NCBI GenBank assembly: GCA_020350725.1
Contig: CP070719.1
Location: forward strand, 854,883 to 899,008
DNA: 44,126 nucleotides
Direction of reading: 5' to 3'
DNA from: a bacterium
GTDB lineage: Bacteria; BMS3Abin14
The notes beneath the pieces are model-generated. The model was not told the DNA's origin and did not search any database. It saw only the letters and a program-made list of their open reading frames with translations. Positions within the stretch are counted from its first letter, which is position 1, and the number at the start of each line of letters is the position of its first letter. The position numbers were made by a program, and so were the translations under genes. Shown one piece after another: positions 1-44,126 of this stretch.

Positions 1-63
1 GACAGCGTCTATCAGGCAGGGGCGAAGTGCGCCGGTTGGGATGTGGACGCGCTGGAACTATAG
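1..63 (+). CDS. C-terminal end of an unidentified protein (partial)
   Basis: Frame 1 is open from the first base and stops at TAG 61-63, giving 20 residues that end in DALEL. The gene begins upstream of the window, so neither its length nor its family can be seen. It converges with the minus-strand cysteine-cluster gene that ends at 127. The evidence is only an open frame running in from the edge, so the reading is tentative. Confidence 0.4.
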   Translation, partial: DSVYQAGAKCAGWDVDALEL

Positions 64-126
64 GCCTGGACCCGAGTCCTTGATTCAGGACCCAAGACTC
101 TGGATTCCGGGCCATGAACCCTTCCT

Positions 127-666
127 CTAAGGCACCAGCACGACCTCTCCCATTGTGCAGATCGGAGGGTTGGGCTGAAAGCGGGCGCAGGCGGATGGGC
201 GGTGCCGGCGTCCCAGATGGTGGACGGAGCAGAAAGGTCTTCCGTCCTCGAGGTTGCGGAAGAGTAGGGGGCATATTCTCAGTCGGACGCCGCCGAAGAA
301 CCAGCAGGTGTACATCCGATTCCTTCCCTCGCCAACGGCCATGTAGAACTCACCCGCCAGTGTTCCCCGTTCTTTCCACCTTCTATATGTAGCGGCGGAG
401 ACGGCCCCTGGTCTCATATGGGTACAGCAGGTCCCGCACCTGAGACATTGGGACGAATCATCGGGAATCCTCTGGGCTGCGAGGGCCTCAACCGGGTGGG
501 ATCGGGACAGGATGAGATGGTAAGCGTCGAACAGGGCCACCAGCGGATCGTTGGGCAGATCGCCGTGCCGCCGCCGCACCATCTCCCAGGGAATCCACTC
601 CGCAGAGACGAGGTCGCACAGATGGACCGGGAGGACCGCACTCAGCTCCTGTCGGAAAAGGTCCAC
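127..666 (-). CDS. YkgJ-family cysteine cluster protein (putative Zn/Fe-chelating)
   Basis: This 179-residue soluble protein carries the YkgJ/UPF0153-type cysteine cluster. A CxxCGTCC group lies at about residues 74-80, a CPLL cysteine at about 133, a CSVHHLG segment at about 146, and a further cysteine in the RPSACARF motif near 160. This spacing is typical of the family predicted to bind zinc or an Fe-S cluster; its reaction is unknown. The N-terminal 70 residues have no recognisable domain, which is normal for the family. It is encoded alone, with its 5' side facing a repeat-filled spacer. Family assignment is firm; function is not. Confidence 0.85.
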   Translation of the reverse strand: MDLFRQELSAVLPVHLCDLVSAEWIPWEMVRRRHGDLPNDPLVALFDAYHLILSRSHPVEALAAQRIPDDSSQCLRCGTCCTHMRPGAVSAATYRRWKERGTLAGEFYMAVGEGRNRMYTCWFFGGVRLRICPLLFRNLEDGRPFCSVHHLGRRHRPSACARFQPNPPICTMGEVVLVP

Positions 667-714
667 GACATTCCCTCCGCCGGTAGTTTAGCAGAATTCA
701 GATGAGGATTGGTA

Positions 715-965
715 GGCCTTCGCCCTGACGAAGGGCGGCGAAGGACGGGAAATCCGTCGTGACGGGTGACCTGTGATTCGGAAACGGATCCAAAATCCAA
801 AGTCCAAAATCCAAAATGACAGTTCCCGGTTCACGGTTGGGACGGCCGTGATTGGTGATTAGTGATTCGTGATTCGAAAAGACCAGTTCACGGTTCGAGA
901 TTGCTTCACTTGAGTCTCGGTTCGCAATGACACCGCTATTACCCCCTGACTGATAGCCACGTCCC
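715..965. repeat. Intergenic mosaic of short quasi-tandem repeats (left copy)
   Basis: The spacer 667-1268 holds no convincing gene in its first 600 bases. It is a chain of short repeated words. Four CCAAAATCC/CCAAAGTCC units lie at 788-816, GTTCACGG-type words at 819-841 and 882-895, and four GTGATT units at 849-877. A 37-bp element at 896-932 recurs at 43926-43962 in the same orientation with 33 of 37 bases identical. That element has ATTGC/GCAAT arms, resembling dispersed 'cattgcgag...gaagcaatc' palindromes seen in many bacterial genomes. Confidence 0.8.
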
Positions 966-1094
966 ATGGCTCAGGTTCCACGTTCCAGTTATAAACTGTG
1001 AACTGAGAGCTGGGTCCTAAGGACTGGGTGATATGTGATACGTAACAGCTCAGTTTACTTATCTCTTATCACTTATCTCTCAGAACGATATATC

Positions 1095-1195
1095 CTCCCC
1101 CCTTCGCCCACTCGCCCCACCGCCCCTCCTATCTCCGCGTCCCCGTGTCCCCGCGTCTGCTTCTCGCCCCCCTGGACGCTGGTCTCCGGACTTGG
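1095..1195. repeat. Diverged copy of the 'gcggagacgcgg / tccagagtccagagg' repeat
   Basis: This stretch reads as a degenerate copy, in the orientation of the 44039-44126 element, of the repeat that is perfect at 37771-37858. It has CGCCCCACCGCCCC, then TCCGCGTCCCCGTG and CGCGTCTGCTTCTC, then a GGACGCTGGTCTCCGGAC end. No coding potential is apparent in either strand here. Confidence 0.65.
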
Positions 1196-1268
1196 TCTGA
1201 ACCCGGAACAACTTCCCGGGAGCTGCAATGTGTATCATCGCCGATATTTCGGTTATGATTATAAATAT

Positions 1269-1496
1269 ATGGACATCCTCATCTCTCTCATAGTCTCCGG
1301 TGTCGTCATCCTCCTCGGCGCTCTGTGCCTGCTGTTTCCCAGGTGGGTGATCTCGATGGTGTGTCGGCACGCCTCCTCTTACATGAAGGAGGATCTGTCC
1401 GCCGACCCCACCTACATATATATGTTCAGGTTCTACGGTGCGGCGGCGGCGCTCCTGGGCCTTTACGCCCTGTTTCAGGTAGTAGGGAATGTTTAG
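1269..1496 (+). CDS. Small two-helix membrane protein, unknown function
   Basis: This is a 75-residue protein with two hydrophobic segments, about residues 3-32 (LISLIVSGVVILLGAL...) and 57-73 (GAAAALLGLYALFQVV). A short polar loop containing a DLSADPTY stretch separates them. I place the start at ATG 1269 because the frame upstream of it is Pro/Ser/Cys-rich translation of repeat DNA. There is no clear Shine-Dalgarno sequence before it. An AT-rich stretch around 1251-1268 could serve as a -10 element. No family is recognised. Similar short membrane proteins are common next to envelope genes, but nothing here assigns a role. Confidence 0.55.
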   Translation: MDILISLIVSGVVILLGALCLLFPRWVISMVCRHASSYMKEDLSADPTYIYMFRFYGAAAALLGLYALFQVVGNV

Positions 1497-1587
1497 AATC
1501 GGTTTCGGCTGGGGCAGAGTCAGTTGTTGGGCAGGGTGGAAGCTGCATCGCACATTTCATGCGGACTTTCCCTTCAACAGTTCTCCC

Positions 1588-1616
1588 TTGCAAATTCACC
1601 GTAAAAAGAGTATAAG
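1588..1616 (+). promoter_or_regulatory. Sigma-70 promoter of the cold-shock gene, with long leader
   Basis: TTGCAA (1588-1593) and TATAAG (1611-1616) are separated by exactly 17 bases, the optimal sigma-70 spacing. Transcription would start near 1623, leaving a leader of about 165 nucleotides before the start codon at 1788. Long leaders are typical of cspA-type mRNAs and can act as thermosensors. This one is otherwise uncharacterised. Confidence 0.7.
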
Positions 1617-1787
1617 AGCAGCGCCGGTGTGAATAGACCATTCGGTAGGTCAAGGAATTGTAACCGCGGAAAAGCTTCATGGGTACGATCGGGGTCCTGG
1701 GCTTTGAAGTTCGGGGCTCTTTTGGTTGTGGTCGACGACGGGGCCTTTCCTGGGTTGCAAACCAATCAATTCGGGAGGAAAGGTACA

Positions 1788-1988
1788 ATGGCAGAGGGAA
1801 CAGTCAAGTGGTTCAATGATGCGAAGGGTTTTGGCTTCCTGACCCAGGAGGACGGCCCCGATGTTTTCGTGCACTTCTCGGCCATCCAGGGAGAGGGTTT
1901 CAAGTCCCTTCAGGAGGGTCAGCGCGTGAGCTTCGACATCGTTGACGGCCCCAAGGGACCACAGGCCGCCAACGTCGTCGTCCTGTAA
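1788..1988 (+). CDS. Cold-shock domain protein (CspA family)
   Basis: This 66-residue single cold-shock domain is the normal length for the family. RNP1 is visible as KGFGFL (residues 13-18) and RNP2 as DVFVHFSAI (25-33); both contact single-stranded RNA or DNA. Such proteins act as RNA chaperones that melt secondary structure during cold shock or slow growth. The open frame extends upstream to 1629, but ATG 1788 is the true start: a strong GGGAGGAAAGG ribosome binding site lies just before it and translation from there gives the canonical [10 protein letters not shown]. It is monocistronic, with a sigma-70 promoter at 1588-1616 and an intrinsic terminator at 2017-2048. Which paralogue (cspA, cspD and so on) cannot be decided. 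Confidence 0.97.
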
Positions 1989-2016
1989 GGATCGCTTAAA
2001 GAAGGCCTAACATCGG

Positions 2017-2048
2017 CCCCGGGGCATTCTCTGCCCCGGGGTTTTTTT
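2017..2048 (+). terminator. Intrinsic terminator of the cold-shock gene
   Basis: A perfect 10-bp GC stem (CCCCGGGGCA, 2017-2026, pairing with 2032-2041) closes a TTCTC loop. Seven T residues (2042-2048) follow directly. This is a textbook rho-independent terminator 28 bases after the stop codon. Confidence 0.95.
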
Positions 2049-2054
2049 GTCGTA

Positions 2055-2145
2055 TGGGACACTCCAGGGGCCGGTGTCCAGAGAGGGCGAGGGGGCCCTT
2101 CGACAGGCTCCGTTCGACAAGCTCACGGCAGGCAGGGCAGGCCGG
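2055..2145. repeat. Dispersed repeat with TTCGACAGGCTC / TTCGACAAGCTCA words
   Basis: A short 'gtgtccagagagg' word is followed by two near-copies of the TTCGACA(A/G)GCTC motif at 2099-2110 and 2113-2125, then a GGCAGGCAGGGCAGG run. The same motif occurs at 37971-37992 and, inverted, at 25939-25958. When translated it gives the spurious PEPVEG or LSLSKG peptides often seen in automatic annotation, so no gene should be called here. Confidence 0.75.
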
Positions 2146-2199
2146 AAACCGGGAACTGCAAACTCCCGCTCCGTCCCCGGTATCCCCAGACTCTCCTCC

Positions 2200-3015
2200 C
2201 TAAAACCTCTCCGGCTTTATCGCCTCGATGTCGGCTGAGACGAAGTATTCCCATGCCTCGTCTGCGGTATCAGGGGCAAGGCTGCTGATGACCTCGCGGC
2301 TCTCCTCCTTGGTGATGATGCGTATATCGACGAATCCGGCATCCTTAAGTGTCTTTTCGGTATCCTCTGTAGTGGCGGCACCGCCGACGCACGCCGACAC
2401 CAGGGCAAGATCCTCCTGCATCCCTGCCGGAAGGGGCTTGGTGGAGACGATGTCCGAGATGGACAGCCTTCCTCCCGGCTTGAGGACACGATACGCCTCA
2501 CGGTAGACGGCAGGCTTGTCGGGGGAGAGGTTGATCACGCAGTTGGAGATAACAATGTCGGCAACTCCGTCGGCCACGGGCAGGTGCTCGATCTCGCCCA
2601 GGCGAAACTCCACATTCTCTCTCCCGGATTTCCGTTTATTCTCCCTGGCCAGGGAGATCATGTCCGGCGTCATGTCCACACCGATGACCTTTCCGGTATC
2701 GCCGACCTGTTCGGCGGCCAGGAAGCAGTCGAATCCGCCGCCGCTGCCCAGATCCACCACCGTCTCGCCTTCCTTAAGCGATGCCAGAGCGACCGGATTG
2801 CCGCACCCCAGGCCCAGATTGGATCCCTCGGGAACACTGGTCATGTCATCCGCCGAGTAACCCATGGAGGCCGAGGCCCTTTCCGGCGTGAAGCCCGATT
2901 CACCGCAGCACGAGGACAGGGGTTCCTGATAGCATCCCCGGGCCTCGTCCCGGGCGATCCTCCCGTAACTCTCGCGTACTCTTTCCCTGATTTTCTCTGT
3001 CCGCTCCGTTGTCAT
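2200..3015 (-). CDS. arsM: Arsenite S-adenosylmethionine methyltransferase ArsM
   Basis: This 271-residue cytoplasmic enzyme would methylate arsenite with S-adenosylmethionine to give methylated arsenicals. SAM motif I is DLGSGGGFD (residues 88-96). The arsenic-binding cysteines expected of ArsM are present: Cys36/Cys37 in SSCCG, Cys159 in SNCVINLSPDK and Cys209 in ACVGGA. The SNCVINLSPDK signature is diagnostic for ArsM against generic methyltransferases. The start at 3015 has an AAAGGAGAAAGG ribosome binding site. It is the last gene of the arsR-cysteine protein-arsM series and has its own ArsR-like operator at 3041-3056. A terminator hairpin separates it from the preceding gene, so it is probably transcribed as its own arsenic-induced unit. 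Identification is firm. Confidence 0.95.
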   Translation of the reverse strand: MTTERTEKIRERVRESYGRIARDEARGCYQEPLSSCCGESGFTPERASASMGYSADDMTSVPEGSNLGLGCGNPVALASLKEGETVVDLGSGGGFDCFLAAEQVGDTGKVIGVDMTPDMISLARENKRKSGRENVEFRLGEIEHLPVADGVADIVISNCVINLSPDKPAVYREAYRVLKPGGRLSISDIVSTKPLPAGMQEDLALVSACVGGAATTEDTEKTLKDAGFVDIRIITKEESREVISSLAPDTADEAWEYFVSADIEAIKPERF

Positions 3016-3040
3016 TCCTTTCTCCTTTTTTGTTTTGCAG

Positions 3041-3056
3041 TTCGAAAAGTATCGAA
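3041..3056 (-). promoter_or_regulatory. Putative ArsR operator upstream of arsM
   Basis: This is the inverted repeat TTCGA-N6-TCGAA, one of three identically spaced copies in the ars region (others at 3486-3501 and 3853-3868). In minus-strand sense it is preceded by ATTATT and a run of seven T, the same arrangement as the copy before the cysteine-protein gene. It lies 26 bases upstream of the arsM start, where repressor binding would block transcription initiation. Confidence 0.65.
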
Positions 3057-3065
3057 ATAATAGCC

Positions 3066-3115
3066 GAAAAAAAGCTCCTGTGGGGCCGGAGGGGCGGTTC
3101 CTGCCCTCCGGCCCC
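3066..3115 (-). terminator. Terminator or attenuator between the cysteine-protein gene and arsM
   Basis: A perfect 12-bp GC stem (3082-3093 with 3104-3115) has a 10-nt loop. In minus-strand direction it is followed, after about eight bases, by a run of seven T (3067-3073). It lies between the stop of the small cysteine protein and the arsM operator. It would therefore end the upstream transcript and insulate arsM. Confidence 0.75.
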
Positions 3116-3122
3116 GGGTGGA

Positions 3123-3377
3123 TTACTTCTCTTCCGATTCTTCGGAAGGGGGGCAGCAGCCCATCTTCCGCATCATCTCGAGCATCTTCTCCGGGTTGAA
3201 TTCGGAGTCCTCGCCGCAGAAATTCCTCATCATGGCCGTGCAGTCGAATGTTCCGTTTTTCTGCCGGAACTGTTCCATCATCTCCGCCATCCTCTCGAAT
3301 CCACCGGCGGGCATCCTGAAATCAGCTCCTGGACAGCATCCCGAGAAATCCGATTTTCCCTCTTTCCTGTCAGTCAT
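3123..3377 (-). CDS. 84-residue cysteine-rich protein of the ars cluster
   Basis: This small soluble protein has no signal peptide or membrane segment. It carries two Cys-Cys pairs (SGCCPG near residue 14 and KMGCCPP near 74) and two single cysteines between them (FDCTAMM and NFCGED). The rest is Met-rich amphipathic helix (MAEMMEQF, MLEMMRKM). I do not recognise a named family. The cysteine pattern suggests binding of a thiophilic metal or metalloid. It sits between arsR and arsM on the same strand, with its own TTCGA-N6-TCGAA site at 3486-3501 and a strong GGAAAGGAGG ribosome binding site. A role in arsenite binding or delivery to ArsM is a reasonable inference. It could equally be a passive sequestration protein. 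Confidence 0.75.
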   Translation of the reverse strand: MTDRKEGKSDFSGCCPGADFRMPAGGFERMAEMMEQFRQKNGTFDCTAMMRNFCGEDSEFNPEKMLEMMRKMGCCPPSEESEEK

Positions 3378-3485
3378 GGGTTCATCCTCCTTTCCGTGGG
3401 CGTTCGATGCGCTTTACCTTCTTAGACGGCACCGGGGCTGAAAAGGATACAGGTTTCGCAACTCATTCCATTGAAACTTAGAAAA

Positions 3486-3501
3486 TTCGATAGCTTTCGA
3501 A
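3486..3501 (-). promoter_or_regulatory. Putative ArsR operator upstream of the cysteine-protein gene
   Basis: This is TTCGA-N6-TCGAA with the same arm sequence and spacing as the other two ars sites. In minus-strand sense it follows ATTATT and a run of seven T. It lies just after arsR and about 110 bases before the cysteine-protein start, so that gene would have its own repressed promoter and a leader of roughly 100 nt. Confidence 0.65.
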
Positions 3502-3524
3502 ATAATGGGGTAAAAAAACATCCC

Positions 3525-3860
3525 TCACTCCAGCGAGAAGAAAGCTCCCATCGTTTTTATGGTCTCGGGTTCGATCCAGCACTCGATCCGCTGTCCTCGG
3601 CGCTCCATCCTGATGAGGCCGGCCCGCCGCAGCTCCTTGATGTGATGCGAAATGGTGGAGGGAACGATGTCGAGGAATTTTCCCACGTCGCCGACGCAGG
3701 CGCATCCCTTTGTCTCTATCTCCTCCTCGAGGTCATCGGTGGATACGGGGATGCAGCACAGTGACAGGAGGCGCATGAAGATCCTCAGCCTGTTCGGGTT
3801 CGACAGGGCCTTGAACTTCTCTGCCAGCTCCAGGATCTGGTCATCTCGATAGTTCGACAT
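3525..3860 (-). CDS. arsR: ArsR/SmtB-family transcriptional repressor
   Basis: This 111-residue winged-helix repressor would release DNA when it binds arsenite or a related metalloid. The N-terminal KALSNPNRLRIFMRLL segment (residues 17-32) is the standard ArsR helix. The recognition helix follows at about 56-80, ending in STISHHIKELRRAGLI. The inducer site is likely the CxC pair Cys53/Cys55 at the start of the helix preceding the recognition helix, perhaps with Cys35/Cys36 or Cys94. An operator-like inverted repeat (3853-3868) overlaps its own start codon, implying autoregulation. Downstream lie the cysteine-protein gene and arsM, each with the same site. Family is firm; arsenic as inducer rests on the CxC motif and the linked arsM. 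Confidence 0.93.
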   Translation of the reverse strand: MSNYRDDQILELAEKFKALSNPNRLRIFMRLLSLCCIPVSTDDLEEEIETKGCACVGDVGKFLDIVPSTISHHIKELRRAGLIRMERRGQRIECWIEPETIKTMGAFFSLE

Positions 3861-3868
3861 ATTTCGAA
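3853..3868 (-). promoter_or_regulatory. Putative ArsR operator overlapping the arsR start
   Basis: This is the third TTCGA-N6-TCGAA copy. It is embedded in a longer AT-rich near-palindrome (GACATAT...ATATGTC) at 3856-3877. It overlaps the arsR start codon (3858-3860), so either the transcript is almost leaderless or repression acts by roadblock. Confidence 0.6.
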
Positions 3869-4157
3869 ATATATGTCATGGTCCCCGGTCTGTCAAGAGA
3901 AAAACGGTGGGGGACGGAAAATTGGATAGAGCAGGGCTCCCCGGTGACGACGGTTCGGGAGATCCCCCGCTTCCAGGCGAATAGAGGCCCTGCCTGGTAT
4001 ACTTCCAGTAGGAACGCTTTCTTGGCAGATGAGGAGGGGGAGTGGACATCCACGCACGCCCGGTCGGGGGGAGAGAGCACCAAGCGGGGCGGGGGCGGGT
4101 CGGAGCAGGCTGGAGTGGAAAGGGGGATGATCAAAACTCTTTCAGGGCAGGATAACC

Positions 4158-4430
4158 GTGAAGCTGAACTGTTGGGAATACAAGAGATGCGGAAGGCAGC
4201 CCGGCGGCGACAGGTCCGAGGAATTGGGCATATGTCCGGCCTCCGTCGAATGGAGCCTGGACGGAGCCCACGACGGCAAGAATGCCGGCAGGGTGTGCTG
4301 GGTAGTGTCCGGTACCTACTGTGACAGCCTCGTCAGCGGCACCTATGCCTCTGAAGTCAACTCCTGCGACATGTGCGATTTCTTCCAGTTGGTCAGGTTC
4401 GAGGAGCAGGGGGACCAGCCCGCTGCCTGA
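4158..4430 (+). CDS. Two-CW domain-containing protein
   Basis: This 90-residue soluble protein carries the paired Cys-Trp pattern of the two-CW family: Cys5-Trp6, Cys11, Cys26, then Cys47-Trp48, Cys55, Cys70 and Cys73 (CDMC). The cysteine number and spacing suggest a bound metal or Fe-S centre. The family is frequent in Deltaproteobacteria and other anaerobes and has no established function. The start is GTG 4158, giving the canonical MKLNCWE opening. The preceding 297 bases (3861-4157) contain the divergent arsR promoter side and no other gene that I can support. Family is confident, role unknown. Confidence 0.88.
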   Translation: MKLNCWEYKRCGRQPGGDRSEELGICPASVEWSLDGAHDGKNAGRVCWVVSGTYCDSLVSGTYASEVNSCDMCDFFQLVRFEEQGDQPAA

Positions 4431-4723
4431 CCTTACGGCGGGCGGTCGGGGAGGCACGTCAGAAGCCGACCCCCGGTCCTTTGCATCCGGAACCCCTTAC
4501 CCGAAAGGGGCACTGATCTCTTCGCCGGACCCCGGAGCAGGAGGGATTTTACCTGGTCCTGTCGCTGGGAGAAGGATGCCTCTGATTCGGGATCGGTTGC
4601 GGTATCCGAACCCCTGCTCCACGAAAGGTGTGGCTTTGCTTTTCCCTGTGCCTTCGGATCCCTCTGTGGTTAAATAGCCGCTTCGGATGACCCGTGGCAC
4701 GGTTGACCGGGAGGCGAGGGGTC

Positions 4724-5494
4724 ATGACGCCGATCTACCAGCTTGCATATGAGGTCAGGCCCCACGAGGCCGGCTACATGGAGAGGGCAAGGCCTGCTGC
4801 CCTGCTGAACTATCTCCAGGACGCGGCCTTCGGTCACGCCGCCGAGCTGGGGGTCTCGGTCTTCGATCTCTTTCCGAAGGGACTGACCTGGGTTCTGTCC
4901 CGCTACCACATCGTCATTGACAGGTACCCTCTTGTCGGGGAGAAAGTCGCCGTGCGGACCTGGATACCCGCCCGGCACGGTCATTTCTTTCCCCGTGAGT
5001 TCGAAATCACGGATGACGAGGGCAATGTCCTTCTCTGCGCCACCACATCCTGGCTGCTCCTGGACCTGAAGACCAAACGGCCCGTGCCTGACGACGGCTC
5101 CATAGACGCATTGCCCGTCCTTGAGAGGAGGGCCGTCGTGGACGATTTCGATCCGTTGCCAGAACTCGTCGAACAGGAAGGGCAATCCCGGTTCACCGTG
5201 CGTCTGAGCGATGTGGACGTCAATCGTCATGTCAATCACGTCGCCTACATCCAGTGGGCCCTGGAGTCCGTTCCCAATGCGGCGTCCGCGAACCGGTCAC
5301 CGGTGAGGATCGAGGCCAGCTATCTTGGCGAAGCCCATTACGGAGATTCGGTCATCGCTCGGATCGGAAGATCCAATGACAGGCGATCATACGTCCACCA
5401 ATTGATCGGGGAAAAAGATGGAAGGGAACTGACCCGGCTGAGGACTGCCTGGGAGCCGGTCCGGGCCCCTTTGATCCCCTATGGGGCGCCATGA
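4724..5494 (+). CDS. Bacterial acyl-ACP thioesterase (FatA/FatB-like)
   Basis: This 256-residue protein has two hot-dog folds. It would hydrolyse acyl-acyl carrier protein to free fatty acid in the cytoplasm. The N-terminal half has the typical EVRPHEAGYMERARPAALLNYLQDAA opening split across residues 10-35. The C-terminal half contains DVDVNRHVNHVAY (163-175), which includes the NxHxN..Y active-site pattern of plant-type thioesterases (Asn167, His169, Asn171). The frame is open from 4694, but ATG 4724 follows a GGGAGGCGAGGGG site and matches the family start. Its stop overlaps the start of a diheme cytochrome gene by 4 bases. Released fatty acids may serve lipid recycling; substrate chain length cannot be read from sequence. 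Confidence 0.92.
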   Translation: MTPIYQLAYEVRPHEAGYMERARPAALLNYLQDAAFGHAAELGVSVFDLFPKGLTWVLSRYHIVIDRYPLVGEKVAVRTWIPARHGHFFPREFEITDDEGNVLLCATTSWLLLDLKTKRPVPDDGSIDALPVLERRAVVDDFDPLPELVEQEGQSRFTVRLSDVDVNRHVNHVAYIQWALESVPNAASANRSPVRIEASYLGEAHYGDSVIARIGRSNDRRSYVHQLIGEKDGRELTRLRTAWEPVRAPLIPYGAP

Positions 5495-5745
5495 GGAAAC
5501 CTGGAAGGATATCGGCTCTGAGGAGTATCTCCACCCTTGCCGTCCTGACGGTCCTCGTGGCGGGGCTGCTCTTCCTTTCCTCCGGGCCGGAAGCACCGTC
5601 CATTCCCTCTGATCCTCCTCACCTCGGCGCGGGTTTCGATATCCAGTGCGTAAAGTGCCATTCGCCGGGTGCTGTATCGCCGCTGAAGAAAGGGCATACG
5701 CCGGAGGAGCAGTGTCTCCAGTGCCATGGGTCAACGGTTCTGTAG
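5491..5745 (+). CDS. Small exported diheme cytochrome c
   Basis: This 84-residue protein has an N-terminal signal or anchor helix (about 15-31) and two heme c attachment motifs, CVKCH (53-57) and CLQCH (75-79). The KKGH histidine (69) could be a distal ligand. It acts outside the cytoplasmic membrane, probably as a one- or two-electron carrier. Heme attachment would need the CcsA/ResB system encoded at 31.9-33.8 kb. It is translationally coupled to the thioesterase (ATGA overlap at 5491-5494), an unexpected pairing of lipid and redox genes. It is much shorter than ordinary diheme cytochromes and resembles the minimal heme-binding half of multiheme proteins. No frameshift is evident downstream that would extend it. 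Confidence 0.88.
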   Translation: MRKPGRISALRSISTLAVLTVLVAGLLFLSSGPEAPSIPSDPPHLGAGFDIQCVKCHSPGAVSPLKKGHTPEEQCLQCHGSTVL

Positions 5746-5965
5746 TCCGAGGTCACAGGTAAAAAGCAAGGCATGATCATGATGTCGGTCCGACCCACGT
5801 GGCGGATCCCGGTACGGCCCATTTTGAATAGACCTGCGCGCCGGTGCAGTATCTCGGTAACCATTTGACCACCCCTCTCGTAATATACGGTGTTCGGAGC
5901 AGAATACTGGACCCCTCTGGCGAGGGGGCCTGAGTCGGCAGGGATCTGCTCCGTGGGGTGTCGTT

Positions 5966-6670
5966 ATGAGGGGTGCAGTGACAATGGCGGCGGTCCTGTC
6001 CTTCCTGTTTCCCGTACAGGTTGAGACGTCCGCTTCCGATACCGATCCATTCCCCGTCCGGGCCGGAATCTCCTCGCAGAAAAAACATGCCGCCGGAGAC
6101 CTCGATCCCACCCTGACCAGGATCCGGGAGATCCTGAACAGGGCGCACCACACCAGGATCACAGCCAGGGCGGTCACCGGAAATCTCATCAGGCAGATCG
6201 ATGTTGCCCTCGCGGAACTGGACGCAGTCACCACAGCGGTGTCGGGTGAGGGGGGGAGCATTCCCCTCCCCGCCGTCTGCAGAGCCAACCCTGCTGCCGG
6301 CCCCCGCCTGAAGGCTGCCAGGGCACTGGTGAGGCCGTCCGCCCCAATGGCAGATGGAGGGGCGGTCAGGGGGATGGCAAAGACAGCGAGAGAGGACGAA
6401 TATGTCGAGCTGGCGGCCGTTCTGGAGGAGAACTGCGAAATCCTTCTGGGCTATATGAGAGCGGTGAAAAAATATCTGGACCCCAAAGCCAGGTTTATAT
6501 CCAGTCTCACCCCTCGCAACAGGTTGTCGGGGGAGGACAAGTCGTTCCTCTTCGAATGCCTCACATCGGAAAGGAAGAACCTCCGGATGCAGCTGGGGAG
6601 ATTGACGGACCTCGTCAAATCCATCGAACGGCTCTGCGAGGAATACAGGGAAGCCGGCGGGGAAGCGTGA
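5966..6670 (+). CDS. Exported helical protein of unknown function
   Basis: This 234-residue product has a short hydrophobic start (MAAVLSFLFPVQV) that reads as a signal peptide. Helix-rich segments at about 50-95, 140-170 and 195-230 follow, with Arg/Glu/Leu periodicity suggesting coiled coil or helical bundle. Two cysteines near 105 and 156 could form a disulfide. I do not recognise the family. The opposite strand is open over nearly the same interval, but its translation is Pro/Arg/Gly-rich with no domain, so the plus strand is preferred. The ribosome binding site is weak, and ATG 5984 is an alternative start. The 220 bases before it contain no gene that I can see. Confidence 0.6.
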   Translation: MRGAVTMAAVLSFLFPVQVETSASDTDPFPVRAGISSQKKHAAGDLDPTLTRIREILNRAHHTRITARAVTGNLIRQIDVALAELDAVTTAVSGEGGSIPLPAVCRANPAAGPRLKAARALVRPSAPMADGGAVRGMAKTAREDEYVELAAVLEENCEILLGYMRAVKKYLDPKARFISSLTPRNRLSGEDKSFLFECLTSERKNLRMQLGRLTDLVKSIERLCEEYREAGGEA

Positions 6671-6867
6671 GGTCAACGGAGGGATGCCGGAGCTGATCGG
6701 ATCCAGGTTTCCCTCGTCAGGGTTCCATGTTCCCTGTGATCCGGATGATCGGTGTTCTCCTCACGCGGGATGCTTGCCTCGAAAGGAGAAACCTTCAGGC
6801 GGGGAAGAGAGTCTGCCGGGGGCCTAACCCTTACCGGTTCCCGTCATCCATCTCCCGGCAGGGGGCA

Positions 6868-8019
6868 CTACCCTCCCAGTTCCAGCTCCACAATCCTCAC
6901 CCAGAATTCGACGCCGGGCCCTATGATATCGTCGTTGAAGTCGTAATCGGAACGGTGGCTCATGGTGTGGAACCCGTTGCCGATGAAGACGTAGCATCCA
7001 GGAACGTTTTCGAGGAAGTAGGAGAAATCCTCGGACGCCATGAGGGGAGGGACCTCGGTCTGGACCCTGCCTGGACCGGCCACGGCCCGTGCGGCCTCGG
7101 CCGCTATGGCGGCTTCCCTTTCGGTATTGACCGTGGGGGGATAGCCGGGCAGGTATTCGAAGGTGTGCTCGGCCCCGTGGGCGCCGCATACCCCTGCCAC
7201 CACCCTCTCCATGGCTCCCTTGATCTGTTCGCGAACCTCCGGTGTCTGCATCCTCGTGCACCCTCTCAGGACGGCCGCATCCGGGATGACGTTCCATGTG
7301 GTCCCCGATTGGAAAAGGGTCACGGAGATGACAGCGTGATCCAGAGCGCTGATCTCCCGGGAAACGATGGTCTGGAGGGCCGTGACCACCTCCGCCCCGA
7401 CAATGATGGGATCCGTTCCCGTGTGGGGAAGGGCGGCGTGGGTTCCAAGGCCCCGGATCACGATCTCGAAGTTATCCGTGGCGGCCATTACGGGTCCCGT
7501 TCTCAGGGCAAAGGCTCCGGCCTCCAGGCCCGACCTGTTGTGCATACCGTAGACGGCTTCGATGGGGAACCTGTCGAACAGTCCTTCCTCCACCAGCAGC
7601 CGGGCGCCCCCGCCACCCTCCTCCGCCGGCTGGAAGACGAATACCACAGTGCCGTCGAAGCGCCTTGTCTTGGCCAGATAGCGGGCCGCCCCGAGCAGCA
7701 TGGCCAGATGTCCGTCGTGCCCGCAGGCGTGCATCAACCCCTCCCGGACGGAGGCGTGATCCACCTCTCCCTTTTCCCTGATGGGCAGGGCGTCCATATC
7801 CGCCCTCAGGGCGATGGTCCTCTCCGTAGTGCCTGCCCTCAGGACACCGATCACCCCCGTCTTCGCCCAGCCGGTGTGGACCTCGACACCCATGTCATGG
7901 AGCCTGTCGGCGATGATCCGGGCGGTTCGCGTCTCCTCGAAGCCCAGCTCCGGATGCCGGTGGAGGTCATGTCGCAGGGCGATGAGTTCGGGCAGATAGG
8001 ATGAAATAGTCTTTTTCAT
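6868..8019 (-). CDS. M20-family amidohydrolase / metallopeptidase (HipO-like)
   Basis: This 383-residue cytoplasmic dizinc hydrolase belongs to the M20D group, which removes N-acyl groups from amino acids (hippurate hydrolase, IAA-amino acid hydrolase, N-acetyl-diaminopimelate deacetylase). It opens with LRHDLHRHPELGFEE. It then shows the metal-binding ADMDALP and HACGHDGHLAMLLGAA motifs, FQPAEEGGGGA with the catalytic Glu pair, and the C-terminal ASEDFSYFLENVPG signature. The dimerisation insert begins near residue 185. Length is normal and no key residue is missing. It lies downstream of the histidine kinase gene on the same strand, separated by about 100 bases. Substrate cannot be assigned. 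Confidence 0.93.
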   Translation of the reverse strand: MKKTISSYLPELIALRHDLHRHPELGFEETRTARIIADRLHDMGVEVHTGWAKTGVIGVLRAGTTERTIALRADMDALPIREKGEVDHASVREGLMHACGHDGHLAMLLGAARYLAKTRRFDGTVVFVFQPAEEGGGGARLLVEEGLFDRFPIEAVYGMHNRSGLEAGAFALRTGPVMAATDNFEIVIRGLGTHAALPHTGTDPIIVGAEVVTALQTIVSREISALDHAVISVTLFQSGTTWNVIPDAAVLRGCTRMQTPEVREQIKGAMERVVAGVCGAHGAEHTFEYLPGYPPTVNTEREAAIAAEAARAVAGPGRVQTEVPPLMASEDFSYFLENVPGCYVFIGNGFHTMSHRSDYDFNDDIIGPGVEFWVRIVELELGG

Positions 8020-8122
8020 GCTTCCGGGTTTGTTTTAGCCGGTTCCGGGTCGGTGATGTTGAGTTGAGTGCGAATGCGGGGTCGGAATGTCGGTTTTGAT
8101 GCCTGATCGCATCCGATCAAGA

Positions 8123-9958
8123 TCAACCGGCGATGTCTGCCTGGGATTCCGCCGGTGTGTCCTTCTCAATGGCCGATCCCGTTGCCGGAAGGGTGATGAC
8201 AAAAATCGCCCCTTGGCCGGGTTCACCCTCCACCCGGATATCCCCACCGTGGTCCTTGATGATGCCGAAGGTTACCGCCAGTCCGAGGCCGGTTCCTTTA
8301 CCCGCTGCCTTGGTTGTAAAGAACGGCTCGAAGATCTTTTCCCTTTCTTCCGGTGGAATACCCGGCCCTGTGTCCTTGATCCGTATCTCGACGGTGTCCT
8401 GCTCCACCAGGTCGGTCGCCACTGTAACGGTGCCCGGCTTTCCGTCCATTGCCTGCTGGGCGTTGATGAGAAGGTTCATAAAGACCTGGATGAGCTGGTT
8501 GGCGTCTCCGCTGATCTCAGGCAGGTCCTGGCGCAATGTTTTTTCGACACCTATCTCATGGATCCCCAACTGGTGGTCGGCGAGGACCAGGGAATCCTCC
8601 AGGACGTCATTGATGCTGAGGGAGACCAGCTGCGGCTGGTCCTGCCGTGCGAACTTCATGAGGTTTTCGATGATGGCGTTACACCGGCGGGTCTCCTTTT
8701 CGATGATCGTCAGATTCTTGTACAAGGAGTTGTTCTGCTCCAGTTTTTTCAGAGAGAGTTGGGCGTAGCCAAGGATCCCTGCCAGCGGGTTCTTGACTTC
8801 ATGGGCTATCCCCGCACTCAGTTGGCCGAAGGCCGACATCTTCTCCGACTGGATAAGGGCGGCCTGGGTTTCCGCCAGGGTTTTCTCCCTCTCCCGCAGT
8901 TCAACGGCCATTCTGTTGACCGACCCCGTGAGGCTCCCGATCTCGTCGTGGGATGCCGGGTTGAGCTGGATGTCAAAGTGACCTCGACCGACGTCCCGGG
9001 TGGCCTCTGACAGCTCTTCCAGGGGCCGGGTGATGCGTCGGGACCAGAAGAGGCTGGCGGCCGCAGCGCCCAGGAGGATCACCAGGGAGACGCCGAGGAG
9101 GCTCATGAAGATGGATCTCGCTGTGAGGTAGGCCGTCTTCAGGGGAATCCGCATTCCGACCACGAGGTCGCCGATCTCCACCGGTGAGAAGCTCCCGATC
9201 ATATCGGTGCCGTCAATGACGTATTCATGCGTTGTGTCCAATTTCGATTGTTCCGCCAGGAGGGCCTCGCCCGGAATCCATCCGGTGGAGTCCCCGGAGA
9301 GGACCTGCTCCGGATCCCTGTGGACCAGGAGGCTTCCTCCCGGTTCTGCGATGAACGCCTCCAACACCTCTGATTGGCCCATGATAGCCATGAGGCCGTC
9401 CATGCGTACCAGGGCCTCGAGGATGACCCCGGTTTCCCGTCCGGGGACCGGGACGGCGGTGGCTATGGTCATGAGGGGGAGTTCCGCCAGGAAGGTGGAG
9501 TTCCGGATGTGAATCACACCGGGCCGGAGGGTTGATGAGGGAATGGGATGTTGGGCCCGATAAGCGTCCAGTTCGGCCCGGGTGGTCCCGGCTTCCGTCA
9601 GCGTCAATTCCTCGATAATCGAGGCCTGTTCCCGACCGCCCTCGTAGAAAATGACGGCCACCATCTCGGGATAATCGGTGAAAAGCTGGTCGAACATCCT
9701 TGATTTTTCATCCTGGGTCAACCCGCCGTCATAGGCGACTCTGGTAAAGGTCTTTATCGAGTCAAGGTAATTCTGGATCATCGTTTTTACTTCCGCTGCC
9801 GTGTGGCGGGTGTTGGTCGAGATAAAATCTTTGATGTAAGCCGTTTTGTCAGCGTGGAAGAGGTTGGCCATGGTGTAGGTGATGGCGCCCACCACGACGG
9901 TAACCAGCAGGAGGAAGGAGAACAGGATCTTAAACCTGAGGGAAATAAAGATCTTCAT
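8123..9958 (-). CDS. Membrane sensor histidine kinase (sensor-TM-HAMP-HisKA-HATPase)
   Basis: This 611-residue inner-membrane kinase has TM1 at about residues 10-30, a periplasmic sensor region of about 250 residues (Cache-like, unassigned ligand), TM2 at about 283-304 and HAMP at about 305-358. The dimerisation domain carries phospho-acceptor His386 in SAGIAHEVKNPL. The ATPase domain has an N box near NLLINAQQA, a G1 box DTGPGIP and a G2 box GTGLGL. Its start is 6 bases after the stop of the FecR-domain gene, so the two form an operon. No receiver domain is attached. The nearest candidate partner is the response regulator-GGDEF protein encoded divergently at 11571. That partnership is inference. 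Confidence 0.95.
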   Translation of the reverse strand: MKIFISLRFKILFSFLLLVTVVVGAITYTMANLFHADKTAYIKDFISTNTRHTAAEVKTMIQNYLDSIKTFTRVAYDGGLTQDEKSRMFDQLFTDYPEMVAVIFYEGGREQASIIEELTLTEAGTTRAELDAYRAQHPIPSSTLRPGVIHIRNSTFLAELPLMTIATAVPVPGRETGVILEALVRMDGLMAIMGQSEVLEAFIAEPGGSLLVHRDPEQVLSGDSTGWIPGEALLAEQSKLDTTHEYVIDGTDMIGSFSPVEIGDLVVGMRIPLKTAYLTARSIFMSLLGVSLVILLGAAAASLFWSRRITRPLEELSEATRDVGRGHFDIQLNPASHDEIGSLTGSVNRMAVELREREKTLAETQAALIQSEKMSAFGQLSAGIAHEVKNPLAGILGYAQLSLKKLEQNNSLYKNLTIIEKETRRCNAIIENLMKFARQDQPQLVSLSINDVLEDSLVLADHQLGIHEIGVEKTLRQDLPEISGDANQLIQVFMNLLINAQQAMDGKPGTVTVATDLVEQDTVEIRIKDTGPGIPPEEREKIFEPFFTTKAAGKGTGLGLAVTFGIIKDHGGDIRVEGEPGQGAIFVITLPATGSAIEKDTPAESQADIAG

Positions 9959-9964
9959 ACTATC

Positions 9965-11269
9965 TCAGAACTCCGCGTCGACTATCTGTGAAAAATACGT
10001 CACGTTCCCGACTTTGTCCACCGCTTCCACGACAATGATGTTGGACCCGGGCTTAAGGGGAACGCTGTGGATGAAATCACCGTGTTCGTTGATCGTTGCC
10101 TGGAGGCCGCTGACGAAGACCCTGGCCCCGGGTTCAGTGGTTCCCGTGAGCTTCAACACATCGCTCCCCACCGGGCCTTCCGGATAATGGACCTGCAAAA
10201 CCGGGGGGTCGAGATCCTGGACGAGTTTAAAGTGCCCTACCGCGCTGAATCTGTCACCCCAGTCGCTGGTCGCGGAACTGACCCGCCAGAAGTAATCCCC
10301 CGCTTTCAGGTTGCCGTGGGAAAACCGGTTGTCCCTGATGGTATCATCGTATACCACACTGTCGAACTCGGGATCCCTTGACAAAGCAAAACGGTACTGA
10401 GAGATTCCCTGGGGCCCCACCCAGGCGAAGGAAACCGTGGGCGAAATGTCCCTGAAGAGAAAGATCGTCCCCTCCTCCGGCGAGGTAAGCACCGGCGACC
10501 CGGGCGGTTTGGAGAGGTAAACGGGTGATTGTCCCGGTTGGATCTTGACGATCTGATTGGGGCCCACTTCCATGGATCCCTCTTCCAGCACGAGGTCCGC
10601 CGAACCCTCGAGCACGGTCAGGACGGACGAATCGTCCTGCCTGACGGCCATCTGAAACCGGGCCGACTGGCCCATTTTCCCGCGGGACGGGACCCTGGCC
10701 ACGGCACCCGGAGCCACGACCTCGAGGTTGAACGATTCCTTTACCCCTTTTTTTACCCCTCCTGTCAGCTGACCGCCCATGAGGACAACGACGGTCCTGT
10801 TTTCCCGGAGAAAGATGTCCCGGTCGAGCTTTCTCAGGACGACCAGGGAATTCTCGCCCAGTTCCAGGAAGTGATCCCCCGTAAATGAGAGTGTTGCGCC
10901 ACTCCTGTCGAATGTCTGAATGGCATCCCTGTTATAGAGGAGCATCCCCTCCGAGGCGTTCGTCCATGCGATCTGGGCGGCGCGTTTGGATTTTACGGAT
11001 CGTTCCTTTCTGGTGAGGACGGCGGTAGCCCTTTTCCCCTGGCCGTCTTCACCGGCCGTGGTGACCAGGCGGAGTTCCCGGGACCCCGTCCCCCCATCGG
11101 TGGGATCCCGGGATCCCTCGCTCCGTATGACAAGGTCAAAGAGACTCTGTCCCGAGGGAAAGATGCTGTTGAGGGTCAGAGCGATAACCAGGAAGGCGAG
11201 GAGAATCAGCGCCAGCACGAGGAGCGCTTCGATGACATTTTTACCCGCGGCCTGGAAGGAGAGCTTCAT
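9965..11269 (-). CDS. Membrane-anchored FecR-domain protein with Ig-like C-terminus
   Basis: This 434-residue protein has a single N-terminal TM (about 14-34) that places the rest in the periplasm. Residues about 115-250 match a FecR domain (GDHFLELGENSLVVLRKL, then VVLMGGQLTGG and VLEGSADLVLEEG). About 255-350 is fibronectin-like, with WRVSSATSDWGD. About 355-430 is a bacterial Ig-like repeat (LTGTTEPGARVFVSG...). FecR domains outside iron uptake often occur in envelope proteins with peptidoglycan or surface roles. The start at 11269 has a GGAG site. It is the first gene of a two-gene operon with the sensor kinase and may feed envelope signals to it. Confidence 0.85.
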   Translation of the reverse strand: MKLSFQAAGKNVIEALLVLALILLAFLVIALTLNSIFPSGQSLFDLVIRSEGSRDPTDGGTGSRELRLVTTAGEDGQGKRATAVLTRKERSVKSKRAAQIAWTNASEGMLLYNRDAIQTFDRSGATLSFTGDHFLELGENSLVVLRKLDRDIFLRENRTVVVLMGGQLTGGVKKGVKESFNLEVVAPGAVARVPSRGKMGQSARFQMAVRQDDSSVLTVLEGSADLVLEEGSMEVGPNQIVKIQPGQSPVYLSKPPGSPVLTSPEEGTIFLFRDISPTVSFAWVGPQGISQYRFALSRDPEFDSVVYDDTIRDNRFSHGNLKAGDYFWRVSSATSDWGDRFSAVGHFKLVQDLDPPVLQVHYPEGPVGSDVLKLTGTTEPGARVFVSGLQATINEHGDFIHSVPLKPGSNIIVVEAVDKVGNVTYFSQIVDAEF

Positions 11270-11570
11270 GCTGGACTCCGTGACACGGTAAACATCCTGT
11301 CCGGCAAATTACAAATATGAAATATACTAGCACAGGTTTTTCCGTTTTTAAACCAGGGTTTTGGCCAGGCTGTTCACCACGATCGCCGGATCGGGGCACG
11401 GGATCAAGCCTGCCCGGAAGGGAAAAAGGGGTCCGACCGGAAGGACCCACCGGGAGCCCAGGGAGTTGCCTTGGGTGCAAAAAGAGGCTAATAAGGGGTA
11501 CGGTCGAACCGCACGGAGACCCGGTCCGAAAGCGGCAGACTGTGACCAAGTCGGTGCCCGAGGAGGTTCC
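11270..11570. other. Divergent promoter region and structured leader of the GGDEF regulator
   Basis: This 301-base stretch separates the FecR gene (minus) from the response regulator (plus). It has an AT-rich part (about 11300-11345) with a TATACT hexamer at 11323-11328 that could be a -10 element. A GC-rich leader with small hairpins follows (GGGTCC/GGACCC at about 11428-11447, and CCCAGG/CCTTGGG near 11457-11475). I could not match the leader to a known riboswitch class. The plus frame is open from 11361, but it lacks a coding character and a ribosome binding site. Confidence 0.4.
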
Positions 11571-12524
11571 ATGGTGAAGCACGGTATCAGGATTCTTATA
11601 GCCGACGATGAGCAGATCATCAGAGATCTTCTCACGGAACACCTGACTGAAGAGGGATTTGACGTTGTGGCTGTCCCCAGCGGCGAGGAGGCCCTGGAAA
11701 CGTTCAGGGCGGACCCGGACTGTCTGGTGGTCACCGACATCAGGATGGGCGGGATGAGCGGGGTTAAGCTGCTGGAGGAGATCAAGAAGCTCGACCCCGA
11801 GGCCCAGGTTGTCATGATCACCAGTCACGCCTCCCTTGACACGGCCGTGGCCACGCTTCGCGCCGGAGCATACGATTACATCTTCAAACCCTTCGATAAC
11901 CTTGACCAGATCACCGAAGTGATCAGTCGTGCCGTGGACAAGATCCATCTGATCCGTCAGAACCGCCAGCTGATCGAGAACCTCGAGGCCAGCAACCTGA
12001 TGATGGAGCGGGCCAACGAGGCGCTCCGGGAGCTGGCCGTTCGGGACGGTCTGACGGGACTTTTCAATTTTCGCCATTTCAAGGATGTCCTTTACGAGGA
12101 GTTGGCCAGGGCTTCCCGATATGAGAGGGAGCTGTGCCTGCTGATGCTGGATGTGGACAACTTCAAGATTTACAACGATACCCACGGACACCCGGCGGGT
12201 GATGAGGTGCTCAAGACCGTGGCGGATATCCTCACCAGGCGCCTTCGCGACGTGGATCGCTCGGCCCGGTATGGAGGGGAGGAGTTCCTGGTCCTCCTGC
12301 CGGAGACGACCCGGGAGAAGGGGACAACCGTTGCCGAGGACCTCCGGGTTCAGATCGAGGATTACCCTTTCATGGGCCGGGAGTCCCAGCCTATGGGGAA
12401 GGTCACCGTCAGCCTCGGCGTGGCGGCATTTCCCGCCGACGGCACGGATGTCGAAACGTTGATCAAGGCAGTGGACGGCGCCCTCTACAGGGCGAAGAAC
12501 AGCGGGCGCAACCGGGTAGCCTGA
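11571..12524 (+). CDS. Response regulator with diguanylate cyclase (GGDEF) output
   Basis: This 317-residue cytoplasmic protein has a receiver domain (residues about 6-120) with acidic pocket ADDE, phospho-acceptor Asp in VVTDIRMGG (about residue 56) and Lys in FKPF (about 106). A coiled linker (about 120-155) leads to a GGDEF domain that starts at RDGLTGLFNFRHF. The signature is RYGGEEF, an active form, and an RxxD inhibitory site (RDVD) lies five residues before it, so product feedback by c-di-GMP is expected. ATG 11571 was chosen over the upstream open frame because AGGAGG lies at 11561-11566. It is divergent from the FecR/kinase operon and immediately precedes the sigma-54-type surface-protein locus, so it may set c-di-GMP for surface attachment. 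Confidence 0.95.
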   Translation: MVKHGIRILIADDEQIIRDLLTEHLTEEGFDVVAVPSGEEALETFRADPDCLVVTDIRMGGMSGVKLLEEIKKLDPEAQVVMITSHASLDTAVATLRAGAYDYIFKPFDNLDQITEVISRAVDKIHLIRQNRQLIENLEASNLMMERANEALRELAVRDGLTGLFNFRHFKDVLYEELARASRYERELCLLMLDVDNFKIYNDTHGHPAGDEVLKTVADILTRRLRDVDRSARYGGEEFLVLLPETTREKGTTVAEDLRVQIEDYPFMGRESQPMGKVTVSLGVAAFPADGTDVETLIKAVDGALYRAKNSGRNRVA

Positions 12525-12599
12525 ACAGCCCGCACCCGGAGATCCGCCCCTTCCGGCCCCGGAGCACCTGACGAGGATGGCCTTCTCCTCCTGACGGCG

Positions 12600-12643
12600 G
12601 GACGCACCGTCCTGTCGAGGGAACCCCACCGGACGGTACGTCC
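12600..12643. promoter_or_regulatory. Two GGACG-N3-CGTCC palindromes upstream of the -24/-12 promoter
   Basis: Identical 13-bp palindromes lie at 12600-12612 and 12631-12643, both followed by TGT. Their centres are 31 bp apart, about three helical turns. They sit about 110-145 bp upstream of the -24 element at 12750, where enhancer-binding proteins for sigma-54 usually bind. The second is followed six bases later by seven T (12651-12656 and neighbours), so it may instead, or also, terminate the GGDEF transcript. The rest of 12525-12879 contains no gene. Confidence 0.4.
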
Positions 12644-12747
12644 TGTGAATTTTTTTCAAGGTTTTGTCCCTGCAAGGGTATTTGCCCGCTCCATCCCAGA
12701 AAAAACCTTCAAATACAATGTGTTGCAAATGTGTCAAATCTATCGGT

Positions 12748-12764
12748 TCGGCACGGCGATTGCA
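12748..12764 (+). promoter_or_regulatory. Sigma-54 (-24/-12) promoter of the beta-helix surface protein
   Basis: GGCACG (12750-12755) and TTGCA (12760-12764) are placed so that GG and GC are exactly 10 bases apart. Against the consensus YTGGCACGRNNNTTGCW only the T at 12749 (a C) differs. Transcription would start near 12775, about 105 bases before the GTG start at 12880. No sigma-54 activator (AAA+ enhancer-binding protein) is encoded in the window. Confidence 0.75.
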
Positions 12765-12879
12765 AACGTAAGACAATGGTCTGTAACAGTGATGTCAGTC
12801 GATCTCGCTTTTACCGAACCGGATCCCGCGGATTCCGCGTAGCGGAGCCGGGCAGAGGAAGCAGGAGGCCCCTGGGGCA

Positions 12880-15800
12880 GTGAAACGGGCAGGACAGGTC
12901 AATTCCGGGCAGGATCGTGTCCCCGCCGGGGGCACAGGATGGCTGTGGGGCCTTCTCCCCCTCCTGGCCCTGGTCAGCCTGATGCCGGGTGAGGCCGGGG
13001 CCTGCACCGTCACCAACACAGCCGATGCGGGTGGTGGCTCCCTGCGGGCTTGCATCCTTTTCGCCAACGCCAATCCGGGGGACACCATCGCCTTCGACAT
13101 CCCCGATACGGACCCGGGGTATGTGACCTCGGGCGGCGACTCCTGGTGGCGGATCAGCCCATTCAGTCCCCTGCCGGTGATCACGGCCCCCGAAACCGTT
13201 CTGGACGGCCTGACCCAGACGACCAACCGTGGTGATACGAACAGCCGCGGACCGGAGATCGAGATAAACGGGACCGGGGCGGGCATCACGGACGGAGTGG
13301 TTCTGACAGGGGGAAACAGCACGATCAGGAACCTTGCCATCAATCGGTTCGGCGACGACGGCATCGTTCTGAGCACTGCGGACGGCAACGTCGTGGAAGG
13401 ATGTTACATCGGTCTCGACCCCACGGGGACGGTCGACCTGGGCAACGTCGACCACGGTATCATCGTCCGGGACGGATCCGACAACAACACCATCGGGGGG
13501 CCCGGAACCGGTAACGTGATCTCCGGCAACGGTGACCGGGGCATCCGCCTCCTGTCCACAAGCGGAAACGTCGTCCAGGGCAACCTCATCGGCACCGATC
13601 CCTCGGGGACGGCCGACCTCGGCAACAGCGCATGGGGCGTTCATCTGGAGGGCGCCTTCGGGAATGTCATCGGGGGTCAGAACCCAGGTGAGGGGAACCT
13701 TATCGCCTTCAACACCTCCGATGGCCTGTTCGTCACCGGCCTGGGATCGAACCAGAACCTGATCTCCGGAAATACCTTCTTCTCCAACGAAGGACTGGGC
13801 ATCGACCTGGCTCCCGACGGAGTGGGAGCCGGTCCCGGCGCCAACAACGGTAAGACGGCCCCCGTTTTCACCGGCCTGGCGAATTCGGGGCCGGATCTCG
13901 CCGTCACGACGATCGCGGGGCCGGGCGATGTCATCGAGTTCTTCCGGGTGGAAAACGCCGTCGCTCCGGCGGTGGGAGAGGACCCGACCGGATCCGGAGA
14001 GGGGTACCTCTATCTGGGCGCCTGCGTGGACAACGGAGGGTGTTCGGGACCGCACATGGTCTCGGCGGCCGACGGGGACGTCTCAGTCGGCACGGTCACC
14101 GCGACCCTGTCCGGAACTGTCCTGACGGGAAGTGACCACCTGTCCGCTACGGCCACCGACCCTTCCAACAACACCTCCGAGTTCGCGGCCAACAACGTCG
14201 TCGTGTCCCCCTGCCCGACGGTGGTCTTCACCGGTGATCTCGGGCTCGGTTCCCTTCGCGAATGTATCAATTACGCCAACGCCAACCCGGGGACGACCAT
14301 CAGCTTCGATATTCCCGATACCAGCCCGAATTACGTCACATCGGGCGCCGACTCCTGGTGGCGGATCAGCCCCGGCAGTAATCTGCCGGCGATAACGGCG
14401 CCCGGCACCGTCATCGACGGTTCGACGCAGACGGCCAATCGGGGTAACACCAACAGCCTCGGTCCCGAGATCGAGATCGACGGATCCGGGGCGGGAATCG
14501 GAGTCGACGGGCTGGTGATCGGTAACCCCGGTGAGAACAGCGCGGTCCGCGGGCTTGCGGTGGGAAACTTCAGCCGGAGCGGGATCTCTCTGTTGGTGGG
14601 GGGCAACCTCATCGCCGGTAACTACATCGGCCTTGAACCGGACGGTACGACACTGGCCGGCAACAACACGTCCGCCACCGCCCTGCAGGGAGGCATCCGC
14701 ATCCAGTCAGCCGGGAACACCGTCGGCGGTGCTGCATCCAGTGACCGCAACGTCATCTCCGGCAATATTCTCGCCGGCATCGTGATCACAGGCGGTGCCA
14801 CCGGCAATCAGGTCATCGGAAACTACATCGGCCTGGACTCGGGGGGAACCCTGGACAGGGGCAACATCAATGACGGTGAGGGCATCGAGATCGAACTCGC
14901 CAACGGCAACACCATCGGGGGCACCTTGATCGGGGAACGGAACGTCATCTCGGGGAACGAAAGCGACGGCATCGAGATCGACGGTGCCGACCTCAATGTG
15001 GTTCAGGGCAACTTCATCGGCACCGACTACACCGGCACCGTGCTGATCCCCAACGACCGTGACGGCATCGACATCAACGCCAACGGGGCCGATGGAGCGA
15101 CGGGCAACACCGTCGGGGGGACCTCTGCCGGGGCGGGAAACCTGATCCGTGGAAACGCCCTCAACGGAGTCCAGTTGCGGGATGAACTTGTCCCTGGAAG
15201 CACCACCAACAATTCCATTCTTGGTAACAGCATCTACGATAACGGCCAGCTGGGCATCGACCTGGAACCCGACGGCGTCGCGGTCAATGACCCAGGCGAT
15301 GGGGATACGGGCCCGAACGGTCTTCAGAATTACCCCATCCTCAGCTCCGTGGTCACCAACGGTGTCTCCACCACCATTTCCGGCACTCTCAGCAGCACGC
15401 CCAACACAACCTTCCGGCTGGAATTCTTCGCGAGCACTGCCCCCGATCCCCTGGGTTACGGCGAGGGACAGTCGTTCCTGGGGACCGCCGTCGTTACCAC
15501 CGACGGAGTCGGCGAGGCGGCCTTTTCCGTGAACCTGCCCACCCCTGTCGCGGCGGGGGCATACGTCTCGGCCACGGCCACCGACCCGGCGGGAAGCACC
15601 TCGGAGTTCGCCTCCAACCTCATGACTCCCCTCGTCCTTGTGAAACAGGCTTTTCTGGCATCGGATGGGTCGCCCCTGTCCAACAGCAGCACTCTGCCCA
15701 GGGGATCGGTCATTAGGTTTCTCATCTTCATCGACAACGGCGGACCCGTGCGCAACGATGTCAGTGTCCAGGATGTCCTCGATCCCGCTTTCGCCTATTC

Positions 15801-16026
15801 CGCCGGATCCCTCAGGGTGGACAACAACGCCCCTGGGGGCGCCTCCGTGGGTGATATTTACGCCTCGGTCAGCGCGGCGGCGTCCCTGACCGACACCATC
15901 GACGCCGATGTCGCCAGTATCACCGGGAGCACCATCAACGTGGGCAACCGGTTCGTGTCCAACGGCCAGCTGGACATAGCGGCCAACAGGGTCTGGGCCC
16001 TGCTGTTTACGGTGACGATGAGATGA
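12880..16026 (+). CDS. Secreted double beta-helix protein with C-terminal DUF11-like domain
   Basis: This 1048-residue protein has a long signal peptide ending near residue 41 (GEAGA|CTV). Two tandem copies of a CSLREA-type beta-helix follow, about 42-440 and 444-915. Each opens with GSLR(A/E)C...FANANPG or the near-equivalent YANANPG, then shares WWRISP, LDGLTQT/IDGSTQT and GPEIEI blocks. Repeated GNxIGG/NVISGN/NYIGLD-like coils follow, as expected for right-handed parallel beta-helices. Residues about 919-1048 form a DUF11-like domain (RFLIFIDNGG...NDVSVQDVLDPAFAYSAGS) that closely matches the next gene product. The start is GTG with AGGAGG at 12862-12867. The expected location is extracellular or cell surface; the role may be adhesin or filament tip. 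No catalytic residues are evident. Confidence 0.9.
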   Translation: MKRAGQVNSGQDRVPAGGTGWLWGLLPLLALVSLMPGEAGACTVTNTADAGGGSLRACILFANANPGDTIAFDIPDTDPGYVTSGGDSWWRISPFSPLPVITAPETVLDGLTQTTNRGDTNSRGPEIEINGTGAGITDGVVLTGGNSTIRNLAINRFGDDGIVLSTADGNVVEGCYIGLDPTGTVDLGNVDHGIIVRDGSDNNTIGGPGTGNVISGNGDRGIRLLSTSGNVVQGNLIGTDPSGTADLGNSAWGVHLEGAFGNVIGGQNPGEGNLIAFNTSDGLFVTGLGSNQNLISGNTFFSNEGLGIDLAPDGVGAGPGANNGKTAPVFTGLANSGPDLAVTTIAGPGDVIEFFRVENAVAPAVGEDPTGSGEGYLYLGACVDNGGCSGPHMVSAADGDVSVGTVTATLSGTVLTGSDHLSATATDPSNNTSEFAANNVVVSPCPTVVFTGDLGLGSLRECINYANANPGTTISFDIPDTSPNYVTSGADSWWRISPGSNLPAITAPGTVIDGSTQTANRGNTNSLGPEIEIDGSGAGIGVDGLVIGNPGENSAVRGLAVGNFSRSGISLLVGGNLIAGNYIGLEPDGTTLAGNNTSATALQGGIRIQSAGNTVGGAASSDRNVISGNILAGIVITGGATGNQVIGNYIGLDSGGTLDRGNINDGEGIEIELANGNTIGGTLIGERNVISGNESDGIEIDGADLNVVQGNFIGTDYTGTVLIPNDRDGIDINANGADGATGNTVGGTSAGAGNLIRGNALNGVQLRDELVPGSTTNNSILGNSIYDNGQLGIDLEPDGVAVNDPGDGDTGPNGLQNYPILSSVVTNGVSTTISGTLSSTPNTTFRLEFFASTAPDPLGYGEGQSFLGTAVVTTDGVGEAAFSVNLPTPVAAGAYVSATATDPAGSTSEFASNLMTPLVLVKQAFLASDGSPLSNSSTLPRGSVIRFLIFIDNGGPVRNDVSVQDVLDPAFAYSAGSLRVDNNAPGGASVGDIYASVSAAASLTDTIDADVASITGSTINVGNRFVSNGQLDIAANRVWALLFTVTMR

Positions 16027-16721
16027 TGCAGACCGCCTTTCCCCTCCTTCCTCCTTCTCCGCGGCGCCATGCCGGACATCCCACGGGCACGCAATGTTGT
16101 TAGTTTTATCAGTAAAATTTTCATAATAGTCCCATTCCACGGCATACTCCACAGCGGTCCAAAAAATTCTCTTTTTAAAATAGCAAGTTACATTTTTAGC
16201 GTTTTTATCGATCCGGCACAAAAGTTGCACTTTTGTAACTGTCGTGTGAAGTTCGGCAATTTCACAGGAGATGGTCTCTGTTCAGTGCCATGTCCTGAAA
16301 GAGATGCGAGGTGTGAGATCAAGACGGGGTGTCGAAAAGAGCGCACGCGGCGGGATAGCCTCCGCCGCCGAGAATCTGTTTCCGTATTTACCTTCGGTTC
16401 TTCCGGCCGGGTACCGGATCTCTGTACCCTTCGCACACTTCCGAACCAACGTCACGCCCCGGACAAGGAGTGTTCTGGTGTCCGGCCGGTCTCTTTTACC
16501 CTATCGACCGTCGGGAACAGGCGGTCCTCAACGACATGCCGGCCCCGGCGGGTCGGTATCGGAATGAAAGGAGGTGCCAGCCGAGGTAGCGTAAACCCGT
16601 TTCACACCCACATGGAATTGCCGAAAGCGGCGGCGCCGGTCCGCGCCGGCGCCGCCCGAACACGGGAGTTATCGGACAAGCAGCAGAATGGGAAAGAAAA
16701 GAACGGAAAAGGAGAATCAGG
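16027..16721 (+). other. Intergenic control region and long leader before the small DUF11 gene
   Basis: This 695-base spacer starts with an AT-rich block (about 16090-16240) unlike its GC-rich surroundings. The block holds a -24/-12 promoter at 16213-16229 and a possible IHF-like site (ATCA...TT) near 16107-16121. If that promoter is used, the transcript has a leader of roughly 480 nt. A perfect 11-bp GC hairpin (16629-16639 with 16646-16656) lies 65 bases before the gene without a T run, so it is not a standard terminator. I see no convincing open reading frame in the leader. Confidence 0.5.
16213..16229 (+). promoter_or_regulatory. Second sigma-54 (-24/-12) promoter
   Basis: GGCAC (16215-16219) and TTGCA (16225-16229) have GG and GC exactly 10 bases apart. 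The consensus is missed at 16214 (C for T) and 16220 (A for G). The -12 half is also part of an imperfect inverted repeat AGTTGCA...TGTAACT. The site lies in an AT-rich block and points toward the DUF11 genes at 16722 onward. Confidence 0.65.
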
Positions 16722-17306
16722 ATGAAAGGCAAAGATCGCAGAAACGGAATCGGGAACAGGATAGCTGTAACGGTGGCGGCCTGTGTGGCTTTCGCCCTTC
16801 TTATGGCTGTCCCCGCAATGGCTGCTGACAATCAGGGTTTCGGTGACATCGCCGGTGACGGTGACAGCCTGACCAACTCGAACATCTTCAGCCTGTTTAC
16901 CACCACCATGTCCCTTAACAAAATGGCTTTTCTTGCCAACGGGACGCAGTTGACCTCAGGTTCCACCCTGGCTCGCGGAACCGAGGTCCGGTTCGTCATC
17001 TACATCGACAACACGACGAACTTCCCCCTCAACGACGTAAGTGTCCGGGACGTTCTGGACTCGGCTTTCGCCTACCAGGCCGGTTCCATGAAGGTCGACG
17101 ACACCATCGCCTCGGGGGCAACTGAGGCTGTTATCTACAGCACGGTCAACGCTGTGGCCACCACTCTGTCCGATGTTGTGGACGCCGATGTGGCCAGCGC
17201 AGTGGGCGTAACCATCGAGGTTGGCGATCAGAATGTGGCCAACGGGCAGCTTGATGTTCCGGCCAACAGTGTTTGGGCGGTCCTGTTCAGGGTCCTGATG
17301 CAGTAA
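16722..17306 (+). CDS. Small secreted DUF11-like domain protein
   Basis: This 194-residue product has a clear signal peptide (residues 1-34, ending PAMA|ADN), a short Gly/Asp/Ser linker, and one DUF11-like beta domain (about 66-194). The core EVRFVIYIDN...NDVSVRDVLDSAFAYQAGSMKVD, the VDADVAS block, and the ending ANSVWAVLFRVLMQ align along the whole length with the last 130 residues of the preceding 1048-residue protein. The ribosome binding site AAGGAG lies 8 bases before ATG. It looks like a detached structural module, perhaps a fibre subunit or surface coat protein. There are no cysteines in the mature part. Function is not established for this family. Confidence 0.88.
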   Translation: MKGKDRRNGIGNRIAVTVAACVAFALLMAVPAMAADNQGFGDIAGDGDSLTNSNIFSLFTTTMSLNKMAFLANGTQLTSGSTLARGTEVRFVIYIDNTTNFPLNDVSVRDVLDSAFAYQAGSMKVDDTIASGATEAVIYSTVNAVATTLSDVVDADVASAVGVTIEVGDQNVANGQLDVPANSVWAVLFRVLMQ

Positions 17307-17555
17307 GCGGACGGCTGGATCGGTGGTCACAGGAGCTTAACCGGGTTCAGTGTACCTGAACTGAACCAGGTGAGAGGCCATGACTTATTGCGTTCACCCT
17401 TCGGGGAATACAGCATATATGCGCCGCAGGCGGGCGCCTGACGGTCTTCTGCCGGTGGATAGTCCGAGGGCGGATCGGAGGTGCGCCGCACCGGAGTGGT
17501 CCCAAAACGTGCCGTTCCCGGCGCGACCCGCTCCGGACTTCGAAGAGGGGGCGGT

Positions 17556-18161
17556 GTGTTGACCGGTGCCCTGAGATATCTCCGCTCCGCGGTGGTGGGC
17601 CTGCTGTTGATTGCTGCAGCGGCCCCGTCGGCCGTCGCGGCCACCAACGCCGCGACAGGCGGTATCGGGGGGATCGACAACGGTACCCTGCACGGAGGTG
17701 ACGGGACGGGTCCGGCTCAGATCACCCTGAACGTGACCGGCTTGGCCCTCGTGAAGCAGGCCAGGGACGTGGCGGGAAACCTCCTGCCGGAAAATGCCAA
17801 TGTCGTCTCCGGACAGGAGATCTATTTTGTTCTCTTCGTCGACAATCCAAGCCCATACTCCGCAGATGATCTGCGCATAACGGACCAGCTGAACGAGACG
17901 GAATTCACCTATCTCGCCGGCAGCCTGGAGCTGACCGTCGTACCGGCAGGATCCGGCGATGGGGCCATATGGTCCGGCACCTGGAATTCGTTATCGGACA
18001 CACAGGGCGGTCCGGACGACGGTGCCTCCATCCTGGATACGGGTGGTCCCGTCGACAGGGACCGGCTGACCGTGGGGGCCGTTCCCGGACAGACCAACCA
18101 GGCGGTGGATATACCGGCAGACTCCCTGCTGGCGGTCCGGTTCAGGGTAAGGGTGAACTAG
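17556..18161 (+). CDS. Second small secreted DUF11-like domain protein
   Basis: The product is 201 residues when started at GTG 17556. That start gives a normal signal peptide (MLTGALRYLRSAVVGLLL..., ending SAVA|ATN) and has an AGAGGGGG site; the open frame itself reaches back to 17481. The mature N-terminus is Gly/Thr-rich (NAATGGIGG...). A DUF11-like domain follows from about residue 68, with EIYFVLFVDNPSPYSADDLRITDQL and a TYLAGSLEL block. An Asp/Gly-rich insertion precedes the ending ADSLLAVRFRVRVN. The stop is 1 base before the start of the 1835-residue gene, so the two are one transcript. The 249-base spacer before it carries a GGTTCAG/CTGAACC hairpin (17344-17367) and no gene. Confidence 0.85.
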   Translation: MLTGALRYLRSAVVGLLLIAAAAPSAVAATNAATGGIGGIDNGTLHGGDGTGPAQITLNVTGLALVKQARDVAGNLLPENANVVSGQEIYFVLFVDNPSPYSADDLRITDQLNETEFTYLAGSLELTVVPAGSGDGAIWSGTWNSLSDTQGGPDDGASILDTGGPVDRDRLTVGAVPGQTNQAVDIPADSLLAVRFRVRVN

Positions 18162-18162
18162 G

Positions 18163-21100
18163 ATGGGCGGGCTGCGCATCCATAGAAAGGAATGCGGACG
18201 CCGGCCTGTCTCGGGGCGGGAGAGGCGAAGACTCCTGGCCGGGACGAAGACAGGGGCCAGGGCATTTTGGAGGATCATCCTGTCGGCCGCGTTGGTCGCC
18301 TGCCTGGCTGGGCCTTCCTACGCCATCGAAAACACAGCGAGCGGTTCAGTGGGGGCAAGTATCCTTGATACCGGCAGCTCAACCGTGGTCCTCAATCTCG
18401 TGGGCGAAGCCGTTGACCCGGCGCTCTCGAGGGTGACGGTGGATCCGAACAATGTGACCGCTGACGGCACCTCCCTGAGCACGATCACGGTCGTACTCAG
18501 GGACGCCGACAGTCAGCCCGTCCCCGGGAGAACGGTGATCCTTTCCTCGGACAGGGGCGGCCTGGATGTCATTGCTCAGCCGCTGTCCCCCAGCGATGAG
18601 ACGGGAACCGTGACGGGAACGATCCGGTCGGGCACGGTGGGGGTATCGACCATAACCGCCACCGAGACGACGATCGGCGTGGTGCTCAACGACCGTCCGC
18701 AGGTTTTCTTCACCCAGGGCTTCGTTCTGGATCTCATGAAATCGGCCGACAGGAAGCAGGAAACCGTGGGGGGCGTCGTCACCTACACCGTGGAGATCAG
18801 AAATCTGACGGCCGGCGACGTCGGCCAGGTCCGGATCGATGATGTCATTCCTCCCAACTTCAAGTACGTCAGGGGAAGCGCAAGGCTGAACGGAGCCCTG
18901 CTGGCCGATCCCTCCGGTAACAGGCCCGTGACCTTCTTTATCGAAACCGTGCCCGCCCTCGTCGACGCCAACGGCAACGGCCGGGCGGACCCCGGTGAAC
19001 AGGGTTACGCAGCCCTGAGTTACCAGCTGGTCATCGGTTCCGGGTCGAGGCCCGGTGATTACACCAATACGGCCGTCGCCTGGGACGTGAACCCGCAGTT
19101 TCCCATATCCAACAGATCAGAATCCACGGTGACCGTGGCCATGGATCCTCTTTTCGACCTGGGCACCATCATCGGAAAGGTGTTCGAGGACAGGGACGGT
19201 GACGGATGGCAGGACGAGGGGGAGGGGGGGATCGCCGATGCCACGGTGGTCCTGGACGACGGCACCCGGGTCGTCACCGACGAATACGGACGCTACCACA
19301 TACCAGCCGTCCGGCCGGGCCACAGGATGGTCAAGATCGACCGGCAGAGCCTGCCGGCCGGGGCCGGTATCGTGGGCGAAGACTCCGGGATCGTCTCCGT
19401 GACCCCAGGCCTGCTGGCAAAGGTCAATTTCCGGGTGACGCAGGCACAGGATATTGAATCGGTCGGTAGCCCCCCCGGTATGGGCCTGCTCGTGGAAAGT
19501 CGGGATTCCGTTGAGCCGGTCAAGGTCCACGGCAGCGTCGGTATGCTCCAGGCCCTGGTCAATGGAGTGAATGCAGACCTTCCCGGCGGTGACGTCGTCC
19601 TGGGGATGCAGGAAGTCACCGAGATGGTGAATATTGCCGGCGGGGATCTCCAGGGACCCCTCCGGTTCCGCACCCGGTTGGATCCCAGGGATAACGTGAA
19701 GGAGTGGAAGCTCACGGTGACCGACTCCGAGGGAATGGTGGTGAAAGCGCTGGGCGGACTGGAGACGGTTCCGGAACAGATCATCTGGTCGGGTATCACC
19801 GGGGACGGGGACCTCATAGGGGGCGGCAGGATCTACCGCTACCGGATGGAGGTCTGGTACCGTGATGGAGGCTACTGCACCAGCGCCGTGCGGACCTTCG
19901 GAGTCAATCAGAGGAGTTTCATCTCCCTGAATCTGAGCGGATCAGGATTTGACCTGGGGTCCGCCACCCTGCACGGCCGGACGGAGGAGGTGCTGGCCGA
20001 TGTGGCAAGGACCCTGCGGGAGCACCCCAATGAGGCGATCATCATCGAGGGTCATACGGATTCCGAGGGCACCGAGGAGGTCAACCTGAGACTCTCCAGG
20101 CAAAGGGCCGAGGCGGCCCTCGATTATCTGGTCGAGGTCCAGGGTCTGTCGCCCGAACGGTTCGTCCTGAAATGGTACGGAGAGTCAAGACCTGCGGCCA
20201 GCAATGAGATCCCGGAAGGGCGGGAGATCAACCGCCGTGTGGAGATCAAGGGACAGCTCCTCGAGGTCAATATGTCCCAGCTCCTGGACCAGTATCGGAC
20301 CCAGCCGAAGGTGTTCATCGACGGCTCGCCCGTGGACGTGGGCGAGGACGGCCGGTTCCAGACCAGCGTGGGGGAGGTGGGTCAGGAGGGACTCAGGATC
20401 AACATGGTCAGCGCCGCCGGTGCCGTGACCGAGGGGAAGATCCCCATACCCGATCTCGAGATCCTCGACCCAAGGGGGGAAATCCGCCTGGGGTACGGTG
20501 AGACGGGGGAAGCCTACCGGGTCGGGGATCCCGGACCGGACGGGATGTGGGAAGCGGGCGAGCGGGCCCTGACGTACAGGCTCAAGGGAAGGACCGATCC
20601 CGTCAACACCGTGATGGTCGACGATGAAACTCTCAGCGTGGACGAGGGGGGAGTTTTTACGGCCGATCTCGCCCTTGCTGCGGGTGAGGTCAACACGTTC
20701 GGCCTCGTCGTGAGGAACCCCGCGGGCTATATCCGTATCGCCAGATTGGCGGTCCGGGTGACCGACAGCGAGGAGGATGGAACGCTTGTCGTCGTGAGGG
20801 ATCCGGTTCCCAACCTCTCGGTCCAGCTTCCTCCGGAGGGGGCCGCTCTTTTCAACTCCCGTCTGACGGTGAACGGTTACACCGATCGGGGTAACGAGGT
20901 GCGGGTGAACGGTCGTGGGGTCACGGTGATGGAGGATGGGGGCTTCACCGTTGAGGTCGATCTGACGGAGGGGGAGAATCAGCTTCGGATCCAGGCCTTG
21001 GACCCCGACGGGCACATCGGCGAGGTCCAGAGGACCGTGACCCTCTCGAAGGAACGCCTGTTCTTCATGGCCTTCGCCGACGGCAAGATCGGACAGCTCC

Positions 21101-23670
21101 AGGGCAAGGGATACCTGGAGGGCGCCGGGATGAGAAAGGACCGGGAATTTTACCACGAAGGAAGGGTGGCGTATTACCTCAAGGGGACGGTGGCCGGGAA
21201 GTACCTGGTTACGTCCGCCTTCGACAGCGGCACTGGGCGTTTCAGCGAGATGTTCGAGGACCTCGATGAGGGGGACAGGGAGAGATTCTTCACGAACCTG
21301 GATCCGAACAAGTACTACCCTGTCTACGGGGATGCCAGCAGCCTGACCTACGACGCCGAGAGCCAGGGCAAATTCTACCTCGCCGTCGACAGCGAGGAAC
21401 TCCACCTCCTTGTGGGCAACTATGCCCTTAACCTCTCCGACACCGAACTGGCCGCCTACCAGAGGACCCTGTACGGAGGAAAGGCCGTCTACCGCTCCCT
21501 CGCCAGGTCGAAATACGGTGAGCACGACACCACCGTGGTCCTCTTCGGCGCCCAGGCCCGAGATATTCACATCCGGGACGAACTGCGGGCGACGGGAGGG
21601 TCCCTGTACTACCTCAGCAGGCGGGAGATCACCGAGGGCAGCGAACAGGTGTCTCTCGTCATCCGGGACAAGGAAACGGGGCTCATTCTCGCGGAGATCC
21701 CCCAGGGCCGCAACGTCGACTACCAGGTCAGGTATGAGGAAGGGCGTCTCCTGTTCAACCGGCCCATCGCCAGCGTCGTCCAGGACGATTCCCTCATCGA
21801 CGACGCCATGCTCTCGGGTGACCCCGTGTCCATTCGGGTGGATTACGAGGTGCAGGCCGACAGCTTCGAGCGGACCAGCTTCGGCGGCCGCGTGCGGAAG
21901 CAGGTGGGAGACAACCTGTCCGTCGGGGGAACGTACATTGCCGATGAGCTGGAATCGGGGAGTTATGACCTGTCCGGCTTCGACGCCAAGGTGCGGCTGG
22001 GAGGCAACTCCTGGATCTCGGCCGAGGTTGCCCGGAGCGCCGGCTCCGATTCCCCGGTGTTCCTGAGCGAGGATGGAGGTCTGACCTATACCGAGGTGCC
22101 TGCCGCCTCGATGCAGGACGGTGAGGCGTTCAAGGCGGCGGCGGAACTGGACGTCGGGGAGCTCTTCGGAGCGCCTCAGCGCCTCAAAGTGGGCGGCTAT
22201 GTCAAACGCCTGGAGCCGGGGTTCCAGTCCAGTGCCAACCACAGCGAAGAGGGATTTCAGAAGTACGGGGCCGATTTCTCCCTCGTCCTGTCCGAAAGCG
22301 ATACGGTTCTGGGCCGGTACGACAGGCAGGAGAACCTGGACTCTGGTTCCACAGCCCCCGGTGTCGAAAGCGATTCCAGGTCCGGGACCCTTCAGTGGAC
22401 TCACAGGCGGGATCGACTGAGGTTCACACTGGAGTACAGGGCCGGTGAGTCCCATGACAGCGGCGGAAGCCTGCTCGACCGATCAAGCCTGGCAGCGGGG
22501 CGCCTCGACCTGATCCCCAACGGGAAAGTGGCGGCGCACGTTGAGCACCAGGCCACCCTGGACGGTCCGGAGAACGACCAGACGACGGCCGGCGTCCGGT
22601 ACCAGGTCAGCCCGGCCCTCTCCCTCGGGGCTACAGGGACCCATGGGACCATGGGGGAATCCCTTCAGGGTGAGGCCAGTCTCAATGCGGGAGATTCACG
22701 TCTCTATGCCACCGAACGGATGACGAATGACAGCGCGGGACGCAACAGCACCACGGTTCTGGGTGCGGAGACGGCCGTGGATCCCTCCACAAAGGTCTAC
22801 TCGGAGAACCAGTGGGAACGGCCAGGCCGGGGCGCCGACCGCCAGGTGTCCCTGCTTGGAGTGCGTAGGAGTTGGGATCTTGCCCCGGGTCTGAGTGCCA
22901 TCCTGTCGGGGGAGGCCAGCAGGACCGAATCGGCATCGGAAAAATCGACCCGTTACACCCTGTCGACCGGTGTTTCCTACCGAAACACGGCCGGCCTGGA
23001 GGCCAAGGTGCGCGGGGAGATGAGGAGGGAGAAGGGAAGCCGGGAACGGGTCCAGTACCTGACGTCCAACCGGTTCAGGATCATGCTCTCCCCCGACTAT
23101 TCACTGTTGGCCAGATACGCCTACAGCCAGACCCGCGATCTTGACCTGGATGAGGTCGAGGCCAGGTTCGAGGAGAGGAGCATCGGAATGGCCTACCGGC
23201 CTGTGATCCGTGACCGGTTGAACTTCCTGCTGAAGTACACTCAGCTGATCGACCAGGCACCGGATGTGTACGATGACGTGGAATCCAGGGACACCTGCAC
23301 CCGGGTTGTATCCGTGGAGTGGTCCTATGACCTGACTCCCCGCCTCGAGTGGGTCGAGAAGAACGCCCTGAAGGAGCTGGAGGAGAAAACCGGCGACAGG
23401 TCCACCGTCAGGACGAGGACGGTTCTCTCCATCCACAGGCTCAACTATAACTTCCTGTCCACATGGGAACTGGGCGTCGAGTACCGGCTGAGGTCCGTCG
23501 ACCAGGCGGATGACAGGCAGGTCGGCTGGCTCGGGGAACTCATGTACGGTATCGGGGAGAATTTCCGGATCGGTCTGGGCTACAACTTCACGGACTTTTC
23601 GGACAACGAGTTCTCGGAGAACGACTACTCGGTCAGGGGCACATTCCTGCGGTTCCAGGGCAAGTACTAA
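18163..23670 (+). CDS. Giant outer-membrane protein: Ig-like, DUF11, SdrD-like, OmpA-like and barrel-like region
   Basis: This 1835-residue protein has a signal peptide with a long basic leader (hydrophobic part about 36-54, cut near SYA|IEN). Domains in order are: Big_1/invasin-type Ig (about 72-170); DUF11 (about 187-325); SdrD/Cna-B-like (about 333-427, with EDRDGDGWQDEGEGG); FlgD-like Ig (about 490-585); OmpA-like peptidoglycan-binding domain (about 596-696, with EGHTDSEG...RAEAALDYLV); and further Ig-like repeats (to about 960). Residues 963-1835 alternate polar and aromatic strands and end in LRFQGKY, with the terminal aromatic residue typical of outer-membrane barrels. It would span the outer membrane while held to peptidoglycan. 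Similar 'conserved repeat domain' proteins occur in Geobacter-like bacteria without known function. A secretion or anchoring platform for the small DUF11 proteins is my inference. Confidence 0.9.
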   Translation: MGGLRIHRKECGRRPVSGRERRRLLAGTKTGARAFWRIILSAALVACLAGPSYAIENTASGSVGASILDTGSSTVVLNLVGEAVDPALSRVTVDPNNVTADGTSLSTITVVLRDADSQPVPGRTVILSSDRGGLDVIAQPLSPSDETGTVTGTIRSGTVGVSTITATETTIGVVLNDRPQVFFTQGFVLDLMKSADRKQETVGGVVTYTVEIRNLTAGDVGQVRIDDVIPPNFKYVRGSARLNGALLADPSGNRPVTFFIETVPALVDANGNGRADPGEQGYAALSYQLVIGSGSRPGDYTNTAVAWDVNPQFPISNRSESTVTVAMDPLFDLGTIIGKVFEDRDGDGWQDEGEGGIADATVVLDDGTRVVTDEYGRYHIPAVRPGHRMVKIDRQSLPAGAGIVGEDSGIVSVTPGLLAKVNFRVTQAQDIESVGSPPGMGLLVESRDSVEPVKVHGSVGMLQALVNGVNADLPGGDVVLGMQEVTEMVNIAGGDLQGPLRFRTRLDPRDNVKEWKLTVTDSEGMVVKALGGLETVPEQIIWSGITGDGDLIGGGRIYRYRMEVWYRDGGYCTSAVRTFGVNQRSFISLNLSGSGFDLGSATLHGRTEEVLADVARTLREHPNEAIIIEGHTDSEGTEEVNLRLSRQRAEAALDYLVEVQGLSPERFVLKWYGESRPAASNEIPEGREINRRVEIKGQLLEVNMSQLLDQYRTQPKVFIDGSPVDVGEDGRFQTSVGEVGQEGLRINMVSAAGAVTEGKIPIPDLEILDPRGEIRLGYGETGEAYRVGDPGPDGMWEAGERALTYRLKGRTDPVNTVMVDDETLSVDEGGVFTADLALAAGEVNTFGLVVRNPAGYIRIARLAVRVTDSEEDGTLVVVRDPVPNLSVQLPPEGAALFNSRLTVNGYTDRGNEVRVNGRGVTVMEDGGFTVEVDLTEGENQLRIQALDPDGHIGEVQRTVTLSKERLFFMAFADGKIGQLQGKGYLEGAGMRKDREFYHEGRVAYYLKGTVAGKYLVTSAFDSGTGRFSEMFEDLDEGDRERFFTNLDPNKYYPVYGDASSLTYDAESQGKFYLAVDSEELHLLVGNYALNLSDTELAAYQRTLYGGKAVYRSLARSKYGEHDTTVVLFGAQARDIHIRDELRATGGSLYYLSRREITEGSEQVSLVIRDKETGLILAEIPQGRNVDYQVRYEEGRLLFNRPIASVVQDDSLIDDAMLSGDPVSIRVDYEVQADSFERTSFGGRVRKQVGDNLSVGGTYIADELESGSYDLSGFDAKVRLGGNSWISAEVARSAGSDSPVFLSEDGGLTYTEVPAASMQDGEAFKAAAELDVGELFGAPQRLKVGGYVKRLEPGFQSSANHSEEGFQKYGADFSLVLSESDTVLGRYDRQENLDSGSTAPGVESDSRSGTLQWTHRRDRLRFTLEYRAGESHDSGGSLLDRSSLAAGRLDLIPNGKVAAHVEHQATLDGPENDQTTAGVRYQVSPALSLGATGTHGTMGESLQGEASLNAGDSRLYATERMTNDSAGRNSTTVLGAETAVDPSTKVYSENQWERPGRGADRQVSLLGVRRSWDLAPGLSAILSGEASRTESASEKSTRYTLSTGVSYRNTAGLEAKVRGEMRREKGSRERVQYLTSNRFRIMLSPDYSLLARYAYSQTRDLDLDEVEARFEERSIGMAYRPVIRDRLNFLLKYTQLIDQAPDVYDDVESRDTCTRVVSVEWSYDLTPRLEWVEKNALKELEEKTGDRSTVRTRTVLSIHRLNYNFLSTWELGVEYRLRSVDQADDRQVGWLGELMYGIGENFRIGLGYNFTDFSDNEFSENDYSVRGTFLRFQGKY

Positions 23671-23679
23671 AAGGCTGTG

Positions 23680-23762
23680 ACTGGTGATCCGTGACTCGTG
23701 ATTCGTAGTTGGTGATTGGGAAAAGCAATAAGGACAATTTACGGTTCACGGGTTCAGGATCC
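23680..23762. repeat. Short intergenic repeat words after the surface locus
   Basis: GTGACTGGTGATCCGTGACTCGTGATTCG-type quasi-tandem GTGATT words (in pieces at 23677-23720), then ACGGTTCACGGGTTCAGG (23741-23758). These are the same word families as at 819-895 and 43832-43890. They lie between convergent transcripts (surface locus and transketolase). No terminator hairpin is obvious. Confidence 0.65.
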
Positions 23763-23782
23763 AGAGATAACCCGATGACCGA

Positions 23783-25786
23783 TTACCGGACACCGTCTTG
23801 TTCCAGCAGTTCCTCAACCGTCTTCGCTATGTTCTCCGCCGTGAAGCCGAACCTGTCCATGTTCACCGGGCCGGGAGCGGAAGAACCGAATCTGTCTATT
23901 CCGATAACCCTTCCCTCGGATCCGACGTAGCGATCCCAGCCGAAGGTGGAGGCGGCTTCAACGGCAACCCTTGCGTTGATCTCCGGCGGGAGGACCGAGT
24001 CACGGTAGGCCCGGTCCTGCCTCTCGAAGAGGGCGAAACTGGCGACGTTCACCACCCTGACGTGGATGCCTTTCCCTTCCAGGATCCCCATGGCCTCCAG
24101 GGCCGGGGCAACCTCAGATCCCGAGGCGAGAACAATGGCTCTCTGGTCATAACCGGTCTCGGCAAGGATATAGGCTCCCCGGGCGATCTCCGAGGCCGCC
24201 TGTCGGCCTGTCCGGTCGATCGATCTGATCTTCTGGCGGGTCAGAATGAGGGCCACGGGGCCTTCCGACCTGACGGCGATCTTCCAGGCCTCGGCGGTCT
24301 CGGCCGCATCGGCGGGACGGATGTCCACCAGACCGGGGATAGCCCTCAAGCCGGCCAGCTGCTCGACGGGCTGGTGGGTGGGCCCGTCCTCCCCGAGGCC
24401 GATGCTGTCGTGGGTGAAGATGAACGTCACTTTGGCCCTCGACAGGCTCGAGAGGCGGATGGCCGGCTTCATGTAGTCGGAGAAGATCAGGAAGGTCGCC
24501 ACGTAAGGGTGCAGGGCGCCGTGGAGAGCAATGCCGTTGGCGATGGCAGCCATACCGTGCTCCCGGACGCCGAAGTGGAAGTTTCGCCCCAGACGATCCT
24601 CGCGCGAGAAATTGTCCTCACCGTCGATCAGGGTATTGTTGGAAGGGGCCAGGTCGGCCGATCCCCCCAGGAGACGGGGCAGAACCGGCGCGAGGGCATT
24701 GAGGACCTTCCCCGACGCGGACCGGGTGGCAAGATCCTGACCGGACAGATCGGGCACAGCCTCCTCCCAGCCCTCCGGGAGGTCGGCGCTCCACATCTGT
24801 CTCCACAGTCCGGCCATGTCCGGGAACTTCCTCTCGTAGTCAGTGAAGAGTTCCACCCATGCATCCTCGGCTTCCCTTCCTCTCTCTACCGCCTTGTGGA
24901 AGTGGTCCAGCACCTCATCGGGGATGTGAAAGGTCGGTTCCTCGGGCCACCCCAGGTTCTGTTTTGTCAGGCGGACCTCTTCCTCGCCGAGGGGAGCTCC
25001 ATGAGCGTCGGCCGAATCCTGCTTGTGGGGGCTTCCGAAGCCGATATGGGTCCTCACGGCGATGATGGAGGGTTTGTCCTCCGCCCGCCGGGCCCTCTCG
25101 ATGGCCTCCGCGACGGCGCCGGTGTCGTTGCCGTCGGAAACACTCTGGATGTGCCATCCGTAGGCGGCAAAGCGCCCCAAGCGGTCCTCGGTGAAGGCCA
25201 GGTCCGTGGGGCCGTCGATGGAGATGTGATTGTCGTCGTACAGGACGATGAGCCGACCGAGTCCCAGGTGGCCGGCCAGGGAACAGGCCTCCGACGCCAC
25301 ACCCTCCATGAGGTCTCCGTCGCTGGCGATGACGTAAGTGTAGTGGTTCACCATGGGATACCCCGGCCGGTTGAACCTCGCGGCCAGGTGGGCCTCCGCG
25401 ATGGCGAAACCGACCGCGTTCGATATCCCCTGGCCCAGGGGCCCTGTGGTCACCTCGACGCCGGGTGTCAGGTGGTTCTCGGGATGTCCCGGGGTCCTCG
25501 AATCCCACTGCCGGAAGTTACGCAGGTCCTCCAGGGAGAGGTCGTACCCGCTGAGGTGGAGCAGGGAGTAGAGGAGCATGGACCCGTGTCCGGCTGACAG
25601 GATGAATCGGTCCCTGTTGGGCCAGGCAGGATTGGCCGGGTTGTGCTTCAGAAAACGGGTCCACAGGACGTAGGCCATGGCGGCCGCCCCCATGGGCATT
25701 CCCGGGTGGCCGGAGTTTGCGCGCTGGACGGCGTCAACCGCCAGCATGCGGATGGTGTTGATGGAGAGGTCTTCAAGATTCATCAT
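23783..25786 (-). CDS. tkt: Transketolase
   Basis: This 667-residue cytoplasmic enzyme depends on thiamine diphosphate. It moves two-carbon units between sugar phosphates in the pentose phosphate or Calvin-type pathway. The full-length order is intact. The ThDP domain has [17 protein letters not shown] (25-41) and [11 protein letters not shown]. The pyrimidine domain has [23 protein letters not shown], and the C-terminal domain ends GVR. ATG 25786 has a CGAGGAG site. It stands alone, with repeat-filled spacers on both sides. Identification is secure. Confidence 0.97.
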
Positions 25787-26210
25787 GCGCTCCTCGATGG
25801 GAATCCCATGACAAGAGTATTCGGCATCCAGCAGTCAGTATACAGTGAGATCTGAGATCCTGAATATTGGCTCGGCATCACCTGCGGTGTACTTCTCGGT
25901 ATCCCGCGATCAGATGATTTTGCTGACACCCCTTTCAACCTGCTCTGAGCCTGTCGAATGATGTCCCGTGGTCAGTTTCTTCTTTTTGGACTTTGGATTT
26001 TGGCCTGATTTTGTTTGCGCCGAACCTAACAGGGAGCAAGAGGGGTGTCAAGGAAATGAGTTGCGGGCTGTGAATTCTTCATATACAGGGCTCACAACTC
26101 AGTCCCAAGTGCTGAGTGACAGGTGGTAAGTGAACTTCGATATTACTTATCACTGAGCACTGATCTCTCAGCACTGACTCCTTATTCCTCTATCTTTACC
26201 TTTCTTTCCC
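25787..26210. repeat. Repeat-filled spacer between transketolase and the kor operon
   Basis: This 424-base region has no credible gene. It contains an inverted copy of the TTCGACAGGCTCAGAGCAGG motif (25939-25958), a TTTGGACTTTGGATTTTGG word (complement of the CCAAAATCC family) near 25985-26003, and several 'agtgctgagtgac / cactgagcactgatctctcagcactgac' words at about 26107-26178. The first 60 bases hold the transketolase promoter side. Confidence 0.65.
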
Positions 26211-27008
26211 TTAATCCTTTCCCCTCATTTTGATCCTCTTCGCTTCGTCCGGTGGCTCGGGTGGATCGTCCACCCTCCGATAAAGCTCTATAAAGTCGAT
26301 ATAGGAGGTCGAGGCCTCTCCCGTGTCGTCCGAATCGTTCATGAACGCCAGACCCGCCCTGTGCGGCGGATCCTCGCCGAAGGCCTCCCGGTAATCATCC
26401 AGGAGGTTGGCCTCCTCCGCGACCCATTGACCGACTCTGTCAGGACCCTGCTCCCGGGCGATCATCATGGCTCTTTCCGTGTAGGGGTTCGGTATGATCT
26501 CCCGTCCGTGTTGGCGGTTGGCCCAAATGTAATTGATGGATCTGTACGGCAGTTCCCTGCCCATTGATCTGGCCAGGCTGTGTTTGAAGGATCGCCTGAC
26601 GGCGGGGTCGTCCGGGTCATACGTGAACATGACGTACAGACGGATGGGATAGTCGTCACCCGACCTGGCGGTCGCGTTGCCCTTCCTGTAAACCCCGTCC
26701 ACTTTCCAGCGCCACCTTATCCTCGGGAATTCATAGGGATTGAAGTCTCCTTTCCAGACCATGCCGGATGCCGATTTGTTGCTCCTGGCCCTGACGAAAG
26801 AGGTCCCGTCGCTGGTTCTTTCTATGGAGTACTCCGAGAGGCTGTCGATCCTGGGGAACTTGAGAGGCTCCCACATCTCGAGGGTAAAAAAATCCTCCCG
26901 GAACAGCACCTCGATCTCGTCCGATGCCTGGCAGGGCATTCCCCCCGGGACCGAAGAAACGGCAAAGGCGATGATGATCAGGATCGTTCTCCCGGGGGAG
27001 GGGATCAT
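26211..27008 (-). CDS. DUF3047 exported protein
   Basis: This 265-residue product, started at ATG 27008, has a signal peptide ([21 protein letters not shown]) followed by a DUF3047 domain with the blocks [23 protein letters not shown] and [15 protein letters not shown]. The open frame extends to 27077, but that start would bury the signal peptide behind a His/Arg-rich stretch and lie inside the upstream gene. ATG 27008 overlaps the stop of the thioredoxin-domain gene in an ATGA junction, so the genes are translationally coupled. DUF3047 proteins have no defined activity; the fold is probably a beta-rich periplasmic domain. The ending is Lys/Arg-rich. Confidence 0.88.
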
Positions 27009-29122
27009 CGGGAAGGCCTCTCGGGGACACCGATGGTCTCCATCACGACGTCGATGTCGGTGGTTGGACTCCTGCATATGAAGTCCCTGCAGACATAGGC
27101 CGTCGCCCTGTCCCCAAGGGTCGTCATATCCCCGGTGTAGGGTGCGAGGTCGACAATGGGCTGCCGGTCAGTGGCGGGAACGAACACCAACACGGTATCG
27201 GGCAGGAAGGCAGACCTTAAACGCCGTGACATCTCCCGGGTGTCCCCGGCCGCCGGATCGCCAGTGATCACCACCTCTGTGGCGGCATCCCCGGCCGCGG
27301 CCATGGCCGAGACCAGGGTCGCGAACGCCGAAGGATGGTGACGGATCTCAGTGGAGAAGGCCCTCGCGATGCGGGCGACTTTGTCCTCGAAGATCGGGTT
27401 CGCCGTCATCCGGCTGAGACGCAGCAGATTCATGGCCGAAACGGCATTGCCGGACGGCGTGGCTCCGTCGGTCCCCGTCTTGAGATCTATGGAAAGCGGA
27501 CCGCTTCCCTTGGCAGTGAAGAAAAATCCTCCCTCACCGTCGTCCCACAGCAGGGAGAGACAGGCCTCGGTGAGGGCCAGGCTCTCCTGCAGGTAGCGGA
27601 CCTCGAAGGTGGCCTGGTAGAGCTCGATCAGGCCCCAGGTAAGGAACGAATAATCGTCCAGGTTTCCCTGTACCGCCGCTTCCCCTTCCCGATAGCGATG
27701 GAACAGACGGCCGTTTTCCTGCCGGAGGTGAAGAAGGAGAAAATCGGCGGCCCTCTCCGCTGCCCTGGCGTACCGGGGTTCGCTGAAGGCCGAGGCCCCC
27801 TTGGCCAGGGCCGCAAGCATCAGGCCGTTCCAGTCGGTGAGGATCTTGTCGTCCAGGCTGGGCCGTATCCTCCTGTCACGCGCTTCCAGGAGCTTCTCCC
27901 GGGCCCGGGAGACGGTCTTCGTGAGCTCATCCGCCTCCATGCCCAGCCGGTCGGCCGTTTCCGCCAGGCTCTCTCCCCGGTGGAGGATGTTGCCCTGTGA
28001 GGGTTGTCCCGTCTCCGGGGAATGATTTCCCCCTTCCCGGATGCGGAATAATTCCCGGACCGCCTGCGCCTCCTCCCGTTCCAGCACGGCGTCGACCTCA
28101 GCGGCTGTCCATGTGTAGAACTTCCCCTCGACGCCCTCGCTGTCGGCGTCCTCGGCGGAGTAGAATCCACCTTCGGCATGGCTCATGTCCCTGAGAATGT
28201 AGGTGAAGATCTCCTCAGCCGTCCGTCCGTACTCGTCCTTTCCGGTCGCCTGATAGGCTTCCGTGAAGGCCATGGCCAGGAGAGCCTGGTCGTAGAGCAT
28301 CTTCTCGAAATGGGGGACCAGCCACATCTCATCGGTTGAATATCGATGGAATCCGAAGCCTATCTGATCGTAGATGCCTCCCATGCTCATGGCCTGCAGG
28401 GTTCGCTCCGCCATCTGGAGGGCTCTTTCCTCTCCGGCTCTCCTCCAGTGTCGAAGGAGGAAGAAGATATTCCCCGGGAGGGGAAATTTGGGGGCCCGGC
28501 CGAAGCCGCCGAACCGGCTGTCGTACTGGCGGCAGAGATCCTGGTAGGTCATCTCCACGGTCTCGCTTCCCGGCGTCCCGCCCGGGACCGGTGTCAGCAG
28601 ATCCTCCAGGGCCGCGATGATCTCATTGGCGGTGTGGTCGGCTTCCGACCTCCTGTTTTTCCAGACGTCTTCCATCCTGGGGACGAGTTCCAGCATGCCC
28701 GTGCGGCCGAACCGGCTTTCCCTGGGGAAGTAGGTCCCCGCGAAAAAGGGCTTCCTGTCGGGAGTCATGATGACCGTCAGGGGCCATCCCCCTCCGCCGG
28801 TCAGGAGCTGGCACACAGCCATGTAGACCTGGTCGATGTCGGGACGCTCCTCCCGGTCGACCTTGATGCAGACGAATGCCTCGTTCATCCGCCTCGCCAC
28901 CTCGGGATCCTCAAAGGACTCCCGCTCCATAACGTGGCACCAGTGGCAGGTGGAATAACCGATGGAAAGGAAGATGGGTTTATCCTCAGCGGTGGCCTTG
29001 AGGAAGGCCTCGTTGCCCCAGGGATACCAATCAACCGGGTTGCGTGCGTGCTGCTGAAGATAGGGGCTCTTCTCTCCGATCAGCCTGTTGACCTTCTCTT
29101 CGGACCGGTTTCGTTCGTTCAA
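27005..29122 (-). CDS. Thioredoxin-domain protein of the YyaL / SSP411 family
   Basis: This 705-residue cytoplasmic protein has an N-terminal thioredoxin-like domain (DUF255, about 10-170) with active-site-like Cys59-His-Trp-Cys62 (STCHWCHVM). An alpha/alpha-barrel region similar to six-hairpin glycosidases follows (about 190-600), then a C-terminal extension. It opens with the family signature [21 protein letters not shown]. Length is normal. Bacterial and archaeal members are widespread but their reaction is not established. It lies 22 bases after korB and overlaps the DUF3047 gene by 4 bases, so it is part of the korAB operon. Confidence 0.95.
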
Positions 29123-29144
29123 AGCAGCCTCGTGGCGCCTGCCG

Positions 29145-30005
29145 TCAACCCTTGGCCCTGACGGCGTCGGCCAGTTTGTTCAGGTCGGTCTCCCTGGCGT
29201 AAAGGGGTGACCGGTCCTCACGGTATGCCGGCAATTTCTCCTCGAAGGGGACTCTCTCCCTGTTGACGAAGAGAATGCCGAGGGGAAGCCGTTGCTGCTC
29301 GGTTGCGATGCGGAAGGCTTCCTGCCTGTCGGTGACATCGTGAGAATCATCCACGTAAAAGGTGTTCTCCCTGAACCATTGATGGGTATTGACCCGGTTG
29401 AACGTGACACAGGGTTGGAGAATGTCCACCAGGGCGTACCCCCGGTGACTGATGGCCTGCTCCAGAATGGACGATGTCTGCTCCCGATCCCCTGCGAAGG
29501 CCCGGGCGACGAAGGATGCATTCAGTGCGATGGCCACCGCCAGCGGGTTGAAGGGTTCCTCGAAGACACCGTGGGTCTGAACCGGGGTGACGAAGCCGAT
29601 CTGGCTGGTGGGGGACGCCTGCCCCTTGGTGAGGCCGTAGACCATATTGTTGTGGACGACGTTGGTGATGTCAGGATTTCGCCTGATGCTGTGGATGAAA
29701 TGGTTACCCCCTTCACCGTACATGTCGCCGTCCCCGCTCTCGGCGATCACCACCAGTCCGGGGTTGGCGGCCTTGATGGCTGTCGCCGCAGGCAGTGCTC
29801 GGCCGTGGAGGCCGTTGAAGAAATGGCATTTCAGATAGTGCGGGATCTTCGCGGCCTGGCCGATCCCGGAGACCAGCACCACTTCCTCGGGGCCCATCCC
29901 CATCCTGGCCAGAGTCTCCTTGAGGATCCCGAGGATGGAAAAGTTGCCGCAGCCGGGACACCAGGCGATGTCGATGGGCCCCATATCGAATTTTTTCTCT
30001 GGCAT
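29145..30005 (-). CDS. korB: 2-oxoacid:ferredoxin oxidoreductase, beta subunit
   Basis: This 286-residue thiamine-diphosphate-binding subunit of the KorAB-type oxidoreductase would convert a 2-oxoacid (probably 2-oxoglutarate) and CoA to acyl-CoA plus CO2 with ferredoxin reduction. Visible motifs are [14 protein letters not shown] near the N-terminus, [23 protein letters not shown] (split around residues 88-110) for the Mg-ThDP site, and [16 protein letters not shown]. It starts 4 bases after the alpha-subunit stop, so the subunits are cotranslated. There is no separate ferredoxin-like delta subunit nearby. 2-Oxoglutarate is the likeliest substrate from the subunit layout, but branched-chain or other 2-oxoacids are possible. 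Confidence 0.92.
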
Positions 30006-30009
30006 GGCT

Positions 30010-31725
30010 CTATCCTCCGTCCCATTTGACCAGGGCCGCCGATACCTCCTCCACGCTGAAGGGCAGCCCGTTGTATTTCAGGAGGGGATCGGCCGGCATG
30101 ACCTCCCCGTGCAGCTTCAGGAGACGCCCCAGTTGAGACGTGGCATTGTTCTCCACGACCCTGATCTTTCCAGCTCTGCCCAGATAGTCCCGGGCCTCCG
30201 GCGGCAGGGGAAAAACCTGACCCAGATGCATGTGGGCCGTTTTCCCGGGTGCGGTCCTTCGAAAGGCCTCCGAGACGATGGGGTACGTCGAGCCCCAGGT
30301 CACAACGAGGTTCTCGAAGTTTTGAGGTCCGGCGAGGAGGGGCGGGAATGATCCCTCGATGACCGCCTCCATCTTCCGAAGCCGCTTGTTCACCATGGTC
30401 GTCCGGATGCCCATGTCCTCTGTGATATGCCCGCTTTCGTCGTGCTCGTCACTGTCGGCGGTGACCAGACCATCGCCGAAGCCGGGGATTCCCCTCGGTG
30501 AGATCCCGCTCTCCGTGACCGCGTACCGCCGGTAGCCCGATGCCGTTTGGATAAAATATTTCCGGATGGAGACGTTTTCGACGGGCAGGGCAGCGATGTT
30601 GTAGTAGGAATCCATGAAGTACTGGTCGGTGAGGATGAAGACGGGGACCTGGCATCGATCCGCCTCATTAAAAGCCCTCTGGACCAGGGTAAAGGCCTCC
30701 TCCGTCGTTCCGGGTGCATACACGATTCTGGGAAACTCCCCGTGTCCTGAGTAAAGGGCCAGCTCGAGGTCGCCCTGTTCGGTCCGCGTCGGAAGGCCGG
30801 TGGCCGGGCCGGGGCGCTGGGCGAGGTGAATGACCAGAGGGGTCTCGAGCATTCCGGCCAGACTCACACCCTCCCCCATTAGAGCGACGCCGCCTCCCGA
30901 GGTAGTCACCATAGCCCTTGCCCCTGCGTACCAGGCGCCCACCGCCATATTGACGGCGGCGATCTCATCCTCCGCCTGCTCGACGATGATGCCGAACGTC
31001 TCATCCCGGGCGGCCATGTTGATCAGAACGGCGGTGGAAGGGGACATGGGATAGGAGGAGACAAAATTGCAGCCACCGGCAATGGCTCCGAAAGCAACGG
31101 CCTCGGCGCCATTGATCAGGGGCTCTTCAGCCGCCTCCTGCGTTCTCGCCACGCCGACCGACACCGATCCTTCCTCGCGCAGATCCCTTCCCCTCCCATA
31201 CCCTACCCTGGCGGCCTCCACGTTGCGGTCTATGACGGCCTCGTCCTTTTCCGCGAAGAATTGCCGGACCGTGGCAATGAGGGTCTCCTCGTCGGCATCC
31301 AGGACGCCGGACAGGACCCCGACGGCAACGGTGTTCTCGAAGATCCTGTCCCCGATATCCTCGGCCATGGACAGGGTGGGGGCGTCGACGACCGGCCGGT
31401 CTGTTGCCAGCTTCCGCCTGTCGCCGATGATCACGGTGTGCGGCGTGATCCGCCCGGACAGGCGGTCCAATGACCTTGCGTCCAGGGGCATCAGGATGTC
31501 GATGCGATCAACGGTGGCGTTGACCCTTTCGGTAGACACTCTGATGAGGATGGAGTTGCTTCCGCCCCGGATCCGGGACATGTATTCCTTGGTGGAGAAA
31601 ACATGGTAGCCTGATCGCTTCAGAACCCTGGCGAGGAGGAATTCGATGGTCTGGATCCCCTGACCGGCTTCTCCGCCGAGGACGATGGCCAGGTCCTCGC
31701 GGGCAGCAGGGACTTTATCTGTCAT
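30010..31725 (-). CDS. korA: 2-oxoacid:ferredoxin oxidoreductase, fused gamma-alpha subunit
   Basis: The product has 571 residues when started at ATG 31725, which has a GGAGAGGAG site; the frame is open to 31800. The gamma domain (about 12-190) opens with [15 protein letters not shown]. The alpha domain (about 200-571) shows [39 protein letters not shown] (split across about 255-290) and the acetyl-CoA-side [19 protein letters not shown]. This gamma-alpha fusion is typical of KorA/VorB types in anaerobes and archaea. It leads the operon korA-korB-thioredoxin-domain-DUF3047. It is divergent from ccsA. Substrate specificity is inferred, not read. Confidence 0.92.
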
Positions 31726-31889
31726 TGTCGCTCCTCTCCCGCCCCGCCCATTCCAGGGGGTGAGGGCTGGAATGGATTCCAACGGGCGGCGTATTTTCAT
31801 TCATTTTAAACCAAAATTGTCCCGACGGCATTGCCCAATCCCTACATTTTCGGTACTATCCACCGTTCCAATCCACCCCGGAGAGTTAT

Positions 31890-32672
31890 ATGGAAGCCAC
31901 CTCATCAGCACTCCACATGTCCTCCCTTGCCTTCTACGGACTGTCCCTTGTCGTCTATTCCCTGTCACGTGCCGTCAGGGGATTGCCCCAGAAAGTGGCC
32001 GTCTGGCCGGCCCTGGCCGGCCTCTTCTGCCAACTGGTCCTTCTCGTCCTGAGGTGGCGGGCGGGCAATCATCTTCCGGTGACCGGGCTCTTCGAGACCC
32101 AGCATTTCCTGGCTCTGTGGGTCGTCATGACGGGTCTTTACTTTTCCGTCCGCTATTGGGCCTACAATTTCCTGCCCGCGGCCGTTGGTCTGGCCATGGC
32201 GGCCCTCATCTTTGCCTCAAGAGGCCCAAAGGCCGTTACCCCCCTGACGCCCGCCATCGACACACCCCTGTTCCTCATCCATATCGCGACGTCATTTGCG
32301 GCTTACGGTCTCTTCGGTATTGCCGCTCTGGTGGCCCTGTTTCGCCTCATCGGGATAAGCGGTTCCCCTGTCAACGCCGAGCAGCGCATGCTCGATGAGA
32401 GCATCTACCTGGGCTATATTCTTTTCACCTGGGCCATGATCGCCGGCAGCCTGTGGGCCTACCTGGCGTGGGGGTCCTACTGGACCTGGCGCATAAAGGG
32501 GCTCTGGTCCTGGATCCTCTGGTTCTACTACTCCGGTGTCCTCCACGTGCGCAAAAGGTCCGGCTGGCAGGCGCGGCCCCTGGATCTGTTGGCCATCGCC
32601 GGCTACGCCTTGGTCCTTTTCACCTACCTCGGGCTGGGTCTTCTGTTCAAGACCTCCCATCCGCTGCTCTGA
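31890..32672 (+). CDS. ccsA: Cytochrome c biogenesis protein CcsA (system II heme handling)
   Basis: This 260-residue polytopic membrane protein has seven to eight hydrophobic helices. The tryptophan-rich heme-handling motif WGSYWTWRIKGLWSWILWF lies at about residues 190-208, flanked by a loop histidine (SGVLHV). With ResB, encoded 47 bases downstream, it exports reduced heme and attaches it to CxxCH motifs in the periplasm. The likely client in this window is the diheme cytochrome at 5491. ATG 31890 follows a GGAGAG site. The size fits CcsA/ResC of system II rather than CcmC or CcmF. Confidence 0.93.
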   Translation: MEATSSALHMSSLAFYGLSLVVYSLSRAVRGLPQKVAVWPALAGLFCQLVLLVLRWRAGNHLPVTGLFETQHFLALWVVMTGLYFSVRYWAYNFLPAAVGLAMAALIFASRGPKAVTPLTPAIDTPLFLIHIATSFAAYGLFGIAALVALFRLIGISGSPVNAEQRMLDESIYLGYILFTWAMIAGSLWAYLAWGSYWTWRIKGLWSWILWFYYSGVLHVRKRSGWQARPLDLLAIAGYALVLFTYLGLGLLFKTSHPLL

Positions 32673-32719
32673 GGTATGGCAATGGCCTCTGCTGTCGGGA
32701 GAAGGGGATAATCGTCCGC

Positions 32720-33820
32720 ATGAACAGGGAAAACGATCGATCGGGAAGAACGCGGATGAGAAGGGCTCTGGAGGCCCTGTGGCGGGCGGCGACATCTCCC
32801 GTCACCTTCGTGGTGCTCAGCATCATGTGGTGCGTCGATCTCGGGGCTGGCTCGGTGGCGGCCTACTTCAACGACCCCCAGTTCTGGGTCAAGATGGACC
32901 GTTATCCCTTCAACCTCTGGATGCAGCAGGTGGCTCCGAGGACCTTCCCCGAGTCACTCTGGGTCTACATACTGGTCGTCCTGTCCTACCTCATGGTGGC
33001 GAGCCTCCTGCTCTGCACGATCAATTGGTTCCTGAGACGGCGAAAAGGAATAAAGGGCCTGGGCGAATTCCTGGTGCACCTGGGTTTTCTGCTGATCTTT
33101 GCGGGGTTCGTCATCGGAAGCGCCCTGGGTGTCCGGGCCCAGGTCAGCCTGGCGATCGGCGAACGGAGGGAGGTTCCGGGAACGGCGCTGTCCCTCCAAC
33201 TCGATGACCTTCAGGTCGTCCGGTCCGCGGACGGCCGCCCTCTGGACACCCTGAGTTCGTTGCGGGTGTACAGGGATGGACAGTCCCCCCGGAGGGGAAC
33301 GGCGCGGACCAATCACCCCTTCATCTGGGGGACGACAGTGATCTATCCCCCGGAGGATTACGGCTATGGAATAACAGGCGGGATCGTGGGAACCGACCCG
33401 GGGGGCGCATACCTGCTGGGACCTGGGCGGTCGGCTCCCTTGAAGGGCGATCGGGTCCTTGCCCTGGGCGGCATCCTTCAGCCGGGGCAGAGGCGAGGGC
33501 GGGCGGTGGGGCCCGGCCTGCTGGTAGTGATGAGGGACAGAAGCGGCAGAGTACTTGATTCAGCCTATCTTTCCCGCGCCCCCGGAATGAAGGAAGAGGA
33601 TGATCTCGCCGGTATCAAAGTCACCCTCGGCGAATTGACCGAATCCACCTACGGTACCTACCGGGTGCACCGGGATCAGGGCGTTTGGATCGTGATCACG
33701 GGGACGGTGATCCTCGCCCTGGGGACAGTTTGGGCCCTGGCGGGATTCCTGGGGCTGGTGCCGGGGATGAACAGGGCGGATGTTCGGACGAGGGGGCAGG
33801 ACCGGGACGAAGCAGGTTAA
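32720..33820 (+). CDS. resB: ResB-like cytochrome c biogenesis protein
   Basis: This 366-residue partner of CcsA in system II has TM1 (about 25-45), TM2 (about 93-112) and TM3 (about 127-147) followed by a large periplasmic domain (about 150-325) and a final TM (about 332-355). This is the ResB/Ccs1 layout. The sequence LGEFLVHLGFLLIFAGFVIGS is typical of the third helix. The frame is open from 32453 inside ccsA; I start at ATG 32720 because GGAGAAGGGGAT lies before it and it gives the expected short cytosolic N-terminus. The second half is shorter than in many ResB proteins, within the range of compact deltaproteobacterial forms. Confidence 0.87.
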   Translation: MNRENDRSGRTRMRRALEALWRAATSPVTFVVLSIMWCVDLGAGSVAAYFNDPQFWVKMDRYPFNLWMQQVAPRTFPESLWVYILVVLSYLMVASLLLCTINWFLRRRKGIKGLGEFLVHLGFLLIFAGFVIGSALGVRAQVSLAIGERREVPGTALSLQLDDLQVVRSADGRPLDTLSSLRVYRDGQSPRRGTARTNHPFIWGTTVIYPPEDYGYGITGGIVGTDPGGAYLLGPGRSAPLKGDRVLALGGILQPGQRRGRAVGPGLLVVMRDRSGRVLDSAYLSRAPGMKEEDDLAGIKVTLGELTESTYGTYRVHRDQGVWIVITGTVILALGTVWALAGFLGLVPGMNRADVRTRGQDRDEAG

Positions 33821-33976
33821 TGACGCCCGGCGCATGAAGTCCCGCGGACGGCAAGACAAAGAGATATTCACAGACGGGAGATGTCCCCCTCGAGCATGCG
33901 GGGTGTTCCGGCACTCCGGATTAAAGACACGGAAACCCAAGGGTAGGCTTTATAATTTTTGAATCAACATATTAAG

Positions 33977-34003
33977 TCCGGATTCTGGCTTCGGGAATCC
34001 GGA
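33977..34003. other. 9-bp inverted repeat just before the HAD gene
   Basis: TCCGGATTC (33977-33985) pairs perfectly with GAATCCGGA (33995-34003) across a 9-nt loop. It lies 5 bases before the AAGGAG ribosome binding site of the TTG-started HAD gene. A stem here would crowd the ribosome binding site. It could also be a repeat-family word, since similar 'ggattctggcttc' words occur in such spacers. Confidence 0.45.
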
Positions 34004-34023
34004 TTCAAGAAGGAGTCTGGAAA

Positions 34024-34695
34024 TTGACCAATATCCCCCCTGACTGGAACAGCATTGAAGTGGTCCTCCTGGACATGGACGGTACCCTCCTTGACAAGCA
34101 TTTCGACGACCACTTCTGGGAGGAGTATGTTCCCCGCCGGTACGCTGAGATCCACGGTCTGTCCATACGGGAGGCGACCGACAGGCTTCTGGAGCACTAC
34201 AGAGCTCACGAGGGAACCCTCAACTGGACCGATCTCGATTTCTGGTCGGATCAGTTGGGCCTTGATATCCCCGCCCTCAAGAGACAGGTGGACCATCTCA
34301 TTGCCGTGCATCCCCATGTCGTGCCCTTTCTGGACGCCGTCCGGCGCATGGGCAAAAAAATCTATCTCGTCACCAACGCGCACGGCAAAACCCTTGATCT
34401 GAAGATGGAGAAAACCTCCCTGTCCGGCAAGTTCCACGGCATCTACACGTCCCACGAGCTCGGTGCCCCCAAGGAGCAAAGGAGGTGCTGGGAGGTCCTC
34501 CGGTACAGGACCGGATTCGATCCGGAAAGGACCCTGCTGGCTGAGGACACCCTGGCTATCCTCGAGAGCGCCGCCGGCTTCGGTATCCGTTACCTCGTGT
34601 ACATCGCCAAGTCGAGCAGCAGCCGGCCTGCCGGTCGCTCCACGCGGTTCTATTCCATAGATACCTTCCGGGAGATCATGCCGGAGGAGAGATGA
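34024..34695 (+). CDS. HAD-superfamily phosphatase (YrfG/GMP-IMP nucleotidase-like)
   Basis: This 223-residue cytoplasmic HAD hydrolase has motif I DMDGT with nucleophile Asp17 and Asp19. Motif II is near VTNAHG (about 117) and a Lys in GAPKEQ (about 150) supplies motif III. Motif IV is LAEDTLAILESA (about 173). The all-helical cap after motif I and the HFDDHFWEEYVPRRYA segment match the YrfG-type nucleotidases that dephosphorylate IMP or GMP. The start is TTG 34024, supported by AAGGAG 9 bases upstream. It overlaps the next gene by 4 bases (ATGA). Substrate is inferred from family resemblance only. Confidence 0.88.
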   Translation: MTNIPPDWNSIEVVLLDMDGTLLDKHFDDHFWEEYVPRRYAEIHGLSIREATDRLLEHYRAHEGTLNWTDLDFWSDQLGLDIPALKRQVDHLIAVHPHVVPFLDAVRRMGKKIYLVTNAHGKTLDLKMEKTSLSGKFHGIYTSHELGAPKEQRRCWEVLRYRTGFDPERTLLAEDTLAILESAAGFGIRYLVYIAKSSSSRPAGRSTRFYSIDTFREIMPEER

Positions 34696-35300
34696 TCGCT
34701 CGAATGAGGGTCAGCGCAGGAGGCAAGAGGCGCCACCAGAGGCGGGGCATCCCTCTCATCGACCGCGACAGGGTGAAGTGGGCCCGGGACCGGGAGTTGC
34801 TCCTCTACCGGACCGTGACGGAAGAGCGCATCCGGGTCCAGATCGATCGAATTCAGCGCAGGCAGTTCGGGGAGTGGTCGGATCCCTTCGCCTCCCTGGA
34901 GAAATGCCGAGGCAGGGTCCTTATCTGCCTTCTGGGCAAGACGGTGATAGGGTATCAGTCCTTTGAGCCCTTCGCCAGAAAGGGAAACCCCTTCCCGGAA
35001 GGGATGCCGGTCATGCGGTTTACCTTTATCCTGGTACGTGAGGATGAGGAAGTCCAGGCAAGGCACCTGGGGATCGGACACCAGCTGATCGGTCGGGCGC
35101 TGGACCTAACCTGGAGAAGGGGATTCGAGGCCGTTTATTCCTACGTGACGGCCTATGAACTCCTCGAGGATTGCGGTTTTACCCCGATGGCAAGCCCCGG
35201 TGTCCTGGCGGAGGCGAAGAACATCCGGGATTTCGATCCCGACCAGGCACCGCCGCTGCTCTACTACAGGGAAAAACCGCAAAGTGTCCGGGAAGGTTGA
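34692..35300 (+). CDS. GNAT-like acetyltransferase, divergent
   Basis: This 202-residue soluble protein has a very basic N-terminus (about 1-60). Its central segment carries FTFILVREDEEVQ and then ARHLGIGHQLIGRALDLTWRRG (split across about 122-143), which fits GNAT motif A with the acetyl-CoA pyrophosphate loop RxxGxG. AYELLEDCGF near 155-164 fits motif B. The substrate-binding part is unlike well-known acetyltransferases, so this is a family-level call. It is translationally coupled to the HAD gene, suggesting a shared nucleotide or amine substrate; that is speculation. Confidence 0.7.
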   Translation: MIARMRVSAGGKRRHQRRGIPLIDRDRVKWARDRELLLYRTVTEERIRVQIDRIQRRQFGEWSDPFASLEKCRGRVLICLLGKTVIGYQSFEPFARKGNPFPEGMPVMRFTFILVREDEEVQARHLGIGHQLIGRALDLTWRRGFEAVYSYVTAYELLEDCGFTPMASPGVLAEAKNIRDFDPDQAPPLLYYREKPQSVREG

Positions 35301-35347
35301 GACCCTGGGACCCGGAGTCCGGGCACGGGACACCAGACCCCGGCTTT

Positions 35348-36130
35348 CTAGGGCAGGGCGGTCGGTGTCTCCATGATCCCTCTTCTCTTGATGACCAGTG
35401 AGAAGCGGCTGTTCAGGGCGGACAACTCATCCCGCATGTTCCATGCCTCCTGGTAACCGTCGAAGAGACCCACTTCCCCGAATACCTGACCCGAGACATC
35501 CGTGAGAAGAACTCCTGAAACCCCGGACTCATGGGTGGCTTCGAGAAAAAGGCACTGCTGCTCCTCGAACAGGGGCAGGGTCCGGAGGGAGAATTTCTCA
35601 TCCTCGGCAGGGATCCCCCGGCTCAACCTCACGTCGATCACGAGACGGGGAGGGGAGAGAAGGGTGAAGACGTCATACTGCAGGGCCCGGGCGGGCATGA
35701 GGATCAGAGACTGATCACCGCCGCAGGGTTCCAGGACGGTCATCCCGCTGAGCATCCGGCTCTTGGCAAGAGGCGTTTCCGAACTGAACACGGGATCCCT
35801 GATCCCGGTTGCTCCCGGGATCCTGATCACCAGCCTCGAGGGATATTCCCTCGTCGCCAAGAGGATCCGCGGCACCTCGCGGGATCTCTCCTCCCACTCA
35901 GGAGCGATGAATTCCAGGACGACGCGCTCGAAACTCCTGTGGTCTCCCCACCTTATCTGGGAAAGCGTATAACCGTCTCCGGTTCCGCCGACCATGTCGA
36001 TCCGGTCGCGGTAGCGATCGGCCTTGTCCGTGGGGAGGGGATCACCTCCCACCGGCCGGGCGGCAGCAAGGTGTCCCGCGAGGATGGCCGCAGCGGAGAC
36101 AGCGATAATGTTCCACGAGAACCCTCTCAT
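35348..36130 (-). CDS. Exported AMIN-like domain protein
   Basis: This 260-residue product has a signal peptide (about 1-25) and a beta-rich domain whose SFERVVLEF...YPSRLVIRIPG...PPRLVIDV pattern resembles AMIN domains. AMIN domains place proteins at peptidoglycan or secretin complexes. No amidase domain follows. The last 70 residues (QQCLFLEATHES...RDELSALNSRFSLVIKRR) look like a small SPOR-like alpha/beta fold. The start at 36130 has a strong AAGGAGG site. It lies in a convergent arrangement with the GNAT gene. An envelope role is likely; the exact family is uncertain. Confidence 0.65.
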   Translation of the reverse strand: MRGFSWNIIAVSAAAILAGHLAAARPVGGDPLPTDKADRYRDRIDMVGGTGDGYTLSQIRWGDHRSFERVVLEFIAPEWEERSREVPRILLATREYPSRLVIRIPGATGIRDPVFSSETPLAKSRMLSGMTVLEPCGGDQSLILMPARALQYDVFTLLSPPRLVIDVRLSRGIPAEDEKFSLRTLPLFEEQQCLFLEATHESGVSGVLLTDVSGQVFGEVGLFDGYQEAWNMRDELSALNSRFSLVIKRRGIMETPTALP

Positions 36131-36365
36131 AGGACCTCCTTATGGCAGCTGGACATGGCATGTTACCATATCATGCCCGAACCTCGATAAGGAAGTCGGC
36201 CCTTCTCATCTTCGATCATTCCCGCCGTGGGCCTTCGATGCGCGAACGGATAAGCAGGGCCGGGTCACAGCGGGATCACCCGCCTTCCCCGGGACTTCGA
36301 TGGGTGTCCTCTGTGGTAAAGTGTTAAAAGAGAGCGGCAATATGGCGGGATAGGGAGAAGAGATC

Positions 36366-37511
36366 ATGGAACAGGTTCTCCTCTTGTGGTCGGCGCTGGT
36401 TTTCATCCTTTGGCTGGGCGTCCTCTTCCAATGGGCGGTCGGATCGGGGCGGATAGAGGACCTGAGAGAGCTGGCCGTCCCGGATGCGGAGGGGCTACCC
36501 TCCCTGTCGGTGATCATCCCGGCCCGGAACGAATCAACCGCCATCGCCGATTCCCTGACCAGTGTTTTAAGAGGTCTGCCCCGGAATGGGGAGATCATTC
36601 TGGTAGATGACAGATCCTTGGACGGCACAGGGGAGATCGCCCGTACGGTGGGATCGGGCGATGACCGCCTGCGTGTGATCAGGATCGAGGATCTGCCTGA
36701 AGGCTGGTTGGGGAAGAACCATGCCCTCAACATCGGAGCGGCCTCCTCGGCGGGCGAATGGCTTCTTTTCACGGATGCCGATGTCCATTATCACAAGGAC
36801 TGCATGGCCAGGGCCCTTAAATTCGCTCTGGACAGGGGTTTTGACCATCTGGTGGTGGCCCCTGAAATGAGGACAGTCGGGTTCTGGGAGAGGACCTTCG
36901 AACCTGTCTTCCTCATCCTCCTCCTCACCCGCCTGAGGGCATGGAGGGTCAACGACCCCGGTTCCGGCAGCTTCCTTGGTATCGGCGCTTTCAACCTGAT
37001 GAGGAGGGAAACCTACGACAGGGCCGGCGGAATGGAGGCTCTCAGGGATGAGGTGGTCGACGACCTCATCCTGGGCCGGAATTTGAGACGGACAGGTGCC
37101 CGGCAGGGCGTTGTCGCCGGCAGGGATCACCTTTGGGTCAGGTGGAATGTCGGACTTTCGGGGCTGATCCAGGGCGTTGAGAAGAACGCCTACGCCGCTT
37201 TCGGATACAGGCCGACAAGAGCAGCAGCCGGGTGCCTCGCCCTGGCCGCCGTCACCGTGGTTCCCGTACTGTCCCCTCTGGCCCTGAGCGGATGGGGAGC
37301 GCTTCCGGGTATCGGGACATGGTTCGTTTTCGCCCTGTTATATCGGATGGTGGGCGGGTTCACCGACGCGCCGTGGACCTATTTCATCACGTTTCCACTG
37401 GGATCCCTTCTCATCGTCTACTCCATCCTCCGGTCGGCGCTGCTGTACCATCTGAGGGGAGGCATCGTCTGGCGCGACACAATCTATAGGGACCATGGAA
37501 AAGGACTCTGA
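36366..37511 (+). CDS. Family 2 glycosyltransferase (membrane-anchored, HpnB/CrtQ-like)
   Basis: This 381-residue protein has an N-terminal TM (about 4-25) and a GT-A catalytic domain (about 45-270). The domain shows SVIIPARNES, VDDRSLDGT, a DAD metal-binding motif in LFTDADVHYHKD, and GWLGKNHAL, a segment typical of hopanoid/carotenoid-linked GT2 proteins. A DDLILGRNLRRTG acceptor-side motif follows, and two or three C-terminal TM segments (about 285-365) end the protein. It works at the cytoplasmic membrane on a lipid-like acceptor; which lipid is not clear. ATG follows GGGAGAAGAG. It is transcribed alone. Confidence 0.9.
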   Translation: MEQVLLLWSALVFILWLGVLFQWAVGSGRIEDLRELAVPDAEGLPSLSVIIPARNESTAIADSLTSVLRGLPRNGEIILVDDRSLDGTGEIARTVGSGDDRLRVIRIEDLPEGWLGKNHALNIGAASSAGEWLLFTDADVHYHKDCMARALKFALDRGFDHLVVAPEMRTVGFWERTFEPVFLILLLTRLRAWRVNDPGSGSFLGIGAFNLMRRETYDRAGGMEALRDEVVDDLILGRNLRRTGARQGVVAGRDHLWVRWNVGLSGLIQGVEKNAYAAFGYRPTRAAAGCLALAAVTVVPVLSPLALSGWGALPGIGTWFVFALLYRMVGGFTDAPWTYFITFPLGSLLIVYSILRSALLYHLRGGIVWRDTIYRDHGKGL

Positions 37512-37586
37512 AAAACAGGCGAATGGCTCGCCGGCGAGGGGGAGAAAGAGCGGGGATACCATCTCCGGAACGGCTGGCAAAAAAAT

Positions 37587-37610
37587 GAGGGAACGCGTCG
37601 GCGTCCCCTC
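37587..37610 (-). terminator. Hairpin with T run on the minus strand
   Basis: GAGGGAACGC (37587-37596) pairs with GCGTCCCCTC (37601-37610), with one A-C mismatch and a GTCG loop. On the minus strand it is followed by CAT and a T run (37579-37585). It would stop transcription moving leftward, although no minus-strand gene lies immediately to its right. It also forms in the transcript of the glycosyltransferase gene, 75 bases after its stop. Confidence 0.45.
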
Positions 37611-37760
37611 TCCCAGCAATGGGTGGTTCAAATAGGCTGGCGGGATCAATGACCTCTGGTTTGAGCACGGCAGCCGGAAAGTTTTTCTCCGCGGATACCG
37701 TTTCTGCTTTTAAGTCTAGCGTATTCTGCCGCCCGGGTAAAGCCGCCACCCTGTGATAAT

Positions 37761-38000
37761 GAGTCCAGAGTCCAGAGTCCAGAGGCCGGCGTCCCGAGGG
37801 GACAAAGAACAGACGCGGAGACGCGATGGGGCGGTAGGGCGATGGGGAGAGGGGGAGAAATGAGTCCAGAGTCCAGAGGCCAGTGTCCAGAGAGGGTGAA
37901 GAGCAGACGCGGGGACACGGAGAAAAGACGAATCACCAATCACAAATCACTAATCACAGCGGTCCCAACCCTTCGACAGGCTCAGGGCAGGCCGTGAACT
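37761..38000. repeat. Repeat-filled spacer (central copy of the repeat mosaic)
   Basis: No gene is visible in 37512-38064. The repeats are TCCAGAG units (37763-37784), the 88-bp element (37771-37858), a partial second copy of that unit (about 37863-37925, with the 'tccagagtccagagg' start and 'gcagacgcgggg' word), ATCACC/ATCACAAATCAC words (37930-37957), and the TTCGACAGGCTCAGGGCAGG motif (37972-37991). The mosaic runs to within about 75 bases of the radical SAM gene. Confidence 0.8.
37771..37858. repeat. 88-bp perfect inverted repeat, left copy
   Basis: This interval is the exact reverse complement of 44039-44126. It begins with two TCCAGAG units and ends with a GATGGGGAGAGGGGGAGA run. The right copy is cut off by the window end, so the true repeat may be longer. 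The two copies face each other across about 6.2 kb. Confidence 0.9.
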
Positions 38001-38064
38001 GGAAACGAGATACCAGTTCCTCCCCCCTCTTGAATTCTCCCCATTCTCCGTCCATATTGGCACC

Positions 38065-39351
38065 ATGATTGAATCGATCCTCGACCTTCCCCTGATGGTC
38101 ATGGCTGACATCGATGGAAATGTCTTCGAACATCCCGAGCTTCGGATGCTGGGGGCCACGGGCCGACACCACCGCGCACCTCGGTCCGGGGAGATCATCG
38201 ACATGCCCCGCGGGACTGATCTCTATATCCTTCCAGGCCGCCGGCCGGTTGGTCTCAATCCGGCCACCGCCAGCCCTGAGGTGCTCCATGCCTTTGACGG
38301 ACAGCCTGTATTCGCCGTATCGGCCTTCCTTCCCCCGGCCTTTACCTCCCACCTGTGGACGGCTTTTCTGAGGGATTCCAATGCACCCGCTCTGCCTCTC
38401 TACGCCTACACGACCGTGGGCTGGGATCAGGGTAGGGAACAGTTCGTCACCACCGCTGTCCGGGTCGATCCCGATCCCCGCCAGGATCTGGACAACTATC
38501 CGGATGACGGAACCGAGGATGTCAACGCCCGCCAAGCGGTGGCGGAACATCCCGACAATCGGCTCATTGAGCATCTCGCCCACTGCTGCATGAACTACCG
38601 TTGTCCCGCGGCCAGGAATCTCTTTCTGGGACGGTACGAGGCGCCGCTGCCCACCTCCAGAGCCTGCAACTCCCGATGCGTCGGCTGTATATCCCTTCAG
38701 GAGGATCCGTGCATCAGGGCCACACAGGACCGGATCACCTTTCGGCCCACTGTCGAGGAGATCGTTGAGGTGGCCTTACCCCACCTGGACAACGTTCCGG
38801 GCGCTGTCGTCAGCTTCGGCCAGGGCTGCGAGGGGGAGCCGCTGACGGAGGGCAAACTCCTTGAGGGAGCCATCTCAGCCATTAGAAAGCTCACGGACAG
38901 GGGCACCATAAACCTGAACACCAACGGCAGCAGGCCGGAGGTTATGAGGAGGCTGTTCTCTGTTGGTCTGGACAGTGCCCGGATCAGTCTCAACAGCGCC
39001 AGGGAGGATCTTTACAACCGCTATTTTCTTCCCGTGGATTACACCTTCAAGGACGTGATCCGCAGCATGATCATCGGCTCTGAGATGGGAAAGTTCGTCT
39101 CCATCAACTACTTCGTGTTTCCCGGGCTGACGGACGAAAAAGACGAGATCCGAGCCCTTGATCGCCTCATAGAGGAGGCCGGACTTGACATGATCCAGTG
39201 GCGGAACCTGAACATCGATCCGGACCTGTACATGGATTGCCTCGACTGGGACGGGGGAGATGACTGCCTCGGCATGTTGGCCGTCATGGCGGGTATTAGG
39301 CAACGCCACCCGCAGATCCGGCACGGGTATTTCAATCCGGCTTTAAAGTAA
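38065..39351 (+). CDS. Radical SAM protein of unknown function
   Basis: In this 428-residue protein the radical SAM 4Fe-4S motif is Cys201-x3-Cys205-x2-Cys208 (CNSRCVGC), unusually far from the N-terminus. The glycine-rich SFGQGCEGEPL (about 250-260) and the SLNSARED region (about 312-319) fit the SAM barrel. Residues 1-165 form an unrecognised beta-rich domain that starts DLPLMVMADIDGNVFEHPEL. A CCMNYRC segment (about 174-180) sits between it and the barrel and could hold a further metal site. No SPASM cluster is seen. ATG 38065 lacks a clear ribosome binding site; ATG 38095 and 38101 are alternatives. It is unlinked to an obvious peptide substrate or pathway gene. Confidence 0.85.
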   Translation: MIESILDLPLMVMADIDGNVFEHPELRMLGATGRHHRAPRSGEIIDMPRGTDLYILPGRRPVGLNPATASPEVLHAFDGQPVFAVSAFLPPAFTSHLWTAFLRDSNAPALPLYAYTTVGWDQGREQFVTTAVRVDPDPRQDLDNYPDDGTEDVNARQAVAEHPDNRLIEHLAHCCMNYRCPAARNLFLGRYEAPLPTSRACNSRCVGCISLQEDPCIRATQDRITFRPTVEEIVEVALPHLDNVPGAVVSFGQGCEGEPLTEGKLLEGAISAIRKLTDRGTINLNTNGSRPEVMRRLFSVGLDSARISLNSAREDLYNRYFLPVDYTFKDVIRSMIIGSEMGKFVSINYFVFPGLTDEKDEIRALDRLIEEAGLDMIQWRNLNIDPDLYMDCLDWDGGDDCLGMLAVMAGIRQRHPQIRHGYFNPALK

Positions 39352-39436
39352 AACGGGGAAATGGGCAGTAAGTGCCAAGGGCTAAGAACTAAGGGCTAAG
39401 AATCAGACCCTGACCACTGGACACTGAATCTGGCCT

Positions 39437-39464
39437 TTGACCTTTTCCCTTTCCCCTCTATAAT
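39437..39464 (+). promoter_or_regulatory. Sigma-70 promoter of tRNA-Leu
   Basis: TTGACC (39437-39442) and TATAAT (39459-39464) are separated by 16 bases. This places the start of transcription near 39471, just before the tRNA 5' end at 39474. Confidence 0.85.
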
Positions 39465-39473
39465 AATCGCCGT

Positions 39474-39560
39474 GCCGGAGTGGCGGAACCGGTAGACGCA
39501 GGGGACTCAAAATCCCCCGGGCCTCGGCCTGTGAGAGTTCGAGTCTCTCCTCCGGCACCA
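39474..39560 (+). tRNA. tRNA-Leu (anticodon CAA)
   Basis: This is an 87-nt class II tRNA with CCA encoded. Acceptor GCCGGAG (39474-39480) pairs with CTCCGGC (39550-39556); the discriminator is A and CCA is at 39558-39560. The anticodon stem GGGGA/TCCCC surrounds CTCAAAA, giving anticodon CAA (reads UUG). A long variable arm (CGGGCCTCGGCCTG region) and a GTTCGAGTC T-loop identify a leucine tRNA. It has its own promoter and terminator. Confidence 0.97.
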
Positions 39561-39567
39561 GGACACT

Positions 39568-39590
39568 AAGCCTCCCTTCGGGAGGCTTTT
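39568..39590 (+). terminator. Terminator of tRNA-Leu
   Basis: An 8-bp stem AAGCCTCC (39568-39575) / GGAGGCTT (39581-39588) with a CTTCG loop runs into a T stretch (39587-39590), 8 bases after the encoded CCA. Confidence 0.85.
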
Positions 39591-39777
39591 CCGCTTCGCG
39601 AGGAGAGACGAGAACATGACCGTATTGTCACGGGTGAGCATGACGCGGGCAACTCCAGGACCCTCGAACCATATCGAGGGTCATCCGGGTTAGATTTTGA
39701 GATCTGGAATGTGGGATCCGGACTTTCCGCGCCCCTCGTGGTACCGCTGCTGCCAAGGCCCTTTCCTGGCTACCGCC

Positions 39778-40272
39778 TCAGTCTTCGTCTAAAATCTCGT
39801 TCACCTCCGTCCCCGACATCCGGTCCACCTCCATAAGTGCGTAGGCGAGAACTGTTATCCTGTTCCAGTTCGCGGGCCGGGAAACCATATCCATGGCTGT
39901 GTCTTTGAGGGATTTGATGTAGCTGTCCATTTTGTGGTCGGGCATATCCCGCCCCCCGACCTGAATGAAGCGGCGGGCCATCGTTTCATCCCGGTGGGCT
40001 TCGCGCAGGCCTTCATTATCCCACTGGTTGACCAGGTGATACTCCGCGGCCGGCCCGGCCAGAGAGAACAGGGCGTATTTTTCCGAGAGATCGGGTCTCC
40101 TCCAGGGGAGCTCGTTCTTAGGCTGAGTCCTACCCGGTCGGCCTCCGGAATTCTCCTCCGGCGAGGTCAGACTCACCCAGTCCACCGCCAGGCCGAGGTG
40201 GCGGAGCATGAAGGCGTGCCCGGCCTCGTGGAAGGCAATGCGGGTTCTGTTATCGATATCGAGTAATCTCAT
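39778..40272 (-). CDS. Small HEAGH-motif metalloprotease-like protein
   Basis: The product has 164 residues from ATG 40272; GTG 40296 would add eight. The N-terminus carries AFHEAGHAFMLRHLGL with zinc-ligand pattern His15-Glu16-x2-His19. The following VDWVSLTSPEENSGGR and LFSLAGPAAEYHLV segments are arranged as in FtsH-type (M41) peptidase domains, where an Asp or Glu after the AGxxAE block supplies the third ligand. There is no AAA+ ATPase domain and no transmembrane segment, so it is a stand-alone mini-domain. Family M41-like is likely; whether it is an active peptidase is unknown. It faces away from the next gene at 40477. Confidence 0.75.
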   Translation of the reverse strand: MRLLDIDNRTRIAFHEAGHAFMLRHLGLAVDWVSLTSPEENSGGRPGRTQPKNELPWRRPDLSEKYALFSLAGPAAEYHLVNQWDNEGLREAHRDETMARRFIQVGGRDMPDHKMDSYIKSLKDTAMDMVSRPANWNRITVLAYALMEVDRMSGTEVNEILDED

Positions 40273-40476
40273 GGAAGAAGAATGACCAAAGATCACAGGT
40301 TAAAGGGTTCTGAACGCGAAGAGACAAGTGGCAGGTAAACGGGCTGGATGCCTATCACCGACACCTAGGTCTCAGAACCGTCGTTACCTTCCCATTTACC
40401 CTTCCACCGGAGAGTGGAACCATCCTCTGCTACCCTATACTAGCCTGGGCAAAGCGTTTCTGATATATTCCCGCCC

Positions 40477-40944
40477 ATGCAGACCCTACTGATCATCCTC
40501 ATCGTCGCCGTCGCCGGATGGTTTCTCATCATGCTCGGGTTAAAGGGGATGGCCTTCCTGCTACGCAGGGGCACCCTCAGAGATGCCGAGAAGAGCCTGG
40601 CCGGCGAGCGGATCCTGAAGATCACCAACAATGCCAGCTTCCTGGGTGCCGATTTTCCCGGTCCCAATCTCCCGCCCCGAACGAGCGGCGTCCTGGCCAT
40701 AACCGACAGGCAGATCTACTTCCTCCCCTGGTTTCCCCGAAAGTCCATCTCGCTGCCCTTCAAGTGGGTCAAGGGCACCAAACTGCAGGCCTCCTACGGC
40801 GAGGTGGCCACGTCCATCCCCAATCTCGTGATCAGGGTGCGTGACCTGAAGGACCCGGAGGGCTCCATCGCGTGGCTGGTTCACGAACCGAGGGACTGGA
40901 TGGAGATCATCAACTCGCAGCTTGGGTCCGAGGATAAAGGTTAA
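40477..40944 (+). CDS. Membrane-anchored protein with PH-like domain, unknown function
   Basis: This 155-residue protein has an N-terminal TM helix (about 3-28, LLIILIVAVAGWFLIMLGL). A basic linker precedes a beta-rich soluble part (about 40-145). GVLAITDRQIYFLPWFPRKSIS (split near 75-95) and FKWVKGTKL suggest a PH/GRAM-type sandwich, often found in lipid- or protein-binding membrane-associated proteins. No named family is certain. The ribosome binding site is weak. Confidence 0.7.
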   Translation: MQTLLIILIVAVAGWFLIMLGLKGMAFLLRRGTLRDAEKSLAGERILKITNNASFLGADFPGPNLPPRTSGVLAITDRQIYFLPWFPRKSISLPFKWVKGTKLQASYGEVATSIPNLVIRVRDLKDPEGSIAWLVHEPRDWMEIINSQLGSEDKG

Positions 40945-41063
40945 AGAGGAAAGGTTAAAGGTTAAAGAGCTCTTAGCGGTAGTTTCTCAGGAATAAGCGT
41001 TCTGAACGTTTGCTTATCTCCCGTCACATAGAACTGGGAGCTGATTTTCCTTTCCACCATTTT

Positions 41064-42017
41064 TCAATGCCTGTGCCCCATATGCGCCGCAGGGTTTCGC
41101 ACCGCCGTCATCCGCCGTTTCTCTTCCAGACACTCTTCTTTCTCGATCTGGATGGTCGTGTGATCGATGCAGTACTTCTCGGCAAGCATCTCCTCGATCA
41201 TCCTTCTCAGGGGATCCGGATCACAATCCTCGAAATCCGTCACCACATGGGCCGTCAACAGGATCACCTTGGGGGTAAGGGTCCAGAAGTGAAGATCGTG
41301 GACGCCCCGCACTCCGCCTACCTCGAGTATTGACGTCCGCACCTCTTCGAGCTCGATGTGGGCCGGGCTCCCCTCGAGAAGGATGTGGACCGCCTCTTTG
41401 ATCAGACCCCAGGAGCTGTAGAGGATAAGGACGCCGATGAGGATGCCGGCAATCGGGTCCGCTTTGGTCCACCCTGTCAAAAGGATGACGAGACCGGCCA
41501 ATATAACACCGAGGGAACCGAGGGCATCCCCAAGAACGTGAAGGAAGGCGGCCCGGACATTGAGGTTCTCCTTCTGCGAACGGTGCAGGATGGCCATTCC
41601 GGCCAGATTGACCAGGAGGCCGAGGGCGCCGATGAGCATCATCCCGCCCACATGGATCCTGGCCGGCAAAAGCAGCCGCAGGTAGGCCTCCCTGAATATG
41701 AACAGGACCATAACCCACAGGAAGACACCATTGATCAGGGCAGCCAGAATCTCTATGCGGTAATACCCGAAAGTCCTCTTGGAATCAGCGGGCCTTCTGG
41801 CCAGCCAAAGGGCGAAAAGGCTGAGGGCGAGGGCTCCTGTATCCGTGAGCATGTGGCCCGAATCTGATATGAGGGCCAGAGAACCCGACAGCAGACCGCC
41901 GGCGAACTCAATGACCATAAAGGCCGCTGTGATCACCAGGGCGATCGTCAACGGACGAGCGTCACTGCGCTGTGGAACGTGCGTACAGGTCGGCAAGGTC
42001 GTTTTCTCTCGGCTCAA
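41064..42017 (-). CDS. Cation diffusion facilitator (CDF/CzcD-type) transporter
   Basis: This 317-residue inner-membrane zinc or divalent-metal/proton antiporter has six TM helices (about 23-220) and a cytosolic C-terminal domain. Transport-site motifs are ISDSGHMLTDTGALALSLFA in TM2 (His-x3-Asp) and HVLGDALGSLG in TM5. The N-terminus is short with a TCTHVPQ segment that may help sense metal, and the C-terminus ends AAHMGHRH, rich in histidine. It overlaps the upstream methyltransferase gene by 4 bases (ATGA), so they form an operon. Metal specificity (Zn, Co, Cd) cannot be decided from sequence alone. Confidence 0.95.
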   Translation of the reverse strand: MSREKTTLPTCTHVPQRSDARPLTIALVITAAFMVIEFAGGLLSGSLALISDSGHMLTDTGALALSLFALWLARRPADSKRTFGYYRIEILAALINGVFLWVMVLFIFREAYLRLLLPARIHVGGMMLIGALGLLVNLAGMAILHRSQKENLNVRAAFLHVLGDALGSLGVILAGLVILLTGWTKADPIAGILIGVLILYSSWGLIKEAVHILLEGSPAHIELEEVRTSILEVGGVRGVHDLHFWTLTPKVILLTAHVVTDFEDCDPDPLRRMIEEMLAEKYCIDHTTIQIEKEECLEEKRRMTAVRNPAAHMGHRH

Positions 42018-42595
42018 CGTGGGGTGGGTTTTTTCGCCGACAGGCCGTAGTGGCCGATGAAGACAAAGTGCTCCTTGATATCTGTGAAACCTGCGAATTC
42101 GAGATCCTGGAATACGCGTGAAACGGGAACCCGCTCGGCGGTTGGAGGGCCGATACCGAGATCCTCATCCGGATCCCAGTCAATGAGGAGGAGGGCTCCT
42201 CCGGGCTTGAGGATCCGGTAGACTTCCTTGAGGAAATTCAGCCGACCCTTGATCTCATGGTAGACGTTGCCGAGGGTGGCAAGCTCGATCAGGCCGTCCT
42301 CAATGGGGATCCTGTCGCTGACGCTCTGACGTATCTGGACGTTGGTCAGATCCAGTTTGTCGATCCGTTTGTCGAGCTCCTCGAGCATGGGGGTGCTGCG
42401 GTCCACCGCGATCACCTTGCGGGACGCCTTCCACTCCTCCGCGATGGGAAGAGTGTAGAAACCGATACCGCACCCCAGATCGGCGCACGTCTTCCATCGG
42501 AAGGACCGCACCAGATCTACGAAAATGCCGATGTCTTGGATTGCTTTTCTTTCGGGGGATTCGAGCTTGTGTAAATCCCGGGCGCCAATTGCCAA
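42014..42595 (-). CDS. Class I SAM-dependent methyltransferase
   Basis: This 193-residue cytosolic Rossmann-fold methyltransferase has motif I ADLGCGIGFYTLPIAEEW (about 37-54), an acidic motif II around VIAVDRSTPML, and motif IV LATLGNVYHEI. GGALLLIDWDPDEDL follows near 131-145. Its substrate is unknown; small-molecule methylation is likely. It shares an operon with the CDF metal transporter (4-base overlap), so a metal-linked or metalloid substrate is possible, but no thiol or arsenic signature is seen. Confidence 0.87.
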   Translation of the reverse strand: MAIGARDLHKLESPERKAIQDIGIFVDLVRSFRWKTCADLGCGIGFYTLPIAEEWKASRKVIAVDRSTPMLEELDKRIDKLDLTNVQIRQSVSDRIPIEDGLIELATLGNVYHEIKGRLNFLKEVYRILKPGGALLLIDWDPDEDLGIGPPTAERVPVSRVFQDLEFAGFTDIKEHFVFIGHYGLSAKKPTPR

Positions 42596-42728
42596 AACTA
42601 AACCTCTATCTCATTTGATGGTAAAAGTATAGTGCTATAAAAGTCTCAGATGCAACACCTTTTACAGGGCCCATATTTTCTTTTTCTTACCGATAGGATA
42701 TGAATTGCTGTCGCAGGGGAGGACATTT

Positions 42729-43826
42729 ATGGACAGAACCGCCGACAGACCGACTGTCTTTCACCGGACGGCCAAATTGATGGACTGGACAGAGATCGAC
42801 GGAAACAGCCTCACCGATCCCGAATCGATCTCGTCCGCTCTCGCCCTGCCGAGCGGGGACCTGGCAGAGGTGATGTCACAGTATCCGGCCAGGATCAACT
42901 CGTACTACCTCTCCCTCATCGAAGCGGCAGGGGATGGTATCTTCCGCCAGGTGGTTCCCTACCCCGATGAGGTTTCCGAGACCAACAACAACCTTCCGGA
43001 TGATCCCATCGGTGAGGAGGTCTACAGTCCGGTGCCCAACCTTAGTCACCGTTACCATGACCGAGTCCTTTTCCTCGTCTCGGACAGATGTCCCATCTAT
43101 TGCCGTTTCTGCACCAGGAAACGGAAAGTGGGCCGATCTCTCACCGTTTCAGATGACACCCTCGAGCAGGGTTTTCGATACATCGGAAGACACCCCGAGA
43201 TCCGTGACGTCCTTCTGTCCGGCGGAGATCCCCTGATGCTGCCCGACGGCAGCCTGGACATGATCCTGGGCAGGGTGGGAGGAGTTCCCCACGTTGAGAT
43301 CAAGCGCATCGGCACGAGGGTTCCGGCAGCCCTTCCCCAAAGGGTCACACCGGACCTGGCCGACATCCTGAAGAAACACCACCCTCTCTTCATCCATACA
43401 CACTTCAACCACCCATCGGAGTTAACCCCTGAGAGCCGGGAAGCCTGCCGGACTCTGGCCGACGCGGGGCTTCCCATGGGCAACCAGACCGTGCTTCTGA
43501 AGGGTGTCAACGATGATCCGGAGATCCTGGAGCAACTGTTCAGGGGGCTGCTGACAATGCGGATCAGGCCGTATTACCTTCTCCAGGGGGACATGGTCCG
43601 CGGTACGGCCCATTTCCGGACGGCCGTTTCGAGGGGCCTGGAGATCATGGAAACCCTGCACCGGAGGACATCGCCCATGGCCCTCCCCTATTACGTGGTG
43701 GACCTTCCTCAGGCGCGGGGCAAGGTTATCCTCGACCGCGGCTCGGTCCTCCTCAGGGACAACGGGTGTGTTCTCATAAGAACTCCGGAGGGCGACACGG
43801 TCGCCTATCCGGAAACGGAGCTTTAG
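42729..43826 (+). CDS. Lysine 2,3-aminomutase-family radical SAM protein (KamA/EpmB-like)
   Basis: The product has 365 residues when started at ATG 42729, which follows GGGGAGG. The radical SAM motif is Cys121-x3-Cys125-x2-Cys128 (CPIYCRFC). Residues equivalent to lysine-2,3-aminomutase substrate and PLP sites appear conserved: an Asp in QGDMVRGTAHFRT, an Asp in YYVVDLPQARGK, and the Lys in that motif that would hold PLP. It is about 50 residues shorter than classical KamA, and the C-terminal zinc-binding cysteines are absent (a single Cys remains). It could make beta-lysine for osmoprotection or act like EpmB on elongation factor P; no EpmA or efp gene is in the window. Confidence 0.88.
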   Translation: MDRTADRPTVFHRTAKLMDWTEIDGNSLTDPESISSALALPSGDLAEVMSQYPARINSYYLSLIEAAGDGIFRQVVPYPDEVSETNNNLPDDPIGEEVYSPVPNLSHRYHDRVLFLVSDRCPIYCRFCTRKRKVGRSLTVSDDTLEQGFRYIGRHPEIRDVLLSGGDPLMLPDGSLDMILGRVGGVPHVEIKRIGTRVPAALPQRVTPDLADILKKHHPLFIHTHFNHPSELTPESREACRTLADAGLPMGNQTVLLKGVNDDPEILEQLFRGLLTMRIRPYYLLQGDMVRGTAHFRTAVSRGLEIMETLHRRTSPMALPYYVVDLPQARGKVILDRGSVLLRDNGCVLIRTPEGDTVAYPETEL

Positions 43827-44126
43827 GAGACAGTTCACGGTTCACAGTTGAAAACCGCTGTGATCAGTGATGTGTGATTCGTGATTCGGTAACGAATCCA
43901 AAATCCAAAAAGAAAGTTCACTGTTCGAGATTGCTTCACTCAGGTATCGGTTCGCAATGACAACCGCTTGTTCGACCCTTCTCCCCATCTCCCCCTCGCC
44001 CCATCGGGTAGGTAACCGCGTCTCCGCCTCTGCTTCTCTCTCCCCCTCTCCCCATCGCCCTACCGCCCCATCGCGTCTCCGCGTCTGTTCTTTGTCCCCT
44101 CGGGACGCCGGCCTCTGGACTCTGGA
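43827..44126. repeat. Repeat mosaic at the window end, containing the right copy of the 88-bp repeat
   Basis: No gene is present. Word repeats (GTTCACGG at 43834-43845, GTGATTCG at 43875-43885, CCAAAATCC at 43899-43910) precede the 37-bp element (43926-43962) shared with 896-932. A CTCCCC-rich run and a 'gcgtctcc' unit then repeat twice (43970-44038). The last 88 bases (44039-44126) are the exact reverse complement of 37771-37858. The element continues beyond the window. Confidence 0.85.

Follow-up and report, generated by a model that had tools for sequence, protein, structure and literature searches.

Putative ArsR operators at three genes of a bacterial ars cluster, one of them spanning the arsR start codon

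The ars cluster and three copies of a palindrome

The window analysed here is a whole stretch of 44,126 nucleotides (44 kb), and its ars cluster comprises three genes that share one orientation on the minus strand inside 1.7 kb. The first is arsR (3525..3860, minus strand), which encodes a 111-amino acid ArsR/SmtB winged-helix repressor. Its membership of the ArsR/SmtB family and fold is borne out by NF033788 (62.5 bits, cut-off 55), by Pfam HTH_20 and HTH_5, both above cut-off, and by a structural model (mean pLDDT 75) that falls among the CzrA, SmtB and ArsR structures. The second gene (3123..3377, minus strand) is an open reading frame for an 84-amino acid Cys/Met-rich protein with no significant family in Pfam or NCBIfam. 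The third is arsM (2200..3015, minus strand), which encodes a 271-amino acid SAM-dependent arsenite methyltransferase that matches the curated sequence model NF008823 with 352 bits (cut-off 263). Elsewhere in the window, the minus strand at 127-666 encodes a protein of 179 residues that has a cluster of cysteines, CLRCGTCC, and no Pfam match at E 0.001, and the plus strand at 1790-2043 carries a gene, which we take to be cold-shock-like, with a strong terminator-like hairpin behind it (2015-2043). Repeat-like intergenic text is present at 780-1030 and 2085-2150 (GATTCGTGATTCG, TTCGACAGGCTC), and similar text precedes an ArsP-family gene at another locus of the genome (L092).

The genome, a single contig of 2,777,163 bp, has no ArsB match and no ACR3 match above cut-off, with one partial ACR3 match below it, and it has four ArsP-family permease matches. 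An arsenic response built on methylation and thiol-rich proteins is plausible.

The sequence TTCGA-N6-TCGAA occurs as three exact copies in the window, where 0.07 are expected and where three or more were reached in 0 of 100 shuffles. Allowing up to one mismatch, for which 1.46 matches in all are expected, adds a single place at 7926. The three copies, all on the minus strand, are designated putative ArsR operators 1 (3853..3868), 2 (3486..3501, 5' of the small-protein gene) and 3 (3041..3056, 5' of arsM). An earlier note on this DNA had described three identical sites, one before each gene. The arms and their spacing are indeed the same in all three, but the 6-base spacers differ (plus strand: CATATT, TAGCTT and AAAGTA for operators 1, 2 and 3), and whereas operators 2 and 3 lie upstream of their genes, operator 1 overlaps the arsR ATG at 3858-3860 and reads TTCGA-AAT-ATG-TCGAA. 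The earlier note took the site to differ from the E. coli ArsR box.

The earlier note had also called for a genome search for further copies and held that a motif frequent across the genome would speak against a regulon. The motif is not frequent: the genome holds six exact places, three in the ars cluster and three elsewhere, versus one for the reversed control pattern. All three off-cluster copies lie inside open reading frames that resemble real genes (by their motifs, presumably RibF-like, CsoR-like and shikimate-kinase-like) and are likely coding. A search with TTCGANANNNNTCGAA at up to one mismatch gave 21 one-mismatch places, with the change in the arms or at position 7, besides the six exact ones. 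Seventeen of these 21 places (L031-L047) were considered as further regulon members and rejected, as all 17 overlap open reading frames of at least 70 amino acids, some of which may be spurious. The ArsP-family genes were also rejected as targets: there is no exact site at the four loci, and the near-matches at two of them, one with one mismatch about 0.8 kb upstream of the gene (L091) and one with two mismatches within repeat-like intergenic DNA (L092), were set aside. In the same-family genome G005 all three exact places fall within its ars cluster (control pattern count 1), as do both places in G018 (control 5) and the single place in G010 (control 1). The ars cluster holds one of two exact places in G014 (control 4), one of six in G007 (control 2) and two of nine in G016 (control 8). 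Off the ars clusters of these six other genomes, the pattern and its reversed control occur at similar frequencies.

The palindrome at the start of arsR

Relatives of ArsR were collected from species genomes (24 loci; one search pattern included the N-terminus), from the phylum of the window (12 genomes, one family; three ArsR loci beyond the window's own) and from the phylum of locus L011 (395 genomes; matches at 15 places in 13 genomes). The clade is spread over Desulfobacterota-type, Dehalococcoidia and Gammaproteobacteria MAGs and one further lineage, and no plasmid relatives of ArsR were found at E values up to 1e-15. The comparison at a fixed offset, arm(5)-NNN-ATG-arm(5), covered 39 loci including the window. 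It left out L021, where the arsR start is cut at a contig end, L030, a match of only 40 residues, and L060 and L061, which duplicate L011 and L016. In L027 and L028 the ATG was taken 15 nt ahead of the tblastn start.

The exact site is found at the arsR start with the same offset in 28 of the 39 loci, several of which are closely related, so that this and the following counts overstate independence. The palindrome of arsR covers the -10/start region, and its arms are symmetric at 5/5 positions in 30 of the 39 loci, at 4/5 in six and at 3/5 in three. Complementary changes in the two arms occur at four positions in three loci (L066, L067 and L073) and unmatched changes at 12 positions in nine loci. 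This covariation of the arms gives modest support to an operator.

The right arm of operator 1 encodes residues S2 and N3 of ArsR. Among the first 26 genes codon 2 is Ser in all 26 and TCG in 25, whereas TCG is used in 7/26 at each of two invariant serines and in 2/26 at one more column, where 25 genes have Ser; over the full set of 39 loci, 32 have TCG as codon 2. The right arm is held as DNA, because TCG at codon 2 is far above its level in the other Ser columns. Additionally, in 23 loci the spacer between the -35 and -10 elements carries almost no information and the operator arms are near the maximum. The TCG bias, the uninformative promoter spacer and the conserved arms together argue for an operator that is kept at the DNA level and reads into arsR. 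These results bear on whether the repeated motif could be a product of chance or of coding constraint. One arm does lie within coding sequence and the motif is a simple palindrome, but with three copies in the window against 0.07 expected and none of 100 shuffles reaching three, TCG as the second codon of 25 of 26 genes, and conserved noncoding copies behind arsR at 21 of 36 loci, this explanation is scarcely credible.

A TTGACA/TATATT promoter lies directly 5' of operator 1. Its -35 element (TTGACA, 3891..3896, minus strand) and -10 element (TATATT, 3868..3873, minus strand) are separated by a 17 bp spacer, and one base of the -10 element is common with operator 1. The -35 element matches at five or more of six positions in 36 of the 39 arsR loci (against a mean of 1.8 and a maximum of 6 when the upstream sequence is shuffled), and the -10 element at four or more of six in 37 (shuffled: mean 15.8, largest 22). 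Letters resembling a Shine-Dalgarno (SD) sequence were found 5' of arsR in 2/39 loci, which is chance level (shuffled 2.1), and ahead of an in-frame ATG in 23 of 24 arsM open reading frames, the best ATG being chosen. Because a start about seven bases past the -10 element falls on the ATG, and because SD-like letters are only at chance level, the arsR mRNA is predicted to be leaderless. Operator 1 spans the arsR start codon and would also cover the site where transcription begins, so that the repressor, once bound, would silence its own leaderless message.

Secondary sites, T runs and the genes behind them

Among the 36 loci that have at least 400 nt past arsR, one or more secondary sites (up to one mismatch) are present in 21 and none in 15, and in several of the 15 arsM directly follows arsR. 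Two secondary sites occur in three of the 36: the window, L011 and the same-family locus L053. The counterpart of operator 2 is exact in L053 and has one mismatch in L011. Of the 22 loci that have a secondary site, L021 counted, 18 have arsM 3' of the last one, as judged by sequence resemblance. The other genes in this position encode a C_GCAxxG_C_C protein, recognised by Pfam in L064 and by resemblance in L065, or an FMN reductase (L074), and in L007 the gene lies beyond the contig end.

Each secondary site of the window is preceded by a T7 run, at 3512..3518 for operator 2 and at 3067..3073 for operator 3 (both minus strand), and both runs end 10 nt upstream of the operator. A shared T7-N5-ATTATT context had been proposed for these two copies. 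The T run keeps a constant distance to the operator in relatives: in 23 of the 25 secondary sites, five or more consecutive T end within 1 nt of one position, and in 20 they end at the identical base; in a wider interval a T run is present in 22 of 25, versus a mean of 0.96 of 25 after shuffling the 45 nt upstream. The ATTATT letters are not conserved in relatives, and that part of the proposal falls away.

A G+C-rich hairpin lies between the small-protein gene and arsM (3082..3115, minus strand; folding z -4.85 for 3057-3140). The suggestion of a strong terminator before arsM is left weak: the hairpin itself is strong, but its 12-bp stem ends 8 nt short of the T run and is unlisted by a terminator scan. 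A terminator at this hairpin is possible. The scan listed a weak terminator-like stem (3539-3522) before operator 2, and three such stems in the region versus 2.3 expected. A stem of at least 6 bp abuts the T run in 3 of 22 secondary sites, operator 2 of the window among them (mean folding z -0.47), in a test that covered loops of 3-9 and 35 nt, that misses hairpins like the one before arsM and that left out L019, L024 and L062. One strong hairpin was found, in L053 (z -4.30). With abutting stems at 3/22 sites only, the T runs were rejected as terminators in general, individual sites being possible, and the T run is taken as part of the secondary promoters or operators, where it may stand in for a -35 element, act as an upstream element or bend the DNA. 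The secondary promoters are without a standard -35 element, and their best -10-like match is at offset +3, inside the operator, with a positive score in 19 of 25, which is suggestive only. A third half-site, TCNA, is found at +19 in 12 of 25 secondary sites.

The three genes are co-directional within 1.7 kb, and they could form a single operon transcribed from the arsR promoter, with the inner sites serving as a roadblock or for fine-tuning; L014, L027 and L029, which have arsM close after arsR without a second site, fit such an arrangement. The T run at fixed spacing on the inner sites (23/25), the strong hairpin that separates the small-protein gene from arsM, and the three-site layout seen again in L053 and L011 (3/36 loci with the window) argue against it, and a single operon is improbable. 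The earlier proposal that the genes are separately repressed is strengthened, since a rare, cluster-specific and conserved site marks arsR, the small-protein gene and arsM as separate units. At the latter two genes the operator, 10 bp downstream of the T run, would lie over the promoter start region.

Relatives of the small Cys/Met-rich protein adjoin arsR/arsM of this kind in L053, L007 and L011, and no operator was found ahead of the small-protein-like gene of L007. A search of 16 genomes found the protein in three (the L007 locus, the L011 locus and a weak match in G022, E 0.003), a search of 395 genomes in one, the L011 genome, and a search of the 12 genomes of the window's phylum in three, including G003. 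The idea that these relatives are confined to the vicinity of this arsR is contradicted by the stray copy in G003, a genome that is 73% complete and has no match to the window ArsR at 1e-12. The neighbourhood of the G003 copy has no operator at up to one mismatch, and its neighbours are an ECF-sigma-like gene and a small membrane-protein gene. A gene that we presume to be ECF-sigma-like and a small membrane protein of one recurrent kind lie near arsR in L055 (3812-4969) and L013 (8801-9696) and, in L101 (2677-3990), beside the stray small Cys protein. It is a guess that the small protein binds or hands over arsenic.

C_GCAxxG_C_C-like genes stand behind arsR in L064, L065, L069 and L071 (those of L064 and L069 were tested with Pfam), a place that in most relatives is taken by arsM. 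In L062, on the minus strand 3' of arsR, ArsM is continuous with a domain that resembles this family in one frame of 462 residues, which stops at a TGA after a cysteine. This fusion suggests that the C_GCAxxG_C_C redox family works with ArsM. In L068 and L073, the sequence downstream of arsR encodes a membrane-anchored protein that bears a CC-rich stretch at its N-terminus and then a membrane protein that we take to be CcdA-like, and a similar pair is present in L022 (Dehalococcoidia).

The cysteines of ArsR and the proposed regulon

Across the 39 loci C35 is present in 38, C36 in 38, C94 in 37 and C55 in 32. C35, C36 and C94 occur together in 36 loci, and at least one of them is missing in three. 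C55 had seemed near-invariant in the first 26 loci (25/26), but it is missing in 7 of the 39, and the predicted sensing set was narrowed to C35, C36 and C94. In the ArsR model, of which residues 38-51 are unreliable, C35 closes helix 2, C55 is placed at the strand that precedes helix 3, and C94 belongs to the second strand of the wing. Because the protein belongs to the ArsR family and has arsM as a neighbour, these conserved cysteines may be taken to sense arsenic. One ArsR relative, L069 (G338:C11:114017-114322, minus strand), has an in-frame TGA at codon 41 with the rest of the frame open, near a cysteine position of relatives such as L067 and L073. This TGA possibly stands for selenocysteine.

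Compared by description, the C35/C36/C94/C55 set matches no As(III) site given in the accessible text of PMC11868830. The type 1 site described there for R773 ArsR, Cys32-Cys34-Cys37, has no equivalent in the window protein, whose box reads CACVGDVG and in which only C55 aligns with the SmtB metal-box cysteine. The type 2 site (AfArsR, Cys95-Cys96-Cys102) is also absent, as the C-terminal third holds C94 only and no CC pair, and so is the type 3 site (CgArsR, Cys15-Cys16 with Cys55 of the other subunit), as the protein is without Cys before residue 35. In the ArArsR type, Cys41 is part of the N-terminal loop and Cys80 and Cys82 of the beta sheet; by way of SmtB, C55 probably corresponds to Cys41, but it is absent in 7/39 loci, and C94 is without a CxC pair.

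This mismatch leads to the question of whether another regulator binds the sites or ArsR senses a signal other than arsenic. Binding of ArsR to the sites is predicted, the cysteines fit no As(III) site in the accessible text of PMC11868830, and the site also precedes the C_GCAxxG_C_C gene of L064 and the FMN-reductase gene of L074. However, the exact site lies in the start codon of this very arsR clade (28/39), the three cysteines are present in 36/39 and arsM follows the last site in 18/22, which makes either variant quite unlikely. A thiophilic signal other than arsenic is possible for ArsR.

Control of ars genes by ArsR is already known, and three systems were compared in the accessible text of the sources cited. 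In Pseudomonas putida, ArsR1 and ArsR2 repress their own promoters (Pars1 and Pars2) and are released by arsenite; the footprinted operator overlaps the -10 element and the Pars1 operator has a TTCGAA half-site, but the operator letters and layout are otherwise different, ribosome-binding sites are marked and a start codon inside the operator is not mentioned in that text (PMC7994332). TtSmtB of Thermus thermophilus resembles the window system in that one ArsR/SmtB repressor acts at several separate promoters, including that of TtarsM, and in that the TtsmtB transcript begins 3 nt from the start codon. In contrast to the window, its targets are scattered, the inverted repeat at TtarsM is GAAC-N14-CTTG, the TTC0354 promoter contains TTGCTCAA, and the accessible text states a consensus palindrome only for the TTC0354 promoter and not for the TtsmtB start (PMC5658604, PMC8649762). 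ArArsR of Arsenicibacter rosenii likewise controls arsM (arsRMC operon) and has a cysteine equivalent to R773 Cys32 along with beta-sheet cysteines, but its operon has a single promoter with the operator over the -35 element, and its As site, C41/C80/C82, includes a CxC pair that lies in the sheet (accessible text of PMC11868830), whereas in the window protein helix 2 is followed by a CC pair and the sheet has one Cys. In the accessible text of these sources and of PMC7438021, PMC5343134, PMC8509827 and PMC13236881, all from the open PMC library, we found neither this operator described nor any arsR start codon lying within an operator. The operator, the start-codon overlap and the cysteine set (C35, C36, C94) look new.

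The favoured reading, which we consider likely on the sequence evidence, is that an autoregulated thiol-sensing ArsR separately represses arsR, the small-protein gene and arsM via the three operators. An ArsR dimer would bind TTCGA-N6-TCGAA at three separate promoters and would come off when trivalent arsenic binds C35, C36 and C94, with C55 perhaps taking part. Three transcripts would then be induced in parallel, so that the cell makes more sensor, more methylating enzyme and more of the small thiol-rich protein. The sites, their conservation, their specificity within this genome and the promoter-like anatomy are observed, whereas we infer that ArsR binds, that arsenic is the inducer, that the start is leaderless and what the T run does. 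An arsenic control system with this unusual layout is very probably real, because the same design recurs in distant bacteria. Going further, these proteins could constitute a separate ArsR class, with an operator fused to the start codon, a T-run promoter type, a new cysteine triad and a methylation/thiol response; this extension is tentative, and we would put it a little short of an even chance. In such a class the operator, the transcription start and the translation start would be one 16-bp element of a leaderless repressor gene, and a second, T-run-marked promoter type would drive arsM and thiol-rich proteins. The triad would consist of a CC after helix 2 and one wing Cys, and methylation and thiol proteins would stand in place of arsenite pumps.

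To our knowledge, little is known about the control of arsM in uncultured bacteria, and the cluster would offer a simple arsenic regulon in uncultured bacteria that bear arsM. If binding is confirmed, the 16-bp element would be a compact biosensor part. The fixed grammar of operator and T run may be used to find more members, for example redox proteins fused to ArsM, and arsR itself would be a clean case of an operator that fixes how the coding sequence of its own regulator begins.

Follow-up and report, generated by a model that had tools for sequence, protein, structure and literature searches.

A DUF11-like adhesin domain probably split between neighbouring genes of an operon encoding a giant outer-membrane barrel

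The window analysed here, a stretch of 44,126 nucleotides from a BMS3Abin14 bacterium (GCA_020350725.1, contig CP070719.1), carries on its forward strand four genes in the order tip, adaptor, adaptor and outer-membrane anchor. The tip, P0001 (12880..16026), is a secreted beta-helix protein of 1048 aa (Pfam Beta_helix, 3.7e-10). Adaptor 1, P0002 (16722..17306), has 194 aa and is composed of a signal peptide, an N-terminal segment, here called donor, and a C-terminal domain, here called acceptor. Adaptor 2, P0003, occupies 17481..18161 and comprises 226 aa when read from the GTG at 17481; the 201 residues of the original prediction hold for a start at the GTG near 17556. The anchor P0004 (OMP; 18163..23670, 1835 aa) was assigned from Pfam and NCBIfam matches and an AF2 barrel model, and combines Big_1/Invasin_D3, an intact DUF11, SdrD_B, OmpA and Glucodextran_B domains with a large C-terminal beta-barrel, modelled with about 34 long strands. 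Signal-peptide sites were assigned by eye. A PDB sequence search with the barrel gave no meaningful match, no usher or chaperone was matched in the four operon proteins (Pfam, NCBIfam) or in six neighbours (Pfam), and no RNA switch was found between P0001 and P0002.

The three smaller proteins finish, as originally described, in similar strands directly before their stop codons: ANRVWALLFTVTMR in P0001 (15982-16023), ANSVWAVLFRVLMQ in P0002 (17262-17303) and ADSLLAVRFRVRVN in P0003 (18117-18158, in the frame 17481-18161), following DIAAN, DVPAN and DIPAD, respectively, which all fit (I/V)xA(N/D). Their likeness is far above chance, because the entire C-terminal domain of about 140 residues is homologous, with 53% and 28% identity between the proteins (BLASTP 2e-39 over 144 residues and 1e-12 over 156 residues, respectively). 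The description of the carriers as otherwise different proteins is thus apt for the N-terminal part of P0001, a beta-helix, and fails for the last 140 residues or so. These acceptor domains lie at 15628..16023 (Lys922, Asp965), 16908..17303 (Lys67, Asp110) and 17739..18158 (Lys92, Asp135). The last 14 alignment columns are conserved at 2.48 bits vs 2.44 bits for the remainder of the domain (rank 62 of 149 windows); the proposal that the strand is a stand-alone sorting signal was therefore rejected, the strand being simply the last one of a homologous domain. AF2 models the domain cores at pLDDT of about 85-95 with the ending as the last core strand, and the N-terminal segments below 50.

Judged by sequence, the domain is a diverged relative of DUF11/CLIPPER and not a free-standing tail motif. 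P0002 and P0003 score 15.2 and 14.8 bits with PF01345, below its cut-off of 24.6 bits, P0002 reaches 23.5 with TIGR01451 (cut-off 24), and Pfam DUF11 does not match the C-terminus of P0001. The best Foldseek matches are Ig-like adhesin and isopeptide-pilin folds (PrgB, AspA, BspA, RspB, CNA), with low global TM because the query was a two-domain read-through; the sole match of a PDB sequence search with the domain was the collagen adhesin 1amx (E=0.34). Neither Por_Secre_tail nor gliding-motility CTD models of Pfam or NCBIfam matched at E<=1. An anchor of the sortase or PEP-CTERM type (C-terminal motif, hydrophobic helix and basic tail) is absent, the chains finishing in a beta-strand, and NCBIfam gave no match to one.

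More telling is the exact point at which these chains stop. The C-terminal ends of 35 aligned chains from 14 genomes agree within one residue; about 12 distant chains of the same genomes have 0-3 residues left after the strand, and nine chains from four genomes, found independently later, 0-1 residue. An intact DUF11 continues past the equivalent strand into a terminal hairpin bearing the isopeptide Asn, whereas the terminal copies stop before it. The internal DUF11 of P0004 (18721..19146; Pfam 8.4e-07), with Lys193, Asp227 and Asn302, illustrates this, its hairpin (19060-19146) following the strand that corresponds to the three endings. The objection raised beforehand, that such a strand is the last core strand of every DUF11, is accordingly right in that internal copies have the equivalent strand and wrong in that a further hairpin comes next there. 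In the CLIPPER crystal structure 9IFR, which has nine strands with beta9 last, Lys715 and Asn806 form the isopeptide together with Asp748 (PMC12617251). Most of the intact domains that we extracted (n=39) show these residues at the three corresponding columns (K 35/39, D 33/39, N 36/39). All acceptor chains except one keep the K, and all except one the D, the former count taking in, after inspection, two chains whose K adjoins the aligned block from outside; the Asn is absent from the C-terminal part of the chain, and the Lys-Asp spacing is about nine residues longer than in DUF11. The best explanation of the three endings is that they belong to a C-terminal domain of the CnaA/CLIPPER (DUF11) type which is missing its last beta-hairpin.

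The gene order is kept in 13 loci retrieved by the domain alone, and the operon recurs in further genomes. Tips are without a donor segment and OMPs without a C-terminal acceptor, and some genomes hold additional tips at other places. Following the check originally proposed, we found that OMP-bearing genomes hold a set of exported proteins sharing this C-terminal domain, some of them on other contigs, and that, within a class sample, the domain is confined to such genomes: 3 of 270 genomes have it, and the OMP is present in all three. The common recognition step postulated for these proteins is likely, as recognition or assembly, with the strand by itself not being the signal. Genome G414 encodes a single chain of 5,529 aa, in which a beta-helix tip is fused to a closely related barrel and split domains are lacking.

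Where, then, might the missing hairpin reside? Right behind the signal peptide, adaptors and OMPs share a conserved segment (xNxATG..) with a near-invariant Asn (42 of 43 segments). The candidate donor hairpins of this locus are ADNQGFGDIAGDGDSLTNSNIFSLFTTTM in P0002 (16824..16910, Asn37), ATNAATGGIGGIDNGTLHGGDGTGPAQITLNVTG in P0003 (17640..17741, Asn56) and IENTASGSVGASILDTGSSTVVLNLVG at the mature N-terminus of P0004 (18325..18405, Asn57). A full set of Lys/Asp and Asn residues is present at 32 of 34 adjacent gene pairs, with partners assigned by gene order; these counts include related sequences, which are not independent events. The triad is incomplete at three junctions (the donor of L044, the 200-aa acceptor of L047, which lost both K and D, and the OMP of L144), so that an isopeptide bond would not be universal. 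In successive intact tandem DUF11 domains, 30-37 residues separate the Asn from the next Lys (median 34.5, n=14), and in adaptors 28-36 residues separate the N-terminal Asn from the protein's own Lys (median 30, n=27); the candidate donor hairpin enters strand A with essentially no linker, like neighbouring tandem domains. The adaptor N-terminus is thus positioned as it would be after cutting a tandem array just ahead of the hairpin. The same arrangement recurs within single chains: in tip L121 and in the OMP of L039, the hairpin of an intact DUF11, or else the orphan N-terminal segment, leads straight into the next DUF11-type domain.

Direct comparison of the segments with intact hairpins is less conclusive. 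For the small adaptors of class 1, a hairpin profile scores weakly better than on shuffled sequences (AUC 0.62, p=0.004, with related sequences taken as independent), pairwise hairpin alignments give low mean z-scores (adaptors 0.4, OMPs 0.9), and hhalign of the donor segments against the intact hairpin profile returned no significant alignment; taken alone, hairpin homology of these adaptors is not significant. Joining the C-terminal domain to the next N-terminus brought no gain in Pfam DUF11 score over the C-terminal domain alone, and AF2 did not confidently place or dock the donor in a P0002-linker-P0003 construct (pTM 0.42, just 6 alignment rows spanning both). In a related system of the same phylum (class-2), acceptors ending ..DLVFDVTITGP, ..TVEYDAVIQ or ..NLTYDVTIP lie directly upstream of OMPs starting (V)PAGTVITNTA..; scored with a hairpin profile from independent intact domains, 8 of 9 of these OMP N-termini rank above 97% or more of their shuffled versions. 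Class-2 proteins hold a further 190 residues or so between hairpin and domain.

We consider it probable that the split domains are completed in trans between neighbouring proteins, giving a chain in gene order with a possible Lys-Asn isopeptide lock. The N-terminal segment would be the hairpin absent from the preceding subunit: each acceptor domain, on protein n, would be completed by the donor of the next protein, n+1, yielding P0001 (tip) <- P0002 <- P0003 <- P0004 (anchor). In a further step, Lys and Asp of the acceptor and Asn of the donor may react autocatalytically to give a Lys-Asn isopeptide bond between the two molecules, for which CLIPPER offers a precedent, the same three residues reacting there within one chain. 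The adhesin chain resulting on the outer membrane would be covalently locked and come from an operon without sortase, chaperone or usher homologues, and different tips sharing the C-terminal domain could compete for one anchor. The chances are about even that this amounts to a natural, modular tag/catcher system of diderms, with CLIPPER domains split exactly between neighbouring genes and intermolecular Lys-Asn bonds building covalent tip-adaptor-adaptor-anchor chains, whose tips would be interchangeable, on a giant outer-membrane barrel, independently of sortase, chaperone and usher.

Adaptors carry donor and acceptor on one chain, with the same residues available; the domain could therefore also be a circular permutation, in which the adaptor hairpin folds in cis onto its own C-terminal domain, the result being ordinary monomeric Ig domains and operon proteins that meet otherwise. 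This is improbable, since it cannot explain tips with an acceptor and no donor or OMPs with a donor and no C-terminal acceptor, and since hardly any linker separates the hairpin from strand A, while an Ig domain has its two poles far from each other. The residues that part hairpin and domain in class-2, and the AF2 pLDDT below 50 of the N-terminal segments, likewise speak against it. Ordinary DUF11-type stalk domains, C-terminal by happenstance and without a special assembly step, would agree with the common use of DUF11 as stalk modules (PMC12617251) and with a terminal strand conserved no better than elsewhere; a shared stopping point in all relatives found, a hairpin missing from terminal and present in internal copies, a conserved operon order and Asn-bearing N-termini of adaptors and OMPs render this reading very unlikely.

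We also regard as unlikely a type IX-like sorting domain, that is, a cargo signal read by the giant barrel acting as a translocon. A C-terminal Ig-like domain that occurs on varied exported proteins and is restricted to genomes with the OMP would suit it, as would the barrel model with its roughly 34 long strands, for which Foldseek gives SprA the best E-values (1.2e-07). The TM to SprA is, however, 0.23-0.24 with rmsd >30, many unrelated large barrels match as well, no T9SS or other sorting-tail model matches (Pfam, NCBIfam), and both the donor Asn segment and the tip-barrel fusion in a single chain are left unexplained. Sorting and assembly are not exclusive, and the barrel might export the chain as well.

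If completion in trans is true, an adhesin domain split at gene boundaries would offer diderms a simple means of building surface chains from several proteins in gene order, possibly with a covalent lock. Orphan N-termini of the 'AGTxITNTA' kind, carried by outer-membrane proteins with DUF11, would gain a testable meaning, and partner proteins would be predictable from sequence alone. The open-access literature searched contained no earlier account of a split of this kind.

The proposed system shares features with several known ones. As in DUF11/CLIPPER (PF01345; 9IFR; PMC12617251), the Lys lies at strand 1, the Asp in 'vxDvLD' and the fold class is probably CnaA-like by Foldseek, the ending occupying the position of the strand that precedes the last hairpin; here, in contrast, the domain stays under the Pfam cut-off, its Lys-Asp spacing is longer, and the bond-forming Asn hairpin would be off-chain, at the start of the protein that follows. 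In F-ENA anchors, DUF11 domains occur only as stretches inside the anchor protein. Type IX cargo likewise shares a C-terminal Ig-like domain and SprA is likewise a very large barrel, whereas our proteins have no family match and a secretion-signal role is only putative. Chaperone-usher and type V pili also complete an incomplete Ig domain by an N-terminal or exchanged strand and follow a tip-to-base gene logic; the operon proteins here, unlike those, have no usher or chaperone match, the predicted donor has two strands, and the chain is short and heteromeric with a predicted covalent lock. In the archaeal thread Saci_0406, the N-terminal donor strand of a subunit completes the previous one, as we suppose here, and an intermolecular isopeptide was reported (PMC9715654); that thread, however, is a homopolymer of another protein family without an outer-membrane anchor, in which the alpha-amino group of the N-terminal Asp is bonded to an Asn two subunits off (PMC9715654). 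Like SpyTag/SpyCatcher and DogTag/DogCatcher, finally, the present system would join a split isopeptide domain in trans; here the pieces are natural, come from neighbouring genes and have a probable CnaA-type fold with a predicted bond, and they could be nature's equivalent of the engineered SpyTag/SpyCatcher and supply new orthogonal pairs.

The shared beta-strand signature that the original prediction described at the ends of the tip protein (P0001, 1048 residues) and the two adaptors (P0002 and P0003) is real, as the three endings lie directly 5' of the stop codons in the window sequence. The view that it joins otherwise different proteins had to be abandoned: in the alignments, the endings belong to one homologous domain common to all three, P0002 being 53% identical to the final 141 residues of P0001 (2e-39) and 28% identical to P0003 (1e-12). 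A genome search found copies of this domain only in these three proteins of the window's genome, and the stopping points of 35 aligned terminal domains differ by at most one residue. The closest known domain is DUF11, which has recently received the name CLIPPER; it is a CnaA-like sandwich that contains a Lys-Asn bond and an Asp close by, the bond Asn lying a little ahead of the final strand (PMC12617251). In intact DUF11 domains a hairpin of the form G-x-x-x-N-T-A ... S-T-V-T-V comes after the strand that matches the three endings, an arrangement also seen in the intact DUF11 inside the window's own outer-membrane anchor (P0004, the OMP), whereas the chains of P0001, P0002 and P0003 end ahead of this hairpin and conserve the Lys and Asp, but have no Asn in the C-terminal part.

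The missing piece of such a truncated domain (acceptor) would be supplied by the N-terminus of the protein encoded next in the operon. Adaptors and OMPs carry, directly after the signal peptide, a donor segment of the form xxNxATG ... vTV; 42 of 43 such segments have the Asn, which is their most conserved position. From this Asn to the Lys of the same chain there are 28-36 residues, which matches the 30-37 residues separating Asn from the Lys of the next domain in intact tandem DUF11. One chain (L121) has an intact DUF11 with its hairpin directly followed by a terminal truncated copy, and the OMP of L039 starts with an orphan segment and continues directly with an intact DUF11. Taken alone, the 30-residue class-1 adaptor donor shows no significant homology to the hairpin of DUF11, and concatenating the C-terminal domain with the next N-terminus brought no gain in Pfam. 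Since tips are without a donor segment and the OMPs without a C-terminal acceptor, donors and acceptors pair one-to-one only if protein n+1 donates to n. Counting a junction as complete when n has Lys and Asp and n+1 has Asn, 32 of 34 are complete (30 by automatic scoring, two added from the printed sequence, with the Lys just beyond the aligned block), the sequences being related and the counts not independent; an adaptor of L044 lacks Asn and an acceptor of L047 lacks both Lys and Asp.

Alternatively, the N-terminal hairpin could fold back onto its own chain. Because both genes lie in one frame, P0002 and P0003 were folded as a read-through (stops as Gly, natural spacer as linker, 23-row alignment), a modelling device implying no read-through in nature. 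The cores are confident, with the endings as last core strands, and both N-terminal segments have pLDDT <50 (pTM 0.42); the model counts mildly against folding back and does not prove donation between chains. Its Foldseek matches in the PDB include Ig-like adhesin and isopeptide-pilin domains. Of the proposed sorting signal, a common assembly step for the three proteins remains very probable, but what is recognised is an incomplete domain, the chains ending before the hairpin, and the N-terminus of the following operon protein is its most likely partner. What speaks for donation between chains is the position and register of the donor segment, its conserved Asn, the absence of the hairpin from the acceptors, the order of the genes, and a second class of the system (class 2); a covalent Lys-Asn bond between chains is predicted from the residues.

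This second, paralogous class was observed at four loci (L030, L034, L078, L079) of the same small phylum. Its upstream proteins (~330-460 aa) end in a truncated canonical DUF11 directly 5' of the OMP, whose orphan, PAGTVITNTA-type N-terminus reads plainly as DUF11-like. The window's own genome encodes a second, distant OMP (L031 7123-13413; C1:1407122-1413412). The N-terminus of this 2097-aa ORF is an orphan of DUF11-like type, with no evident upstream partner in the sequence read, and the frame is partly masked.

A contig scan with the alignment of the three window sequences gave 13 loci, from mostly uncultured Gammaproteobacteria, other Proteobacteria and Nitrospirota; where flanks suffice, a tip or tip-like protein is followed by one or two adaptors (190-290 aa) and a homologue of the window OMP of ~1,800-2,000 aa. 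Further proteins on other contigs of the same genomes (five in G151) also carry the terminal domain, behind unrelated N-terminal parts (beta-helix, SdrD_B/DUF11 stalks, CBM96, DUF2341, YCF48-like). Within a class sample of 270 genomes it occurs in only three, all with the close OMP. A fourth genome with the close barrel (G414) lacks the terminal domain and has this barrel within a single 5,529-aa ORF (L146 615-17201), a fused tip-anchor version with a CSLREA-type beta-helix start and a close homologue of the window OMP at its end. Four more genomes from a second class sample, none used in forming the split-domain idea, were counted from printed sequences: all chains stop 0-1 residue past the terminal domain, and Asn is present in eight of nine donors.

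The operon is adjoined by a response regulator with a GGDEF domain (11361-12524, plus strand) and a HAMP histidine kinase (8123-9958, minus strand), a possible c-di-GMP link to adhesion. A FecR-like protein (9965-11269, minus strand) shares its C-terminal Glucodextran_B domain with the window OMP, and a similar 449-aa ORF lies near the adaptors of L047. A cspA thermoregulator RNA is found at 1698-2047 (plus strand; 84.7 bits, gathering 78). The 695-base gap between P0001 and P0002 (16027-16721), A+T-rich from about 16090 to 16240, yielded no RNA family, and a 218-aa ORF in it looks spurious.

As to the anchor itself, the C-terminal 879 residues of the OMP (21031-23667) were modelled with ~34 long strands, mostly at pLDDT 70-87. 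SprA gave the best Foldseek E-values with TM-scores of only ~0.24, and because these are low, we would call the modelled region a "very large barrel" and nothing beyond, of nearly the same size as that of SprA.
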